The notes beneath the pieces are model-generated. The model was not told the DNA's origin, did not search any database, and was given only the letters and a program-made list of their open reading frames with translations. DNA of 64,000 nucleotides from positions 124,001 through 188,000 of the forward strand of contig NZ_CP113061.1 in assembly GCF_026625745.1 (NCBI RefSeq). Direction: 5' to 3'. A program made the translations under genes and the position numbers. Shown piece by piece: positions 1-64,000 of this stretch (position 1 is the stretch's first letter; every line of letters starts with the position of its first letter). The DNA comes from Asticcacaulis sp. SL142 (GTDB lineage: Bacteria > Pseudomonadota > Alphaproteobacteria > Caulobacterales > Caulobacteraceae).

Positions 1-689
1 TTTAACTTACGGTCGGCCTGCAGCCGTTTGGCCAGCACATCCGTCCAGCGGTCATTGCCATTGGTGGTCGATCCGCGCCCATCGGTGATCGAATCCCCGA
101 TTGTGACGATGGCTGCACCTTTTTTAGCCTCAACCTCGATGGCGGCGATGTGATACCAGCGATCGACCGGGGTTGGGTTGGTGAAATCAGCGGCGGCGAC
201 CTGATTGCCGGAGACGCGGTAGGATGTGGTGCGTGACCCCGGATGGCCGGTCTGACGCGCCGGAACTTTGGGCAGATAGAGGCTTATGGCCATATCGGAC
301 AAGGGCTTGAGCGCCATATCGACCGGATCGGACTCGTAAGCGGCGCCCGCCGGAATGGTCACCGAAGTGCGGCCCGAAAAGGTCAGGGACGTGCCGGTGG
401 CGGCATCAATACGCGATGTGCCGGGTGTGCCGGGGGCGATGTGGGCCGCCCCTATGGTCAGAGCTTCTGTGCCAAAGGCGTTGGAGATGCGCACCTTAAA
501 GCGCTCACCGCCACGCGAAACGCGCACGATCTGACGCAAGGTGATGTCCTGAGCCTCGGCGGGCAGGGCGTTGTCGCCTTCGGCCAGATATTGCGATGAG
601 CCCCATGTCCCGATCCACTTCTCCGCAAACGCGGCAGGCGACGACAAGGCAAAAGCGGCGGCCAGTACGGCCCACATATGGCGTTTCAT
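1..689 (-). CDS. SGNH/GDSL-family hydrolase (3' part beyond left edge)
   Basis: A secreted or periplasmic esterase-type SGNH hydrolase, cut at its C-terminus by the window edge; about 229 codons are present. The start at 689 gives a classical signal peptide (residues 1-22, ending AAFA) and is preceded by a GGGAGAAAG ribosome site. The family block I, GDSITDG, is visible with the nucleophile Ser near residue 200. The long beta-rich segment before block I (about residues 25-185) matches the SGNH subfamily that carries an N-terminal jelly-roll-like region. The catalytic Asp-His pair lies beyond the edge. The substrate cannot be told; carbohydrate or acyl esters are usual. Confidence 0.85.
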   Translation of the reverse strand, partial: MKRHMWAVLAAAFALSSPAAFAEKWIGTWGSSQYLAEGDNALPAEAQDITLRQIVRVSRGGERFKVRISNAFGTEALTIGAAHIAPGTPGTSRIDAATGTSLTFSGRTSVTIPAGAAYESDPVDMALKPLSDMAISLYLPKVPARQTGHPGSRTTSYRVSGNQVAAADFTNPTPVDRWYHIAAIEVEAKKGAAIVTIGDSITDGRGSTTNGNDRWTDVLAKRLQADRKL

Positions 690-747
690 ATCTTTCTCCC
701 TTTTTGTGGTAGCCTAGAACCAAAGCCACCACAGAGGCAAGAAAAGC

Positions 748-1092
748 ATGGTCACGTTTGAAGATATCCGCGCGATTATTTTAAGCTTTCCCGACACAAC
801 CGAGGGCATGTCGTGGGATGCCCGCTCATTTAAGGTGGGCAATAAGGCGATCCTGTTCTGGAACCCAAAGCATGATTGCCCGGTATTTAAGGTTGCGTTT
901 GAGGAACGCGATTTCCTGCTGGAGGTCGATCCGGACACCTTTTTCACCACCGATCACCATAAACCCTGGCCGTTGATATTGGGTCGGCCGGAGCGGCTCG
1001 ACATCGACTGGGTGCGCGCCAATATCGAACGGGTGTGGCGGGCTCAGGCGAAGAAGGCGACTATTAAAGCCTATGACCTCGCGCAGCTATAG
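748..1092 (+). CDS. MmcQ/YjbR family protein
   Basis: A 114-residue cytoplasmic protein of the MmcQ/YjbR family, which has a double-wing fold with a CyaY-like shape. The family features seen are an N-terminal helix with a PDTTEG turn, a central strand pair around a FKVGNKA segment, and a C-terminal helix running to the end. The length is typical. The molecular role of the family is poorly defined; some members are called DNA-binding on structural grounds only. It is divergent from the SGNH gene with about 58 bp between starts and stands as a single gene. Confidence 0.85.
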   Translation: MVTFEDIRAIILSFPDTTEGMSWDARSFKVGNKAILFWNPKHDCPVFKVAFEERDFLLEVDPDTFFTTDHHKPWPLILGRPERLDIDWVRANIERVWRAQAKKATIKAYDLAQL

Positions 1093-1095
1093 GCG

Positions 1096-1130
1096 AAAAA
1101 AAAGACCCCGGAGAAGGGGATCCTCCGGGG
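1096..1130 (-). terminator. Rho-independent terminator of the fasciclin gene
   Basis: An 8-bp perfect GC stem (CCCCGGAG/CTCCGGGG at 1106-1113 and 1123-1130) is followed, on the minus strand, by a run of eight T (plus-strand A run 1096-1103). The T tract lies only on the minus-strand side, so it ends the transcript of the fasciclin gene. Confidence 0.8.
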
Positions 1131-1200
1131 GAAGTAGGGGGCCTAATTAGGGATTAGGGCTTAAAGTATTTCGAACACTTTACGCAACGCTACTATCTAA

Positions 1201-1749
1201 CTACTGGGGTAATACGACCTTATCGATCACATGGATCACACCGTTCGATTGCCAAAGATCGGCCGCGGTGACATGGCCGGATGCGCCGGTTTCATCGATC
1301 AGTTTGATCTTACCCATATCCTGAGTGGCGGTGAGGGTGTCGCCGCTGACGGTGGTGATCTTGTAGCTGCCGCCACCCGCCGCGATCAGTTCACCGAGCT
1401 TTTTGGCCGACACCTTACCGGCGACGACGTGATAGGTCAGGACCTTGGTCAGTTGGGCCTTGTTCTCAGGCTTGAGCAGGGTATCAACCGTGCCGGCGGG
1501 CAGGGCGTTAAAGGCGTTATTGGTGGGCGCAAAGACGGTGAATGGGCCAGTGCCTGACAGGGGGCCCGCCAGATCTGCGGCCTTAACGGCGGCGACCAGG
1601 GTGGAAAAATCCGGGTTGGCGGCGGCGGTTTCGACGATGGTCTTATCGGCTTTTTTGGCATGATGATCCGCCATGGCCGGGGCGGCCATCAGGCTGGCTC
1701 CAATCAGGATGGACGCGGCAAAACGGCCCATCGGGCGCAGATGTGACAT
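1201..1749 (-). CDS. Fasciclin (FAS1) domain protein
   Basis: A secreted single-domain FAS1 protein of 182 residues. The start at 1749 was chosen over an upstream in-frame ATG because it has an AAGGAGCT site 3 bases before it and opens directly into a signal peptide (about residues 1-27, ending PAMA). FAS1 landmarks are visible: the H1 block with GPFTVFAPTNNAF and the H2 block with LTYHVVAGKV, then a C-terminal VIHVIDKVVLP strand. FAS1 domains mediate adhesion or binding on the cell surface or in the periplasm; the ligand is unknown. It is monocistronic with its own terminator. Confidence 0.92.
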   Translation of the reverse strand: MSHLRPMGRFAASILIGASLMAAPAMADHHAKKADKTIVETAAANPDFSTLVAAVKAADLAGPLSGTGPFTVFAPTNNAFNALPAGTVDTLLKPENKAQLTKVLTYHVVAGKVSAKKLGELIAAGGGSYKITTVSGDTLTATQDMGKIKLIDETGASGHVTAADLWQSNGVIHVIDKVVLPQ

Positions 1750-1949
1750 GGTAGCTCCTTGAGTGGTTTTTGAATGAAACTTGGAGGGGACATGGAAAAT
1801 CAAAGCGCGCTTCTGATCAGGAATACGCCGCCGAGCGGAGCGCGGATTGCCGCGATCTCAGATTTTGCCGATATTTTATTTTGCCTATGCTCGCCTGCGG
1901 TAACCTAAAGGCCGCAATTGCGACACAGGGCGGTGGTTCAGTTCCGGTT

Positions 1950-2621
1950 ATGGCGGCCCGCAAACCTAACGATAAAAAAACGATCCTGCTGGGTCTGGGC
2001 GTCGCTGTGATCGTGCATGGTCTGACCGGCTGGGCGCTGTGGCAGACGCAGGCCAGATTCGATTTGCCGGAGGTGCGGGCGATCGAGGCCGTAATGGTCG
2101 AGATGCCGCCACCGCTTCCGCCGGAGGGTGCAGACAGCACCGATGAGCCCGCCCCCGTTCAACCCAAGCCAAAGCCCGCAACGCGACCGGAGCGAGAGCC
2201 TGACGTCAGTGTAATACCCAAAGCGACGACACCCGCCCCGGTCCCTAAACCCGCTATCGTAACGGCCGCCGGTCCATCCGCAACCTCGGCGGCGCAAGGT
2301 GCTGCGCCGGGTGTGGTGACGCCCAAGGCTTATGGTGGCGGGGGCACGCGCGGGGCTTTGACCAAGGCTTTGCTCAAGCGCGAACTGTGTCAGCAGCAGC
2401 GGTTGGCCGGAAAGGTGATGGATAAGGATTGCGCTTTGGAAGATATAGCCAAGGACGCCAAGCCTCTGCCGCTTCAGCCGCCCGAGAAGCGTGCGGCAAA
2501 ACTGTGTATTGCTGAGCGCGAAAAAGACTGGAAACGCTACCGCGATGGCACAGGCCCCTATCCGGGCCTGCGCAACATGATCAAAGGCAACAAAGACTGC
2601 TTAAAGGACTGGCGTGATTGA
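1950..2621 (+). CDS. TonB-like N-terminal anchor protein, unknown C-terminal region
   Basis: A 223-residue inner-membrane protein. Residues 10-30 form one membrane segment containing a His (VIVHGLTG), as in TonB-type anchors, followed by PPP and a Pro/Lys-rich linker (KPKPATRPERE) to about residue 110. The C-terminal third (about 130-223) is basic, has four Cys and shows none of the usual TonB C-terminal signature. The start at 1950 is chosen because residues before it look non-coding, but no clear ribosome site is seen and an ATG at 1887 is possible. It may be a TonB/TolA-like envelope linker of unknown partner. Confidence 0.6.
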   Translation: MAARKPNDKKTILLGLGVAVIVHGLTGWALWQTQARFDLPEVRAIEAVMVEMPPPLPPEGADSTDEPAPVQPKPKPATRPEREPDVSVIPKATTPAPVPKPAIVTAAGPSATSAAQGAAPGVVTPKAYGGGGTRGALTKALLKRELCQQQRLAGKVMDKDCALEDIAKDAKPLPLQPPEKRAAKLCIAEREKDWKRYRDGTGPYPGLRNMIKGNKDCLKDWRD

Positions 2622-2632
2622 CGGTTTTTGAA

Positions 2633-2887
2633 CTACCGGTTCATAAGGTAGAGACACATTACCGCGCTTACACTTACGATATTCAAGGCGGCATACTCCC
2701 ACCGCTCAGCCTTAATGACCGGATAGGTTTCAAGGGCGCGAAGCTCCTCAAAATATTGCTCTGGCGCGCCGTTTTTCAGAGCCTTTATACGCTGACGGCG
2801 ATAGGTTTTGGTTTCTGGCCATTGTCCCCAGGACAGAACCAGAGCCAGCAGCAATATAGCCTCTGTCAGTAATTTTAGAGTGATCAC
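2633..2887 (-). CDS. Hypothetical small membrane protein
   Basis: An 84-residue frame starting with GTG at 2887 behind a G-rich AAGGGGGCG. It has a hydrophobic segment at each end (residues 2-19 and about 63-81) with a charged, helix-prone stretch between (KTYRRQRIKALKNG, EQYFEELRALE). That hairpin-like layout makes it more convincing than the similarly long frame on the other strand over the same bases. No family is recognised. It is convergent with the TonB-like gene, 11 bp apart. Confidence 0.45.
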   Translation of the reverse strand: MITLKLLTEAILLLALVLSWGQWPETKTYRRQRIKALKNGAPEQYFEELRALETYPVIKAERWEYAALNIVSVSAVMCLYLMNR

Positions 2888-3106
2888 GCGCCGCCCCCTT
2901 CATGCATCTCGTGCGTGCAAATGAAGGTGGCTCTGATTAAAGGGGCTGTCAATGTTGCAGATGCGGCTACACATGCCACAATCGCGCCGCAAGCGGTGAT
3001 TAGTCTGGTGATGAACTGAGTATTAACGCCCGGGTAAGACTTTGGTCATAGCTCTAGGGTTAATATCAGGTTATCAAAAGCCTTTTTCTCAGGAGTATCC
3101 GCCCTC

Positions 3107-3748
3107 ATGGATCGTCGTCAGTTAGAACGTCGTCAATTCGTCACCTCTGGTCTGGCACTGGGGGCGGCCCCGCTGATCGGCGGGCTGTTACCCGGCCTGG
3201 CCCAGGCGGCCCCACCGGTAGCCACGCCGACCTATCAGAACAATCCTGCCTCCGAAGACAGCACCTATTCGCGCGACGAAGTGCTCAATGCCGGCTCCAA
3301 TTTCTTAGGGGTGACGGTTGAGGCTCTGGGCGGCGCGATCGAGCGCATCTTTGGCGATTACGGTGACCGTCCGACCGCCTATATTGCCGGTGAAGAAGGC
3401 TCCGGGGCTATCGGGGTTGGTCTGCGCTACGGTAAGGGACTGGTGCACATGAAAACCGCTCAGCGCCCGACGACGGTGTACTGGCAAGGGCCGTCGATTG
3501 GCTTTGACACCGGCGCCAATGCGTCGCGCGTGTTCACATTGGCCTACTTCCTCGATAATCCTGAGCAGGTGTTCCGCCGCTTTCCGGGCGTCGAAGGCTC
3601 AGCCTATTTCATCGGGGGCTTAGGCGTAAACTATCAACGCGCCGAAGGCATTGTGCTGGCGCCGATCCGCGCCGGTGTCGGCTTCCGTCTGGGGGCCAAT
3701 GTCGGCTGGCTGTCCTATTCCAAAAAGCGCAATATCCTGCCGTTCTGA
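3107..3748 (+). CDS. eipA: EipA family envelope protein (DUF1134)
   Basis: A 213-residue DUF1134 protein, the EipA family, known from Brucella as a periplasmic envelope-integrity factor and conserved in Caulobacter. The signal peptide carries a twin-arginine-like motif (RRQFVTSG, residues 8-15) before a hydrophobic stretch ending AQA near residue 34. Conserved family stretches follow: YSRDEVLNAGSNFLG, EEGSGA, GLRYGKG, VYWQGPSIGFDTG and GSAYFIGGLG. The start follows CAGGAG with a long spacer. It is a single gene ended by the hairpin at 3776. The molecular role of the small beta-barrel is unsettled. Confidence 0.9.
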   Translation: MDRRQLERRQFVTSGLALGAAPLIGGLLPGLAQAAPPVATPTYQNNPASEDSTYSRDEVLNAGSNFLGVTVEALGGAIERIFGDYGDRPTAYIAGEEGSGAIGVGLRYGKGLVHMKTAQRPTTVYWQGPSIGFDTGANASRVFTLAYFLDNPEQVFRRFPGVEGSAYFIGGLGVNYQRAEGIVLAPIRAGVGFRLGANVGWLSYSKKRNILPF

Positions 3749-3775
3749 TCGAACACAGGCACCTAAAGAATCAAG

Positions 3776-3817
3776 CCCAGTACGGAGGTTTTAGGCCTCT
3801 GTGCCGGGTTTTTCTTT
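3776..3817 (+). terminator. Rho-independent terminator of eipA
   Basis: A 13-base imperfect stem with one mismatch and two G-U pairs (CCCAGTACGGAGG with CCTCTGTGCCGGG) is followed by TTTTTCTTT, placed 28 bp after the eipA stop. Confidence 0.75.
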
Positions 3818-3889
3818 GTGCGCACGCTATTAGCCGTGGCATAACAGGCACAGCCGTAAGCGATCGCGCGGGGGCAATGATCCGGTAAC

Positions 3890-4052
3890 GGCATAATTTT
3901 CTGAAACATTATTCCATGAATTCAGAAATTTGACAGCGGTTGTTATGCTGTCGTCGCAGGACTGACGTGTGCGTGTAATGTATCCGTCTCTAATCTGTCG
4001 TCTGCTGAGCCTAAGAGCGCCTTAAAGCCATGTGGGCTTTGGGGATACGACA
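3890..4052 (+). promoter_or_regulatory. Leader and promoter region of the TonB receptor
   Basis: This is the gene-free stretch before the receptor. It holds an inverted repeat with 8-bp arms (TTTCTGAA at 3898-3905, TTCAGAAA at 3921-3928) directly followed by TTGACA at 3930-3935, a good -35 match. No convincing alphaproteobacterial -10 was found, so the promoter is a suggestion. The arms may be an operator; no known consensus was recognised. Confidence 0.3.
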
Positions 4053-6344
4053 ATGAAGACAGCCTTATTTACCAACGTGGCCGTTGTGGCCATTCTGAGT
4101 GCCGCCACGTTTGCGCCGGTCGCTTTTGCTGACACCGTAGCTGCTGCCGATCCGGCTGCGGATGAAACCATCACCGAAGTTATTGTCTACGGTCAGGGCC
4201 AGAGCCGCCAGATTCAGGCCGTCAAGGCGAGCGAACTGGCGCTGGAAGCGCCGGGTACCAGCCCGCTGAAAGCCATCGACAAACTGCCGGGCGTGACTTT
4301 CCAGTCCGCTGATCCTTTCGGGGCCTATGAGTGGTCAACCCGGATCGGCGTGCGCGGCTTTAACCAGAACCAGATGGGCTTTACCCTGGACGGCGTGCCA
4401 CTGGGCGACATGTCCTACGGCAACCACAATGGCCTGCACATTTCGCGCGCCATCACCAACGAAGACGTGGCTCGCGTTGAGCTGACGCAAGGGGCGGGTT
4501 CACTGTCGACGGCCTCGACCTCAAACCTTGGCGGCACGCTGCAGTTCTTCTCGCGCGATCCGTCCAATGATATGGGGGGCGAAGTGGCGGGTACCGTAGG
4601 TTCCGAAGCCATGCACCGTCTTTATGGCCGCTTTGAAACCGGTGAGATCGCGCAACTGAACAACCTGCGCGCCTATGTGTCGGTTGCCGATCAAAAGACC
4701 GACAAGTGGAAGGGCGGCTCTGAGCAAAAGCAGCGCCAGATCAGCGCCAAGGCCGTCATGCCAATCGGCGAAGGTGAACTGACCGGTTTCATCAACCGCT
4801 CAGAACGCCGTGAGCAGGACTATCAGGACATGTCGTTTGACATGATCAGCCGTCTGGGCCGCGACTGGGATAACTTCCAGCCAAACTGGGCTCTGGCCAA
4901 TCAGGTCGCCGCTGCTTACCTTACAAATCAGCCCTTGCCAGCGCCGGTGGCGACGGTCGATGATGCCTACTACGCCGGTGCGGGCATCCGTGACGACAAT
5001 CTGGGTGCCGTGAGCATCAATTATCCGCTGACCGACATCATCAGCGTCAAGGCCAGTGTCTATAAGCACACCAACGAAGGGCAGGGCCTGTGGTACACGC
5101 CTTACGTGCCGTCTCCGAACTTCGGTGTGTCGGGTGCGACCAGCAATAATGCTGCCCTGTCGATCCGCACGACTGAATATGACGTTGATCGTACCGGTGC
5201 CTTCGGGTCGCTGATGTTCGATCTGGGCGCGCATCAGGTTGAGGCCGGGTTCTGGATCGAAGACAACGACTTCAATCAGGCCCGCCGCTTCTATGGTGAA
5301 ACCCTGTCGGCCCCGTCGCGTGATCCGCTCGACTTCCAGTCCGGCGCTTTCTTCACCCAGTGGGAATATGCCTTCAACACCAAGACCACGGTCGGCTATG
5401 TCCAGGACGTCTGGACTGTCACCGACGCCTTTAAGGTCAATTTTGGCTTCAAGGCTGTCAAGGTCGAGAACGAAGTCAAGACCGTCACGGCCGCCACCCC
5501 AATGAACGGCTCGCTCGAATCCAAGGATAGTTTCCTGCCGCAGGTCGGGGCTGTTTATAAGCTTGACGACAATATCGAACTGTTCGGCGGCTATACCGAA
5601 AACATGGCAGCCTATGTGTCAGCGGCCACCTCCGGCCCGTTCGGCGCTCAGTCTCAGGCCGTGCTGGACTATGTGAAGTCGTCGATCGATCCGGAAACCT
5701 CCAAGACCATCGAGGGCGGCCTGCGCTTGAACGCCGGTTCGGCCTTCCAGGGCGTGCTGGCGCTTTACCATGTCGAGTTTGATAACCGTCTGCTGGGTGT
5801 GGCTCAGGGGGCGGCGATAGTCGGCAATGCGACCGTGCTGTCGAACGTCGGGGGTGTTGAAACCAATGGCGTGGAAGTGGCCGGTACCTACCGCATCACG
5901 CCGGAATGGAAGATCTATTCGTCCTACAGCTATAACGACTCCCAGTATCAGGATAATGTCGTCAATGCTGCGGGTGTGATCCAGGCCAACACCAAGGGCA
6001 AGACCGTCGTTGATACGCCTAAGCACATGTTCAACGCCGAAGTGGCTTACGACAACGGTAAGCTGTTCGGTACGCTCGGCATGAAGTTTACGGGTGAGCG
6101 CTACTACACCTATGAAAACCGCGGCGGTAAGGTTGACAGCGCAAAGGTGGCTGACTTCACGGCGGGTTATCGCTTTGGCAATGATCTGGATGTGCAACTG
6201 AACGTCACCAACCTGCTGGACGAAGACTATATCTCGACCATCGGTTCGGGCGGCTTCACAAATGCTGATGTGGCGGGCACAGCCCAGACCATCCTGCCGG
6301 CAGCCCCGCGCATGGCCTTCATCACGGTCAAGAAGCGGTTTTAA
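4053..6344 (+). CDS. TonB-dependent outer-membrane receptor
   Basis: A 763-residue outer-membrane receptor that takes up a ligand using energy from TonB-ExbB-ExbD. The ATG at 4053 opens a signal peptide (ends VAFA near residue 27); a GTG at 4032 is in frame but less likely. A TonB-box-like ITEVIVYG follows at about 40-47. The plug is seen with DKLPGV, IGVRGFNQNQMGFTLDGVPLGD and GAGSLSTASTSNLGGTLQFFSRDP, then a beta barrel ending in the typical C-terminal Phe (VKKRF). Plug features resemble iron-siderophore/hydroxamate-type receptors, but no ligand gene is adjacent and the substrate is not known. It is single and convergent with the oxidoreductase gene. Confidence 0.92.
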   Translation: MKTALFTNVAVVAILSAATFAPVAFADTVAAADPAADETITEVIVYGQGQSRQIQAVKASELALEAPGTSPLKAIDKLPGVTFQSADPFGAYEWSTRIGVRGFNQNQMGFTLDGVPLGDMSYGNHNGLHISRAITNEDVARVELTQGAGSLSTASTSNLGGTLQFFSRDPSNDMGGEVAGTVGSEAMHRLYGRFETGEIAQLNNLRAYVSVADQKTDKWKGGSEQKQRQISAKAVMPIGEGELTGFINRSERREQDYQDMSFDMISRLGRDWDNFQPNWALANQVAAAYLTNQPLPAPVATVDDAYYAGAGIRDDNLGAVSINYPLTDIISVKASVYKHTNEGQGLWYTPYVPSPNFGVSGATSNNAALSIRTTEYDVDRTGAFGSLMFDLGAHQVEAGFWIEDNDFNQARRFYGETLSAPSRDPLDFQSGAFFTQWEYAFNTKTTVGYVQDVWTVTDAFKVNFGFKAVKVENEVKTVTAATPMNGSLESKDSFLPQVGAVYKLDDNIELFGGYTENMAAYVSAATSGPFGAQSQAVLDYVKSSIDPETSKTIEGGLRLNAGSAFQGVLALYHVEFDNRLLGVAQGAAIVGNATVLSNVGGVETNGVEVAGTYRITPEWKIYSSYSYNDSQYQDNVVNAAGVIQANTKGKTVVDTPKHMFNAEVAYDNGKLFGTLGMKFTGERYYTYENRGGKVDSAKVADFTAGYRFGNDLDVQLNVTNLLDEDYISTIGSGGFTNADVAGTAQTILPAAPRMAFITVKKRF

Positions 6345-6355
6345 GACCTTTAGAA

Positions 6356-6482
6356 CCTCCCCTCTTGCCAAGTGCTTGGGAGGGGAGGGGGACCGCAAGC
6401 GTCAGCGTAGCGGTGGTGGGGTAAACTCACCCCCTCTTTCATTTGGCACGCCAAATAAAAGCTCCCCCTGCAGGGGGAGTTC
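6356..6482. repeat. Intergenic repeat, copy 1 (CTCCCCC/GGGGGAG family)
   Basis: A GC-rich structured spacer between convergent genes. It starts with an interrupted hairpin (CCTCCCCT...AGGGGAGG with inner CCAAG/CTTGG, 6356-6388), then GTGGGGTAAAC, ACCCCCTCTT, a perfect 7-bp stem ATTTGGC/GCCAAAT, and ends AGCTCCCCC..GGGGGAGTTCT. The same right half recurs at 8761-8949 and 20561-20620, each time abutting the stop codon of a minus-strand gene. Confidence 0.75.
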
Positions 6483-6487
6483 TTTTT
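6462..6487 (+). terminator. Rho-independent terminator inside repeat copy 1
   Basis: CTCCCCC-TGCA-GGGGGAG followed by TTCTTTTTT ends the TonB receptor transcript. It is the distal part of the repeat and touches the stop codon of the convergent gene. Confidence 0.75.
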
Positions 6488-7531
6488 TCACAGATGCACT
6501 TCTGTGCCCTCATGGGCGCTGAGTTGGCCGAGTTCCAGGATACGCATGACCTCATAGGCCTCTTCGGCGGGGACGGGGTTCGGCGCGTCGTCCATGATTG
6601 CGGCGGCAATGGCCTCATAAAAGCTGAGGTGGCGGCCGCGTTCAGACATCACGCTTTCATTGATGCCGACATGGTCGTCGATGATCACCGGCCAATAACT
6701 GCCTTCGTGGGGATCAATCCCAAAGTTGGGATCGGTCGGATCGCCGCCGGCTTTGAGCGCATCTTCCTGCGGATCGAGGCCGTATTTAACAAAGGTGCCT
6801 TTGGTGCCGTGGATCTCAAAGCGCGGGCCGGCGGCGGGGGTCAGCACACTGGCACTCAACGTCACCCGCAGGCGCTCATATTTCAGCGTGATGTTGAAGT
6901 AATCATCAACCACACTGCCGTCACGCTGCTTGGCCATGTCAGCGATCAGGGAGATGGGCTTACCGAACAGGCACAGCATCTGGTCGACCAGATGCGGCCC
7001 CAGATCAAACCACAGGCCTGAACCGGGCCCTTCCTGTTCGCGCCAGCGGTTACGTAGTTTGGGGCGAAAGCGATCAAAGCGCGACACAAGTCGGGTGATC
7101 TCGCCGAGTTTGTCATCGGCAATCAATCGTTGCACGGTCAGAAAATCGGCGTCCCAGCGCCGGTTATGAAACACCGACAGCAGTCGGCCTGACGCCTTGG
7201 CCTCAACCATCAAGGCTTCGGCCTCATCAAGATTGATAGCAAACGGTTTATCGACCACAACATGCTTACCGGCGCGTAAGGCCGCCAGCGCTTGCGGCGC
7301 GTGCAGGGCGTTGGGGGTGGCAATGACCACCAGATCAATCTCAGGGTCATTAAGCGCGGTCTCTAAGTCGGGGACGACCCGCACACCCGGCACGGCAGTT
7401 GCGACATCGGCGGGGCGTGACGAGACGATGGTGTGCAACCGCAAGCCCTTGGTCGCGCGGATCAGCGGTGTGTGGAAGATGCGACCGGCATTGCCAAAGC
7501 CAACGACGGCGGCATTCACATTAGAAACCAT
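6488..7531 (-). CDS. Gfo/Idh/MocA family oxidoreductase
   Basis: A 347-residue NAD(P)-dependent dehydrogenase of the Gfo/Idh/MocA family, cytoplasmic. The N-terminal Rossmann fold begins with the dinucleotide motif GFGNAG (residues 11-16). The family EKP-like signature appears as VVDKPFA near residue 97, with the Lys that helps catalysis; WFDLGPHLVDQ follows in the C-terminal domain. It resembles the YdgJ/YhhX-like branch, and the sugar or cyclitol substrate cannot be assigned. Its start overlaps the end of the upstream oxygenase gene by 11 bp, so the two are translationally coupled. Confidence 0.92.
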   Translation of the reverse strand: MVSNVNAAVVGFGNAGRIFHTPLIRATKGLRLHTIVSSRPADVATAVPGVRVVPDLETALNDPEIDLVVIATPNALHAPQALAALRAGKHVVVDKPFAINLDEAEALMVEAKASGRLLSVFHNRRWDADFLTVQRLIADDKLGEITRLVSRFDRFRPKLRNRWREQEGPGSGLWFDLGPHLVDQMLCLFGKPISLIADMAKQRDGSVVDDYFNITLKYERLRVTLSASVLTPAAGPRFEIHGTKGTFVKYGLDPQEDALKAGGDPTDPNFGIDPHEGSYWPVIIDDHVGINESVMSERGRHLSFYEAIAAAIMDDAPNPVPAEEAYEVMRILELGQLSAHEGTEVHL

Positions 7532-8156
7532 AATTAAAACTCACACTTATGCGGACATCATCGCTCTGGTTCATCGTCACTTCGTGGCGCAGCCAGCTTT
7601 CCCACATCAGTATAGTGCCCGCAGATGGCGCTTCGTAAGCAAAGACTTCGTGATCGCGGCGGTGGGGTGTTTTGCGCGGCGGGGCGTTCATAAAGCCCAT
7701 CAGACGCGGGTCCTCGAACTTGAGCGCTGACGCCTTATCCGGCACCGCGACATAGAATGTGCCGGAAATGACGCTGTGCGGGTGGATGTGGCCGGAATGA
7801 AAGCCGCCGGGTTCCAGGATGTTGATCCAGATATTGTCGATTTTCAGCTTCTTGCCGGCCAGATCGTATTCCAGAACCTCAGCAAAGGCGTGGACGTGGG
7901 CATCGAGCTGTTTTTTAAGGTCGGCAAACACCGGCGCATAGTGGATGAGGTTGCTCATCGACCCATAGGACGTATAGCCCGGATAGGCGTTTTTCTCGCA
8001 CCAGTCATGGCCCGCCTCATCGTCATCGGCAAAGGCCCGGCAAGTGTCGTCGATTTCTTCGATGAAGGTCGCAAAACCGGCCTCACCGGTCAGGTCGGCG
8101 CGGTAGATTTCGGTGACAAACAGAGGGGTAATGGTGGCGGGGGAGGGTATTTTCAT
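7521..8156 (-). CDS. Putative 2OG-Fe(II) oxygenase (TIGR02466 family)
   Basis: A 211-residue protein of the TIGR02466 group of predicted 2-oxoglutarate/Fe(II) oxygenases. The double-stranded beta-helix core is seen with a His-rich metal block (HSGHIHPHS, about residues 117-125), a distal His in WLRHEV, and the oxoglutarate-binding Arg in RISVSFNYGF at the end. The substrate of this family is unknown. It is first in a two-gene operon with the downstream oxidoreductase (11-bp overlap), which suggests that both act on one small metabolite. Confidence 0.85.
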   Translation of the reverse strand: MKIPSPATITPLFVTEIYRADLTGEAGFATFIEEIDDTCRAFADDDEAGHDWCEKNAYPGYTSYGSMSNLIHYAPVFADLKKQLDAHVHAFAEVLEYDLAGKKLKIDNIWINILEPGGFHSGHIHPHSVISGTFYVAVPDKASALKFEDPRLMGFMNAPPRKTPHRRDHEVFAYEAPSAGTILMWESWLRHEVTMNQSDDVRISVSFNYGF

Positions 8157-8199
8157 GACGCCTGTTTAGCGCCGATAACGGGGCGCGGGCAAGCGGTGT

Positions 8200-8694
8200 T
8201 TAGAAAGCGGCTTCTGCCCCACCGCCTTTGCTTAGAGGATCAGAGCCGTAACGGTTCTGCCCCTTGGTGCCTTTGACTAGGGAGAGGACGAGCAGAAGGG
8301 CGTAAACATAATAGCTAGATATACTTGTAACCCATGAGACTTTCTGATGAGCCGCCACGAATTGATCAGTATCGAAATTTTGGAAAGATATGAAACTGGT
8401 TCCTGCGATGCCAACAACGATTGGAATGAATAGGCCCAGCGCTGGGAATGCTGACCAATTGACATCATGCAGACGTTTTACTGTGACCGCAAATGCGGGC
8501 CAAAGCGTTATGAAGGTGACGAAGGCCGGTATAGAAAGCGCTAGCCCATAGCGCATCATGTCTTCTTTAGGAAAATAGGTTTGGATCAGGAAATAGCTTC
8601 CGGTGAGGATTAAATTTAACCCAACGACAAATAAAATAAACGGCAGGCGCGTGACGCGGCCTTGGGTCGAGAACAGAAATTTGAGCGCTGACAA
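8200..8694 (-). CDS. DUF805 membrane protein (TTG start proposed)
   Basis: A 164-residue DUF805 inner-membrane protein of unknown function. An ATG frame begins at 8820 but its first 42 codons lie in an intergenic repeat. A TTG at 8694 sits 8 bases behind GGGGGGAT and yields an N-terminus (SALKFLFSTQGRVTRLPF) aligning with the start of the paralogue at 9427 (GFLFSLSGRVARLPF). Four hydrophobic segments and the family motifs GRVTRLPF, VKRLHDVNWSAFPAL and GTKGQNRYGSDP are visible. The paralogue lies just upstream on the same strand. Confidence 0.8.
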   Translation of the reverse strand: MSALKFLFSTQGRVTRLPFILFVVGLNLILTGSYFLIQTYFPKEDMMRYGLALSIPAFVTFITLWPAFAVTVKRLHDVNWSAFPALGLFIPIVVGIAGTSFISFQNFDTDQFVAAHQKVSWVTSISSYYVYALLLVLSLVKGTKGQNRYGSDPLSKGGGAEAAF

Positions 8695-8760
8695 TGAATT
8701 ATCCCCCCTGATTTTTTGTGAGCTTAGAGCGGGGAGTATGGTCTGTAAATACCTTAAGAG

Positions 8761-8949
8761 CCTCCCCTGTTGCAGGGGTTTGACGCCAACAAACGATCCA
8801 GTGAATCGTTTGTCAGTCATGGGAGGCCGTCAGGCCGGAGGTGGGGTAAACACAACGGACATTGTTAAGTAACCCCCTCTTGCAATCAAAAAGGATTTTG
8901 CTTGCAAGCTCCCCCTACACCGCACGGGCGTCCCCGCAGGGGGAGTTCT
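8761..8949. repeat. Intergenic repeat, copy 2 (CTCCCCC/GGGGGAG family)
   Basis: The longest copy, between the two DUF805 genes. It starts CCTCCCCT like copy 1, holds a perfect 9-bp inverted repeat (ACAAACGAT/ATCGTTTGT), then GTGGGGTAAAC, ACCCCCTCTTGCAATCAAA, TTGCAAGCTCCCCCT and ends GGGGGAGTTCT at the stop codon of the upstream DUF805 gene. A GAATC (GANTC, CcrM-type methylation) site lies in it. Confidence 0.75.
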
Positions 8950-9427
8950 AGTACGCTTCCTCGGCCATGCGTGCCACACCCGGCGGCGGGCCAAAGCGGT
9001 TGGTGCGGTTAACCCCTGGTATAACCGCCAGCAGCAGAAATAGCCCAAAGCTGATCAGGGCCATGATATTCAGCCCGATCCCCGCCCATTCAAACATCCG
9101 CGCCAGATGTTCGGCATCGGCCGTGTAGTACTGCGAACGGGTAAAAAAGATCACGATCCCGATCAGCGGAATAAACTGAACCAGTGCCAGCACCGCTGGC
9201 CATTCGATGTCATGCAGCCGCTTTACCGTCACGGCAAACAACGGCCACATCAGGACTAATGTAATCACCCCCGGTATGGCCGCGATCATCATGTCGTCAA
9301 TCGGCAGCGGCGGCATATACTGGCGCTGGGCATAGCCAATGGCTTCGATCGCCAGCTTAACCCCAATAACAAAGGCAATGAATGGCAGCCGCGCCACCCG
9401 CCCGCTAAGCGAAAACAGAAACCCCAT
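8948..9427 (-). CDS. DUF805 membrane protein
   Basis: A 159-residue inner-membrane DUF805 protein and paralogue of the gene at 8200-8694. The start ATG at 9427 is 7 bases behind AAGGGGG; a TTG two codons earlier is in frame but not needed. Motifs GRVARLPF (N-terminus), VKRLHDIEWPAVLAL (mid) and GVNRTNRFGPPP (C-terminus) are shared with the paralogue, with four hydrophobic segments. Function of the family is unknown. The tandem pair probably arose by duplication, now split by repeat copy 2. Confidence 0.88.
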   Translation of the reverse strand: MGFLFSLSGRVARLPFIAFVIGVKLAIEAIGYAQRQYMPPLPIDDMMIAAIPGVITLVLMWPLFAVTVKRLHDIEWPAVLALVQFIPLIGIVIFFTRSQYYTADAEHLARMFEWAGIGLNIMALISFGLFLLLAVIPGVNRTNRFGPPPGVARMAEEAY

Positions 9428-9534
9428 GATCAATCCCCCTTACCCCTTCGGATAACACGAGTATGCCACTATTTTGCAACTTCGCAATGGCAGGGGGGAC
9501 ACAGTGCCAAAGGGATTTAACCCGCTGGCATTTT

Positions 9535-10395
9535 TTACCCTACCGGCGGGCAGTCGCCGCCCAGCTTGCGCTCATAGGCATCGACCAGGGCCACATAGGG
9601 CGGCACAAAGGTATTGGCCGACAGTACCGTCCCGTCCGGCAGGGTTTCGGCCTGCGCCACCCGCACCTCAAAATGCATGTGGATGGTCGTGTACTGCTGA
9701 ACGCCGTTTTTGAGGCCGAGATTGTTGGACACAAGGCCCAGTTTCTGCCCGCGCACCACATGATCGCCGTAAGCCACCTTAAGGGTCGATGACTGCATAT
9801 GCAGATAGCGATAGATGCGGTAGGGCGGGGATTTGCCGGTGATCGCCACCGTCATGGACGCCACCTGAGTGACCACGCCGTCTTCGGCGGCCACGGCCCA
9901 ATAGGTGTTGGTCTTGCAGGTTTTGGGGCGGATATCCTGCCCCTGATGGCCCTTGGTGCCGGTCTTGCACATGACATTGCTGCCGGTGCGGGTCTCACAG
10001 AAATTGTCCTGCCACGGATAGGCGTAGTTTTCCGGCGCGCACTGGCTGGGGTTGTCGGGGCGCTCATAGCCGCCCGGTTTCCACACCTGAGAATTGGCAT
10101 AGGATGGAGTATCGGCCAGCGGAAAACAGATGCCCGGCGCCCAGTTTTTGGTGTTGGTATAGCTGGGACCGGAGCCTGCGATCAGTTGGGTTGGGGGATC
10201 GTAGGGAAAGGTGGCGGCACCTGATGAGGCGACCTCCGATGACGTCTCATGGGCAACCTCTGAAGCCGCTTCGGACGCGACTTCGGTTTCGGTGCCGACT
10301 TCGGGCACGGGGGCCGGTTCAGGCGGGCTGTCACAGGCCCACAGGCTGATGGCGGCAAAGCCAATGACGGCGACGGCAAACAGGACCCGGATCAT
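9535..10395 (-). CDS. M23 family peptidase, predicted lipoprotein
   Basis: A 286-residue envelope protein with a lipobox (LWAC, Cys at residue 21), so it is probably lipid-anchored. A Ser/Glu/Ala/Val-rich low-complexity linker (about 30-60) precedes a Cys-containing region and a peptidase M23 (LytM) domain. Metal ligands are visible in HQGQDIR (HxxxD) and HMHFEV (HxH). M23 enzymes cut peptidoglycan cross-bridges; the metal residues look intact, so it may be active. It overlaps the upstream gene by 4 bp (ATGA), forming a two-gene operon. Confidence 0.85.
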   Translation of the reverse strand: MIRVLFAVAVIGFAAISLWACDSPPEPAPVPEVGTETEVASEAASEVAHETSSEVASSGAATFPYDPPTQLIAGSGPSYTNTKNWAPGICFPLADTPSYANSQVWKPGGYERPDNPSQCAPENYAYPWQDNFCETRTGSNVMCKTGTKGHQGQDIRPKTCKTNTYWAVAAEDGVVTQVASMTVAITGKSPPYRIYRYLHMQSSTLKVAYGDHVVRGQKLGLVSNNLGLKNGVQQYTTIHMHFEVRVAQAETLPDGTVLSANTFVPPYVALVDAYERKLGGDCPPVG

Positions 10396-11144
10396 TGTGC
10401 GTCTCCGAGGTTCGCTCCGGCGGCGCGGGCGGCGGCAATGGCGGCATTACCCATCACCACATCGGTAAGATCAGCGACCACGGTGCGCAGATAGCCATCG
10501 GTCTTGCAGGCCGCGGCTTCACTATCATCGCAGGTCAGATCGGCGGTGTAGGTCACATTGAAGCGTGTGAAGCTGGCGGTCCAGCCATCTTCGGTGCGGT
10601 CGATCTGCACCGGTTCGGTCACGCCCTGAATACGGGCGGCGCGCTTTTCCAGACGGCTGATGGCACCGGATGGCACCGGCAAAGCGGCGGCATTGCCGGA
10701 CAAGGTGATCTGCACGCCGTCGCCCTGCGGCAGGTTCATTGAATAGGCATCCCCGAAAGAGATCAGGCGCGCCTGAGCGGTTTTCAACGCACCGCCACTG
10801 CGCGGCAGCAGGATCGGCAGGCGAATTTTATCCAGTTCCGGGCGGGGCAGGCGGGCCACAATGGCGGCAGTGGTCTTGGCGACGATGCCGCGCTGATGGC
10901 GGGCGGCGGCGGCCTGCCAGTCGATACGCGGGCGTTGCGTTGCAGGGGCGGGGGTTTGCTGGGTTTGGGCAACCGGCGCGCGGGTGGCGGTAACGGGGGC
11001 GACTTGGGCGACCGCCAGTTGCGACAACCCAAGACCAATGACCGGAGTCAGGATAACGATCCCCATGCCCACCGTGACCATCACATAGGGATGGGCCATT
11101 TTTCGGATGATCCGGCGACGGATTTTGGTGCGTTTCCCTGCCAT
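10392..11144 (-). CDS. Hypothetical membrane-anchored periplasmic protein
   Basis: A 250-residue protein with a very basic N-terminus (KRTKIRRRIIRK), one membrane segment (about residues 20-47) and a Pro/Ala/Thr/Gln linker, then a periplasmic domain. The domain shows LPILLPRSGG, GDAYSMNLPQGDGVQITLSG and a Cys pair (TCDDSEAAACKTDG) that could form a disulfide. No family was recognised. It is the first gene of the operon with the M23 lipoprotein and may be its partner or regulator in the envelope; that is inference from the ATGA overlap only. Confidence 0.7.
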   Translation of the reverse strand: MAGKRTKIRRRIIRKMAHPYVMVTVGMGIVILTPVIGLGLSQLAVAQVAPVTATRAPVAQTQQTPAPATQRPRIDWQAAAARHQRGIVAKTTAAIVARLPRPELDKIRLPILLPRSGGALKTAQARLISFGDAYSMNLPQGDGVQITLSGNAAALPVPSGAISRLEKRAARIQGVTEPVQIDRTEDGWTASFTRFNVTYTADLTCDDSEAAACKTDGYLRTVVADLTDVVMGNAAIAAARAAGANLGDAQ

Positions 11145-11230
11145 TGGCTTTAGCCCCTACACACTGCCTTTTGCTGCGTTAAGAAGTTGTTAACGGGTGT
11201 GGACAGATTTGTCATCCGGCGTAAACCCTT

Positions 11231-11272
11231 GAAAAACAAAAGGGTGCGGCCTGTGATCGAAAGGCCGCACCC
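11231..11272 (-). terminator. Rho-independent terminator of the SIMPL gene
   Basis: A perfect 11-bp stem GGGTGCGGCCT/AGGCCGCACCC (11242-11252, 11262-11272) is followed on the minus strand by TTTTGTTTTTC. A weaker T run also follows on the plus side. Confidence 0.85.
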
Positions 11273-11310
11273 TGATGAATTTTTTCGCGCTGCGAGAGAT
11301 TTTGCCGGAA

Positions 11311-12069
11311 TTATTTCTCCAGTTCGAACTCAGCGCTGACGTTGATGGCGATATTTAGCTCACCGGCGGCGATCGGGGTGGCATCCATCATCTCGGCGCG
11401 GGCCATGGTTTTATAGACCGGCTGCGGCGCGTAGCCACCGGATTCCGACAGGGTGACGATGCGCTTGACCTTATAACCCATAGCCGACGCATAGAGATTG
11501 GCGCGCTGGGTGAGGGCAGCGACGGCGGCTTTGCGGGCAGTGTCTTCGGCAGATTGTGAGTCTTTCAGGCCAAAGTTGATGCCGTCGATCTGATTGATGC
11601 CGGCCTTAACGACCGCATCGATGCTGGTGCCTAGGCGGTTAAGGTCATCAACCTTGACCGTCACGCGGTTCGACGCCTGATAGCCGCGCAGCACCGCCGG
11701 GGCATTTTGCGGATAGTCGTACTGGGCGTTGAGGTTGAGGTTCGAGGTCTGGATGTTTTTATCAGCGATGCCGAGTTTTTTGAGCGCGGCAAAGACAGCA
11801 TTCATGCGGTCACGGTTGAGCTTCATGGCCTCTTCGGCGGTCTTGGCTTCGGTCATGACGCCGAAGTTGATCGACGCGGTGTCGGGCGTGGCCTTGACTT
11901 CGCCCTGAGCGCTGAGGTTGAGCGTGGTGGTCGCCTGCGGTGTGAACAAACAGGAGGCATCCTTGTTGCAATTAAAGGTAGGCGCGGTTTGCGCCGCGGC
12001 GGGCAGGGCGGCGGAGCCTGCCATAAGCACCGCAACGGCGGAAAGCGTGGTTATGTTTAGTTTTGTCAT
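11311..12069 (-). CDS. SIMPL domain (DUF541) periplasmic protein
   Basis: A 252-residue exported protein of the SIMPL/DUF541 family. The signal peptide ends PAAA near residue 25. The domain shows the family pattern: LSAQGEVKATPDTASINFGV, NRDRMNAVFAALKKLGIADKNIQTSNLNLNAQYDY split by a short gap, YQASNRVTVKVDDL, and a final strand ending SAEFELEK. Known homologues (BP26 of Brucella, YggE of E. coli) form periplasmic assemblies linked to stress, without a defined reaction. It is monocistronic with its own terminator. Confidence 0.92.
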   Translation of the reverse strand: MTKLNITTLSAVAVLMAGSAALPAAAQTAPTFNCNKDASCLFTPQATTTLNLSAQGEVKATPDTASINFGVMTEAKTAEEAMKLNRDRMNAVFAALKKLGIADKNIQTSNLNLNAQYDYPQNAPAVLRGYQASNRVTVKVDDLNRLGTSIDAVVKAGINQIDGINFGLKDSQSAEDTARKAAVAALTQRANLYASAMGYKVKRIVTLSESGGYAPQPVYKTMARAEMMDATPIAAGELNIAINVSAEFELEK

Positions 12070-12338
12070 CTTAGTGAGGTCCTGAAAAATCCCTTATTCC
12101 CGATGGTGATCACAAACCACAATTACGGCGCGATTAAGTCTGGGGCGTGACGGGACAAAGACCGTCCACACCTGTGATATTTATGCGGGAGTTGTGAGGT
12201 GGCGGCACCTGTTGAAATTCTAAATCAGGCCTTTAAATTGCGGACGCGGCATGTTAGGCAAGCCGTCCTTTTGGCGCACCGCGTCTTTAAGGCCTTTTGA
12301 AGCGCCCGGCCGCAACGGCTGGCTTTATGCGTTTTCGG

Positions 12339-12414
12339 GGGCGAGTAGCTCAATGGTTAGAGCCGACCGCTCATAACGGTCTGGTTGGGGGTTCGAGTCC
12401 CTCCTCGCCTACCA
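12339..12414 (+). tRNA. tRNA with CAT anticodon, probably tRNA-Ile(CAU)
   Basis: A complete 76-nt cloverleaf with encoded CCA: acceptor GGGCGAG/CTCGCCT (G1-U72 wobble), D arm GCTC/GAGC, anticodon stem GACCG/CGGTC with loop CTCATAA, and T arm with TTCGAGT. The 8-base D loop (AATGGTTA) and the TGGTT variable loop resemble the lysidine-modified isoleucine tRNA more than elongator or initiator tRNA-Met. The 3' 17 bases are part of the duplicated attachment core of the element to its right. Confidence 0.9.
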
Positions 12415-12415
12415 C
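12398..12415 (+). repeat. Attachment core, left copy (in tRNA 3' end)
   Basis: TCCCTCCTCGCCTACCAC covers the 3' strand of the T arm, the acceptor stem and CCA of the tRNA. An identical 18-mer is at 14622-14639. Confidence 0.85.
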
Positions 12416-12476
12416 CCCATTTTCATCATTATATAGTATTGATTTTATTCAGTTTTTATTGAATAAAATTTTGCGA

Positions 12477-12531
12477 TGGTAGCAATGCGGTAGCAAAATG
12501 CGACTTTAGTGGTAGCAAAATGGTAGCAAAA
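12477..12531 (+). repeat. Integrase arm-type direct repeats, left end
   Basis: Four direct copies of (T/C)GGTAGCAA(AA) occur in 55 bp (12477, 12488, 12510, 12521). Copies with the same GGTAGCA core lie near the right end of the element. Short direct repeats inside both ends are typical arm sites bound by the integrase N-terminal domain; the function here is inferred. Confidence 0.6.
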
Positions 12532-12536
12532 AAAAT

Positions 12537-13268
12537 CTAAAGCTTGAAGCTCGGCATCATGTTTTCAAGCCACCGTTTGCGAACCGGATAGTCGGGCATG
12601 TGCTGGGTAACAAGCGCCCAAAAGGCATTCGTATGGTTGCGGTGGGTGAGATGGCACATCTCATGGAGCACAACATACTCAAGAACCGGGCGGGGAGCTT
12701 CTATAAGGTGCCAATTGATCCTAACGATACCGCCGCGCGTCAGGCTGCCCCATAATGTATCAGAATGTATGATCTGAACGCCCTTTGTGGTTAGACTCAG
12801 GGCTTTTTCATATCGGCGCACGAGTGTGGAAGCGTCTTTTTCCAGATAGGCTTTGAACCACTCAATCATGCGGTTGCTGAGAGCGGCATCTAAATCGGCA
12901 TCAGAAATGTGGCTGGGCGCAGTGATCTGGAATCCGCCATTAAACTGGATGTCAAAGTCCGCGACATCAGCGCGCCTTATGGTTAGTTTCGCGTTCCGAC
13001 CGCGAAACCTTATCTTTGCTCCAGACTGAAGGCGGTGATAACTATGGCGTTCAAGATACGCCAACCGCTCATTCATCTCGGTCAGCTTGTCGAAAACCCA
13101 GTGCCGCTTCTTATGAACGAATGCTGATATATCACTTTCAGGTGCGGTGTCAGGCGCGACCACTTCCACATGGTGCGGACGGACTATGATGCTTTTTTTC
13201 TGAGCAGATGAACTTCTGCGCACATCATAGGGGATCGTAACCTTGCCGATTTGAATATGATTCATCAC
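12537..13268 (-). CDS. YgjP-type zinc metalloprotease (COG1451/DUF45)
   Basis: A 243-residue cytoplasmic protein of the YgjP/DUF45 family. The zinc motif HEMCH (H202-H206) and the downstream NHTNAFWALVTQHMPDY block, with the third ligand region, are intact. The N-terminal half shows the family strand pattern (IPYDVRRSSSAQKKSIIVRP). Such genes are commonly found next to hsdR in type I restriction-modification loci, which supports the reading of the gene before it. Its start overlaps the end of that gene (ATGA), so both are co-translated. The biochemical role of the family is not settled. Confidence 0.88.
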   Translation of the reverse strand: MMNHIQIGKVTIPYDVRRSSSAQKKSIIVRPHHVEVVAPDTAPESDISAFVHKKRHWVFDKLTEMNERLAYLERHSYHRLQSGAKIRFRGRNAKLTIRRADVADFDIQFNGGFQITAPSHISDADLDAALSNRMIEWFKAYLEKDASTLVRRYEKALSLTTKGVQIIHSDTLWGSLTRGGIVRINWHLIEAPRPVLEYVVLHEMCHLTHRNHTNAFWALVTQHMPDYPVRKRWLENMMPSFKL

Positions 13269-14434
13269 TGGAATTTAGCATAATTCCTCGTGGCATATTC
13301 CTCGACGGGCACAGAAATTTCTTTGAAGGATTTCAGTTTAAGTTCGTGCGCAATAAGCCGAACCTGTTGGCGTAGTTCTTTTTTTAACTGATCGCGGGTC
13401 TGCCAGCCTTTAGGCGCTGTGTCATCGCCGCTATACAACCCGTCTACGCGCTCTGCGAAGGCTTTCATAGTTATCGCGTCCCCATCATCTTCAAGCCCCT
13501 CTACGAGCCTGAGAATGGCGTAGGCGCGCGCGTTCAATCCACTGGTCGCATGTGAGGCGTCTTCGGCTTCGAGGTCTTTGGCTTGCTGCTCCAAGGCGCT
13601 CAGGGCATCGGCGGCTGCCATTTGACCTTCCTGAAAACGCTTAAGGATAAAGGTGGAAGAAGAATTGGGTTTGGCTTCACCGATGAATTGATTGAAGTTT
13701 GAAATGACCAGTTCGTAACGCTGGATTTCATTTTTGTCGGCGGCAAGCTTAGGTCTGCTGGCTACCATCCGTGTGAAATATTGATTTAGCGTGTCAGCCT
13801 TTTTAGATGGATCAAGCATTGGGTTGAGCACAGCGCGGGGGGCTGCTGGTGTCACATGCTCAATAAAATCATGACTATCCATGACGCTGAGTTTGGATAT
13901 TAAGCGGTCACGGTGGATCGTCACCGTTCGGTCAATGCCGCGCTTAAAGATCACTAAAGCCGTGGCGTATAGCGTATCCCAAAGCTGGCTTTTAGGGCTG
14001 ATATGAATTCCACGATTGGCGCACCAGCGTCTAAATTCATTCGTCAAATCAGCTTCACCAGACGCTAGATATTCCAGCGTGTGTTTAGCGTCTATGGTTG
14101 GATCATTTAGCAACGGTGGGGCGACTGTGAATCGTGTCCGCAATTCATCCAACGCTTGAACCAACGCTTGTGTGACCGGTTCGTCAGGGTCTTTGACATC
14201 AGCATCATGAAACGGTTGGTTCAGGTTGACCGCATGTTGTGCAATGGCGATCCTGTTGTGACATTCGCGGATGATCGGTTCAGACTTTGAGAACGCTTCA
14301 CGCTGGTTAGATGTCTTCAATGAGCCTTGAAATTCCAGTCGGTTCATGATCGATTGAAGGGGCTTGGGAACCCTGACCCGATAGTAATATGTGCCGTTAC
14401 GGTTATAAATTTCATCAGATTTAGCGGGCATCAC
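13265..14434 (-). CDS. Integrase N-terminal half joined to an HsdR-like C-terminal tail
   Basis: A 389-residue open frame with two unlike halves. Residues 8-60 match the DUF6538 start of phage-type integrases (NGTYYYRVRVPKPLQ, LEFQGSLKTSNQREA), and about 175-250 look like the SAM-like core-binding domain (ADTLNQYFTRMVA, NEIQRYELVISNFNQFIGEA). The catalytic domain with its Arg-His-Arg-Tyr set is absent. From about residue 255 the text changes to EGQMAAADALSALEQQAKDL, SGLNARAYAILRLVEG and a helical end, resembling the C-terminus of type I restriction subunit HsdR. The in-frame junction is near 13650-13680. The HsdR match is from memory of the family and is the less certain half. Confidence 0.65.
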   Translation of the reverse strand: MMPAKSDEIYNRNGTYYYRVRVPKPLQSIMNRLEFQGSLKTSNQREAFSKSEPIIRECHNRIAIAQHAVNLNQPFHDADVKDPDEPVTQALVQALDELRTRFTVAPPLLNDPTIDAKHTLEYLASGEADLTNEFRRWCANRGIHISPKSQLWDTLYATALVIFKRGIDRTVTIHRDRLISKLSVMDSHDFIEHVTPAAPRAVLNPMLDPSKKADTLNQYFTRMVASRPKLAADKNEIQRYELVISNFNQFIGEAKPNSSSTFILKRFQEGQMAAADALSALEQQAKDLEAEDASHATSGLNARAYAILRLVEGLEDDGDAITMKAFAERVDGLYSGDDTAPKGWQTRDQLKKELRQQVRLIAHELKLKSFKEISVPVEEYATRNYAKFQ

Positions 14435-14516
14435 TTCACCATTTTGCGACCATTAAGGCGGCGCTTTACTATCAACCTTTAGTTATGGCGTTAATTGATG
14501 CGCTGTCAAACCTTAA

Positions 14517-14546
14517 TGGTAGCAAAAAATGGCGTTTGTGGTAGCA
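14517..14546 (+). repeat. Integrase arm-type direct repeats, right end
   Basis: Two copies of TGGTAGCA (14517 and 14539) and a weaker TTGGTAGGT at 14602 mirror the four copies at the left end. Confidence 0.5.
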
Positions 14547-14621
14547 GGTGGGTTGGAAAAAAATATAGTAAAATAAGTATGTTGGTGAAAAATATAGGCT
14601 TTTGGTAGGTATGAAAGGTTA

Positions 14622-14639
14622 TCCCTCCTCGCCTACCAC
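14622..14639 (+). repeat. Attachment core, right copy
   Basis: This is an exact 18-bp copy of the tRNA 3' end (TCCCTCCTCGCCTACCAC) outside any tRNA, the hallmark of site-specific integration. The region 14435-14621 before it is AT-rich and non-coding apart from the arm repeats. Confidence 0.85.
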
Positions 14640-14866
14640 TCATAAAATAGTATATTGAATTTATTGGGGTAAATTGGATTTGTTGCAAATCCGATGGCGA
14701 TATTTGTAACTTTACGTTCCTGATTTGGGCTTTTGGCGTTTATGGGTAGCTTCCCAGGCCATTACACCACCTCCATAACCGGCATGTGCCGAAGGTCAGC
14801 TTGGCGCGTGCAATCGCGTCGTGTATCAAAACGGTTGGGTCGAGCGGGCAAGGGGTGATTCCAAAT
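14640..14866. other. AT-rich non-coding stretch right of the attachment site
   Basis: No gene is seen. The first 30 bases (ATAGTAT...GATTTATT-like text) weakly resemble the bases just right of the left attachment core. A ribosome site for the next gene lies at its end (AAGGGGTG at 14851-14858). Confidence 0.4.
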
Positions 14867-15730
14867 ATGAAGGGCAAGATTACACAGACCCACCTCGCGA
14901 TTGCGATTTGCATAGCGATAAGTGTCGCGATCACCGCGGCATCGGTTCTGTACGTTAACGGCTTTTACGCGATGCGTGAAAACGCTTGGAAAGAATGGGC
15001 GATAACGGAAGTTTACAGGGGAAAGCAATTGCCCCCGGGAGATGTGCCCTGCGATCCGCAGGTTGATCTAAGAACCTCTGAGCTCTGTGCACAATGGAAA
15101 GCAGCAGATGCCGCCGCGACCAGCGCTAACTGGGCGATCGTGACGGCGATCACCTCTATGATTACGCTGATCGTCACCGCAGTAAGCATCTATTTTATTT
15201 GGGGCAGCTTGAGTGCATCCAGACATAGTCTGGATAATACCCGAAGGCAGAACATTCAGGAATTTAGGGCGTATCTTAGATTTGATTTTGCCGAGTTCAC
15301 CGAAGTTGGATTCAATATTGCGATTCCTACTATCACGGTTACCAACTATGGGCGGACAGAGGCGTGGAACTTGAGAGGAAGTTATTCTCTTATGGTCACG
15401 TTGGCGCAGCGACGGCCAGAAGCAGTTTTTATTGGACAAACTAGCTCGGTAACTGGAGATGTTTTTTGTCCTAATCAGATTCATAATGGTAGGCCCGAAG
15501 CCATCGAATACACTGATACATTCATCAATACTTCTGGCTTGCTGAGGGCTCGGGCAGGTATTGAAATTGAAAGTGCTGTAATGACAATCAGTGGGACATA
15601 TATAGATTTTATAGGTTCCGAGCGTAATTTTGTTGCTAGTCAGCGCTTCAGCATATCGATAGATGGCAGTGAATATCGACGCACATTTCGTCCAGTCAAC
15701 AATATTGGTGAAATTCTCATACGTGTTTGA
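14867..15730 (+). CDS. Hypothetical two-TM membrane protein
   Basis: A 287-residue protein with start ATG at 14867, 8 bases behind AAGGGGTG; an earlier in-frame ATG at 14786 lacks such a site. It has two membrane segments (about residues 8-31 and 88-112) enclosing a loop with two Cys (PCDPQVD, SELCAQW). A C-terminal domain of about 170 residues follows, probably cytoplasmic and beta-rich (LRFDFAEFTEVGFNIAIPTITVTNYGRTEAWNL in pieces). No family was recognised with certainty. Codon use is AT-richer than neighbours, which points to acquired DNA. It lies between the tRNA element and the SLATT gene. Confidence 0.7.
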   Translation: MKGKITQTHLAIAICIAISVAITAASVLYVNGFYAMRENAWKEWAITEVYRGKQLPPGDVPCDPQVDLRTSELCAQWKAADAAATSANWAIVTAITSMITLIVTAVSIYFIWGSLSASRHSLDNTRRQNIQEFRAYLRFDFAEFTEVGFNIAIPTITVTNYGRTEAWNLRGSYSLMVTLAQRRPEAVFIGQTSSVTGDVFCPNQIHNGRPEAIEYTDTFINTSGLLRARAGIEIESAVMTISGTYIDFIGSERNFVASQRFSISIDGSEYRRTFRPVNNIGEILIRV

Positions 15731-15907
15731 CGTTACTGATTTCTTTTTGTTTCCCATCACCCTCAACATCCCTTCCGGTCGGGGGCGGGTTGGGCGCCGA
15801 CTTCGTTGTGGCGGGTGCCATGGACCAAGGCTATGACCGGCGCGAGGAATTCCGACCACTTAGGCCGGAAGAAATTCTGGTGTTGGCGTTTTTGAAAAAG
15901 CGGCTGG

Positions 15908-16411
15908 TTACGTGAGTTTATGAGCCGCTTTTTTGATAGCGCGGTCCCAGATGTTTTGCGGCACGGCCGGGGCGGTTTCGGACAGGTCGGCCAGCTTGGC
16001 AATCAACTCGCTCAAACCCGCTTCGGTGCGTGATTTTAGGGTCACGATCTCTAGCTGGCGGCGCAGGCTGGTATAGGCATTGGCGGCATTGAGATGCTGC
16101 TGCGACCGCTCCGACCAGCGTAAAGACGCCTGAAGGATCGAGGTCACGGACACCAGCCCGCCAAGGATAAACAGCAGCAGGCTGACCGTGTCTTTGTTGG
16201 CCTCATAGCCACCCGGCACCACGATCGGAAGGGCCGCCAGCAGCGATACCACAAACCCGCCCATCAGGTTGAACAGCATCAGCGTGCGGGACAGGGATTC
16301 AAAAACCTGGGTCGCTTCCCAATGGGCGTGCTGGGCATGGCTGATGCGGGTTTGGGTCTCCCGCAGGATGCGCGCAAAATCCGCCTCAGTCCCCGTCGTT
16401 ACGCTGTCCAT
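15908..16411 (-). CDS. SLATT-domain 2TM protein
   Basis: A 167-residue protein matching the SLATT layout (SMODS/SLOG-associating two-TM effector): an N-terminal amphipathic helix, a tight pair of membrane helices (about 43-65 and 73-95), and a C-terminal helix with RWSERSQQHLNAANAYTSLRRQLE. SLATT proteins are predicted membrane-perturbing effectors in nucleotide-signal defence systems, but no SMODS or SLOG partner gene is beside it, so it stands as an orphan. Its ATG at 16411 faces the SMP-30 gene, 104 bp apart. Family assignment is from the pattern, without alignment. Confidence 0.65.
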   Translation of the reverse strand: MDSVTTGTEADFARILRETQTRISHAQHAHWEATQVFESLSRTLMLFNLMGGFVVSLLAALPIVVPGGYEANKDTVSLLLFILGGLVSVTSILQASLRWSERSQQHLNAANAYTSLRRQLEIVTLKSRTEAGLSELIAKLADLSETAPAVPQNIWDRAIKKAAHKLT

Positions 16412-16515
16412 GATTGATCGCCCCCCGTCAGATCAGTATTAACCCACAGGTTCGGGGTGGGCAAGAGGGCGAAGCTGTCCTAAAACCGGCATCACCTGAA
16501 ACCGTGAGTCATGGC

Positions 16516-17442
16516 ATGTGGCAGCCCAGCGAAATCTATCCCGACCCCTCCATAGACATCCTAGATCCGCGCTTTGAGCGCTATCGCCTGAGCTTAAGTG
16601 CGGTCGAAAAGCTTTATGAGGGCACGCGCTGGGGTGAGGGGCCGGTGTGGTTTGGCGACGGGCGCTATCTGCTGTGGAGCGATATCCCCAACAACCTCAT
16701 CCTGCGCTGGGACGAAGAAACGGGCGCGGTCAGCCCTTTCCGCAAGCCTTCCGACTATGCCAACGGCCATACCCGCGACCGGCAGGGGCGACTGATTTCG
16801 TGTCAGCACGGCAGCCGCAGCGTCACCCGCACCGAATATGACGGCACGGTCACGACCCTGATCGATCAGTTCGAGGGTAAGCGGCTCAATTCGCCCAATG
16901 ATGTCACGGTTAAATCTGACGATTCGATCTGGTTCACCGACCCGACCTTTGGGATCGGCGGTGATTATGAGGGCCATCGCGCGACACCGGAACTGCCGAC
17001 AAATGTTTACAGGCTCGATCCGATCACGGGTGAGGCTGCGGTGGTGGCGGCTGATATTGATCATCCGAACGGGATCTGTTTTTCGCCTGATGAAACAAGG
17101 CTCTATATCGCGGAATCTAACGCAAAACCTAAGCGTATCCGCGTCTATGATGTGGCTGCGGATGGCCGGACACTGACGAACGGACGGGTATTCGTTGATT
17201 GCGGCGATGGCGCGCCCGATGGCTTTCGCTGCGACGAAGACGGCAATCTGTGGTGCGGATGGGGTGGCGGCGTAGGCCTGAACGGGGTTAGGGTATTTGC
17301 GCCTGATGGGGTGGCGATCGGCCATATCCATCTGCCTAACCGCTGCGCCAATCTGTGCTTTGGGGGGAGGGCTAAAAACCGCCTGTTCATGGTGGCGGGG
17401 CAGTCGCTGTTCAGCCTTTATGTCAATACCAGAGGCGTGTAG
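16516..17442 (+). CDS. SMP-30/gluconolactonase family hydrolase
   Basis: A 308-residue six-bladed beta-propeller lactonase of the SMP-30 family. ATG at 16516 is preferred to the TTG at 16414, which sits on the neighbour's start. Family marks are EGPVW (metal Glu, near residue 40), NSPNDV (metal Asn) and DHPNGICFSPDETRLYIAES, followed by PDGFRCDEDGNLWCG with the catalytic Asp. These enzymes hydrolyse aldonolactones with a divalent metal. No signal peptide is seen. It is followed 106 bp later by an MHS transporter, which suggests sugar-acid or lactone use. Confidence 0.9.
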   Translation: MWQPSEIYPDPSIDILDPRFERYRLSLSAVEKLYEGTRWGEGPVWFGDGRYLLWSDIPNNLILRWDEETGAVSPFRKPSDYANGHTRDRQGRLISCQHGSRSVTRTEYDGTVTTLIDQFEGKRLNSPNDVTVKSDDSIWFTDPTFGIGGDYEGHRATPELPTNVYRLDPITGEAAVVAADIDHPNGICFSPDETRLYIAESNAKPKRIRVYDVAADGRTLTNGRVFVDCGDGAPDGFRCDEDGNLWCGWGGGVGLNGVRVFAPDGVAIGHIHLPNRCANLCFGGRAKNRLFMVAGQSLFSLYVNTRGV

Positions 17443-17548
17443 TCCTAAAGAAACTTTCCCCTGAGTGAGACTAAGGCTTGACCAATGGAAATAGTCGGTC
17501 AAACCTGCGCCTAATTAAGAAAATGCCACATCAGGGAGTACAGATTGC

Positions 17549-19216
17549 ATGGCAACCCAAGGGGAAAGTGCGCCAAAGCACCATAAAGCGACCCAGAACG
17601 AAAAACTGGTCATCGCCGCATCGTCGTTGGGGACGGTGTTTGAATGGTACGATTTTTACCTTTATGGCCTGCTGGCCACCTATATTTCTGTTCAGTTCTT
17701 TTCGGGCGTCAATGAAACGACCGGCTTTATTTTTGCGCTGGCGGCGTTTGCGGCTGGCTTTGCCGTACGGCCGTTCGGGGCGCTGGTGTTCGGGCGTATC
17801 GGTGACCTTGTGGGGCGCAAGAACACCTTTCTGGTGACGATGGGCCTGATGGGGCTGTCGACCTTTGCGGTTGGTTTGCTGCCGTCCTATGCGTCGATTG
17901 GTGTGGCGGCGCCCATTATTCTGGTGGGTTTACGTCTGATTCAAGGGCTGGCGCTCGGTGGCGAATATGGCGGGGCGGCGACCTATGTGGCCGAACATGC
18001 GCCCAATAATAAGCGCGGGCTCTATACCTCCTGGATTCAGACCACGGCGACCATGGGCCTGTTTGCAGCCCTGCTGGTGGTTATCGGCACGCGCACCGCC
18101 ATTGGCGAAGAGGCGTTCAAGGAATGGGGCTGGCGCCTGCCGTTCATCGTTTCAATTCTGTTGTTGATGGTGTCGTTGTGGATTCGGATGCAGCTTAATG
18201 AGAGCCCGGTCTTCCAGAAAATGAAGGATGAGGGCAAGACCTCCAAGGCGCCGCTGTCCGAAGCGTTCGGCAAATGGGGCAACCTGAAATGGGTGATTAT
18301 CGCCCTTCTGGGGGCAGTCGCCGGTCAGGGCGTGGTCTGGTACACCGGTCAGTTTTATGCGCTGTTTTTCCTTGAGAAAACCCTGATGGTCGATGGCGCG
18401 ACGGCTAATATTCTGATTGCGATTTCGCTGGCTCTGGCCACGCCGTTCTTTGTGTTCTTTGGTTGGCTGTCGGATAAGATCGGGCGTAAACCGATCATCC
18501 TGTTTGGCTGTGCGCTGGCGGCGGCGACCTATTTTCCGACCTTTAAACTGCTGACCGACGCGGCCAATCCGGCGCTGGCGGCGGCGCAGGTCAGCGCTCC
18601 GGTGATGGTGACCGCCCACAAGGACGACTGTTCCTTCCAGTTCGATCCGGTCGGCAAGAATAAATTCGATGCCAAGAGCTGCGATATCGCCAAGACTTAT
18701 CTGGCTAAAAGCGGCATCAACTACACCAATATCGAGGCCCCGGCGGGCACGATCGCCAGCGTAAAGGTCGGTGATCAGACCTTTACCGCCCCTGATCCGG
18801 CGGCCCTTACCGGCGATGCTAAAAAAGCCGCCATCGCCACCTATCAGGCTGATCTGAAAGGCGCGTTGACGGCGGCGGGCTATCCGGCCAAGGCCGACAC
18901 GACCCAGATGAATAAGCCGCTGGTGGTGGGGATATTGTTCTACCTCGTGTTCCTGGTGACGATGGTCTACGGGCCGATTGCGGCGTTACTGGTTGAGCTG
19001 TTCCCGTCCAAGATCCGCTATACCTCCATGTCGCTGCCCTATCATATCGGCAATGGCTGGTTCGGCGGATTCCTGCCGACGACGGCCTTTGCGATGGTGG
19101 CCGCTACGGGCAATATCTATTACGGCCTGTGGTATCCGATTGTGGTGGCGGTCGGCACGGTCATCATCGGGTTGCTGTTCCTGCCTGAGACGTTTAAACG
19201 CAGCATTGATCAGTAA
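17549..19216 (+). CDS. MHS-family MFS transporter with periplasmic insert
   Basis: A 555-residue inner-membrane proton symporter of the metabolite:H+ symporter branch of MFS, the ProP/ShiA/KgtP group. Typical blocks are SSLGTVFEWYDFYLYG, RPFGALVFGRIGDLVGRK, GLALGGEYGGAATYVAEH and WLSDKIGRKP. Between the later helices, at about residues 333-455, sits a soluble insert of some 120 residues with two Cys (KDDCSFQF, KSCDIAKTY), probably on the periplasmic side; usual MHS carriers have none this long and are about 430-450 residues. The start at 17549 follows GGGAG at a long distance. A terminator follows. Confidence 0.9.
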   Translation: MATQGESAPKHHKATQNEKLVIAASSLGTVFEWYDFYLYGLLATYISVQFFSGVNETTGFIFALAAFAAGFAVRPFGALVFGRIGDLVGRKNTFLVTMGLMGLSTFAVGLLPSYASIGVAAPIILVGLRLIQGLALGGEYGGAATYVAEHAPNNKRGLYTSWIQTTATMGLFAALLVVIGTRTAIGEEAFKEWGWRLPFIVSILLLMVSLWIRMQLNESPVFQKMKDEGKTSKAPLSEAFGKWGNLKWVIIALLGAVAGQGVVWYTGQFYALFFLEKTLMVDGATANILIAISLALATPFFVFFGWLSDKIGRKPIILFGCALAAATYFPTFKLLTDAANPALAAAQVSAPVMVTAHKDDCSFQFDPVGKNKFDAKSCDIAKTYLAKSGINYTNIEAPAGTIASVKVGDQTFTAPDPAALTGDAKKAAIATYQADLKGALTAAGYPAKADTTQMNKPLVVGILFYLVFLVTMVYGPIAALLVELFPSKIRYTSMSLPYHIGNGWFGGFLPTTAFAMVAATGNIYYGLWYPIVVAVGTVIIGLLFLPETFKRSIDQ

Positions 19217-19239
19217 CGGCGTTTAACCTAAAAGATGCG

Positions 19240-19268
19240 CGGCCCACGTCAAAAGCGTGGGCCGTTTG
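19240..19268 (+). terminator. Terminator of the MHS transporter gene
   Basis: A perfect 9-bp stem CGGCCCACG/CGTGGGCCG with a 7-base loop is followed by TTTGTGATTTT, 24 bp after the stop. Confidence 0.75.
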
Positions 19269-19299
19269 TGATTTTGGTAGGCAATTTGGGGAGACCGCT

Positions 19300-20559
19300 A
19301 TGACCGAACCCACATCGCCAAAAGGTCGCTATGTGGCGCTGGCCCTGCTTGTGGTCGTCTATGCGCTCAACTTTCTGGATCGGCAGATCATCAGCATTCT
19401 CAAAGACCCGATTGCCGAAGAGTTGGGCTTAAGCGACACCCAACTGGGGCTGATGGGCGGCCTGGCGTTCGCATTATTATATACCACGCTGGCGGTGCCG
19501 GTGGCCTGGCTGGCGGACCGTTTCTCGCGAGTATGGATCATGACCGGGGCCTTGGCCCTGTGGTCAGGCTTTACGGCGTTATGTGGATTGGCGGGTAATT
19601 TCAGCCAATTGTTTCTGGCGCGCATGGGGGTAGGGGTCGGCGAAGCGGGCGGAGTCGCTCCGGCCTTCAGCTTAATTTCCGACTATTTCCCGCCCAGGCA
19701 ACGCGCGCGGGCGCTGGCCATTTTTGCCTTTGGTATCCCGATTGGCTCGGCGGCAGGGGTGTTGTTTGGCGGGCTTTTGGCGCAGCAGGTTGACTGGCGG
19801 TTCGCGTTTGTAGTGGTGGGGCTGGCGGGGGTTCTATTTGCGCCGATATTCCGGTGGCTGGTCAAGGACCCGCCCAGAGGCGGGATGGACGGCGCGATTA
19901 AGGCCGAAAAACCAATGGGATTTCTGGCCACGGCGCGGTTAGCGGCGACAAAACCCGGTTTCTGGTTGCTGTCGCTGGGGTCGGCCTTCACCTCCATGAC
20001 CGGCTATGGCTTCATGTACTGGTTGCCGACGTTCCTTGCACGCTCGCTGGAGATGGATCTGGGGGCGCGGTCGTGGTTTCTGGCCGCATTGCTGCTGATC
20101 GGGGGCATGGCCGGGATGATCCTCGGCGGGACTTTGGGTGACCGTTTGGGGCAAAAATCGCGGGCGGCCTATCCGTTGATACCGGCGGTGGCGCTGCTGA
20201 TCTGCGTGCCGCTCTATGCCATAGGGGTGAATGCGCAAACGCCCGCGATTGTATTTATCATGCTGCTGATCCCGCAGGCTCTGGGGTTGGTGTGGATGGG
20301 GCCGGTGATCACGGCGGTTCAGCATCTGGGGCCGGCAAACTCCCGCACGATGATGTCGTCCCTGTTTTTGCTGATCAACAACCTGATAGGCATTGCAGTC
20401 GGCACCTGGTTTTTCGGCTTTATGTCCGATCATCTGCGCCCGCAGTATGGGGATGACTCGATGAAATACGCGTTTCTGATTGGGCTGTCGTTCTATGTGG
20501 TCGCGTCTGGCCTGTTCTTTGCGGCCTCGCGCCGGATGACAGCCGATTGGGTGGAATAA
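19300..20559 (+). CDS. Spinster-like MFS transporter
   Basis: A 419-residue inner-membrane carrier with twelve predicted helices of the MFS spinster-like group. Marks are NFLDRQIISILKDPI in helix 1, LADRFSR in the first cytoplasmic loop, RMGVGVGEAGGVAPAFSLISDYFP in helices 4-5 and GDRLGQKSRAAY in the second half. The substrate is unknown; relatives move lipids, sugars or organic acids. The start lies 9 bases behind GGGGAG. It ends at repeat copy 3, convergent with the DUF6644 gene. Confidence 0.9.
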   Translation: MTEPTSPKGRYVALALLVVVYALNFLDRQIISILKDPIAEELGLSDTQLGLMGGLAFALLYTTLAVPVAWLADRFSRVWIMTGALALWSGFTALCGLAGNFSQLFLARMGVGVGEAGGVAPAFSLISDYFPPRQRARALAIFAFGIPIGSAAGVLFGGLLAQQVDWRFAFVVVGLAGVLFAPIFRWLVKDPPRGGMDGAIKAEKPMGFLATARLAATKPGFWLLSLGSAFTSMTGYGFMYWLPTFLARSLEMDLGARSWFLAALLLIGGMAGMILGGTLGDRLGQKSRAAYPLIPAVALLICVPLYAIGVNAQTPAIVFIMLLIPQALGLVWMGPVITAVQHLGPANSRTMMSSLFLLINNLIGIAVGTWFFGFMSDHLRPQYGDDSMKYAFLIGLSFYVVASGLFFAASRRMTADWVE

Positions 20560-20560
20560 A

Positions 20561-20620
20561 CCCCCTCTTGAATTCAAACTCCGTTTGATTTCAAGCTCCC
20601 CCTACATCAGGGGGAGTTCT
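20561..20620. repeat. Intergenic repeat, copy 3 (short form)
   Basis: This is the minimal form of the repeat: CCCCCTCTTGAATTCAAA, a CAAACTCCGTTTG stem, TTCAAGCTCCCCCT and AGGGGGAGTTCT. It fills the whole gap between the stop codons of two convergent genes, so it probably also ends both transcripts. Confidence 0.75.
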
Positions 20621-21080
20621 AAAGAAACCCGATCCACCGTCCCGCAAGCAGCACCGATAGCCACAGGATGAAGGACGCAACGGCGGATAGTTTGACGCCT
20701 GCGGTTAGTGGGCCGCCTCTGAGCGCGCGTTTAAACGCCGGCTTGAGGTGCTGAAAACCTATATTGAGGATCGCCACCGCCAGTAATCCGACTTTCCACA
20801 GGAAGGCTGGGTTGGCCAGATAATCGGCAGGTGCTACCGAAAACAGCCAAAGCCCGGTTACAACCGCCAAGGCCACGCCTGTCATGGCGCAGCGTGACAG
20901 GAATGGCCCAATAAGGCTCAGTGGCACTGACCGGAACGCGCCCATTAGCCTGAGATCAAGCGGCAGTATGGCCCCAAGGATCAGGCCTATGCTTAAGATA
21001 TGGCTGGCATTGACGAAGATATAGGCGACCGGCGACGCCTGAAGCCACGCCGCCCCAAACCAGATAGCGTCAGCCGCCAC
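20619..21080 (-). CDS. DUF6644-type membrane protein
   Basis: A 153-residue inner-membrane protein with four predicted helices (VAYIFVNASHILSIGLILGAIL, the region around AMTGVALAVVTGLWLF, FLWKVGLLAVAILNIGF and SFILWLSVLLAG). I propose the GTG at 21080, one base after the stop of the DUF6152 gene and behind AAGG, not the ATG at 21131 that would overlap it by 50 bp. Relatives (DUF6644) often follow a DUF6152 gene, as here. Function is unknown; a link to metal or redox membrane chemistry is often assumed without proof. Confidence 0.75.
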   Translation of the reverse strand: MAADAIWFGAAWLQASPVAYIFVNASHILSIGLILGAILPLDLRLMGAFRSVPLSLIGPFLSRCAMTGVALAVVTGLWLFSVAPADYLANPAFLWKVGLLAVAILNIGFQHLKPAFKRALRGGPLTAGVKLSAVASFILWLSVLLAGRWIGFL

Positions 21081-21081
21081 C

Positions 21082-21483
21082 TTAGTTGGCCTTAAGGCGT
21101 TCCGGGTACATGTCGTAGTTTTTGTCGCCAAGGGTGATGCGCACGGCCTTCATGTGCATCTTATCCTTATCGAGCGAACGGTTGCCCAGAATACTGATGT
21201 CATCGCCAACCTTGGCGGTAGTGCCGGTAAAGCCCGAACGCTCGGTCTGGGTCGGATTGCCAAGGTCGATCTGCCACAGGACGCCGTCAGCCGCTTTGAC
21301 ATGTAAAACCGGATGCGGCGGGGCCATGGAGATTTTCTCAACCTTGCCACTCAGTTGGCTTTGTTCGGCCTGCGCCCATGACCAGCCATGATGGGCCTGC
21401 GCCGGCATCAGCGCCCACACAGTCACGATCGCGAGGGCGGCGGCTCCGAATAGCCAGTATCTTAAGGGTATAGCGCGGATCAT
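21082..21483 (-). CDS. DUF6152 family exported protein
   Basis: A 133-residue exported small protein. The signal peptide ends PAQA near residue 30, directly followed by the family mark HHGWSWAQAEQ. An OB-fold-like strand set follows (LSGKVEKISM, PHPVLHV, KVGDDISILGNRS). The His pair at the mature N-terminus could bind metal, but this is inference. It is translationally coupled to the downstream DUF6644 gene (1 base between stop and GTG), a recurrent pair in proteobacteria. Confidence 0.82.
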   Translation of the reverse strand: MIRAIPLRYWLFGAAALAIVTVWALMPAQAHHGWSWAQAEQSQLSGKVEKISMAPPHPVLHVKAADGVLWQIDLGNPTQTERSGFTGTTAKVGDDISILGNRSLDKDKMHMKAVRITLGDKNYDMYPERLKAN

Positions 21484-21696
21484 GTTTTTCCCTGTTCAGG
21501 TTCTATCGGCGGACCGATTCACGTTTTACGAGTGTGCCTGATGATCGATAAGAAATCCATGGGTTTGGTTACCGCAGGGGCAAATCGTGCGGCAAATCTT
21601 TTGGTGTTGCGAGGCAAGTGCTGGCGCAATACAAAGGTCTGACAAAAATCCGCAACGGGTATGACAAGTTAGCGGCACAACACAGGGACATCGCCA

Positions 21697-23350
21697 ATGA
21701 CACCGTTTTATAGGAATTCACTATATAGGTTTATGGCCGTAAGCCTGATCGCGCTCAGTGGTTCGGTGATGGCCGCGGAGGTGCCGCATCTGAAAACGCA
21801 AGGCACGGCGACCCAGCTTATGGTCGATAACCAGCCGTTTCTGATGATCGGTGGCGAGCTGGGCAATTCAACGGCCTCAGACCCTGAGCACCTGAAAACC
21901 CACTGGCCGGCCCTGAAAGCCATTGGCGTCAACACCATACTGGCCCCCGTCGAGTGGGATCAGGTTGAACCTGAAAAGGGGCGATACGATTTCAAGGTCG
22001 TCGATGCCATGATCGCTCAGGCCCGTGCGCAGGACATAAAGCTCGTTATCCTGTGGTTTGGGGCCTGGAAAAATTCCATGTCTACCTATGCGCCGCCTTA
22101 CGTAAAGCGCGATTATAAAACCTATGATCGTGCTGAGGATGACAAGGGCGTGGCGCAGGAAATTTTAAGCGCCCACGATCCCGACACGCTGGCGGCGGAC
22201 AGGTCAGCGTTTGCGGCGCTTATGGGCCATCTGAAAACGACGGATGCTGAGCGCACCGTTATCATGGTGCAGGTCGAAAACGAGATTGGCATGTTGCCGA
22301 CCGTGCGCGATTACAGCCCGCAGGCCGAGGCCGCCTATCGCACAGCCGTGCCCGCTCAATTGCTCAAATATATGTCGGCCAATAAGGCGCGCCTCAATCC
22401 GTTCCTGCGCGATCTGTGGGCGGCCAATGGCTTTAAGACCAAAGGCACTTGGGCCGAAGTGTTCGGGAGCGGCATCGAAGGGCAGGAAGTGTTTCAGGCC
22501 TGGGGCTATGCGACCTTTGCCAATGAACTGACTAAGGCCGGTAAGGCGGCCTATCCGCTGCCGATGTATGTCAATGCTGCCCTTAATCATCCCGACAAAA
22601 AGCCGGGCGAATACCCCAGTGCCGGGCCTTTGCCGCACCTGTTTGATGTCTGGAAGGCGGCGGGGCCGCAGATCGATGTGCTGGCTATCGACAGCTACTG
22701 GCCGGATTTCGTTGGCTGGGCCGATAAGTTCAAGCGCCATGACAACCCGCTATTCGTGCCCGAAGCCAATCAGGCCGGGAAATCCGAGGCGGGCGGCAAT
22801 GCCTTTTACGTTTTTGGCGAACACGACGCCATGGGCTTTTCGCCGTTCTCGATCGAGGATTTGCCCAATCCAGAAAGCAATCGCCTGACGCAGGCCTATA
22901 GCGTGTTACATCAATTGACGCCGGTCATGCTGGCCCATCAGGGTAAGGGCGCAATGCGCGGTTTCAAGGCAGCCGTAGACATCAAGGGCGTGGTTGATGA
23001 GACGCCGCCGCACCTTCGATCTGGGCGGTTACAGCGTCAAGGCCGCCATGATTGACCCGTGGACGCCGAAGGACAAACAGGACATCGCGGCCCACGGCGG
23101 GTTGATCATTCACATTGGGGGCGATGAGTTTCTGGTGGCCGGATCGGGTGTGATCCTGACCTTTGCGGATGCTGCGGCCGGTTCCGGCTACCGTGTCGGT
23201 ATCGAGCAGGCGATCGAGGGCAGCTATGAGAACAGTGTCTGGAAAGACGGGCGCTGGCTGAACGGCGACCAGACCCATCAGGGCCGCCATCTGCGCCTGC
23301 CGCCGGATCGCTTCTCGATCCAGAAGGTCAGGCTTTATCGTTACCGCTGA
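21697..23350 (+). pseudogene. GH35-type beta-galactosidase (DUF5597), frameshifted
   Basis: A secreted glycosidase in two overlapping frames. Frame 1 (21697-23055) gives a signal peptide (ends VMAA) and a GH35-like TIM barrel with [10 protein letters not shown], the acid/base-type block VQVENEIGM, and the nucleophile-region block PLFVPEANQ. Near 23000 it loses sense. Frame 2 (from about 22994 to 23350) continues the DUF5597 C-terminal domain ([15 protein letters not shown]). Reading across needs a one-base change inside ACGCCGCCGCACC at about 23002-23014. The catalytic part is complete in frame 1. It may be a true mutation or a read error in a GCC run. Confidence 0.75.
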
Positions 23351-23396
23351 AGACGCGGGAGTGTATAGTGCGGCTCACACATAAAGGAGACGCACC

Positions 23397-24302
23397 ATGA
23401 CTCTGCTTCGGGTGCATCATATCACCCAGTATAATTACCGCCGTCCGGTTGGTTTTGGTGAGCATCGGCTGATGTTCCGGCCGCGCATCAGCCACGATCA
23501 GCGCCTGATTTCGTCATCCCTGACCATCTCGCCGGTGCCGAGCGACCTGTTCTGGATACATGATGCCTTCAATAATTCCATAGCGGTGGCGCGCTTTGGG
23601 GAAGCCGCCGATCATCTGCGCTTTGAAACCTCGGTGGTGCTGGAGCATACCCCTTTGCTGGGGCTACATTACCGCACCGAAGAAGGGGCGCGTCACTGGC
23701 CATTTGAGTATGACGAAGAAGACCTGCCTGACCTTATGCCCTCGATGCAGCGGCAATATAGCGATGGCGGCATGACGGAGGCGTGGGCGCGTAAGTTCAT
23801 CAATCCGAATGGCCCAACCGATACCGCCGCCCTTCTGGAGGCCATGACCCACGCCATTCATGACGACTTCAAATATGCACGGCGCAATAATCCCGGCACC
23901 CAGACCCCGGAAATGACGCTTTATAGCTTAAGCGGCACCTGCCGGGACTATGCGCTGCTGATGATGGAAGCCGTCCGGTCGCTGGGATTTGCGGCGAGGT
24001 TCGTAACCGGCTACATATATGTGCCGATGCGCGATGGCAGCGAACTGCTGGGCGGGGGGGCGACCCATGCCTGGGTGCAGGTCTATCTGCCGGGGGCCGG
24101 GTGGGTCGAGTTTGATCCGACCAACGGTATTATTGGCAACCGCGACCTGATCCGAATTGGCGTGACCCGCACACCGCGCCAGGCTATCCCTTTATGGGGC
24201 ACCCATACCGGAAGCCGCATAGATTTTTTAGGCATGGACGTTCAGGTTCATGTCACGACGTTGACTGACGCCGACGCGAATGAACCTCCCTCCTTGCCCT
24301 GA
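23397..24302 (+). CDS. Transglutaminase-like cysteine protease family protein
   Basis: A 301-residue cytoplasmic protein. The N-terminal beta domain of the bacterial transglutaminase-like group (RVHHITQYNYRRPVGFGEHRLMFRPR in part) is followed by the catalytic core with a complete triad: Cys182 in GTCRDYA, His224 in THAWV and Asp240 in FDPT. Members act as peptidases or amidases on peptide bonds, with few tested. AAAGGAG lies 7 bases before the ATG. It opens an operon with a second transglutaminase-like gene (9-bp gap) and N-formylglutamate amidohydrolase. Confidence 0.9.
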   Translation: MTLLRVHHITQYNYRRPVGFGEHRLMFRPRISHDQRLISSSLTISPVPSDLFWIHDAFNNSIAVARFGEAADHLRFETSVVLEHTPLLGLHYRTEEGARHWPFEYDEEDLPDLMPSMQRQYSDGGMTEAWARKFINPNGPTDTAALLEAMTHAIHDDFKYARRNNPGTQTPEMTLYSLSGTCRDYALLMMEAVRSLGFAARFVTGYIYVPMRDGSELLGGGATHAWVQVYLPGAGWVEFDPTNGIIGNRDLIRIGVTRTPRQAIPLWGTHTGSRIDFLGMDVQVHVTTLTDADANEPPSLP

Positions 24303-24311
24303 AAGGCGCCT

Positions 24312-25124
24312 ATGAAAATCAAAGCCGGCTATGAGCTGACCTATGAGTGCCCGCAGCCGACGCCCATGCTGCTGTGCCTGAACATCCACCCGTCGCGGCG
24401 GGCCGACCTGCTGACGCCGCAGAACGTGGTGTTCTCACCCGCGGTCGAATCCTGGAACTATCTCGACAGCTTCGGCAATGTCTGCACGCGGGTGACCGCC
24501 CCTGTTGGGTCGATGACGGTATCGACTGAATTTCTTATCCACGATACCGGCCGGCCTGACTATGTGCCGCTGGATGCCATTCAGCACGACGTGCGTGACC
24601 TGCCCGATGAGGTCTTACTTTATCTGCTGGGGTCACGTTACTGCGAAACCGATAAGCTGGGGGACATTGCCTGGAACCTGTTTGGCCATACGCCGCTAGG
24701 CTGGCCGCGGGTGCAAGCCGTGCTGAATTTCGTCCATAACCACATTCGATTTGACTATCAGATGGCTGATAAGACCCGCAGCGCCTTTGATGGTTATCAG
24801 CAACAGGTCGGCGTGTGCCGTGACTTTGCCCATCTGGCCCTGACCCTGTGCCGGTGCCTGAATATTCCGGCGCGGTACTGCACAGGCTATCTGGGCGACA
24901 TCAAGGTTGAGCACAGTTCGTCACCGATGGATTTTTCCGGTTGGTTTGAGGTCTTTTTGGGCGGGCACTGGTATACGGCCGATGCCCGGCATAATAAACC
25001 GCGCGTGGGCCGGATATTGATGGCGATCGGGCGTGATGCGACGGACGTAGCGATCTCTACTCAGTTCGGGCCGGGCGTGCTGACTAAGTTCAGCGTGGTC
25101 ACAGAAGAGGCCAGCTACGCGTGA
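24312..25124 (+). CDS. Transglutaminase-like protein lacking the usual His
   Basis: A 270-residue paralogue of the preceding gene. Cys169 (GVCRDFAH) and Asp224 (TADARHN) are present, but the position of the triad His is occupied by Ser209-Gly210 in DFSGWFEVF. The N-terminal beta domain is kept (YELTYECPQPTPMLLCLNIHP in part). Without His it may be inactive or use another residue, perhaps as a partner of the intact neighbour. It is second in the operon, and its stop overlaps the GTG of the next gene by 4 bp. Confidence 0.87.
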   Translation: MKIKAGYELTYECPQPTPMLLCLNIHPSRRADLLTPQNVVFSPAVESWNYLDSFGNVCTRVTAPVGSMTVSTEFLIHDTGRPDYVPLDAIQHDVRDLPDEVLLYLLGSRYCETDKLGDIAWNLFGHTPLGWPRVQAVLNFVHNHIRFDYQMADKTRSAFDGYQQQVGVCRDFAHLALTLCRCLNIPARYCTGYLGDIKVEHSSSPMDFSGWFEVFLGGHWYTADARHNKPRVGRILMAIGRDATDVAISTQFGPGVLTKFSVVTEEASYA

Positions 25125-25849
25125 GGCCTATAGACTGGCCAGACGCCGTAGAGGTGCGCAATCGCGCAGGGGCATCAGACATCGTGCTGCTGTGCGAACA
25201 TGCGTCACACTTTATTCCTGAGCGCTATAACGGTTTGGGCCTGTCTGCGATTGACCTCGGCCGCCATATCGCCTGGGATATCGGGGCGGCCGAGGTCGCG
25301 CGCAGACTGTCGGATGCCCTGGGGGCGGTGGCGGTTTTGGGCGGGTATTCGCGGTTGTTGATCGACCTGAACCGGCCTTTGCATAGTCCGGCCAGCATTG
25401 TTACCCGCTCCGAAGCTACGGACATCCCTGGCAATATCAATATTGATGAAGCTGAACGTCAGAGCCGCATTGAGGGCATCTTCAATCCCTTCCATGCGTT
25501 TGTGAGCGCGCATCTGGATGACCGGCAGGCAAGCGGGCGACCAACCCGCATCGTCAGCATCCACAGCTTCACACCGGTTTATCATGGTGAGGCGCGTCGC
25601 TGGCATGGCGGAGTGCTGTTCGACAAGGCGCAAACCTATGGTGACGCGGTGCTGGCGCGGCTGAGCGATCCGGGTCTGGTCCTGGGGGCTAATGTGCCTT
25701 ACCAGACCGGCCGGGACGATGATTATGGTATACCGATCCACGGCGATGACCGAGGCATTGAGGCCGTTATGATTGAAATCCGGCAGGACTTAATCAGCGA
25801 TGCAGCGGGCGTTGAGGCTTGGGCAGATCGTCTCTCTAAGGCGCTTTAG
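25121..25849 (+). CDS. N-formylglutamate amidohydrolase family
   Basis: A 242-residue hydrolase of the N-formylglutamate amidohydrolase family. Marks are LLCEHASHFIPERY (metal-binding Glu-His), DIGAAEVARRLSDALG, LIDLNRPL, SIHSFTPVY and IEIRQDLI. True HutG-type enzymes release formate and glutamate from N-formylglutamate, but no histidine-utilisation genes are near. Placement after two transglutaminase-like genes suggests a role with gamma-glutamyl or modified amino-acid substrates; this is inference. The GTG start overlaps the previous stop (GTGA). The end overlaps the convergent PI-PLC gene by 4 bp. Confidence 0.88.
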   Translation: MRPIDWPDAVEVRNRAGASDIVLLCEHASHFIPERYNGLGLSAIDLGRHIAWDIGAAEVARRLSDALGAVAVLGGYSRLLIDLNRPLHSPASIVTRSEATDIPGNINIDEAERQSRIEGIFNPFHAFVSAHLDDRQASGRPTRIVSIHSFTPVYHGEARRWHGGVLFDKAQTYGDAVLARLSDPGLVLGANVPYQTGRDDDYGIPIHGDDRGIEAVMIEIRQDLISDAAGVEAWADRLSKAL

Positions 25850-26937
25850 GGTTTAACCCGAACCGGATTAGCGCGGGCGGCGGCACCGTCGGGCAGAACG
25901 ACCTTATAAGGGCCAAACTCAGGCCGCGGCGTCGGATAGTCGGTGGAGATATAGTGTGCGCCGGATTTAAGCGCGGCCTCAAACCGACTGAGATCATTAG
26001 TGCGGGCCTCTGTGGTGGAGTCATCGGCCCGAGTGCGGACGATAAAGCCTGCCTTAACCGCGGCCTGGATCCGGGCGAACTGCTTGGCCGGATCGTTCAT
26101 CGTGAAATAGGCGGCGTGGTCGGCGGTTTCGCTGAGTGAATTGACAAACACCGGCAGCCCTTCGAGTGACGTGTGGTCGCGCATGTAGACGGCGACCTTG
26201 GCGGGGCCTTCATCGAGGGCGAAGAACACCTTGCCTCGCGCCGCCTCCAGTGTCGGCCAACCGCTTTTAGGTCCACTGGCCAGAACCCCGTCGCGCAGGG
26301 TTTTATGATTGCCACGCACATCATCGGGTGTGATCAACCTGTCAGGGCCGAACACCGAGCGAATTTCACCGTCGAGCGCATCAAAGGCCTTGGCATCATA
26401 ATCAAGCGCATTGGTGCCGCCGTCCACGGTTGATTTACCGTCCTTAGCGTTCATCATGATCAGGATCGGCACATGTTTGGGGTGCGCGTCCGACCAGGCC
26501 TTGACCTGCTTAAGACACAGAACAAAGGTCGCGCACTGGCTGCGGACATCGGCATCGGGCATGTGCAGCACCTTATAGCCGGGCTTATCCATGCCGGTCG
26601 CGTCATAGGCCACACCGCTCAATTGCGGCAGGCGCGGGCGGGCATAGCGCCCACCGTCGGGGTCGTAGAGCACGTCGATCTCAAGCTGGCGCATCCCCAG
26701 ATCAAGCTGATCTTTCAGCGGCAAATGGCCGTAATCGAGTGCGCGGGCCGCCTGCTCAGAGCGGGTGGCAATCATGGCCAGTTCCGCCGGTGGTATGGCA
26801 ACTTTGTAACTGTTGTGCGTACCAATCGCCTGCAGGTCATTCATGCGCAGGTGTGAAGCGGCGGAAGGCTCTAAATCCCGCGCTATCGCTGATGTGGCAA
26901 GGCAGGCAAAGAACAGTGTTATGAGGGGGCGGCGCAT
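25846..26937 (-). CDS. Ca2+-dependent phosphoinositide phospholipase C-like protein
   Basis: A 363-residue exported protein with a signal peptide ending AIA near residue 19. It matches the bacterial PI-PLC C1-like family: the first catalytic His block QAIGTHNSYK (about 37-46), DQLDLGMRQLEIDVLYDPDGG with metal-binding acids, the second His region KVLHMPDAD, and the KVFFALDEGP strand of the TIM barrel. It should cleave phosphoinositides or related phosphodiesters outside the inner membrane. It is divergent from the large TonB receptor gene, 207 bp apart. Confidence 0.87.
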   Translation of the reverse strand: MRRPLITLFFACLATSAIARDLEPSAASHLRMNDLQAIGTHNSYKVAIPPAELAMIATRSEQAARALDYGHLPLKDQLDLGMRQLEIDVLYDPDGGRYARPRLPQLSGVAYDATGMDKPGYKVLHMPDADVRSQCATFVLCLKQVKAWSDAHPKHVPILIMMNAKDGKSTVDGGTNALDYDAKAFDALDGEIRSVFGPDRLITPDDVRGNHKTLRDGVLASGPKSGWPTLEAARGKVFFALDEGPAKVAVYMRDHTSLEGLPVFVNSLSETADHAAYFTMNDPAKQFARIQAAVKAGFIVRTRADDSTTEARTNDLSRFEAALKSGAHYISTDYPTPRPEFGPYKVVLPDGAAARANPVRVKP

Positions 26938-27144
26938 GGGTCAACTCGTGCTGGCTGTAAATTGGTATGTGTCCGCCGTACCACGGTAACATGACAAATA
27001 CGCAAATTCGCTCCCGATATCGTTGGGTAAAATGGTAATTCATATATCTGCCATAAATCCGCAAAATCCCGTTCACAATTTAGCCATAACGGGCGCTCCA
27101 TAGGCCGCACCTCCCCATGATCGCGGCATAATGGAGTTCTTAAT

Positions 27145-29904
27145 ATGTCAAAATCGAATTCTTCGCTGTGGTCGAGTGCCGCGCTCAGCGTGCTCGCCCT
27201 GTCGCTGGTTAGTGGTGCAGCCTATGCGCAGGAAGCAACCGAAACCGCCGTTCAGACCAATGACAGCGATGTTCAGGAAGTGGTCGTGCGCGGTTTCCGC
27301 AAGTCTCTGGGTCAGGCCCGCGCTTTAAAGCGCAATTCGGACGTGGTCGCTGATGTTATCGTCGCCGAAGATATGGCTAAGTTCCCGGATCTGAATCTGG
27401 CGGAATCGCTTCAACGCCTGCCGGGTGTGGCGATCAACCGTGAAGGTGGCGAGGGCCGCCGCGTGTCTCTGCGCGGTCTGGGTCCTGATTTTACCCGCGT
27501 ACAATTGAACGGCATGGAAGTGCTGGGCAATGTTGACTCGCCGATGGACAGCCGCGGTCAGACGTCACGCGACCGCGCTTTCGACTTCAACCTGTTTGCC
27601 TCTGACCTGTTCAACAAGGTTGATGTCAAGAAGTCCTTCTCGGCTGAGCAGGATGAAGGCGGCATGGCTGGCACCGTTGGCCTCTATACCGCCAAGCCGT
27701 TCGACTACAAGACCGGTCTGAAAGGCGCGTTCTCGCTGCAAGGCGGCACCAATACCAACACCGAAGACTTCCAGAAGCGTGGCGCAGGGATGCTGTCGTG
27801 GAATCATGAAGGCAAGTTTGGCGCATTAATCTCGGTCGCCTACGGTCAGCGCGACACGCAGGAACAGGGATACAATACCTACGGCGCGGGTCGTCAGGTC
27901 GCCACGGCGGCTAACGTCGTCAACCTGAGTCCTGAAGATCAGACCAAGGCACGGGCAGGGCAACTGGTGTTCCAACGCGGCAACCGCCTGTCGGTTTGGG
28001 GCTCGGAGCAGGAGCGTCTCGGTATTACTGCGGCCCTGCAATGGCGCCCGATCGAAAACCTGACCTTTACTCTGGATGCGCTGCATGGTGAATTCACCAA
28101 TGACCGCGATGAACTGCACCTGGCCACCCGCGCCAGCGTAGGTTCGACCATTCTGGGTAACTCTACGCCGCACTCCGGATCTTTGGTCAGTCCGGCACCA
28201 GTCCTCAATTCGATCCAGTATGACAAATATAACTCGGTCGTCTATGCTGATGTCGAAAACACGGTATTCGCCACGGAAACACGTCGCCAGACTACCGAAA
28301 ATACCTTTGATCAGTTTGTCCTGTCCGGTAACTGGCAGGTATCTGATAAGCTGAATATCAACGGCCATCTGGGTAAGGAAACCTCGGACTACGATATTCC
28401 GGTATCGGACAAGTTCTACATGGAAGCTTTTGGCGGCCTGATAACCGATTACCGCGTCGATCAATTCTATGCCAAAAATACCTATAAGTGGGATACGACC
28501 GACCCGAACAACTACCGCGCCCATGAAATTGACTTCTCATCGACTTATCAATCGACGGAACTGGAAAATGCCGAGCTCAACGGCGCTTATGAAGTCAGAG
28601 ATGACCTGACCATTAAGGCTGGTCTGTCATTCCGCGGCTTTACCAATTCCGGCCGCCAATATACCAATGACAACGTTTTGCTGTCGTCCTGGCAGAACGG
28701 CTCGGTCGATGACCGCGTGACCAACTACTATAAAGTTTTCACAGATCACGATGATCAGGACTGGGTCATCGCCGACTTCGACAAGGCGCTGGAAAACTAT
28801 AACATCACCCGCACGGTTAATCTGGTGGCGTCGTCAAACTACAGCGTCACCGAAGACACTAACGCAGCTTACATTCAAATGGATTGGAAGGGCGATCTGT
28901 TCGGTAAGCCGGTGCGTGGTAACGTCGGTATGCGCGGTTATGAGACCGAACTGACCTCTAAGGGCTTCATGAGTGTTAATGGTGCCACCACACCGGTTAC
29001 GTCATCAAAGTCTTATTCTGGCACCCTCCCGTCCTTCAACGCCGTCATGGAAATCAGCGATAGCTTCCAGGTACGTGCGGCCGTGGCGCAGAACCTCAAC
29101 CGTCCATCCCTGACATCCTATGCCCTAAACGGCTCGGTTAGCCTTGATGAAACCGCCAACACCTTGACGGTTTCGACCGGTAACCCGAACCTTGAGCCCT
29201 ATACTTCGGACGAATTCGATCTGGCAGGTGAGTGGTATTTCGGGGGCGTAGGTATGGTCACGGCTGGCGTGTTCCACAAGAAAATTGACGGCTTTATCGT
29301 CAATAAAACTGAAAGCAACATTCCGTACTCACAAACGGGCTTGCCGACTGATCTGGTGGACGGGCTTACCGCGGACAGCAATGTCACGACCTATACCCGC
29401 CCTATCAATGCCAAGGACGCCAAGTTGACCGGCCTTGAAATCAGCGGTCAGACGGATTTCTTCTTCCTGCCGGCACCGTTCAATAACTTCGGTGTAGTCG
29501 CCAACATGACCTTCATCAAGTCGGAGATGGAGACGAATAATCTTTACGGTTCGCTCTACACCAAGACGGAAAAAACATCGATCTATGGTATGTCGGACGT
29601 CAACCACAACCTGACGATCTACTACGAAACCTCGACCTGGGGCGCACGGGTTTCCGAGAATTTCCGTTCGGATTACCTGATCGACGGCGGCGGGTTTGCC
29701 TCGACCACCTATGTGGATGCGGCGGCCTTCTGGCAGATCACGCCATCAATCCGCCTGACACTGGATGGTATTAACCTGACCGACGAGAAAGAAATCCAGT
29801 ACAATAGCTACTGGCCGGGCGCGGGTGAAACGGGTGCCAAGCGCCTGTGGAATACCACCACGTCTGGCAAGACGGTCTTTGTCGGCGTCAGCATGCAGTT
29901 CTAG
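27145..29904 (+). CDS. TonB-dependent receptor (TIGR01782-like)
   Basis: A 919-residue outer-membrane receptor of the Caulobacter/Xanthomonas type, many of which import carbohydrates or other non-iron ligands. The signal peptide ends AYAQ near residue 29; the TonB box region is DVQEVVVRGFRKSL (about 42-55). The plug shows KFPDLNLAESLQRLPGVAINRE, GRRVSLRGLGPDFTRVQLNG and FSAEQDEGGMAGTVGL, and the barrel ends in VFVGVSMQF with the C-terminal Phe. GGAG lies 9 bases before the ATG. It lies between a PI-PLC gene and a PHP phosphoesterase gene, so a phosphate-bearing ligand is possible. A shared hairpin ends it. Confidence 0.94.
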   Translation: MSKSNSSLWSSAALSVLALSLVSGAAYAQEATETAVQTNDSDVQEVVVRGFRKSLGQARALKRNSDVVADVIVAEDMAKFPDLNLAESLQRLPGVAINREGGEGRRVSLRGLGPDFTRVQLNGMEVLGNVDSPMDSRGQTSRDRAFDFNLFASDLFNKVDVKKSFSAEQDEGGMAGTVGLYTAKPFDYKTGLKGAFSLQGGTNTNTEDFQKRGAGMLSWNHEGKFGALISVAYGQRDTQEQGYNTYGAGRQVATAANVVNLSPEDQTKARAGQLVFQRGNRLSVWGSEQERLGITAALQWRPIENLTFTLDALHGEFTNDRDELHLATRASVGSTILGNSTPHSGSLVSPAPVLNSIQYDKYNSVVYADVENTVFATETRRQTTENTFDQFVLSGNWQVSDKLNINGHLGKETSDYDIPVSDKFYMEAFGGLITDYRVDQFYAKNTYKWDTTDPNNYRAHEIDFSSTYQSTELENAELNGAYEVRDDLTIKAGLSFRGFTNSGRQYTNDNVLLSSWQNGSVDDRVTNYYKVFTDHDDQDWVIADFDKALENYNITRTVNLVASSNYSVTEDTNAAYIQMDWKGDLFGKPVRGNVGMRGYETELTSKGFMSVNGATTPVTSSKSYSGTLPSFNAVMEISDSFQVRAAVAQNLNRPSLTSYALNGSVSLDETANTLTVSTGNPNLEPYTSDEFDLAGEWYFGGVGMVTAGVFHKKIDGFIVNKTESNIPYSQTGLPTDLVDGLTADSNVTTYTRPINAKDAKLTGLEISGQTDFFFLPAPFNNFGVVANMTFIKSEMETNNLYGSLYTKTEKTSIYGMSDVNHNLTIYYETSTWGARVSENFRSDYLIDGGGFASTTYVDAAAFWQITPSIRLTLDGINLTDEKEIQYNSYWPGAGETGAKRLWNTTTSGKTVFVGVSMQF

Positions 29905-29970
29905 TTAAACTCACCCCAAAGTTATTGGCCGTTGGTCAATATACTTTCGGGTGGGGTGAGGTTTAACAAG

Positions 29971-30007
29971 AAAATACCCCCGGAGCTTACAGCTTCGGGG
30001 GTATTTT
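29971..30007. terminator. Bidirectional terminator
   Basis: A hairpin AAAATACCCCCGGAGC with GCTTCGGGGGTATTTT (one G/T mismatch) has A and T runs on both flanks, so it works for the TonB receptor and for the convergent PHP gene. Another interrupted inverted repeat, CTCACCCC (29910-29917) with GGGGTGAG (29953-29960), lies between it and the receptor stop. Confidence 0.85.
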
Positions 30008-30027
30008 AGTGGGGTGGTGGGCGCTAA

Positions 30028-31398
30028 CTATTTCACCTCAATAAACACTGGGTTGGAATAAAACCACAAATCCGGCCACGGGTTTTCGCCCAGCGGATCG
30101 GCCTGCGGTTCCAGTTCGTCGGTCGCGGTGCCACGCAGGCGGACATAGCCGTCGCGTTCAGCTTTGAATGAATAGTTGAAGGTGATGATCTCACCGTCGC
30201 GCGTCCAGTCGGCAGAGGTAAAGCGCTTGACAACGCGCGTGGTCGGATTGCTGTCGGCCTTTGTATCCGCCTTGCCGGTGATATCTCCCATGATCACATC
30301 GACGCGCTTAAGCTCTGGCCGGTCGCCGTTGGCATTGGGGCCCGCCGGATCGCGCAGACGCACCTTAAGCGTCACGGTCTGTCCGGCCTTGACCAGGGCC
30401 GTGTCGCCGACGTTGGCACCCGCGATATCCATATCCAGCTCGCTGATCAGGTCGCCGGGCGCCACAAAAATCCGGCCATTTCGCAGACCATCCATAATGT
30501 CGGCCTGATCAGGGGCTGCCCACACGTATGTCTTGGCGTACTGACCGGGCCAAAAATCTTCGCCGCCGTCTTCGATATTGCGGTGAGAATCCGACGTGGG
30601 CGTGATCCAGAAACGGCGGCCTTCGCCGAGGAACGAATCCCACACCCCGCCGACCTTAGCCGTCATAATATCAAAGCCGCCGTAGGTCGGTGAATTGACA
30701 TAGTAGCCACGCTTACGAGGACTGTCGGTGGCCTTCAGCGAGGTGCCCTGATGGCCCGGCGCGCCTTCCATGCCAACGGCGACGCTGGGGGCCGTGTCAT
30801 GCCACGCGCGCAGTTCCCACGGCGTATGACCATTATAGTCGGAGGCGCCTTTTGCCGAACGCGACGGATGATGCGCAAAGACCAGCGGTTTGGGTGTCAA
30901 GCCGTCCATGTCGCGCAGGGCTTTCAGCATGTTTTCGGTTGAATCGCGCGTGGGATCATCAACCTCATGCTTGGAATAGGCTTGCTCCAAGCGGCGCAGG
31001 CGTTCGCGCTCATCGGCACCTATCGGCAGAATGATCGACGAATGATCCCCACCCGGCGTATCGAACTCCATGCCGTAAAAGATAATAAGGTCAGGCATCG
31101 ACTTACGCGCTTCAACCACTTCCGGCCAGGTCTGGTCATAGTGCAGTTGCGACAACCCAAGCCCGCCGTGATCGGTCGAGACAAACCACTTTAGCCCGTA
31201 CTTTTGCGCCATCTCGGCATTTTTCGGGATGGTGTAGATACCGTCCGTGCCCAGCACATACTGGCCATCCTTGACCTTACCCGAAAAGCGGCTGTGGACA
31301 TGGTGATCCCCGGCCAGCCACTGACGCATGGGCTCGGCGTGGGCCGTAGCCGCCATCAGAGCCAGAATTGAGGTGAGGGTGGCATATAACGGGCGCAT
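30028..31398 (-). CDS. Exported PHP-domain phosphoesterase-like protein
   Basis: A 456-residue exported protein (signal peptide ends AHA near residue 21). The metal-binding PHP start GDHHVHSRFSG is followed by STDHGGLGLS, MEFDTPGGDHSS, FAHHPSRSAKG and TSDSHRN, giving the His/Asp set of this fold. The last 130 residues are a beta domain (VKAGQTVTLKVRLRDP). PHP enzymes hydrolyse phosphoesters. It is convergent with the receptor gene; both could serve the same phosphorylated substrate, by inference. Confidence 0.85.
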   Translation of the reverse strand: MRPLYATLTSILALMAATAHAEPMRQWLAGDHHVHSRFSGKVKDGQYVLGTDGIYTIPKNAEMAQKYGLKWFVSTDHGGLGLSQLHYDQTWPEVVEARKSMPDLIIFYGMEFDTPGGDHSSIILPIGADERERLRRLEQAYSKHEVDDPTRDSTENMLKALRDMDGLTPKPLVFAHHPSRSAKGASDYNGHTPWELRAWHDTAPSVAVGMEGAPGHQGTSLKATDSPRKRGYYVNSPTYGGFDIMTAKVGGVWDSFLGEGRRFWITPTSDSHRNIEDGGEDFWPGQYAKTYVWAAPDQADIMDGLRNGRIFVAPGDLISELDMDIAGANVGDTALVKAGQTVTLKVRLRDPAGPNANGDRPELKRVDVIMGDITGKADTKADSNPTTRVVKRFTSADWTRDGEIITFNYSFKAERDGYVRLRGTATDELEPQADPLGENPWPDLWFYSNPVFIEVK

Positions 31399-31865
31399 GG
31401 CGATGTCCTTATCCAGATAAGCCTGCCATAGCGAGCCTGTTTGACGGTTTTGTAACGGTATAGCTGTTTATACAGATGCTATCAGCCATCACGCCGACCG
31501 CGATAGGTGTTGACCAGACGGGTGCGTTGAGATTCGCACATCCGAAATGGGCAAAGTCAGACAAGTTGCTCATTTGTAACATATTTGTGTCACTTTTGCA
31601 CGCCTCGCCGCTCGCGTGGTAGCGGTAACGACGGTTCCGTTTTCCCCTTATGCGTGTGTAATTGTGCAGGTGACAGTGCCAATGCGAAAAAAAGTCAAAT
31701 AGGTTCTTAATTAATTTCATTCGCCACAATTCGGTTAAGCTGCGGACATATTTGATCTTTTATAATTTCCTTATGCGCCGGTCTGCGAAATGGGGAAGGA
31801 AATGCCTCAAAAAGTCGCTTTAAACAGCTTGACGTTTAACGCAAGCGCGGCTTTTTTAATCACAA

Positions 31866-31893
31866 ATCACATTGTTGGGAGTAACAAAGTGAT
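31866..31893. promoter_or_regulatory. Operator-like palindrome upstream of exbB
   Basis: ATCACATTGTT, six bases, AACAAAGTGAT: 11-bp arms with one mismatch. The size and symmetry suit a dimeric repressor or activator. No known consensus was matched with certainty. Confidence 0.4.
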
Positions 31894-32017
31894 CGCCATT
31901 TGTACCTTAATGGTTCATAATGGCTACGCATTGTGTGTGCATAAGGCCCTGACAGAGCAGTTTTAGAACTCAGTATGGGCCGTTGTAACGCAAAAAGATT
32001 CCCCAAGAGGGCAAAGA

Positions 32018-32042
32018 CGGGCCAAACGGTCCGGATTTTTTT
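32018..32042 (+). terminator. Terminator-like hairpin in the exbB leader
   Basis: A 6-bp stem CGGGCC/GGTCCG with AAAC loop is followed by GA and seven T, 97 bp before the exbB ATG. It may attenuate the operon or end a small leader RNA. Confidence 0.5.
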
Positions 32043-32138
32043 GAGGGGAATTTGGTTTTAACACGGGGTAAACGCTTCCCCCTTTAGTCCTTGGTCAGCC
32101 CGTTACGGGTCACGTCCTAATTCAGGAATTGGCGAAAA

Positions 32139-33011
32139 ATGCTCGAACACAAGAAACACAACCCTCTCATTGCTCTGCTCGGTGCGGCTGCACTGTTCAT
32201 GAGTGTCCCCAGCCTGGTGGCCGCGGCTCCGGCTACTCCGGCGGCTGAAGCGGCTCCGGCCCCAGAATCTGCACCGGCTGCGGCTCCGGCTGATGACGCT
32301 GCGGCTCCGGCCGAAGCTGGTCACGGTGATCTGACCGTCGCCGGCATGTTCATGATGGCCGTGCCGGTCGTTAAGGTCGTGATGATCGGCCTCGTGCTGA
32401 TGTCCGTCCTGTCCTGGATTATCCTGGTCGTCAAGATGATCGAATTCAGCAGCCTGAACAAAGCCTCGAACAACTACCTCGAAGCTTTCCGCGGCGCCCG
32501 CTCGATCGCTGACATCAACCGCGTTTCGGTGTCTGACGAATTTGCCGGTAACCCGATGGCCGATATGGCCGCTGTGGCGACCGAAGAAGTTCAGATATCC
32601 AAGTCCGCGGGTCTGTCGATCTCCGGTGAACACCGTGACTCGACCCTGCACCGCGCTGAATCTTCGATCAACGCCGTTCAAGCCGGTCTGTCCAAGCGCC
32701 TTTCGGGTGGCTTGACCTTCCTGGCTTCGACCGGGTCGCTTGGGCCATTCATTGGTCTGTTCGGTACGGTTTACGGGATCATGAACTCCTTCATCGGTAT
32801 CGCGAACACCAACACCACCAACCTGGCCGTTGTGGCGCCGGGTATCGCTGAAGCTCTTCTGGCTACGGGTATTGGTCTGGCTGCCGCTATTCCGGCCGTT
32901 GCCATGTACAACATCTTCAACACCATGATCGCTGCTTACGGCACCCGTTCGGAGCAATTTGTTTCGGAACTGATGAATACGCTGTCGCGTCAACTCGACA
33001 AAGGGGCGTAA
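32139..33011 (+). CDS. exbB: ExbB, MotA/TolQ/ExbB proton channel subunit
   Basis: A 290-residue inner-membrane subunit of the energy-transducing complex. Unlike short E. coli ExbB (244), it has a cleavable-looking N-terminal signal and an Ala/Pro/Glu-rich periplasmic stretch (about 30-65). Then come three membrane helices: about 72-100 (MAVPVVKVVMIGLVLMSVLSW), and two in the C-terminal proton-channel domain (FLASTGSLGPFIGLFGTVYGIMNSF split; ATGIGLAAAIPAVAMYNIF), with the conserved Thr/Gly-rich channel text. It is first in the operon, followed by exbD after 5 bp. Confidence 0.93.
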   Translation: MLEHKKHNPLIALLGAAALFMSVPSLVAAAPATPAAEAAPAPESAPAAAPADDAAAPAEAGHGDLTVAGMFMMAVPVVKVVMIGLVLMSVLSWIILVVKMIEFSSLNKASNNYLEAFRGARSIADINRVSVSDEFAGNPMADMAAVATEEVQISKSAGLSISGEHRDSTLHRAESSINAVQAGLSKRLSGGLTFLASTGSLGPFIGLFGTVYGIMNSFIGIANTNTTNLAVVAPGIAEALLATGIGLAAAIPAVAMYNIFNTMIAAYGTRSEQFVSELMNTLSRQLDKGA

Positions 33012-33016
33012 TTTAG

Positions 33017-33451
33017 ATGGGAGCCAAGCTATCAGGTGGCGGCGGCTCGAAGTTTCATATCGAGCAGAACAGCGAAATTAACGTTACGCCGTTCGTCGAC
33101 ATCATGCTGGTGCTTTTGATTATCTTCATGGTGGCCGCCCCTATGGCCACTGTGTCGGTAGAAGTTCAAATGCCAACAGCCGTCGCCCCACCGCAAGAAA
33201 ACCCGCCCAAACCGGTATTCATCTCCATCCAAGCTGATGGTGATTTGTTTATCGGTGACGGTCCCACATCAGTCGATGGCTTAGGTGCAGATCTGAAGCG
33301 TCTGATTGGTAAGCGTAATCCCGATGAAGAGCGCATCTTTATTCGTGCTGACAAGAAGGTTCGCTACGGCACCTTCATGGAAGTCATGAACGCATTGCAG
33401 GACAGTGGTTTCTACAGTGTGGCTCTGGTCGGCGAAGACGGTAACAAGTAA
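33017..33451 (+). CDS. exbD: ExbD, biopolymer transport subunit
   Basis: A 144-residue single-helix inner-membrane subunit. The cytoplasmic tail ends EINVTPFVDIMLVLLIIFMV, where the conserved Asp (near residue 30) is the proton-carrying residue. The periplasmic domain shows VFISIQADGDLFI and IFIRADKKVRYGTFMEVMNALQDSGF, split here. It works with ExbB to energise TonB. It lies 5 bp after exbB and 16 bp before tonB. Confidence 0.95.
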   Translation: MGAKLSGGGGSKFHIEQNSEINVTPFVDIMLVLLIIFMVAAPMATVSVEVQMPTAVAPPQENPPKPVFISIQADGDLFIGDGPTSVDGLGADLKRLIGKRNPDEERIFIRADKKVRYGTFMEVMNALQDSGFYSVALVGEDGNK

Positions 33452-33467
33452 GGAGGGCCCAGACACT

Positions 33468-34187
33468 ATGGAAGAGACCCCCCACAGACGCCGCGACCCG
33501 ATTCTGGATCCGCCCCCTAATAAGAACAAGGGTGCTATCTTTATCGGTGTCGGTGTTGCCGCCGTATTCCACGTTGCTCTCGGGTACTATATCTACAAAG
33601 AAAAGTTCGAGATCAAAGAAGTCCAGTATGTGGATGAGAAGATAGATACGACGCTGGAGGAGCTTCTGCCACCTCCGCCGCCGCCTCCGCCGCCTCCGCC
33701 ACCACCACCCGACTTGCCGCCGCCACCGCCCAAGCTCCAGATTCGTGAGCCGGTTGTGACGGACGTACCGGCACCGGAACCTATCCGGATCGAGCCGACC
33801 AAGAAGGAAGACCGGGTTGAATATGAGGGGCCCCCTCAAGTCATCCCCGGACCGCCGCCGCCGCCTGCACCCGTGGTTCCTGCTGGACCGCGTTACGTGA
33901 AAGCGGAATGGGCAAACTATCCTTCGGGTGATGCCGCGCTCAACTTCTACCCACCGCGCGCTTTAGACGGTGAAGTCGAAGGTGAAGCCACCGTTGAATG
34001 TTCTTTGGCAACCAATGGTAAGGTCACGGCCTGTACAGTCATCAGCGAAAAGCCTGCGGGCTATAAGTTTGGTGAGCAAACCGTGAAGCTTCTGGTGCGT
34101 TATGCGCGCGCTAAGCCTCAGACCTCTGACGGTGCTATCCGAGACGGTGATAAGATTAAGATCCGCTATCGCTGGACCTTGAACTAA
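33468..34187 (+). CDS. tonB: TonB energy transducer
   Basis: A 239-residue TonB. The ATG at 33468 is 10 bases behind AAGGAGGG; earlier in-frame codons overlap exbD. The membrane anchor (about 23-42) carries the typical His (FIGVGVAAVFHVALGYY), followed by an uninterrupted run of 14 Pro and further Pro-rich linker to about 150. The C-terminal TonB domain has YPSGDAALNFYPPRALDGEVEG and VECSLATNGKVTACTV. Third gene of the exbB-exbD-tonB operon, with its own terminator. Confidence 0.93.
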   Translation: MEETPHRRRDPILDPPPNKNKGAIFIGVGVAAVFHVALGYYIYKEKFEIKEVQYVDEKIDTTLEELLPPPPPPPPPPPPPPDLPPPPPKLQIREPVVTDVPAPEPIRIEPTKKEDRVEYEGPPQVIPGPPPPPAPVVPAGPRYVKAEWANYPSGDAALNFYPPRALDGEVEGEATVECSLATNGKVTACTVISEKPAGYKFGEQTVKLLVRYARAKPQTSDGAIRDGDKIKIRYRWTLN

Positions 34188-34209
34188 TCCGTTCGATCCC
34201 CACTAAAAG

Positions 34210-34242
34210 AAACACCCCGCAGGCCACTGCGGGGTGTTTTTC
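34210..34242 (+). terminator. Terminator of exbB-exbD-tonB
   Basis: A perfect 13-bp stem AAACACCCCGCAG/CTGCGGGGTGTTT with a 4-base loop and a T5 tail, 22 bp after the tonB stop. Confidence 0.9.
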
Positions 34243-34541
34243 TATGTCAACGTGGTTCGTGCGGGGCGCGAGTTTTTGTGATCACAGTTTATTGACTTTG
34301 AGACGCAAAATTCTGCGGTACTCTGATGCTGCATTCCCCAGCGTCAGATTGGGGAGGCGCAACAACCATAAGTCCTGTCGTTCTTAGGGTTCATGAGCTT
34401 TTGTGTGTCACGATGTCGTGGCCAAAGCCGCTTGATATTTTGGCCTTTCGGGCTTGCTGCGCTTAATGCCGGTGGCCCAGATATGTGGCATGACGGACGC
34501 AACCGACCAAAGGGCGTCACGACCTTTTACAGGGGTTTATC

Positions 34542-35249
34542 ATGTCCGAAGTGGCGCATAATGTTTATCATCCGCTGTTTGCAACGACCGTTCATCGCCG
34601 GTTATCACCGTCCGTTTTGGCCGGGCTGGGCGTTGCAGCCCTGCTGCATGCGGGGATTGCGGTCTATCTGATCAATCAGAATTTTCAGATGATTGAACTG
34701 CCGCCGCAACCGCCGGAAGTCGTAACCAAGGGCGTTATGGTCAGGTTTGCGCCGCCACCGCCCACGCCACAACCGAAATCACCGCCCATCGATCTGCATA
34801 AATCCCCGATCACCCCGCTGGCCTCGCCGCCGATCTCGGTGGAGCCGTCAACGGTTGATCCCGGCCCGGTGGTCACGACATCGCCGCCCGTGACGATAAC
34901 GACCGGTGTGCCAACTGAAACTACGGGCACGTCATCGCAACCGGCTGCGTCGCCCTATGTCAAGGCGCAGTGGGCCAGCTATCCGACCGGGGAGGCAGCG
35001 CTGAGCTATTACCCCAAACGCGCCCTCGACGGCGAAGTTGAGGGCGAGGCGCTGGTGGAATGTACCTTCAACGCGTTAGGCAAGATTACGGCCTGTGCGG
35101 TTTTGTCTGAAAATCCGGCCAAGTACGGCTTTGGTCAGGCAACCGTGAACCTGCTGGTTGCGCACGCCCGCGCCAAACCGCAAACGGCCAATGGTGCGTT
35201 ACGTGACGGTGACAAGATGAAGATCCGTTATCGCTGGTCGCTTGACTGA
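34542..35249 (+). CDS. Second TonB family protein
   Basis: A 235-residue TonB paralogue. It has an anchor helix with His (GVAALLHAGIAVYLI, about 29-43), a shorter Pro-rich linker and a C-terminal domain almost superimposable on that of the first TonB (YPTGEAALSYYPKRALDGEVEG, KMKIRYRWSLD). It has no ExbB/ExbD of its own and probably shares the nearby pair. The 300 bp before it hold no gene; a TGTGATCACA palindrome occurs near 34277. It is transcribed separately, since a strong terminator lies between. Confidence 0.9.
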   Translation: MSEVAHNVYHPLFATTVHRRLSPSVLAGLGVAALLHAGIAVYLINQNFQMIELPPQPPEVVTKGVMVRFAPPPPTPQPKSPPIDLHKSPITPLASPPISVEPSTVDPGPVVTTSPPVTITTGVPTETTGTSSQPAASPYVKAQWASYPTGEAALSYYPKRALDGEVEGEALVECTFNALGKITACAVLSENPAKYGFGQATVNLLVAHARAKPQTANGALRDGDKMKIRYRWSLD

Positions 35250-35366
35250 TCTGCGGAATACACAGGCAGTCTTCGGGCTAAAGGCTCTGAAGATTGCTGA
35301 TTGTAATTTGATACGGGCTGGGCGATACTTCGCGAAAATTGGAACAGGCATCAGGTGACATCGCTC

Positions 35367-36122
35367 ATGAACTCAAAGCATATATTCGCAGGCATAGCCG
35401 CCCTTGCGCTGGCGTCGGTTGCGGCCTGCACTACCAATGAAACGCTTGGGCGGTCACAATTGCTGCTGGTTGACAATGCGCAATTGGCCGAGCCCGCCAT
35501 GGCGGCCTGGCAGGAAACGCTCAAGACCTCCAAGATTTCCAATGACGCCGAGATGAACCGCCGGGTGAAAACCGTTGGTGCCCGCATCGTTCAGGCCGCG
35601 GGTTTGTCGGGGCAGGCGTGGGAATATGTCGTGTTCGATAACCCTCAACCTAATGCGTTTGTCATTCCCGGCAACAAGGTCGGTGTCAATTCCGGCCTGT
35701 TCAAGGTCGTCAAAAACGATGATCAACTGGCCGCGGTTCTGGGTCACGAAACCGGCCACAATATCGCGCAACATGCGGCTGAGCGTTATTCCCAGCAGGT
35801 GGCCACCTCGGTCGGTATTCAGGTCGCTGCCGGGGCCACATCCGGCCGCACCCAACAGGTGATCTCAAGCTACGGCGGCATCGGGGCGCAACTGGGCGTT
35901 ATACTGCCGTTCTCGCGCCAGCATGAACTTGAGGCTGATAAGATCGGCGTCGATCTGATGGCCAAGGCCGGTTACAAACCGTCTGAATCGATCGCCCTGT
36001 GGCGCAATATGGCCGCGCAACGCACCGGCGGGGCTCAGCCACAGTTTTTATCGACCCATCCATCGGATGACACCCGCATCAGCCAATTGCAAGCCTATAT
36101 CAAGTCGAAGGGCTATAGCTGA
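35367..36122 (+). CDS. M48 family metalloprotease, predicted lipoprotein
   Basis: A 251-residue envelope protease. ATG at 35367 opens a lipoprotein signal with lipobox VAAC (Cys near residue 20). The zinc motif is HETGH in LGHETGHNIAQHAAER, and the third ligand Glu in ELEADKIGVDLMAKAGY. The family (LoiP/YcaL/BepA-like M48) acts on outer-membrane proteins in quality control. SSxGGIGAQLGVILPFSRQHE-type text between them is typical. It is a single gene. Confidence 0.9.
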   Translation: MNSKHIFAGIAALALASVAACTTNETLGRSQLLLVDNAQLAEPAMAAWQETLKTSKISNDAEMNRRVKTVGARIVQAAGLSGQAWEYVVFDNPQPNAFVIPGNKVGVNSGLFKVVKNDDQLAAVLGHETGHNIAQHAAERYSQQVATSVGIQVAAGATSGRTQQVISSYGGIGAQLGVILPFSRQHELEADKIGVDLMAKAGYKPSESIALWRNMAAQRTGGAQPQFLSTHPSDDTRISQLQAYIKSKGYS

Positions 36123-36254
36123 TCCCGATGGCCTTAAGTCTTTACTGGGCATAATTGTGCCTTTGGCATAACTTCGCACTTGATCACGGACGCGGCCTCG
36201 GTTAGAGACAGCGCCCTGACATTGTGTCGTGTAAGCTATGTCTTGTGATAGCGT

Positions 36255-36330
36255 GCCGTCTTAGCTCACTTGGTAGAGCGCCAGATTGTGGCTCTGGAGG
36301 TAGCTGGTTCGAAACCAGCAGACGGTACCA
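36255..36330 (+). tRNA. tRNA-His(GTG), alphaproteobacterial type without G-1
   Basis: A full 76-nt cloverleaf: acceptor GCCGTCT/AGACGGT with G1-U72, D arm GCTC/GAGC, anticodon stem CCAGA/TCTGG with loop TTGTGGC (anticodon GTG), T arm GCTGG/CCAGC, A73 and encoded CCA. The base before G1 is T, so no templated G-1, and A73 replaces the C73 usual in bacteria. Confidence 0.95.
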
Positions 36331-36439
36331 TCACCAACCTTTCCGTAAATGGTCATATTGCCGCAAGCCGCCATTCTTGTGTGGCGTAGGTAATGTCGAA
36401 TGTTTAAACAGGCGCCATTCCATACAAAGCGGATATGCG

Positions 36440-37528
36440 ATGACGGCATCACCCTATAGCGTAATCATAATCGGCGGCGGCATAGTGGGCCTGTGTGTGG
36501 GCTTGCGCGCGCTTGATCTGGGGCTGTCGGCGACGATTGTGGCCAAGGACGACGTGATGGCCACGACCTCGGCCATGTCGGCGGGGATGGTCGCGCCGAC
36601 GCTGGAGGCCATGACCGAAGCCGATCCTCATTTGAGTTTTGCGCGCTATGCGACCGCGCAGAAATCCTGGACGGCCTTTGCGGACGGCATTGGGCTGACC
36701 GCTGTGCTTGAAATGGCGCAGCCCGGCATATGGTTGTGGGAGCCGGGGCCCACGGCGGATGACATGCTGAAACGCTTTACCGACATGGGGGCGCGCGCCA
36801 AGCTGATGACGGACGCGAGCCTTGGGGCGATTGGCTATGATGCGCCGTTTTTAGGGATTGAGATTTCCGGTGACTGGGTGATTTCGCCTGAGCCGGTTTT
36901 GGCCTATCTCAAGAACCTGTTCCTTGAGCGCGGCGGGCAGTGGCGTGAGGGGAATGTCCTTAAGGTCACAGCTCATGAGGTCGTGCTCGCGGGTGATGAA
37001 CACTTAAGCGCCGGTCATGTGGTGGTGTGTGCAGGCTTTGGCTCGGCGCGTTTTTCTACGGATGTGCCGTCGCTGTCGACCCTGTCGCCGATCAAAGGGC
37101 ATTTGCTGGATATGGCGCGCAAATCCGATTCAGCTTTAGCGGGACGTATGGTGCGCTCACCATGGGGTTATTTTGTATTCTATGATGGCTTGTCGAAGTT
37201 CGGCGCGACCATGCAGACTGGACGCAGCGATTTGGATATCGAAGATAACGCGGTCGCGTCGCTGAAGGACAAGTCGCTGAAGTTCACATCCGGACTTATG
37301 GCCGCGATTGATGATGACGCGGTGGCGCGGGTAGGGGTGCGGGCCGCCAGTCCCGATCACTGGCCGCTGATCGGTCAGGATGCGGCGTCTGGCGTATGGG
37401 TGGCCACAGGGATGCGCCGCAATGGCTGGATCTACGGACCCTATGCCGCCGAAGCGATTATCGCGGGTCTGACCGGTGTAACTTTGCCGGACGATGCCGG
37501 GCTATATGACCCGAATAGGTTTAATTAA
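36440..37528 (+). CDS. FAD-dependent oxidoreductase, DAO family
   Basis: A 362-residue flavoprotein of the D-amino acid oxidase/glycine oxidase family. The ATG at 36440 was taken because the frame upstream runs through the tRNA-His gene. The dinucleotide motif IIIGGGIVGLCVGLRALDLG begins at residue 8; ATTSAMSAGMVAP follows, and a C-terminal HWPLIGQDAASGVWVATGMRRNGWIYGPYAAE in pieces binds FAD. It may be a ThiO-like glycine oxidase or a D-amino-acid dehydrogenase; no thi gene is adjacent. Possibly co-transcribed with the transglycosylase gene 35 bp on. Confidence 0.88.
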   Translation: MTASPYSVIIIGGGIVGLCVGLRALDLGLSATIVAKDDVMATTSAMSAGMVAPTLEAMTEADPHLSFARYATAQKSWTAFADGIGLTAVLEMAQPGIWLWEPGPTADDMLKRFTDMGARAKLMTDASLGAIGYDAPFLGIEISGDWVISPEPVLAYLKNLFLERGGQWREGNVLKVTAHEVVLAGDEHLSAGHVVVCAGFGSARFSTDVPSLSTLSPIKGHLLDMARKSDSALAGRMVRSPWGYFVFYDGLSKFGATMQTGRSDLDIEDNAVASLKDKSLKFTSGLMAAIDDDAVARVGVRAASPDHWPLIGQDAASGVWVATGMRRNGWIYGPYAAEAIIAGLTGVTLPDDAGLYDPNRFN

Positions 37529-37563
37529 CCCCCAGTTAACCATAAGGCGGCAAAATTTGCCGT

Positions 37564-38433
37564 ATGAAATTCGGTTTGATTCCCACATCAGGCGGTGAAG
37601 CTGCGGCCCAAACTAAGGGGACAGCAAACACCAATCCGGTCATGCAAGCCCTGCAACGGGCTTCGCAGACGACCGGCGTGGATTTCAGCTATCTGGTCAA
37701 GACCGCCCAGCGCGAAAGCTCGCTTAATCCGCGCGCCAAGGCCCCAACGTCTTCGGCGGCGGGCCTGTTTCAGTTTATCGAACAGACCTGGCTGGCCACG
37801 GTCAAAAGCCACGGGGCCAAGCACGGCTATGGGGCCTATGCCAATCAGATCGTCAAGGGCGCTAATGGCCGCTACAGCGTGCCCGATAGCGCCGCCCGTA
37901 AGCAGGTGCTGGGTTTGCGCTATGACGCCACCGCCGCCTCAACCATGGGCGCGGAACTGACGGCGGGTAATGCCGCCTATCTGAAAGGCCGGACGGGGCG
38001 TAATCCGTCGGCGGGTGAGCTATATGCCGCGCACTTTCTGGGGCCGGCGGGGGCTGCGCAATTGATGCAAGCCCATGACAGCCGGCCGGGGGCATCGGCG
38101 GCAGCTCTGTTCCCGCAGGCAGCCGCGGCTAATCGCTCGATATTCTATAAGCAGGGCCGGGCGGCGACCGTGGCCGAAGTCATGGCCAACCTGACCAGCA
38201 AGGCGGGTGGGGCGGTGACTATGCCGGATATGCAACCCGATGCGATCGAGGAAAGCTTAAGCGGGTTTCTGGTGGCGCGCGCCCAGCGGGTTGATGCCAA
38301 TCAGGCGTTGCTGGACATGATGTTCGGCTCAGACAACGGCGATAAGGGCCTGCTGTTCCAGACTCAACTCCTGTCGGCCTTCGGCCCGGAAAAGGACGAA
38401 GACCAACAGGATAAGAGCGGGCTGTTTGGCTAA
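37564..38433 (+). CDS. Lytic transglycosylase (SLT-type) domain protein
   Basis: A 289-residue protein with a soluble lytic transglycosylase core: the catalytic Glu is in KTAQRESSLNP (about residue 51), followed by SSAAGLFQFIEQTWL, and a distal ELYAAHFLGPAGAAQLM block. No clear signal peptide is seen (MKFGLIPTSGGEAAAQ), as in transglycosylases exported by flagellar or secretion machinery. The Ala-rich C-terminal region is of unknown role. Such enzymes open the murein for appendages, but no flagellar or pilus gene is in the window. It overlaps the convergent Sel1 gene by 4 bp. Confidence 0.85.
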   Translation: MKFGLIPTSGGEAAAQTKGTANTNPVMQALQRASQTTGVDFSYLVKTAQRESSLNPRAKAPTSSAAGLFQFIEQTWLATVKSHGAKHGYGAYANQIVKGANGRYSVPDSAARKQVLGLRYDATAASTMGAELTAGNAAYLKGRTGRNPSAGELYAAHFLGPAGAAQLMQAHDSRPGASAAALFPQAAAANRSIFYKQGRAATVAEVMANLTSKAGGAVTMPDMQPDAIEESLSGFLVARAQRVDANQALLDMMFGSDNGDKGLLFQTQLLSAFGPEKDEDQQDKSGLFG

Positions 38434-39893
38434 ACTTGCGGGGCCAGCAGGGCCTCGGCAGCGGCTTTTTCAGCCGGTGTCATCCGACCTTTCAGAATTT
38501 TGAGCACGGCTTCGGCATTGGGGTGACCGGCTGTCTGCGCCAGCGTCAGCCACGCATAAGCCTTGGTGTGGTCAGTCTCGCCGCCTTCGCCCTTCATCAT
38601 CATGACCCCCAGGTTAAACATGCCGTCGGCCTGACCGCGCACGGCGGCGGCTTCAAACCATTTGCGGGCCATGACCTGATCCTTGGGCAATATCTGGCCG
38701 TTGTAAAAGTAAGTGCCCAGCGCGTTCTGGGCGTCACCGTCGCCACCAATCGCCGCTTCCTTATAGAGGCTCAAAGCCCGATCTGGATCGGCCTTGACGT
38801 TCTCGCCCAGATCATAGGCCCGCGCCACAGCATAGGTCGCTCCGGGGTGCTTTTGCCTGGCGGCGTGCCAGTACCAGTCCAGCGCGGTTTTGGGATTAGC
38901 CTTTATCGTTTCTTCGCCGGAATAGAGGATATTGGCCAGCGCGTATTGGGCGGGCGCGTAACCGTGGCTGGCGGTATCCGTGTAGTGTTTTACAGCCTTG
39001 CCCAGATCGCGCGGCGTGTCGTAGCCGAAATAGTACATATCTCCCAGAGTCTTACCTGCCGGAGCGTAACCAACGTCATAGGCATGGTCGAACCATTTAC
39101 GGGCGGCCTTTGGGTCTTTGGGGACATCAAAACCGATCAGATGGATCTTAGCCAGTGTCATAGACGCTTCGACCATGGGCGTCATGTAATCTGAGGTCGT
39201 CTTATAACTTGACCGGTTGGGTTGCAGCGCCAGTTTTTCATACCATTTTATGGCTTCGGGGACATTCTTCTCAGTGCCAACACCATAAAGGTGCATTTTG
39301 GCGATCATGAGTGCGGCCTCATGATACCCTATCTTGCTATATGACTTTTTGAACATCGCCAGAGATTCTGGGTATTTTCCGGCATTGTACAGATCAACCG
39401 CTTCGCGCATAGTGGTGTCGCGAGCGCGTATATGAGCGCGCCCTGCAGCGAAACCATAATCTGCGGGGCCGCATCCCCTGTTGTACGGTCCCCGACCGGC
39501 GAGCCCATTTAGTGAACGGCTGGTGTCGCGAAGATAGAACGCATTGTATTCGCGTGAGGCATCGCCATAGGGACTGCTGGTACTGAATCTATAATCGTCA
39601 CTGCCTTCACGGATGGCGCGACGCGCATAGCCGTCGAACGTGGAACCGGTCGATGACATAAAGCCGCAAGAGGATGCGGAACTTACATCAATCGTCAGGG
39701 AGTCGGTTGGAGGGGTGAGTTTCCCAAACACCGTAACGGTCGTGATATCACCTTCGGCCCGATTCGCTGGTTTAACGGCCTCTGAAGGCGTTTTCTGAGC
39801 AGTCTCAGTCTGCGTATTCGCAACATGGGGCGTACACAAAACCGCAGCGGTGAGCATAAACATGCAGATGTGGTTTTTCTTAATCGCCGTCAT
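38430..39893 (-). CDS. Sel1-repeat protein, exported
   Basis: A 487-residue exported protein with a signal peptide (residues 1-27), a unique N-terminal region (SSASSCGFMSS) and about eight Sel1/TPR-like repeats from residue 185 to the end (patterns such as AAGKTLGDMYYFGYDTPRD, PAQYALANILYSG and GMFNLGVMMMKGEGG). Sel1 repeats are scaffolds for protein interaction. It is a paralogue of the next gene, 27 bp upstream, so both are probably one operon made by duplication. No partner is known. Confidence 0.85.
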   Translation of the reverse strand: MTAIKKNHICMFMLTAAVLCTPHVANTQTETAQKTPSEAVKPANRAEGDITTVTVFGKLTPPTDSLTIDVSSASSCGFMSSTGSTFDGYARRAIREGSDDYRFSTSSPYGDASREYNAFYLRDTSRSLNGLAGRGPYNRGCGPADYGFAAGRAHIRARDTTMREAVDLYNAGKYPESLAMFKKSYSKIGYHEAALMIAKMHLYGVGTEKNVPEAIKWYEKLALQPNRSSYKTTSDYMTPMVEASMTLAKIHLIGFDVPKDPKAARKWFDHAYDVGYAPAGKTLGDMYYFGYDTPRDLGKAVKHYTDTASHGYAPAQYALANILYSGEETIKANPKTALDWYWHAARQKHPGATYAVARAYDLGENVKADPDRALSLYKEAAIGGDGDAQNALGTYFYNGQILPKDQVMARKWFEAAAVRGQADGMFNLGVMMMKGEGGETDHTKAYAWLTLAQTAGHPNAEAVLKILKGRMTPAEKAAAEALLAPQV

Positions 39894-39920
39894 TTTTTCC
39901 CTCCCGATAATACTTGTAAT

Positions 39921-41489
39921 TTAAGACTTGGCTGGCGGTGACAGGATAGCCAGAGCCTGCGCCTTATCGGCATCGGTCATGCGCTTCTCAAGGGCGGTGA
40001 GGGCCGCTTTGGCGCTTTCGTGGCCCTTGGCCTGCGCCAGGCGGAACCAGACCCAGGCCTTGACCAGATCTTTGTCGCCGCCTTCGCCCTTCATCAGCAT
40101 GACGGCGAGGTTGAACATGGCGTCATCCTGCCCCTGACGGGCGGCGGCTTCGAACCATTTGCGGGCTGAGACATCATCCTTGGCGATCTGGCCCCCCTGA
40201 TAGAAATAGGTGCCCATGGCGTTCTGAGCATCGGCATTTCCGGCCAAGGCGGCCTCTTTATAATAGACCAGCGCCTTGGTCGGATCAGCATCGGCGCCTT
40301 CACCAGCGTCATAGGCACGAGCGACCGCATGAAGCGCGCCGGCATGGTTTTGCTTGGATGCTTCATAATACCAGGCGACGGCGGTTTTAACGTCGGCATT
40401 GGTGCCATCGTCGCCATAGTAATAGATTTCCGCCAGCGAATACTGCGCAGGCGTGAACCCAAGCTTGGCGGCTTGCGTGTAATATTCGACGGCTTTTTTG
40501 ACATCCTTGGGGGTGTCATAGCCATAGTAATAGATATCACCCAGGGTTTTGGCCGCCGGGACATAGCCGACATAGTTGGCCCGCTCAAACCACTTGCGAG
40601 CTTCCTTGGGGTTTTTGGGCACGCCCAAACCGATCATATAGACCTTGGCCATCAGAATGGCGGCTTCGCTTATGGGGGTGAGGCTGTCTTCGGGGTATTT
40701 GGGATCAAACGGCGGCATCTGCTGTGTGATATCAAAGGCCGTGCCGGCGGCACGCTCCAGCCATTTCAGACCTTCGGGGACGTCGGCGGTGCCGTGCAGG
40801 CCATAGACATAGATTTTGCCGATCATCAGCGAGGCCTCAACGCCGCCCTCGGCATCGGTCAGTTTGGCGTAGGACTTTTTCGCCATCTCCAAGGCTTCGG
40901 GGTATTTCTTGGCATCGAACAGGGCATAGGCTTCGGGCAGGGTCTTGTCGCGACGGGCGATATGGGCGCGTCCGGCCGCATAGGCCAGATCGCCGGGTGA
41001 GCAGTACTGGGCTATATTGGATTCGCTAACGCTGCCGTTTTCCATTCGGTTGAAAAAACCCGCCGCCGCATTGGACGATGTTGAGGCGTCGCCAAACGGG
41101 CTGTTCTCACGGAAATAGGTGTTGCCGTCACCCTGTGACATAGTGCCGTCGTCATTATAGGTGACGCCGGCTGAGGCCATAGCTTCGGGGCTGGCATTGC
41201 CGGTGGTCGCCGCGATGTAATCCTGAATGAAATAGGTCTCGGAATTGCCCATGCCGGAGGACATGAAGTTACAGGAACTGGCGGTTCTGGGATTTAACCG
41301 CAGGGCGCGTTCGGCGGTCTTGGGCTTAGTCTTGCCTTCGACGGTTACGGTCGTTTCTGCCGGGATAGCCGCAGCGGCTTTAGCTTCAGGGCTTTGAGCC
41401 CAAGCCGGGCAGGCCGCGCCGATAGTCGCCCCTATAATAAATGTATATGCGACAAACGCACCTGTGGCGGCTGTGGATTTCAATGACAT
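39921..41489 (-). CDS. Sel1-repeat protein, exported (paralogue)
   Basis: A 522-residue exported Sel1-repeat protein. The signal peptide ends AWAQ near residue 32. The N-terminal region has VTVEGKTKPKTAERAL and TASSCNFMSSG, as in the paralogue. Repeats span about residues 205-510 (YVPAAKTLGDIYYYGYDTPKD, AQYSLAEIYYYGDDG, AMFNLAVMLMKGEGGDKD). It is the upstream gene of the pair, and its start faces the S10 operon leader 532 bp away. Confidence 0.87.
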   Translation of the reverse strand: MSLKSTAATGAFVAYTFIIGATIGAACPAWAQSPEAKAAAAIPAETTVTVEGKTKPKTAERALRLNPRTASSCNFMSSGMGNSETYFIQDYIAATTGNASPEAMASAGVTYNDDGTMSQGDGNTYFRENSPFGDASTSSNAAAGFFNRMENGSVSESNIAQYCSPGDLAYAAGRAHIARRDKTLPEAYALFDAKKYPEALEMAKKSYAKLTDAEGGVEASLMIGKIYVYGLHGTADVPEGLKWLERAAGTAFDITQQMPPFDPKYPEDSLTPISEAAILMAKVYMIGLGVPKNPKEARKWFERANYVGYVPAAKTLGDIYYYGYDTPKDVKKAVEYYTQAAKLGFTPAQYSLAEIYYYGDDGTNADVKTAVAWYYEASKQNHAGALHAVARAYDAGEGADADPTKALVYYKEAALAGNADAQNAMGTYFYQGGQIAKDDVSARKWFEAAARQGQDDAMFNLAVMLMKGEGGDKDLVKAWVWFRLAQAKGHESAKAALTALEKRMTDADKAQALAILSPPAKS

Positions 41490-41836
41490 GACTGTCCCCC
41501 TGAATGTGTTCCCTGTCGGCAGCTTAAATGCGGTGCCGGTTTATTGCGGTACATAATGCCCGCTTTGGTGGAGCCGTCAACTGCAATCAGGTAGTGATCA
41601 AAATTGATCACCCATGGGTGTGTTATGCGGCTGAAATGGCGCTGTCGGAGCCGTGGGCAAACCAAGGCGTTGCGGAAACGCGTTTCCCCTTATTGTTTTT
41701 GGATTTTTCCGACATCAGGTCTTGACGGGGAGGGAATCCTTGGGCATAAGCGCGACCTCTGTTGGATCGGCTGTGGTGCCTCAAGTGATTGGGGTGTCAG
41801 ACGCGGTTCGCAAATCAAACGTTCAGGCACGGAATT

Positions 41837-41907
41837 GAGCCTTATACCGTAAGGCTCGAAACGGTGTCTGTTTTTTTGCTTTCATCTATAGGGAAACCGA
41901 TAGATGA
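41837..41907 (+). promoter_or_regulatory. S10 operon leader with tandem hairpins
   Basis: The 532-bp gene-free stretch before rpsJ ends in a leader holding two stems: GAGCCTTA/TAAGGCTC (41837-41857, loop TACCG), followed 13 bases later by seven T, and TCATCTATAGG/CCGATAGATGA (41882-41907, GAAA loop, one mismatch). In E. coli the S10 leader is the target of L4 feedback; a similar use here is inference. Upstream of 41837 nothing was recognised. Confidence 0.45.
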
Positions 41908-42021
41908 GGGTGGTAGTTGCGGAATATGCGTTCAGTCTCTTTTTTAGAGCCTGAGTTGGTCTTTGAAATGGTTCACTGCACGCGTTAAACCCGCAAGCTC
42001 TTTTATTGGAATACGAGCGAT

Positions 42022-42330
42022 ATGGATCGTCAGAATATCCGCATCAGACTCAAGGCCTTCGATCATCGCGTGCTGGATCATTCCACACGCGAAATCGTGA
42101 ACACGGCCAAGAGAACGGGCGCCACCGTTCGGGGGCCTATTCCCCTGCCTACGCTCATTGAGCGTTTCACCGTAAACCGTTCGCCGCACGTCGATAAGAA
42201 GTCCCGCGAACAGTTTGAAATTCGCACGCACAAGCGTGTGCTCGACATCGTCGATCCGACTCCTCAGACCGTGGACGCGCTCATGAAGCTCGACCTGTCG
42301 GCGGGTGTCGATGTCGAGATTAAGATCTGA
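42022..42330 (+). CDS. rpsJ: 30S ribosomal protein S10
   Basis: S10 of 102 residues, in the 30S head; it also serves as NusE in transcription antitermination. Family text [21 protein letters not shown] and [12 protein letters not shown] is present, at full length. First gene of the S10 operon. Unlike many alphaproteobacteria, rpsL-rpsG-fusA-tuf do not lie before it; Sel1 genes do. Confidence 0.98.
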
Positions 42331-42341
42331 GGATATTGACC

Positions 42342-43085
42342 ATGCGGACGGGCTTGATTGCCAAAAAGCTGGGCATGACGCGTTATTTCGATAACGATGG
42401 CGTCCATGTGCCAGTTACCGTTCTCTCCCTAGAGGGCTGCCAGGTTGTGGCGCAGCGTACGAAGGACAGGGACGGCTATGTCGCGCTCCAGCTCGGTGCT
42501 GGATCGGCGAAAGCAAAGAACACCACGAAGCCGGAGCGTGAGCGCTTCGCCAAGGCTCAGGTTGAGCCCAAGGCGATCCTCGCTGAGTTCCGTGTTTCCG
42601 AAGACGCGCTTGTCGACGTCGGGGCTGAACTGTCGGCTGACCACTTCGTTGAGGGGCAGAAGGTCGACATTCAGGGCACGACCATCGGTAAGGGCTTTGC
42701 CGGCGCCATGAAGCGCTGGAACTTCGGTGGTATGCGTGCAACTCACGGTGTGTCGGTGTCTCACCGGGCGCACGGTTCAACGGGTCAGCGTCAAGACCCG
42801 GGCCGTACCTTCCCAGGTAAGAAGATGGCCGGTCACTACGGTGTTGAAACCGTTACGACCCTGAACCTCGAAGTGGTTCGCGTTGATGCCGAGCGTGGCC
42901 TTCTTTATATTCGCGGTGCTGTTCCCGGTTCGGAAGGGTCTTTCGTCAAGATCCGTGACGCCGTGAAAAAGGCCGCTCCGCAAGGTCTGCCGTTCCCTGC
43001 TGGTATTAAGTCTGTAGCTGCCGCTCCGGTCGCTGCAAATGAAGCCCCGGCTGAGGCTCCTGCCGCAGAAGAGGGAGCTGAATAA
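42342..43085 (+). CDS. rplC: 50S ribosomal protein L3
   Basis: L3, 247 residues, a 50S core protein that reaches the peptidyl transferase centre. ATG at 42342 follows GAGGAT; a TTG two codons before is in frame. The loop [21 protein letters not shown] (in part) holds the Gln methylated in E. coli. A C-terminal Ala/Pro/Glu tail of about 30 residues ([17 protein letters not shown]) extends beyond the E. coli protein. Confidence 0.97.
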
Positions 43086-43087
43086 TT

Positions 43088-43720
43088 ATGAAAATCCAAG
43101 TCACCAATCTGAACGCTGATCAAGCGGGCGAGCTGGAACTTTCGGACAACGTCTTCGGTCTCGAAGATATCCGCTCCGACATTCTGGCCCGCGTCGTGAA
43201 CTGGCAGTTGGCCAAGCGCCGCGCCGGTACGCACAAGGTTCAGACCCGCAACGAGAATTCTCGTACGGGTAAGAAGATGTATAAGCAAAAAGGCTCCGGC
43301 GGCGCGCGTCACGGCTCACGTCGTGCCCCGCAGTTCGTTGGCGGTTCGCGCGCTTTCGGTCCGGTCGTTCGCTCTCATGCGTTTGACCTGCCTAAGAAGG
43401 TTCGTGCGCTCGGCCTGCGTCATGCTCTGTCGTCCAAGGTAAAGTCCGGCTCGCTGATCATTCTTGATCAGGCGATTGTGGATGCCCCGAAGACCCAAAG
43501 CCTGCTGGCATCTTTTGAGAAGCTCGGCCTGAAGAACGCGCTGTTTATCGCGGGTCCTGAAGTCGACACCAACTTCGCTCTGGCTTCGCGCAACATCCCG
43601 AATATCGATGTGCTGCCGAACGCCGGTCTCAATGTCTATGACATTCTGCGTCGTGAAAAGCTGGTTCTGACCAAGTCTGCGGTCGAAGCCATCGAAGCAC
43701 GCTTTGCTGTGGGAGCTTAA
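43088..43720 (+). CDS. rplD: 50S ribosomal protein L4
   Basis: L4, 210 residues. The extended loop lining the exit tunnel is visible ([19 protein letters not shown]). In E. coli, L4 represses its own operon through the leader RNA. It follows rplC by 2 bp. Confidence 0.97.
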
Positions 43721-43723
43721 GAG

Positions 43724-44020
43724 ATGGCTGCTACTATTCGCAATTACGACGTTCTTCTGTCGCCGCACATCACCGAAAAGGCCACTCTGCTTTCCGAGCA
43801 GAACAAGGTTGTCTTCAAGGTGGCGCTGGACTCCTCTAAGGACGAAGTCGCCTCGGCGGTTGAAGCGCTTTACGGCGTGAAGGTCACTAAGGTGAACACG
43901 ATCGTCCAAAAGGGCAAGACCAAGCGCTTCAAGGGCATTAAGGGCCGCCGCATTGATGTCAAAAAGGCGATTGTTACCCTCGAAGAGGGCCAATCCATAG
44001 ACATCACAACCGGCTTGTAA
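43724..44020 (+). CDS. rplW: 50S ribosomal protein L23
   Basis: L23, 98 residues, at the tunnel exit where trigger factor and SRP dock. [16 protein letters not shown] and the long-loop text [18 protein letters not shown] are typical. It lies 3 bp after rplD. Confidence 0.97.
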
Positions 44021-44035
44021 GGAGAGGTTTGAGCA

Positions 44036-44872
44036 ATGGCTTTAAAGCAATATAATCCGACCTCCCCCGGCCGTCGTCAGCTTGTTCTGGTTGACCGCTC
44101 GGAACTTCACAAGGGTCGCCCTGAGAAATCACTCGTCGAAGGCTTGACCAAGTCCGGCGGTCGTGGTGCCGGTGGCCGTATCGCTGTCCGCTTCCGCGGC
44201 GGTGGTGCCAAGCGCCTGTACCGCATCATCGACTTCAAGCGTCGTAAGTTTGATGTGGTTGGCACGGTTGAGCGTCTGGAATATGACCCTAACCGTACCG
44301 CGTTCATCGCTCTGATCAACTACGCCGACGGCGAAAAGGCCTATATCCTGGCCCCGCAACGCCTCAAGGCCGGTGACCAGATCATCGCCTCTGAAAAGGT
44401 TGACGTGAAGCCTGGTAATGCCGCTCCGCTGCGCGCCCTGCCGATCGGCACGATCATCCACAATGTTGAGCTGAAGCCGCTTAAGGGTGGTCAGTTGGCC
44501 CGCTCGGCCGGCGCCTATGCTCAGCTTGTTGGTCGTGACGCCGGTTACGCTCAGATCCGTCTGGGTTCGGGCGAGCTGCGCATGGTGCTCGACACCTGCA
44601 TGGCGACCGTCGGCGCTGTGTCCAACCAGGACCACATGAACGAAAACCTCGGTAAAGCCGGTCGCGCTGTCCATAAGGGCCGCCGTCCACACGTCCGCGG
44701 TGTCGCCATGAACCCGATCGACCACCCGCACGGTGGTGGTGAAGGCCGTACCTCCGGTGGTCGTAACCCTGTGACACCTTGGGGCAAGCCCACCAAGGGT
44801 CGTAAGACTCGTACCAACAAAGCGACGGATAAGTTCATCATCCGCTCGCGTCACGTTAAGAAGGCTCGCTAA
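44036..44872 (+). CDS. rplB: 50S ribosomal protein L2
   Basis: L2, 278 residues, needed for subunit joining and peptidyl transfer. The conserved C-terminal block [15 protein letters not shown] holds the His important for activity. GGAGAGG lies before the ATG. Confidence 0.98.
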
Positions 44873-44875
44873 TCC

Positions 44876-45154
44876 ATGGCACGCTCCGTATGGAAAGGTC
44901 CTTTCGTGGATGGTCACCTTCTTAAGAAGGCTGACGCCGCGCAGGGTTCCGGTCGCAAAGAGGTCATTAAGACCTGGTCGCGTCGCTCGGTCATCATGCC
45001 CCAGTTCATTGGGCTGACGATCGGCGTATATAATGGTCAAAAGCATGTGCCCGTAATCGTGTCGGAAGACATGGTCGGCATGAAGCTCGGTGAATTTTCG
45101 CCTACGCGGAACTTCCCCGGTCACGCCGCTGACAAGAAGGCGAAGAGGAAGTAA
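44876..45154 (+). CDS. rpsS: 30S ribosomal protein S19
   Basis: S19, 92 residues, in the 30S head near the A-site finger. [15 protein letters not shown] and [14 protein letters not shown] are canonical. It lies 3 bp after rplB. Confidence 0.98.
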
Positions 45155-45156
45155 TT

Positions 45157-45552
45157 ATGTCTCAGACAAAAAATCCTCGCCGCGTTGAAGCCAACGAAGC
45201 CCGCGTTAAGCTGGTTTCGGTGCGCATCAGCCCGCGTAAGCTCAATCTGGTCGCTCAATCCATTCGGGGTCTGAAGGTGCAACGCGCCCTCAACGAACTG
45301 GAATTCAGCCACAAGCGCATCGCCAAAGACGTTCGCAAGGCTCTGTATTCGGCTATCTCCAACGCCGAAAACAACCACAACCTGGACATCGACAACCTGT
45401 TTGTCGCTCAGGCTTATGTGGGCAAGGGCATTGTCATGAAGCGTTTCGCTTCACGGGCTCGTGGCCGTTCGTCGCGTATCCTCAAGCCGTTTTCGGAAAT
45501 CACGATCGTGGTTCGCGAATTCGGTGCCGAAGCTGCTAAAGGGGCTGCGTAA
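45157..45552 (+). CDS. rplV: 50S ribosomal protein L22
   Basis: L22, 131 residues. The hairpin that narrows the exit tunnel is seen ([18 protein letters not shown]). Its last base is the first base of rpsC (TAATG), a coupled junction. Confidence 0.97.
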
Positions 45553-46304
45553 TGGGTCAGAAAGTTAATCCTATTGGTCTGCGCCTCGGCGTTAACCGCA
45601 CCTGGGACTCGCGCTGGTTCGCGGCGCGTCAGGAATATGCCAAGCTGCTTCATCAGGACCTGAAGATCCGTAAGGAACTGAAGGAAAAGCTGAACGCTGC
45701 CGGTGTGTCGCGCATCATCATCGAGCGTCCTCATAAGAAGTGCCGCATCACCATCTACGCTGCCCGTCCGGGCGTCGTGATTGGTAAAAAAGGCCAGGAC
45801 ATCGACAAGCTGCGTAAGGACATCGCCACCCTCACTGAGGGCGAAGTGTTCCTGAACCTGGTCGAAGTGCGTAAGCCCGAAGTTGACGCTCAACTGGTTG
45901 CCGAGTCTATCGCTCAGCAGCTTGAGCGCCGTATCGCCTTCCGCCGCGCCATGAAGCGTTCGATCCAGTCGGCTATGCGTCTGGGCGCCAAGGGCATCCG
46001 TATGAACCTTTCGGGCCGTCTCGGTGGTGCTGAAATCGCGCGTATGGAATGGTACCGTGAAGGCCGCGTGCCTTTGCATACTATTCGTGCTGACATTGAC
46101 TTCGGTTTCGCTGAAGCTCTGACCACCTACGGTATCATTGGTATCAAGGTGTGGATCTTCAAGGGCGAAGTCCTTGAGCACGATCCGATGGCCCAGGACA
46201 AGCGTTGGGCGATTGAGGCGGCTGGCCCATCGTCGAACGAACGTCCTGAGCGCTCTGACCGTAACCGCGGCCCGCGCCGCGATCGTAATCAGAAGGAGGC
46301 TTAA
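45552..46304 (+). CDS. rpsC: 30S ribosomal protein S3
   Basis: S3, 250 residues, at the mRNA entry, with an RNA-binding KH domain ([16 protein letters not shown] near 75-90). [31 protein letters not shown] in parts is canonical. The tail is Arg-rich and slightly longer than in E. coli (233). Confidence 0.98.
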
Positions 46305-46309
46305 GAGCC

Positions 46310-46753
46310 ATGTTGCTCCCTAAGCGCACCAAATACCGCAAGGCTTTCAAAGGCCGTATTCATGGAAACGCCAAGGGCGGCTTTACGCTGAACTTTGGTT
46401 CGTATGGCCTGAAGACGGTCGAGCCTGAGCGCCTGACAGCTCGTCAAATCGAAGCTGCCCGTCGTGCGATCACCCGCCAAATGAAGCGCCAAGGCCGCGT
46501 TTGGATCCGTATTTTCCCTGACCTGCCGGTCACGGGTAAGCCTGCCGAAGTCCGTATGGGTAAAGGTAAGGGTGCGGTGGATTACTGGGCCGCGCGCGTG
46601 GCTCCGGGTCGCATTCTGTTTGAAATCGACGGCGTGCCGGACGATATCGCTCGCGAAGCTCTGCGCCTCGGCGCGGCCAAGCTGCCGGTTCGTACCCGCG
46701 TCGTGACCCGCCTTGATGCCGGCATTGCGCCGGTCGCTGAGGCTGCGGAGTAG
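46310..46753 (+). CDS. rplP: 50S ribosomal protein L16
   Basis: L16, 147 residues, contacting A-site t[24 protein letters not shown] and [24 protein letters not shown] (in parts) are typical. A short Ala/Glu tail (VAEAAE) ends it. Confidence 0.97.
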
Positions 46754-46757
46754 GATC

Positions 46758-46949
46758 ATGACCAAGATTGCTGACCTGCGGGGCAAGACCCCTGACCAAT
46801 TGCACGAAGAACTGCTCAATCTGAAGAAAGAGCAATTCAACCTGCGTTTCCAGAAGGCCACTGGCCAGATGGAAAAGACTCACCGTGTAGACGAAGTCCG
46901 TAAGGACATCGCCCGCATTAAGACCCTTTTGACGGCCCAAAAAGCCTAA
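46758..46949 (+). CDS. rpmC: 50S ribosomal protein L29
   Basis: L29, 63 residues, two-helix protein at the tunnel exit. ATG at 46758 is 7 bases behind GGAG; the upstream in-frame part lies inside rpl[27 protein letters not shown] in parts is canonical. Confidence 0.96.
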
Positions 46950-46958
46950 GGAGAGACC

Positions 46959-47195
46959 ATGCCCAAGCGTATTCTGGAAGGTCTGGTTGTTTCCGATAAG
47001 GGCGACAAGACCATCGTTGTTAAGGTTGAACGCACCGTTCTGCACCCGCTCTTGAAAAAGACGGTTCGCGTATCGAAGCGCTACCACGCCCACGACGAAG
47101 CTAACACCTATAAGGCTGGCGAAACCGCACGCATCATCGAATGTGCGCCTAAGTCGAAGCTGAAGACCTGGGAAGTGCTTCCTAAAGAAGCCTAA
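46959..47195 (+). CDS. rpsQ: 30S ribosomal protein S17
   Basis: S17, 78 residues, OB-fold protein of the 30S body. [20 protein letters not shown] and [12 protein letters not shown] are typical. It is the last gene of the S10 block; a 314-bp gap follows. Confidence 0.97.
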
Positions 47196-47509
47196 TGGCT
47201 TCGCCAAAAAGTTTGAAAGCTATGCTTTCAATACGTTTTTGGCGGGTCAATTCAGGAAAAATGCTCTTGAAGCCGGTCTTCGGACATTTTTAAGTTTACT
47301 TCTAACGCGGAATGAGGCTTATGCCTCATTCCGCGAATATTTGTCGGTATAGCGTTGTGGTCTGCTTTGGCCGCAAAACCTGCCGAAAAAGAAATTCAAA
47401 TCATGAGTAGGGGCCTGCCCTGACCGCGTGATTTGCTCGTATCGTTTCAAGCCAAGGCACCTTAAGCAACAGCGAAGGGTTTTGGCTTGGGTTTCAAGGA
47501 AGTTTGAAC
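47196..47509 (+). promoter_or_regulatory. S10/spc boundary region with two large hairpins
   Basis: This gene-free stretch splits the ribosomal run where E. coli has the S10/spc operon border. It contains a two-step stem CGCCAAAAA + TTGAAAGC with matching 3' arms (47202-47244, loop TAT) and a perfect 12-bp stem GCGGAATGAGGC/GCCTCATTCCGC (47307-47334, loop TTAT). Neither is followed by a T run, so they are not classical terminators. A separate spc promoter probably lies here, but no clear one was found. Confidence 0.6.
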
Positions 47510-47878
47510 ATGATTCAGATGCAAACTAACCTGGATGTTGCCGATAATTCCGGCGCACGCCGGGTCATGTGCATCAAGGTGTTGGGTGGCTCTAAGCGCC
47601 GCTACGCCTCGGTGGGTGACCTGATCGTCGTTTCCGTTAAGGAAGCGATTCCGCGTGGTCGCGTGAAGAAGGGTGATGTGCTGCGCGCCATCGTCGTTCG
47701 CACCGCGAAAGACATCCAGCGTAAAGACGGATCGGTGATCCGTTTCGACACCAATGCTGCCGTGATCGTCAATAAGTCGTCCGAGCCCGTTGGCACTCGT
47801 ATCTTCGGCCCGGTTCCGCGCGAATTGCGCGCCAAGAACCACATGAAGATCATTTCGCTGGCGCCGGAGGTGATCTGA
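47510..47878 (+). CDS. rplN: 50S ribosomal protein L14
   Basis: L14, 122 residues, exact family length with ATG at 47510, 9 bases behind [26 protein letters not shown] in part is canonical. It begins the spc part; 1 bp separates it from rplX. Confidence 0.98.
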
Positions 47879-47879
47879 T

Positions 47880-48197
47880 ATGGCTGCGAAGATTAAGAAA
47901 AACGACACCGTTGTTGTGTTGACCGGTAAGGACAAGGGCCGTCAAGGCAAGGTCCTTCGGGTACTGACTGAAGAAAACCGCGTCGTCGTGCAAGGCATTG
48001 CTGTGGTTCAACGCCACACCCGCGCCAGCCAGACGAACCCGCAAGGCGGCATCATCAATAAAGAAGCCGCTATCCACGTTTCGAACGTCGCCCACATCGA
48101 CCCTAAGTCCGGCAAGCCAACCCGCGTTGGTTTCAAGATTGACGGCGACAAGAAGGTGCGCGTCGCCAAGAAGTCCGGTGAGGTCATCAATGGTTAG
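47880..48197 (+). CDS. rplX: 50S ribosomal protein L24
   Basis: L24, 105 residues, an assembly initiator with an N-terminal KOW motif ([21 protein letters not shown] in part). Its end overlaps rplE by 8 bp. Confidence 0.97.
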
Positions 48198-48759
48198 TTC
48201 TGGGGCTGATACGAAGTATACACCGCGTCTCAAGACGGTTTATCTTGAGACCATCCGTGAGGCCATGAAGGCTGAGTTCGGTTACACGAACGAAATGCAG
48301 GTCCCTAAGCTTGACAAGATCGTTGTCAACATGGGTATCGGCGAGGCCGTGGCTGACTCTAAGAAGGTAAAGGCTGCGATCAAGGATCTGGCCGCTATCA
48401 CGGGTCAAAAGCCGGCTGAAACCAAGGCTCGTCAATCCATCGCCGGCTTTAAGCTGCGCGAAGGTATGGTGATCGGCGCCAAGGTGACGCTGCGCAAGGA
48501 GCGCATGTATGAATTCCTCGACCGCCTGATCACGATCGCGCTGCCGCGCGTGAAGGATTTCCGCGGCTTGAACGGTAACTCCTTCGACGGTCGTGGCAAC
48601 TATGCCATGGGCCTGAAGGAACACATCGTGTTTCCGGAAATCAACTACGACCAAATCGATCAGATGTGGGGCATGGATATCGTTGTCTGCACCACGGCTT
48701 CGAGCGACAAGGAAGCCAAGGCTCTCCTGAAGCACTTCCAGTTCCCGTTCACGTCGTAA
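48190..48759 (+). CDS. rplE: 50S ribosomal protein L5
   Basis: L5, 189 residues, contacting 5S rRNA and P-site tRNA. The ATG at 48190 lies inside the rplX end, behind [36 protein letters not shown] and [10 protein letters not shown] are canonical. Confidence 0.97.
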
Positions 48760-48778
48760 GCGGGGAAAGAAAGATATC

Positions 48779-49084
48779 ATGGCAAAGAAAAGCGCAATTA
48801 ACCGCAACGAGATGGTCAAGAAGCTGGTGGCTCAATATGCCGCTAAGCGCGAAGCCCTCAAAGCGATCGCTGTCGATGAGTCTCTTCCGCTGGAAGAACG
48901 CTTCGATGCCCGTCTGAAACTGGCCAAGTTGCCTCGCAACTCGGCGCCCAACCGCATCCGTAACCGCTGCGAAATCACCGGTCGTCCGAGAGCTTTCTAT
49001 CGTAAGCTTAAGATGAGCCGTATCGCTTTGCGTGAGCTTGGCAACCAGGGACAAGTCCCCGGTCTGACCAAGTCAAGCTGGTAA
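48779..49084 (+). CDS. rpsN: 30S ribosomal protein S14 (zinc-free type)
   Basis: S14, 101 residues, long form without the CxxC zinc pairs. [20 protein letters not shown] and the PGLTKSSW end are canonical. It lies in the 30S head. Confidence 0.97.
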
Positions 49085-49098
49085 GGGAGGATTGAAAT

Positions 49099-49497
49099 AT
49101 GTTCGTTAACGATCCTCTGAGCGACATGATCGCTCGTATCAAGAATGCGGCCATGCGTAAGCGTTCCAGCGTTCTGACCCCGGCCTCCAAGCTGCGCGGT
49201 CGCGTGCTCGACGTCCTTAAGGACGAGGGCTATATCCGCGGCTACGAGCTTCTGGAAGTTCCCGGCGAGTTTCCTCAGTTCCAGATTGAACTGAAGTACT
49301 TCGACGGTGAGCCGGTCATCGCGGAAATCGCCCGCGTGTCAAAGCCTGGCCGTCGCGTCTATTCGTCGATCAAAGATCTGAAGCCTATCAAGAATGGCCT
49401 CGGTATCTCGATCCTGTCCACGCCCAAGGGCGTCATGTCTGACAACGCAGCCCGCGACAACAACGTCGGCGGCGAAGTCCTCTGCCGCGTCTACTAA
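49099..49497 (+). CDS. rpsH: 30S ribosomal protein S8
   Basis: S8, 132 residues. In E. coli it is the translational repressor of the spc operon. [14 protein letters not shown] and [18 protein letters not shown] are canonical; AGGGAGG precedes the start. Confidence 0.97.
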
Positions 49498-49522
49498 GAC
49501 CGGCTGATAGGAAATTAAGACC

Positions 49523-50056
49523 ATGTCTCGGATTGGTAAAAAAGCTATTGCTGTCTCGAAGGGCGTGACCATCACGCTTAACGGGCAGGACATTCAGGTT
49601 AAGGGCCCCAAGGGGCAACTGGCCTGGACTGTCGTTGAAGAAATCGAAGTCAAGTATGAGGGCGACGAAATCACTGTCGCTCCGCGTGGTGATACTAAGC
49701 GTCACAAGTCTATGTGGGGCCTCAGCCGCACCCTGATCGCCAATATGGTGAAGGGCGTGACCGATGGCTTCGAGCAAAACCTGGAACTGGTCGGCGTGGG
49801 TTACCGCGCCGCCATGAAGGGAACCTCGCTTGAGCTGCAACTCGGTTTCTCGCACCCGGTCGAAGTCCCGGCGCCTACCGGCGTCACCTTCGTGGTGCCT
49901 AAGCAAACCGAAATCAAGATCCAGGGCATCGACAAGCAAGTCGTCGGTGAACTGGCCGCCAAGATCCGCAAAATTCGTCCGCCTGAGCCCTACAAGGCCA
50001 AGGGTGTTCGTTATGCCGGCGAAAAGGTTCGCCGCAAGGAAGGCAAGAAGAAGTAA
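49523..50056 (+). CDS. rplF: 50S ribosomal protein L6
   Basis: L6, 177 residues, two similar beta domains near the sarcin-ricin loop. MSRIGKKAI and [25 protein letters not shown] in parts are canonical. Confidence 0.97.
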
Positions 50057-50059
50057 GTC

Positions 50060-50413
50060 ATGGCTCTGTCTCCTCGTGAACAATTGGCTCGTCGCGCGCA
50101 ACGTAATCGTACGCGCCTCAAGAAGCTCTCCAACGGCCGCCCGCGTTTGTCGGTGTTCCGTTCGGATAAAAACATCTACGCTCAGATCATCGACGATCTG
50201 AAAGGCGTGACCGTCGTTGCGGCGTCCTCGCTGGAATCGTCGACCAAGCGTGGTTCGGACGCCTCCGCCGCCACCGAAGTTGGTAAGCTGGTTGCCCAGC
50301 GCGCCATCGAAGCCGGTATCAAAGACGTTGTCTTTGATCGTGGTGGTTACATTTATCATGGCCGGGTGAAGGCGTTGGCAGATGCCGCGCGCGAAGCCGG
50401 TCTCAACTTCTAA
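50060..50413 (+). CDS. rplR: 50S ribosomal protein L18
   Basis: L18, 117 residues, a 5S rRNA binder. [18 protein letters not shown] and [24 protein letters not shown] in parts are canonical. It starts 3 bp after rplF. Confidence 0.97.
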
Positions 50414-50424
50414 GGGGTACGTTC

Positions 50425-51000
50425 ATGGCTCGTCCTAGCGAAAACCGCAATGAGCGTCGCGATCGCACCGAAGAACCTTCGGAATTCGTAGAAAAGCTCG
50501 TCGCCATCAACCGCGTCGCCGCTACCGTTAAGGGTGGTCGTCGTTTCTCGTTCGCCGCTCTGATGGTCGTTGGTGACCAAAAAGGCCGCGTTGGCTACGG
50601 TCACGGTAAGGCCCGTGAAGTGCCGGAAGCTATCCGCAAGGCTACCGAAGAAGCCAAGAAGTCGCTCGTTCGCGTGCCGCTTCGTGAATCCCGCACCCTG
50701 CACCACGATGGCTACGGCCGTTGGGGCGCCGGTAAGATCCAGCTTCGCGCGGCCCCTCCGGGCACCGGCGTGATCGCAGGTGGTCCTATGCGTGCGGTGC
50801 TTGAAACCCTGGGCGTTTCCGACGTGGTCGGCAAGTCGCTTGGGTCTTCGAACCCTTACAACATGGTGCGCGCCACGTTTGAAGCGCTGAAGGTGCAGTC
50901 TTCGCCCCGTCAGATCGCCTCCAAGCGCGGCAAAAAGGTTGGCGACATCCTGACGCGCCGTAACGACGGCGCTTCGTCGCCGGAAGCGATTGAGGGCTAA
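50425..51000 (+). CDS. rpsE: 30S ribosomal protein S5
   Basis: S5, 191 residues, longer at both ends than E. coli S5 (167). It shapes decoding fidelity and mRNA unwinding. [23 protein letters not shown] in part and [20 protein letters not shown] are canonical. Confidence 0.97.
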
Positions 51001-51005
51001 TCATC

Positions 51006-51182
51006 ATGGCACAAGTCACAGTCAAGCAGACGGGTTCGCCCATCCGCCGTACCAAAGATCAGCGCGCAACACTCGCCGGTCTGGGCCTGAACAAGATGGG
51101 CCGTGTCTCCACTCTGGAAGATACGCCTTCGGTTCGCGGCATGATCGCCAAGGTGGCTCACCTGATCGAAATCGTAGACTAA
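51006..51182 (+). CDS. rpmD: 50S ribosomal protein L30
   Basis: L30, 58 residues, starting ATG at 51006 and stopping TAA at 51182. Translation gives [40 protein letters not shown] and the end IEIVD, all typical. It lies 5 bp after rpsE and is followed directly by a strong hairpin. Confidence 0.96.
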
Positions 51183-51183
51183 A

Positions 51184-51213
51184 CAAATGCCCGGAGGAAA
51201 CTCCGGGCATTTG
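51184..51213 (+). terminator. Strong hairpin between rpmD and rplO
   Basis: A perfect 13-bp stem CAAATGCCCGGAG/CTCCGGGCATTTG with GAAA loop begins 1 base after the rpmD stop. The following CTATTTATAG is only weakly T-rich, so it may be a partial terminator or an RNA-stabilising or processing stem. Confidence 0.55.
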
Positions 51214-51225
51214 CTATTTATAGAA

Positions 51226-51340
51226 GCTCCCTTCTCCCTGCTTGCGGGGAGACGGTGGTTCGAAGAACCGGATGAGGGGCCTCTTACAAACAGGTTTTGC
51301 CTCTCACCCTAACCCTCTTCCCGCAAACTGGGAGAGGGAA
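51226..51340. repeat. REP-like intergenic repeat inside the spc operon
   Basis: AGCTCCCTTCTCCCTGC...GCGGGGAGA, then a GGTTCGAAGAACC palindrome, GATGAGGGG, CTCTCACCCTAACCCTC and CTGGGAGAGGG. Such arrangements are widespread intergenic repeats in alphaproteobacteria. It separates rpmD from rplO, which are normally close. Confidence 0.65.
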
Positions 51341-51394
51341 ATCCATCAACGCCGAGTCCGCACAGTGCGGGCGCATTCAGATATGAGGCATAAA

Positions 51395-51877
51395 ATGACA
51401 AAATTGAACGAAATCCGCGATAACGAAGGCTCGACCAAGGGCCGTATGCGCGTAGGTCGCGGCCCTGGCTCCGGCAAGGGCAAGACCGCAGGTCGCGGTG
51501 TGAAGGGCCAGAAGTCCCGTTCGGGCGTCTCGCTGCTGGGCTTTGAAGGCGGTCAAATGCCGCTGTACATGCGTATGCCTAAGCGCGGTTTCAACAACCC
51601 GTTCGCTCTGAAATTCGCTGAAGTTAACCTGTGGCGCCTGCAAGACGCCATCGACGCCGGTAAGATCGATGCCAAGGCTGAGATCACCGGTGCTGTGCTT
51701 AAGGCTGCGGGCGTTATCCGTCGTGAACTCGATGGCGTGCGTCTGCTGGGCGAAGGCGAGCTTAAGTCCAAGGTTACCTTGAACGTTTATTCGGCGACCG
51801 CAGGGGCCGTGAAGGCCGTTGAAGCTGCTGGTGGCACCGTGACCCAAAAGCGTCCGGCCAAAAAGTCGGCTGAGTAA
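51395..51877 (+). CDS. rplO: 50S ribosomal protein L15
   Basis: L15, 160 residues. The ATG at 51395 follows GAGG by 8 bases; the frame upstream runs through the repeat. The Gly/Lys/Arg-rich start ([21 protein letters not shown] in parts) and the C-terminal domain are typical, with a KKSAE tail. Confidence 0.97.
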
Positions 51878-52032
51878 GTTATCCACGGGTGATGCATCAT
51901 CCGTCAAAGGGCAGGGCGCTTTGATTAACCCTGCCTCTTGGCCTTTGGCGCTCACCCGCCTATATCTGCCGGAGTTCGTTGAGTCTGAATGATCAGACTT
52001 TTTGGGGACTTTCTGATTTTTAAGGATAGTTG

Positions 52033-53403
52033 ATGGCATCGGCTGCTGAACAACTTGCTGCGAATATGAATTTCGGCGCCTTTGCCAAGGCGACCGAACT
52101 TCACAAGCGTCTTCTTTTCACGCTGGGCGCGCTGATTATCTGCCGTCTGGGCACCTATATACCCGTTCCCGGCATTGATATGGCCGCGTTTGACCGCGCC
52201 TTTTCGGGGCAGTCTCAGGGTATTTTGGGCATGTTCAACATGTTCTCCGGCGGAGCCGTGGAACGTATGGCTGTATTCGCCCTGAACATCATGCCGTACA
52301 TTTCCGCGTCGATCATTGTGCAACTCATGGGCTCGATCTACGGCCCGTGGGAAAAGCTGCGCAAGGAAGGCGGCGAGGCGGGCCGCAAGCAACTTAACCA
52401 GTACACCCGTTATCTGACGCTCGTTCTGGCCATCGTTCAGTCGTTCTCGATCGCCGCAGGTATGCAGGCGTCGGGGCTGGCGCTCAATCCGGGGCCATTC
52501 TTCCTGATTTCGACCGTGACGACGCTTACCGGCGGCACCATGTTCCTGATGTGGCTGGGTGAGCAGATCACCGCGCGCGGCGTCGGGAACGGCTCGTCTA
52601 TGATCATCTTTACCGGCATTGTCGCGGTTCTGCCGTCAACTATTGCCCAGCTTCTGGCGCTCGCCAAGGAAGGCCAGATTGCGCCGCTGGTGTTGCTGCT
52701 GGTCGTTCTGGTGCTAATTGCCACCATCGTCTTTATCGTGTTCATGGAACGCGCCCAACGCCGTCTGCTGGTGCAATACCCTAAACGTCAGGTCGGTAAC
52801 CGTATCATGGGCGGCGATACCTCGTTCATGCCGCTTAAGGTCAATACCGCCGGTGTTATTCCGCCGATTTTTGCCTCGTCGCTGTTGCTGCTGCCGACCA
52901 CGATCCTGCAATTTGCCGGTTCTAACCCGGATGCCATGCCAACGTGGCTGGGCTGGTTGCCGTCGCTTACGACGCAACTGACCCACGGCCAGCCGCTGTT
53001 CATGGCCATCTATGCCGCTCTGATCATCTTCTTCTGTTTCCTTTACACCTCGCTGGTGTTCAATCCGGATGAAACGGCTGAGAATCTGCGTAAATACGGC
53101 GGCTTCCTGCCGGGTATCCGTCCGGGCAAGCGCACGGCTGAGTATCTCGATTTCGTTCTGACGCGCATTACCGTGATTGGTGCGGCCTATATCACCATCG
53201 TCTGTTTGCTGCCGGAACTGTTGATCTCCAGCCTTGGCAACAGCTTTTACTTTGGCGGTACGTCGATCCTGATCGTGGTGTCGGTAACCATGGATACGGT
53301 TGCCCAGATCCAGTCGCATCTTCTGGCCCATCAGTATGATGGCCTGATCAAAAAATCGAAAATGAAAGGCGGAGCGCCAAGACTCCGCGGGGGAGCCCGA
53401 TGA
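52033..53403 (+). CDS. secY: Protein translocase subunit SecY
   Basis: SecY, 456 residues, the ten-helix pore of the Sec translocon. The ATG at 52033 is 6 bases behind AAGGA. GTYIPVPGIDMAAF, MPYISASIIVQLMGS and YPKRQVGNRIMGGDTSFMPLKVNTAGVIPPIFASS (in parts) are canonical. Its end overlaps adk by 4 bp (ATGA). About 155 gene-free bases precede it. Confidence 0.98.
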   Translation: MASAAEQLAANMNFGAFAKATELHKRLLFTLGALIICRLGTYIPVPGIDMAAFDRAFSGQSQGILGMFNMFSGGAVERMAVFALNIMPYISASIIVQLMGSIYGPWEKLRKEGGEAGRKQLNQYTRYLTLVLAIVQSFSIAAGMQASGLALNPGPFFLISTVTTLTGGTMFLMWLGEQITARGVGNGSSMIIFTGIVAVLPSTIAQLLALAKEGQIAPLVLLLVVLVLIATIVFIVFMERAQRRLLVQYPKRQVGNRIMGGDTSFMPLKVNTAGVIPPIFASSLLLLPTTILQFAGSNPDAMPTWLGWLPSLTTQLTHGQPLFMAIYAALIIFFCFLYTSLVFNPDETAENLRKYGGFLPGIRPGKRTAEYLDFVLTRITVIGAAYITIVCLLPELLISSLGNSFYFGGTSILIVVSVTMDTVAQIQSHLLAHQYDGLIKKSKMKGGAPRLRGGAR

Positions 53404-53960
53404 ATATAATACTTTTCGGGCCGCCTGCGGCCGGTAAAGGCACTCAGGCCAAGCGTCTGGTGGTGGCACGTAACATGGTGCAACTGTCGACCGGTGACAT
53501 GCTGAGGGCCGCTATTGCTGCCGAAAGCGAACTGGGCCTCAAGGTCAAGGATATTCTGGCCAGCGGCGGCTATGTGGCTGATGAGATCGTCATCGCCCTG
53601 ATCCGTGAGCGCTTGCCAGAGGCCGAAGCTGCCGGTGGGGCGATCTTTGATGGCTTTCCGCGCACTGTGGCCCAGGCCGAGGCGCTGGACACCATGCTGG
53701 CCGAGCGTGGTACCCAGATCGATAAGGTCGTGCGCCTGAATGTCGATGAAGCAGCACTTATTGACCGGATCGAGACGCGCTTTGCCGAGCAGGGCCGTAG
53801 CGACGATAACCCGCAAGTTTATAAGGAGCGTCTGGCAAAATATAATGCCGAGACCGCCCCGCTTTTGCCCTTCTATGCCGCGCAAGGCAAACTTGCTGAG
53901 GTTGAGGGCATGGGCTCAATGGAAGAGGTCGCCGCCCGTATCGAAGCGGCCCTTGCTTAA
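53400..53960 (+). CDS. adk: Adenylate kinase (short LID form)
   Basis: Adenylate kinase, 186 residues, converting ATP + AMP to 2 ADP in the cytoplasm. The P-loop GPPAAGKGT is at residues 7-15 and FDGFPRTVAQA follows. The LID is the short form (RFAEQGRSDDNP) without zinc Cys, usual in alphaproteobacteria. It is coupled to secY by overlap. Confidence 0.97.
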   Translation: MNIILFGPPAAGKGTQAKRLVVARNMVQLSTGDMLRAAIAAESELGLKVKDILASGGYVADEIVIALIRERLPEAEAAGGAIFDGFPRTVAQAEALDTMLAERGTQIDKVVRLNVDEAALIDRIETRFAEQGRSDDNPQVYKERLAKYNAETAPLLPFYAAQGKLAEVEGMGSMEEVAARIEAALA

Positions 53961-54158
53961 CAGATTTCCTTTCAGGCTCCCTTAGAAGGCCTGAGAGACT
54001 TAAATGCCGGTTTTGAATTTTCACCCCAAAGCCGGTTCTACAATTAAGACAAAAGATGCTGGCCCCGCTTTTTCACCTCTGGGCTTAAGTCTTAGTCTGC
54101 AACTTCGCCGTCCAGATCGCTTAAGGCGTTAAACCTTAAGGTTTTGGGCAAAAAACCA

Positions 54159-54186
54159 TTGACGGATGATGATTCCTTATTATAAG
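54159..54186 (+). promoter_or_regulatory. Candidate promoter of the rpsM-rpsK-rpoA operon
   Basis: TTGACG (54159-54164), a 16-base spacer and TATAAG (54181-54186) lie in the 355-bp gap between adk and rpsM, 130 bp before the rpsM start. The -35 equals the alphaproteobacterial housekeeping consensus. The rest of the gap shows no gene and no rpmJ. Confidence 0.5.
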
Positions 54187-54315
54187 GGGTCGCTTCCGCG
54201 AAAATAACACGCGTATTCTTTTGGGCTGGCCTTTACAACAGGCACGCTTAAAGGCATACGTGTCGCCTTTCGTTTTTTGGCGCGCCGTAAGGTTGTGCCC
54301 CGAGGAGAATTAGAC

Positions 54316-54684
54316 GTGGCCCGTATTGCAGGCGTCAATATACCGACAAACAAGCGCGTCCTTATCGCGCTCCAATATATCCATGGCATTGGCCCGCAAA
54401 AGGCTAAGGAAATCGTGGAAAAAGTGGGCATTGAAGATGCCCGTCGTGTCAATTCGCTGTCTGACGCCGAAGTGCTGCAGATCCGTGAAACCATCGACCG
54501 TGACTATCTGGTCGAAGGCGATTTGCGTCGCGAAGTCTCGATGAATATCAAGCGCCTGATGGACCTGGCCTGCTACCGCGGCCTGCGTCACCGTAAGGGC
54601 CTCCCGGTGCGTGGCCAACGCACTCACACAAATGCGCGTACGCGCAAAGGTCCGGCGAAACCTATCGCTGGCAAGAAGAAGTAA
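54316..54684 (+). CDS. rpsM: 30S ribosomal protein S13 (GTG start)
   Basis: S13, 122 residues. The GTG at 54316 is 8 bases behind CGAGGAG and gives the canonical start [13 protein letters not shown]; an upstream ATG at 54277 would add 13 residues without a ribosome site. [26 protein letters not shown] in parts ends the protein. It is the first gene of the alpha operon. Confidence 0.97.
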
Positions 54685-54700
54685 TCGGGACCGCTGAGCA

Positions 54701-55090
54701 ATGGCTAAGGAACCTACACGCGTTAAAAAGCGCGAACGTAAAAACATCACCTCGGGCGTGGCACATGTCAACGCTTCGTTCAACAACACCATGATCACCA
54801 TCACGGACGCGCAGGGCAATGCGATTTCGTGGTCGTCGGCTGGCCACATGGGTTTTAAGGGTTCGCGTAAATCGACCCCTTACGCCGCTCAGGTTGCCGC
54901 TGAAGACGCAGGCCGTAAGGCTATGGAACATGGCGTCAAGACGCTGGAAGTCAGCGTTGCCGGTCCGGGTTCGGGCCGTGAATCGGCTCTGCGCGCCCTG
55001 CAGGCGGTGGGCTTCACGATCACGACTATCCGTGACGTCACCCCGATCCCGCATAACGGCTGCCGTCCGCCGAAGCGTCGTCGCGTTTAA
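54701..55090 (+). CDS. rpsK: 30S ribosomal protein S11
   Basis: S11, 129 residues, on the 30S platform. [19 protein letters not shown] and [16 protein letters not shown] are canonical. It lies 16 bp after rpsM. Confidence 0.98.
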
Positions 55091-55168
55091 TTTCGTCTAA
55101 TTCTATTTAACAGCCGCCGTTTCGTTTGATCGCGAAGCGGCGGCCTTTCCCACAATTTGAGGGACGCA

Positions 55169-56185
55169 ATGATCGAAAGAAACTGGCAACAGCTAATTCG
55201 TCCCGAGAAGCCCCAGATCGAGTCCGGCGTGGATTCTACGCGCAAGATGCGTCTGGTCGCGGAGCCGCTGGAGCGCGGTTTCGGGGTAACTCTCGGTAAC
55301 GCTTTGAGACGTGTTCTCCTGTCTTCGTTGCAGGGTGCGGCTGTTACGGCTGTGCAGATCGATGGTGTCGTTCACGAGTTTTCATCTATCGAAGGCGTAC
55401 GTGAAGATGTCGTGGATATCATCCTCAACATCAAGCAACTGGCGCTGCGTATGCACGCCGAAGGCCCCAAGCGCATGGTGCTTCGCGCATCAGGTGCAGG
55501 CCCGGTAACCGCCGGTCAGATTGATGTCCCGGCCGATATCGAAGTTCTGAACCCGGATCACATTATCTGTACGCTGGATGAAGGCGCCTCCGTGCGTATG
55601 GAATTCACCGTCCAGACCGGCAAGGGCTATGTCCCGGCTGACCGTTTGCGTCCGGAAGATGCCCCGATTGGCCTGATCGCCGTCGATGCGCTTTATTCGC
55701 CGGTCAAGAAGGTGGCTTACCGCGTCGAGCCGACCCGTCAGGGCCAGTCGCTCGATTACGATAAGCTGGTGATGGAAGTTGAAACCAACGCCGCGGTGAC
55801 CCCGATCGATGCTGTGGCGTTTGCTGCGCGTATCCTTCAGGACCAACTGCAAATCTTCATCACCTTTGAAGAGCCTAAGCCAGCCGTCGTCGAAGAAGGC
55901 AAGCCTGAGCTGCCGTTTAACCCGGCTCTGCTCAAGAAGGTCGACGAGCTGGAGCTTTCGGTCCGTTCGGCGAACTGCCTGAAGAACGACAACATCGTCT
56001 ATATCGGTGACCTGATCCAGAAGACGGAATCGGAAATGCTCCGTACCCCGAACTTTGGTCGTAAGTCGCTGAATGAGATCAAGGAAGTTCTGTCGTCCAT
56101 GAGCCTTAACCTGGGCATGGACGTGCCGAACTGGCCGCCTGAAAACGTTGAAGATCTGGCCAAGAAGTTCGAAGACCAGATCTAA
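55169..56185 (+). CDS. rpoA: RNA polymerase alpha subunit
   Basis: Alpha subunit, 338 residues: an assembly domain ([23 protein letters not shown] in part, [16 protein letters not shown]) to about 235, then the C-terminal DNA- and activator-binding domain ([28 protein letters not shown]). ATG at 55169 lies 6 bases behind GAGGG; an ATG 4 codons earlier is not needed. Confidence 0.98.
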
Positions 56186-56191
56186 GGCACT

Positions 56192-56270
56192 CAACAAAAA
56201 GTCCTTCGGCCCTGAAGCGTTGTTCTAACGCTTCGCTCTTTGAGAACTGGCCTCAGTGTACTTTTTGTTG
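56192..56270 (+). promoter_or_regulatory. Structured 79-nt element after rpoA
   Basis: An 11-bp perfect closing stem, CAACAAAAAGT (56192-56202) with ACTTTTTGTTG (56260-56270), encloses an 8-bp stem GAAGCGTT/AACGCTTC (56214-56221, 56227-56234) and shorter pairings. It forms a multi-branched RNA fold directly after the rpoA stop. The class was not recognised. Confidence 0.45.
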
Positions 56271-56284
56271 TATGGCAAGAATGA

Positions 56285-56327
56285 GAAAGCCAAGTACGGG
56301 CAAAGCCCTGCTTGGCTTTCCCTTTTT
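56285..56327 (+). terminator. Terminator between rpoA and rplQ
   Basis: GAAAGCCAAG (56285-56294) pairs with CTTGGCTTTC (56311-56320), with inner GGGC/GCCC, then CCTTTTT. It implies that rplQ is at least partly transcribed from a separate promoter in the 336-bp gap. Confidence 0.85.
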
Positions 56328-56521
56328 ATGAGAGGGCAATTCTGTGAATTGCCGGATCACTTATCGGGAAAGACCAAAACCTTGTCCCGGTAATTTCGAC
56401 CCGTTTCGGGTCGACGCTTATGACGGGCAGGGGCCATTCGGGTTTCTTTGCCTTTAGATCATGGGCTCGTTTTTGGGAGGTCGGACAGGCTGCGTGCCGC
56501 CGGTCTTTTGGAGATTTTATT

Positions 56522-56938
56522 ATGCGTCACGGTTCAGGCCACCGCAAACTCGGTCGCACCAGCGCCCACCGTACGGCAATGTTTGCCAACATGGCGGCGT
56601 CGATCATCAAGCACGAACAAATCACCACCACCCTGCCGAAGGCCAAGGAACTGCGTCCCTTCGTCGAAAAGCTGGTGACGCTGGCCAAGTCGGGCACCCT
56701 GCACGACCGCCGTATCGCCATCTCGCGCGTCCGTGACGTCGCTCAGGTCGGCAAGCTGTTCGAAGTGCTTGGCCCGCGTTACAAAGACCGCAACGGCGGC
56801 TACATCCGCATCATGAAGGCTGGCTTCCGCCACGGCGACAACGCCGCTATGGCCATCATCGAATTCGTCGAGCGTGACGAAAGCGAAAAGGGCAAGGATT
56901 CCGGCACGGTGCTGTCGGTTGAGACCGAAGAGGCCTAA
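56522..56938 (+). CDS. rplQ: 50S ribosomal protein L17
   Basis: L17, 138 residues. The ATG at 56522 is behind TTTTGGAG; the upstream frame is leader. [20 protein letters not shown] and the [13 protein letters not shown] block are canonical. The acidic end (ETEEA) is longer than in E. coli (127). It has its own terminator. Confidence 0.97.
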
Positions 56939-56972
56939 AAACCTCTCCTGCCGATGCAGATTACCTAAAAAG

Positions 56973-57000
56973 GCTTCCCGCTATGGCGGGGAGCTTTTTT
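56973..57000 (+). terminator. Terminator of rplQ
   Basis: A 9-bp stem GCTTCCCGC/GCGGGGAGC with one G-U pair and six T, 34 bp after the rplQ stop. Confidence 0.9.
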
Positions 57001-57076
57001 ATGTTTGCGGGTGCGTAAAAATCGGGCAGGGGCACATTAGACGTCTTACACAGCAGACATTCGACGGTGTGCGGCG

Positions 57077-57092
57077 CGTGATATTTATCACA
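57077..57092. promoter_or_regulatory. CRP/FNR-type palindrome
   Basis: CGTGATATTTATCACA fits the CRP half-site pattern TGTGA-N6-TCACA in nine of ten positions and the looser FNR/FixK pattern TGAT-N4-ATCA. It lies in the 308-bp gap before the small gene at 57247, about 155 bp upstream of its start. An AT-rich TAATTATTTATTA follows. Confidence 0.45.
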
Positions 57093-57246
57093 TAATTATT
57101 TATTACTGCTTAGTTAACGCGCCTGTGATCGTCCGCATAAGGACTGTGACTTCCCCTGTCGTGGTTTATACCCTACGCTTCAGGTGAAGATTAAGACCAC
57201 GGGGTCAGGTCTTCTACCTTACATCACCCATTTTCAGGAGGTTGCT

Positions 57247-57405
57247 ATGTCCAATGACGTACAAAGCCATGCGTACACCCCTGCTACAGGCGCACCGATC
57301 CTTTCGGAAGCGCTGCTGAGTGAAACTCTTTTCGGTCATGATGTGCCCGAGCTTAATGAAGCGTCTGATATGGACGTTCTGGATCGCATCCGCACCTGCG
57401 ACTAA
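57247..57405 (+). CDS. Orphan 52-residue acidic protein
   Basis: A small protein starting MSNDVQSHAYTPATGAPILS and ending SDMDVLDRIRTCD, with AGGAGG 6 bases before the ATG and its own terminator 24 bp after the stop. It is acidic, has one Cys (second last residue) and no membrane segment. No family was recognised. The gene stands alone between rplQ and an NPP gene. It could be a regulatory small protein or a peptide precursor, but no modification enzyme is near. Confidence 0.6.
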   Translation: MSNDVQSHAYTPATGAPILSEALLSETLFGHDVPELNEASDMDVLDRIRTCD

Positions 57406-57429
57406 GCCAACACGATAGACATATCAAAA

Positions 57430-57456
57430 GCCTCCGCATTAGCGGGGGCCTTTTTT
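57430..57456 (+). terminator. Terminator of the small gene
   Basis: An 8-bp stem GCCTCCGC/GCGGGGGC with ATTA loop and one T-G pair is followed by CTTTTTT. Confidence 0.88.
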
Positions 57457-57543
57457 GTGGGCCGCTGCCGTCTCCCCCTTGTCACCGCTCTGACGCATCT
57501 TTTATGTAGTCTGTTGTGATCGTTGGGTTAAGCCGGGTGTTCT

Positions 57544-58797
57544 ATGCGTAAACAGATTTTGGGGGCCATCGCCCTGATCATGATGGGCTTGGGGGCTTGC
57601 GTTTCCAAGCCGCAGGCGCCTGTGGTGCCCGTTGAGGCGGTCAGTGAAAAACCAGCCCCGCTGATCCTGATTTCCATTGATGGCTTTCGGGCCGACTATC
57701 TGGATCGTGGCATAGCCCCCAATCTCAAAGCCTTGGCCGATAGTGGCGCGCGTGCGACCATGCGCCCCAGTTTCCCCAGCCTGACCTTTCCCAATCACTA
57801 TACGTTGGTCACCGGCCTGCGGCCTGACCATCACGGTATTATCGGCAATACCATGCGCGATCCGCGTAAGCCGGAGGTGACGTTCCGGCTGTCCAACCGC
57901 GAGGCGGTCATTGATCGCTTCTGGTGGGATGATGGCAAACCGTTCTGGGTCAGCGCGCAGGCGCGCGGCCTTAAGGTCGCGGCTATGTTTTGGCCTGGCT
58001 CTGAAGCCGATATCCGTGGTGTGCGACCGACATACTGGATGACCTATGATGAGGAGATGCCGCACCCGGCGCGCGTGGCGCAGGTACTCAACTGGCTGGA
58101 TATGCCGACCGCTGAACGGCCCGATGCTATCACGCTCTATTACTCGACCGTCGATCACGAAGGCCATGACTCTGGCCCCGACAGCCCGCAGGTTAATGCC
58201 GCTCTGGCTGATGTCGATCAATCGGTGGGGCAACTTATCGATGGTCTGAAATCGAGAGGCATCACCGCCAATATCGTCATCGTGTCGGATCACGGCATGG
58301 CCAAACACCAACCCGAAACCTTTGTCCGCATCGCCGATATACTACCGAATGACAGCTATGATCTGGTGGCGGGCGGGCAGGTGGTGCTGCTTGACCCCAA
58401 GCCCGGTCATGAGGCTGAGGTGAACCGGATTCTGATCCGCAATAAACCACCGCACATGACCTGTTGGCGCAAAGGCAAGATCCCGGCCCGCTACCATTTC
58501 GGGAAACACATCAGGGTGCGCACGATCGTCTGCATGGCTGATGTCGGCGGCTATATCGTGGCCCCCTCCCGCGACGGCTGGATGCCCAAACCAGAGGGTG
58601 GCAGTCACGGCTATGACCCCTATGATCAGCACATGCAAGCCGTGTTTATCGCCAGCGGACCTGCGTTTAAATCCGGCGTGCGATTGAAAACCTTCGATAA
58701 TGTTAATGTCTATGGCTTGATCATGGAACTGCTTGACCTTAAGCCCGAACCCTATGACGGCACGACGCGGCCGTTTAAGCCCGCGCTGAACAAATGA
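57544..58797 (+). CDS. Nucleotide pyrophosphatase/phosphodiesterase (NPP), lipoprotein
   Basis: A 417-residue exported enzyme of the alkaline-phosphatase superfamily, NPP branch, with a lipobox (GLGAC, Cys near residue 19). Metal and catalytic sites are visible: Asp46 in ISIDGFRADY, the nucleophile Thr81 in SLTFPNHYTLVTG, STVDHEGHDSGP, VSDHGMAKH and GSHGYDP. NPPs hydrolyse phosphodiesters such as nucleotides or choline phosphoesters. It has six further motifs intact, so it should be active in the periplasm. Probably single. Confidence 0.92.
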   Translation: MRKQILGAIALIMMGLGACVSKPQAPVVPVEAVSEKPAPLILISIDGFRADYLDRGIAPNLKALADSGARATMRPSFPSLTFPNHYTLVTGLRPDHHGIIGNTMRDPRKPEVTFRLSNREAVIDRFWWDDGKPFWVSAQARGLKVAAMFWPGSEADIRGVRPTYWMTYDEEMPHPARVAQVLNWLDMPTAERPDAITLYYSTVDHEGHDSGPDSPQVNAALADVDQSVGQLIDGLKSRGITANIVIVSDHGMAKHQPETFVRIADILPNDSYDLVAGGQVVLLDPKPGHEAEVNRILIRNKPPHMTCWRKGKIPARYHFGKHIRVRTIVCMADVGGYIVAPSRDGWMPKPEGGSHGYDPYDQHMQAVFIASGPAFKSGVRLKTFDNVNVYGLIMELLDLKPEPYDGTTRPFKPALNK

Positions 58798-58893
58798 TAT
58801 CCGGCTTTTTTCAGGCGTCATGCGGCCTTGATAGCGCCGCAAAGACCTCTACATAATTGGATGACTATTCCTTTTGTGAGCCTGACTGAACCC

Positions 58894-60348
58894 ATGACGA
58901 CATCCTTACGCAAAGCTGCCTCCATTATCGCCCTGACTATGGCCGGTTTGATGAGCGCCTGTTCCGGCCAGACCGAACCGCAGGATAATTACGAGGGTTC
59001 GGGGTTTCATCAGCAACCGCTCGGCACACCCAATCGTAAAGTGCCTGACAGCGCCATCGGCATGAAGTCGTCCTTTGCGCCGGTCGTGCGCGATACAGCG
59101 CCCGCGGTCGTCAATGTCTATGCCAAGCGCGTCACCCGCCGTCAGGTCGATCCGTTCTGGCAGATGTTCGGCGGCGTCAATCCGCGTCCGCAGGTCGAGC
59201 AGTCTCTCGGTTCGGGTGTGATCGTGCGCGGCGACGGCGTGGTCGTGACCAATAACCACGTCGTTCAGGGCGGGCAGGAGTTCATGGTCGTGCTCAATGA
59301 CCGGCGTGAGTTTCCGGCCAAGCTGCTGCTGGCTGATGAACGCACGGATTTGGCTGTGCTTCAGCTTGAGACAAGCGGCGAAAAGTTCACCACGCTCAAT
59401 CTGGATGACGGTCGCGATCTGGAGGTCGGTGATCTGGTGCTGGCGATCGGCAACCCATTTGGGGTCGGCCAGACGGTGACTAATGGCATTATTTCAGCCC
59501 TTGACCGCACCGATGTCGGGCCGGGTGAGGGGGCTTTCATTCAAACCGACGCCGCCATCAATCCTGGCAATTCCGGCGGGGCGCTGGTCGATATGGACGG
59601 CGACCTGATCGGCATCAACAGCTTTATTCTGTCACGCTCAGGCTCATCGGCGGGGGTTGGGTTTGCCATTCCGTCGGCCATGGTGCGTCGGGTGGTTGAT
59701 ACGGCGCTGGGTGGGAAATCCACGCTGGTTAGGCCATGGCTGGGCGCCAAGGGCGATGCGGTGACCTCTGATATTGCCCGTTCGATGAATCTGCCGCGCC
59801 CTGAAGGCGTGCTGGTCAGCGATATCTATAAGGGCAGTCCGGCCGATCAGGCCGGTTTGCGCACCGGCGATGTCATCACCGCGGTCGATGGTCAGGCGGT
59901 CAATGACGCCCGCGCCATCGCCTACCGGATGAGTGTACGCAACCCCGGTGAGACGGCGCAACTGGGCATTATCCGTGACGGCAAACCGCAATCGGTTAAG
60001 GTCAAGGTGCAACCGCCCATCGCCACACCCGCCAAGGATGAGCGCCTGATCAAGGCCAATACCCCGCTGCTGGGGGCCAAGGTTGTCAATATGTCGCCCG
60101 CCGTGGCCGAAGAAGCGGGCATCGATATCTTTGCCGCCCCGCGCGGGGTGCTGGTATACGGGATTGAATCGAACCGCGCCTATGCGGCCCGCGCCGGTTT
60201 CCGCCCCGGCGACATCATTAAGGATGTCAACGGCACGCCGATTACGTCGGCTGCGCAGTTAGAGCAGATACTCAACACCCGTCCGGCGGTGTGGAAAATC
60301 AGCATCATCCGGCAGGGGCAGACAATGACCGCCCAATTCAGGTCATAA
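58894..60348 (+). CDS. HtrA/DegP-type serine protease with two PDZ domains
   Basis: A 484-residue periplasmic protease and chaperone. The start at 58894 opens a signal with a possible lipobox (LMSAC); in-frame ATGs at 58828 and 58861 are alternatives and no site is clear-cut. The triad is His122 (NNHVV), Asp152 (ERTDLAV) and Ser227 (NPGNSGGAL). Two PDZ domains follow (about 285-375 and 390-480) with GVLVSDIYKGSPADQAGLRTGDVI in part. It degrades misfolded envelope proteins. Confidence 0.93.
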   Translation: MTTSLRKAASIIALTMAGLMSACSGQTEPQDNYEGSGFHQQPLGTPNRKVPDSAIGMKSSFAPVVRDTAPAVVNVYAKRVTRRQVDPFWQMFGGVNPRPQVEQSLGSGVIVRGDGVVVTNNHVVQGGQEFMVVLNDRREFPAKLLLADERTDLAVLQLETSGEKFTTLNLDDGRDLEVGDLVLAIGNPFGVGQTVTNGIISALDRTDVGPGEGAFIQTDAAINPGNSGGALVDMDGDLIGINSFILSRSGSSAGVGFAIPSAMVRRVVDTALGGKSTLVRPWLGAKGDAVTSDIARSMNLPRPEGVLVSDIYKGSPADQAGLRTGDVITAVDGQAVNDARAIAYRMSVRNPGETAQLGIIRDGKPQSVKVKVQPPIATPAKDERLIKANTPLLGAKVVNMSPAVAEEAGIDIFAAPRGVLVYGIESNRAYAARAGFRPGDIIKDVNGTPITSAAQLEQILNTRPAVWKISIIRQGQTMTAQFRS

Positions 60349-60473
60349 GTTTATACCTTCCTGAGTGCTTTGCGTTCCGGGAGCCGCGACCGTTTACGGT
60401 CGGGTTGTGGGGGACTTTTTAAACATTAGGCAAGTCTATGAGCGTAGCCTGTCGAAAGCAGCAGGGTGTCCTC

Positions 60474-61445
60474 ATGATTACCATTTTTCACCGGACGGGC
60501 GAACGGATAGCGGAAACACAGCAAAAGGCCGATCAGAATGTACCGGACGATCCCGTATGGATCGATCTGATCCAGCCTAGCGAAGAAGAACTGTGGCGCT
60601 TGCCACAGTACCTCAATATTGCCCTACCGTCGCGGGAAGAAACCTGGCGCGATCATGCCCTGAACCGCATGTATACGCGTGATGGCACTGCCTATATGAC
60701 GGCCACTTTGCTAGACGATGATGAAGCGCGTAGCTGCGGTACGATTACGTTAATTCTTACACCCGACTTTCTTATTACCCTGCGCGATATTGATGCGCCT
60801 GTCTTCTTGCAGCTTCAGGAACGCCTGCTTTTATCCCCCAAGAACTTTCAGACCAGTACGGATGTGCTGATGGCGCTGGTGGAAACGCTCATTCTACGTA
60901 CCGCAGCCCATGCCGAAGAGGTGATTAACGGCCTTGATAGCCTTTCAGGCCGTATCTTTTCTGATCATGGTTTCGAAGGCGAAAAACGCACGCCTTCGGA
61001 GATTATGCATGAGGTGCTCAAGGCGCTCGGCTTCTATGCCGACCTCAATTCGCGCATCCACGAAAGCACCCAGAGCCTGCACCGCCTTTGCACCTACCTT
61101 GTCAATACCCTGCCACAGGGAAACGCCCATGTTCGCGCTCTGAAAGCTCTGGGCTCTGACGCATTTTCCGTCACCGAGCAATCTGCCTTTCTGTCAGGCA
61201 AGATCAGCTTCCAGCTCGACGCCGCTCTGGGTATGATTAATGTCGAGCAGAATCAAATATCCAAGATATTTTCGACCACAGCGGTATTCTTCCTGCCACC
61301 GGCACTGGTCGCCGGTGTTTATGGCATGAATTTCGACCACATGCCTGAACTGCACTGGGTGATCGGGTATCCGTTGGCGTTGGGGTTGATGGGTGTGGCG
61401 GTGCTGGTGCCTTACTGGGTCTTTCGGCGCCGGGGCTGGCTATGA
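60474..61445 (+). CDS. corA: CorA family magnesium/divalent cation transporter
   Basis: A 323-residue inner-membrane channel. A large cytoplasmic domain precedes two C-terminal helices; the selectivity signature GMN is at 284-286 in VYGMNFDHMPELHW. ATG at 60474 gives the usual family start (MITIFHRTGE); an ATG at 60438 adds 12 residues. CorA pentamers pass Mg2+ or other divalent ions. It ends at a hairpin shared with the convergent gene. Confidence 0.9.
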   Translation: MITIFHRTGERIAETQQKADQNVPDDPVWIDLIQPSEEELWRLPQYLNIALPSREETWRDHALNRMYTRDGTAYMTATLLDDDEARSCGTITLILTPDFLITLRDIDAPVFLQLQERLLLSPKNFQTSTDVLMALVETLILRTAAHAEEVINGLDSLSGRIFSDHGFEGEKRTPSEIMHEVLKALGFYADLNSRIHESTQSLHRLCTYLVNTLPQGNAHVRALKALGSDAFSVTEQSAFLSGKISFQLDAALGMINVEQNQISKIFSTTAVFFLPPALVAGVYGMNFDHMPELHWVIGYPLALGLMGVAVLVPYWVFRRRGWL

Positions 61446-61468
61446 CCGCCCAGTTTAGGGCGTAAACT

Positions 61469-61506
61469 ATACCTCCCTGAAATCTCTGATTTCAGGGAGG
61501 TATTTT
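61469..61506. terminator. Bidirectional terminator corA/corC-like
   Basis: A perfect 16-bp stem ATACCTCCCTGAAATC/GATTTCAGGGAGGTAT with TCT loop and TTTTA on the plus side. It overlaps the last stop codon of the minus-strand gene, where its T run is weak. Confidence 0.85.
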
Positions 61507-62782
61507 AGTTCTCGATCACTATCGGGGTGATTTTTAGCGCCGTGATCTGGTTGCGCTGGCGGCGCAGGATCTGGAACTTGCGGTCAAAAAAGATGAAGGT
61601 CTGACCGGGCTGAGGGATGGTGCGGGCCTCATAGATCACAAGGCCCGCGATAGTTACCGCATCATCATCGGGCAGATCCCAGTCCATAAAGCGGTTCAGA
61701 TCGCGGATCGGTACATCACCATCAACAATCAACGACCCATCGGCCTGCTTACGGATGCCGGTCTGGGCGGTGTCATGTTCATCTTCGATATCACCGACGA
61801 TTTCCTCTAAGATGTCCTCCAGCGTCACCATGCCCTGCAGCGCGCCGTATTCATCGACCACCAGCGCAAAGTGCTGCTTTTGCTTTAGAAACGCGTTCAA
61901 CTGGCTTTTGAGGTTGGTGGTGTCGGGGATAAACCACGGCTCACGCGTTATGGCGTCAATATCGAGGCTTAAGACATCGCCTCTGGCCTTGGTGATGGCG
62001 GCGAACAGGTCGCGGGCATGGAGGACGCCGACGATGTTTTCCTGGTTGTCGCGATAAAGCGGGATGCGGGTATGGCCGATTTTAAGCGCCTCATCGATGA
62101 TGCGCTCAATGCCAAGGTCGGCGTCAATCATGAATATCTGCTTGCGGTGAACCATGATCTGGCTGACATCAAGCTCAGACAGATCCAGCACCCCGCGGAA
62201 CATGTTGCGGTCGCGCTTTTCGACTGAGCCTTCGTCGTGGTGATATTCGATGGCCCCGCGGATTTCCTGATGGGCGGCCAGAACGTCGGTTTCCATCGAC
62301 ATATTGACGCCGAACAATTTCAGGGTTTTTCGCACAAACCACTGCACGGCCTGCACGACGGGGCCGAAGATATAGACGGCCCACAAAACCATCCGCGACA
62401 TACCGCGCGCCACATCATCGGGCTTGGTGATCGCCAGGGTCTTAGGCAGGACTTCCCCGAACACCAGAATAAGCACGGTCATGACGCCGGTGGAGATAGC
62501 AATACCCATGGCGCCGGGGAACATGGCTGCCAGCACCGAGGTCGTCAGCGCCGACGCGCCGATATTGATTAGGTTGTTGCCCAGCAATATGGCCCCGATC
62601 ATCTTTTCCTGATCGGTCAGAAGGCGGTTGACCCGCTTGGCGGCCTTATCGCCGTCGCGCTCAAGCTGATGCATCCGTCCGCGTGAGGCTGCCGTCATGG
62701 AGGTTTCCCCCGCCGAAAACAGCGCCGACACAAACAGTAGCCCAATTAGGATTGGGGCGAGGACGAGCAGGGTGGCGATCAT
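61505..62782 (-). CDS. HlyC/CorC (CNNM-CBS) family transporter
   Basis: A 425-residue inner-membrane protein: a CNNM-type four-segment membrane domain (about 1-180, with [26 protein letters not shown] in part and [16 protein letters not shown]), a CBS pair (about 200-330; [36 protein letters not shown] in parts) and a C-terminal CorC_HlyC domain. The family is linked to Mg2+ or Co2+ efflux. It overlaps aroB by 4 bp (ATGA), forming an aroK-aroB-corC operon seen in Caulobacter relatives. Confidence 0.92.
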
Positions 62783-63903
62783 GCGTCTAGGCGGGCCAGC
62801 GCGCCCTCAGTCAGCAGGAAGTCATAAATATCGGCGGTGGGAACGTCTTTAGCCACGAACGCCTCACCGATGGCGCGGGCCAGTACGAACACCAGTTTGC
62901 CGCCTTCGGCTTTTTTGTCGTGGCCCATGTGTTCGATCAGTCGATCCGCATCAAATGGCGCGTTGCGAATTTCAGCAATCGTGGTCGGCAGGCCGGACTG
63001 CGCAATGGCGGCGACGGCGCGGTCGGCATCGGTTTTTGAACACAGCCCCGCACGCGCAGAATAACGGAAAGCCATGGCCATACCGATCGCCACCGCTTCA
63101 CCGTGCAGCAGGGTATCGCCAAAGCCAACCTCGGCCTCCAGCGCATGGCCAAAGGTGTGACCGAGGTTGAGCAAGGCGCGCTTGCCGCCTTCGCGCTCAT
63201 CGGCGGCGACGATTTCGGCTTTCATTTCGACCGAACGGGCGACGGCATATTTGATGGCGTCGATTTCGAGCGCCAACACCTTCTGATCATTGACCTCAAG
63301 CCATTCAAAGAAGGCCTTATCCCCCAGCAGACCGTATTTGATGACTTCGGCATAGCCGCACTTGATTTCCCGCGCGGGCAGGGTCGCCAGCACATCGAGG
63401 TCGCACAGGACTTTGCGCGGCTGATGGAACGCGCCGATCAGGTTTTTGCCGCGCGGGTGGTCGATGGCCGTCTTGCCGCCGACGCTGGAATCGACCTGCG
63501 CCAGAACGGTCGTAGGTATCTGGATGAAATCGATGCCGCGCATATAGATGCTGGCCGCAAAGCCGGTCAGGTCGCCGATCACCCCGCCGCCCAGGGCTAC
63601 CACCACGTCCTTGCGATCAAGGCCCGCATCGACAAACGCATCGGTGACGGTCTCAAGCCCTTCCCAGGACTTGGTCTGCTCACCGGCAGGCACGACGGTC
63701 TTATAGGTTTTAAAACCCACCGCCTCAAATTGCGCGACGACGCCATCGGCATGGAGCCCATCGACATTGGCGTCACAGACGATCAGCACGCGCTTATTTT
63801 TCAGGTAGGGGCCGACATGGCTGACCACATCACCGACCAGTCCGGTATCGACCAGAACGTCATAGGGGGTGAAAGCGCCGCCGGCGACAGGGATTGTGGT
63901 CAT
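62779..63903 (-). CDS. aroB: 3-dehydroquinate synthase
   Basis: AroB, 374 residues, converts DAHP to 3-dehydroquinate, second step of the shikimate pathway, using NAD and zinc. [60 protein letters not shown] (in parts) and the metal-binding [12 protein letters not shown] are canonical. Overlaps at both ends (ATGA with aroK and with the CorC gene) show one operon. Confidence 0.97.
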
Positions 63904-64000
63904 TTATGGGTATCCAGATAGGTTTTGAGGGCCTCAAGCACCAGATCAACGCTTTTGGCATGGGACTGATCGCCGGTTTCGACCGTCAGATGAGCCTCGG
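63900..64000 (-). CDS. aroK: Shikimate kinase, C-terminal part (runs past right edge)
   Basis: The last 33 codons of a gene ending [11 protein letters not shown], with text [20 protein letters not shown], which suits the C-terminal helix of shikimate kinase. The stop overlaps the aroB start (ATGA). The aroK-aroB order is the usual one, which is the main support; too little is present to see the P-loop. Confidence 0.75.

Follow-up and report, generated by a model that had tools for sequence, protein, structure and literature searches.

The window, by which we mean the whole 64,000-nucleotide stretch of Asticcacaulis sp. SL142 analysed here, contains what is very probably a type I restriction-modification island that has collapsed through an internal deletion running from the integrase gene into hsdR. 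The 2.2 kb scar lies beside a tRNA gene and carries two overlapping ORFs on the minus strand, a chimera of an integrase and HsdR and the gene of a YgjP-like metallopeptidase. The features are as follows.

12339..12414, plus strand: CAT-anticodon tRNA, the proposed insertion site (ARAGORN; a tRNA at least 94.7% identical is found in 25/25 genus loci, host included)
12398..12415, plus strand: attachment repeat in the tRNA 3' end (exact 18-bp copy)
12488..12531, plus strand: three boxes resembling TGGTAGCAAAA, putative arm sites for the integrase (up to one mismatch)
12537..13268, minus strand: ygjP, encoding a YgjP-like metallopeptidase of 243 residues with an HExxH motif (HEMCH; PF01863)
13265..14434, minus strand: chimeric ORF of 389 residues, integrase N-terminus and HsdR C-terminus in frame (ORF list, Pfam, profiles)
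13268..13648, minus strand: HsdR C-terminal part, residues 263-389 (HsdR homologues, profiles)
13649..13666, minus strand: joint between integrase and HsdR, residues 257-262 (profiles, column comparison, shuffle test)
13667..14434, minus strand: integrase part, residues 1-256, with DUF6538 and the start of the core-binding domain (Pfam, profiles)
14442..14452, minus strand: TGGTAGCAAAA-like box in inverted orientation, immediately upstream of the chimeric ORF (up to one mismatch)
14517..14527, plus strand: TGGTAGCAAAA box near the distal end (up to one mismatch)
14622..14639, plus strand: distal attachment repeat (exact 18-bp copy)
15864..15911, plus strand: topoisomerase IB remnant outside the island, comprising the final 17 codons (48 bp, 93.75% identical to the gene in L045)

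The 389-residue ORF is a real chimera, and we could establish its two parts, their source families and the joint between them. The original prediction held that the ORF starts as a DUF6538 integrase, and Pfam indeed places DUF6538 at residues 9-60 (E 9.5e-12, above the cut-off). A profile of eight DUF6538 integrases, taken from the fetched loci, matches residues 5-256, with a mean alignment accuracy of only 0.62, and a core-binding profile made from 10 integrases matches residues 212-256. The score of the latter on residues 200-262 was reached by none of 1868 scored shuffles, and that on residues 196-389 by 2/1682, in agreement with the prediction that the integrase text ends inside the core-binding domain. 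The core-binding segment alone matched no Pfam family. We found no Pfam match to the catalytic domain of phage integrases (PF00589) in the chimera at E values up to 1; a 587-residue relative from Aeromonas matches PF00589 just under the cut-off.

The remainder of the ORF resembles the C-terminus of HsdR, again as predicted. A profile of HsdR C-termini, built on 12 of 13 collected stretches (G026 was among the 13 twice), matches residues 261-387 at E 2.9e-36 (one-sequence database). In Pfam the tail alone reaches T1RH-like_C (PF11867) at E 0.0016, below the family cut-off. The part retained corresponds to the region from about residue 880-890 to the end of an HsdR of about 1010 residues; the nuclease and helicase domains are absent and only the last approximately 127 residues are left. 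A Rhizobium protein that matches the tail carries an HsdR annotation. Ten places in nine genomes, from other genera of the family, match residues 203-387 only, and all ten sit inside open frames of 1020-1061 codons.

In an ungapped column comparison, HsdR positions that are for the most part invariant differ from the chimera through residue 262 and agree with it from residue 263. The joint is placed at codons 257-262 because the integrase signal ends and the agreement with HsdR starts there, close to the boundary at residue 255 that had been predicted. Local alignments of 3/13 HsdR stretches extend back to residue 192 of the chimera, and a short stretch of the multiple alignment gave the same impression. 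This candidate extension was dropped because the gapped columns did no better than shuffles: the HsdR columns preceding the tail, with gaps allowed, gave no signal on residues 200-262, and 602/1889 shuffles equalled the score.

Using the whole chimera as query we found matches in 4/61 relatives, 11/390 family genomes and 4/385 genomes of a class sample; each count includes the host, and the genome sets overlap. In all three sets, every match outside the host is confined to residues 3-99 or 203-389. Two of 72,556 plasmid records match, one per half, and none of 50,697 phages does (tblastn). No protein spanning both halves was found in the 390 family genomes, the 385-genome class sample, the plasmids or the phages. 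A single-protein scan, which detects close relatives only, gave no close relative of the chimera or of YgjP in genome contigs and no relative of the integrase part or of YgjP in viral contigs. The integrase half has no close relative in the genomes or viral contigs searched. A single match of the chimera in PHROGs (E 0.27) was taken as chance and PADLOC gave none; against solved structures the tail matched ADP-ribosylhydrolases only, at E 0.033 and worse, which was also taken as chance.

The ORF that follows the chimera, with a 4-nt overlap, encodes the predicted YgjP-type protease. Its product matches PF01863 at E 1.9e-48 over profile positions 4-206 of 207, that is, the whole domain, and the metallopeptidase of the island is apparently intact. 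Its one PADLOC match, to the model of a type II enzyme, was weak (E 0.016), and solved structures gave none.

The prediction also stated that YgjP often sits after hsdR, and this was borne out in all 12 intact loci fetched (G026, a plasmid of Rhizobium sp. BG4 and ten further stretches). In these, hsdM, hsdR and ygjP occur in a constant order (12/12), and hsdS could be scored in 11/12. It should be noted that the operon table omits hsd and ygjP matches shorter than 120 residues, and that other ORFs may intervene, as in G464. In G026, hsdR and ygjP overlap by 4 nt, the same as in the window. The record of the Rhizobium sp. BG4 plasmid annotates M, S and R genes and a SprT-family metalloprotease, and there the hsdR and protease genes do not overlap. 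A tRNA-Gln lies beside the operon in G464, but its 3' end was not found a second time in the fetched stretch, and the two are therefore regarded as no more than neighbours. A DUF6538-type integrase match was found in 2/12 intact operon stretches, nearly full length in G139 and restricted to the C-terminal end in contig 16 of G177; the link between the operon and such integrases is thus real but not general. The constant pairing of hsdR and ygjP is, in our view, a more interesting general point than the scar itself. A metallopeptidase that follows a restriction subunit may limit restriction of the host's own DNA, which is a testable question.

Insertion of the island at the CAT tRNA, which ARAGORN labels Met and the original prediction took for tRNA-Ile, is strongly indicated. 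The 3' end of the tRNA is repeated at the far boundary, as expected of a tRNA-integrated island, and the two 18-bp repeats (TCCCTCCTCGCCTACCAC) at 12398-12415 and 14622-14639 are identical and enclose the 2.2 kb scar; the attachment repeats are thus intact, as had been claimed. The 17-bp core of the repeat occurs at these 2 places only in the 64 kb window with up to three mismatches allowed, where 0.11 chance matches are expected. In addition, five TGGTAGCAAAA-like boxes occur in the 64 kb at up to one mismatch (0.66 expected). All are inside the island, no further than approximately 120 bp from the first repeat or 180 bp from the second. Elements mobilized by tyrosine recombinases are typically built of such repeats with nearby boxes, and the boxes are probably arm sites of the integrase. 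The GC content of the island is 0.48-0.53, lower than the 0.58-0.59 of the flanks, which fits a foreign origin.

The tRNA is present in 25/25 genus loci, and island proteins lie beside it in the host only, some stretches being short at contig ends. None of 24 congeners has a match to the island proteins at the site, over a minimum of 3 kb past the tRNA. The closest relatives, G013, G002 and G004, have the tRNA together with both flanks but no island. The original prediction looked to the same tRNA in related genomes for an intact island; the comparison showed that the site lacks the island in 24/24 congeners, but an intact one was found in none of them.

Between the tRNA and the right flank, G013 and G002 have a small unrelated ORF and an ORF of 356 residues, and the same 356-residue protein is found in G004. 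We read it as topoisomerase IB, a reading of the relatives' ORF rather than the result of a family search. A match to this gene occurs in 20/25 genus genomes, as a fragment only in G009. No match to it was found elsewhere in the host genome at E 0.01. The host gap at 14640-15863 is filled by an ORF at 14786-15730, for which a search of 390 family genomes gave weak relatives in 5 besides the host. The repeats bound the 2.2 kb scar that had been claimed, but the rearrangement continues beyond 14639 as far as 15863 and there adjoins the final 17 codons of the lost gene; this neighbouring reduction had been missed. The topoisomerase IB remnant belongs to the same rearranged hotspot, and because the topoisomerase gene was lost and an extra ORF occupies the gap, the hotspot has been rearranged more than once. 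Just beyond, a small ORF at 15908-16411 of the window has a weak match to SLATT_4 (E 0.028) and is conserved in G013, G002 and G004.

In the series of events that we favor, an integrase-borne island with a type I operon in the order hsdM-hsdS-hsdR-ygjP would have entered the 3' end of the CAT tRNA. An internal deletion would then have taken the integrase from the core-binding domain onward, hsdM, hsdS and the first approximately 880-890 residues of HsdR. The broken int and hsdR would have joined in frame, with ygjP remaining whole behind them. The identity of head and tail argues for the predicted deletion from int into hsdR, as does the gene order, since HsdR C-terminal sequence is followed by ygjP as in intact relatives. 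No ORF of the size of hsdM or hsdS is found in the island besides the two described. However, no intact parent was found at the tRNA, so we infer the deletion itself, its being one single event and the gene content of the parent island. We counted as evidence against this reading that both ORFs are open and that ygjP is undamaged.

With the nuclease, motor, methyltransferase and specificity parts lost, the remnant should be unable to restrict or modify DNA; it should also be incapable of excising itself because its integrase has no catalytic domain. The scar is most likely young and non-functional.

As the searches turned up neither an intact parent at this tRNA nor anything closely related to the integrase half, head and tail may come from two elements. 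The joint would then result from recombination at one hotspot between an integrase-bearing element and an hsdR-ygjP remnant. The three closest relatives carry different cargo at the hotspot, other rearrangements there include loss of topoisomerase IB in the host and in G009, and the scarcity of DUF6538-type integrases in the intact operon stretches (two of the 12) points the same way. Yet one pair of attachment repeats encloses both halves of the chimera, and both halves have comparable GC3 values (0.50 and 0.56, vs 0.66-0.75 in three flanking genes). We consider such an origin unlikely.

The original prediction had offered the alternative that the chimera is retained as a working DNA-binding protein. 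Its DUF6538 half would bind the TGGTAGCAAAA boxes and the HsdR tail would dock on a methyltransferase or on YgjP. The two open, overlapping frames would suit such a protein, as would the grouping of the five boxes at the island ends, one of them just upstream of the chimeric ORF. The fold prediction for residues 261-389 is of good confidence (block pLDDT 68-95); HsdR is absent among the fold matches listed for the tail model. A further type I locus lies at 2.80 Mb of the host genome. Its ORFs look whole, judged by their length, and the methyltransferase alone was checked by profile. Two N6_Mtase genes were found in the host by profile, both outside the island. Nevertheless, the chimera is known from one genome only and its joint falls inside the core-binding domain of the integrase. 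Since the closest relatives have no island at the site, the scar may be too recent to show visible decay. Low dN/dS relative to a second remnant, in the congener G016, covers only the end of hsdR and the start of ygjP and for the most part reflects the period in which both were intact. Retention of the chimera as a working protein thus appears quite improbable. A new two-gene unit, in which the DUF6538-HsdR-tail protein binds the boxes at either end of the island, serves there as a repressor or anchor, and acts together with the YgjP protease, we regard as very improbable.

That the ORF is one continuous unrelated family merely resembling both halves draws on the raw Pfam match of the tail being under the curated cut-off, and is already refuted within the sets searched, where the tail profile match is strong, the integrase signal runs up to the joint, no HsdR signal precedes it and no full-length relative was found, leaving this reading with next to no probability. 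The two outcomes that the original prediction had set against itself, a continuous 389-residue family and a tail lacking HsdR similarity, thus did not appear in the sets searched.

The remnant in G016 (L019 1-1631) consists of the last hsdR codons followed by approximately 79 ygjP codons, with a tRNA-Gln beyond, and shares 79% DNA identity with the window over 294 bp. It is another decayed fragment from one and the same hsdR-ygjP lineage. Between the two remnants, dN is 0.12 and dS 1.42 over 75 ygjP codons, and dN is 0.08 and dS 1.33 over 21 hsdR codons (NG86). Because dN is well below dS, most of this divergence accrued under selection, presumably before either copy broke; the dS values above 1 are near saturation, and the dN/dS is uninformative on present selection. 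The stretch preceding the hsdR end in G016 is transposase-like in our reading, and PHROGs gave nothing useful for it. We also considered whether a minus-strand gene by the tRNA-Gln is an integrase cut in the same way. The candidate is weak and was rejected: 5/1249 shuffles reach its core-binding score, 529/1735 reach its whole-integrase score, and neither Pfam nor PHROGs gave a useful family.

The host is not alone in having a truncated integrase, because in G009 (L116 7794-8182) the start of a DUF6538 integrase is joined out of frame to the end of topoisomerase IB. The ORFs adjoining that joint resemble, in our own reading, phage terminase and portal genes. Altogether 15 DUF6538 places occur in 11/25 genus genomes, nine of them in open frames of fewer than 500 codons, counted without regard to contig ends.

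Decayed genomic islands and defective integrative elements typically keep their attachment repeats, have a truncated integrase and have lost part of their cargo. The scar has the same traits and differs in that two broken genes are joined in frame. With DUF6538 tyrosine recombinases of islands the chimera shares the DUF6538 N-terminal domain, the start of the core-binding domain and the flanking attachment repeats; in contrast to them it is without a catalytic domain. With type I HsdR it shares the last approximately 127 residues and the position directly before ygjP, whereas the nuclease and motor parts (approximately 880-890 residues) are missing and neither hsdM nor hsdS adjoins it. Deprived of the other domains, the tail in the window is left with no known catalytic part. 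Among solved structures, the relative of the intact G026 homologue is EcoR124I HsdR, which G026 matches over residues 95-667 only, and the tail in the window could not be mapped onto the solved C-terminal domain of EcoR124I. For EcoR124I, the C-terminal helical domain of HsdR is described as a proposed contact to the methyltransferase and as having a role in translocation, cleavage and ATPase activity (PMC5248579).

The scar is a clear though unremarkable example of island decay and not a new system. It shows the decay of a defence island with close boundaries: the genes for restriction and modification have gone, whereas the attachment ends persist together with the last gene. At 2.80-2.82 Mb of the host genome, a DUF6538 fragment lies approximately 10 kb from the other type I restriction-modification locus (L115 562-7734 and 17123-17212), with a tRNA-Ser beside the fragment.
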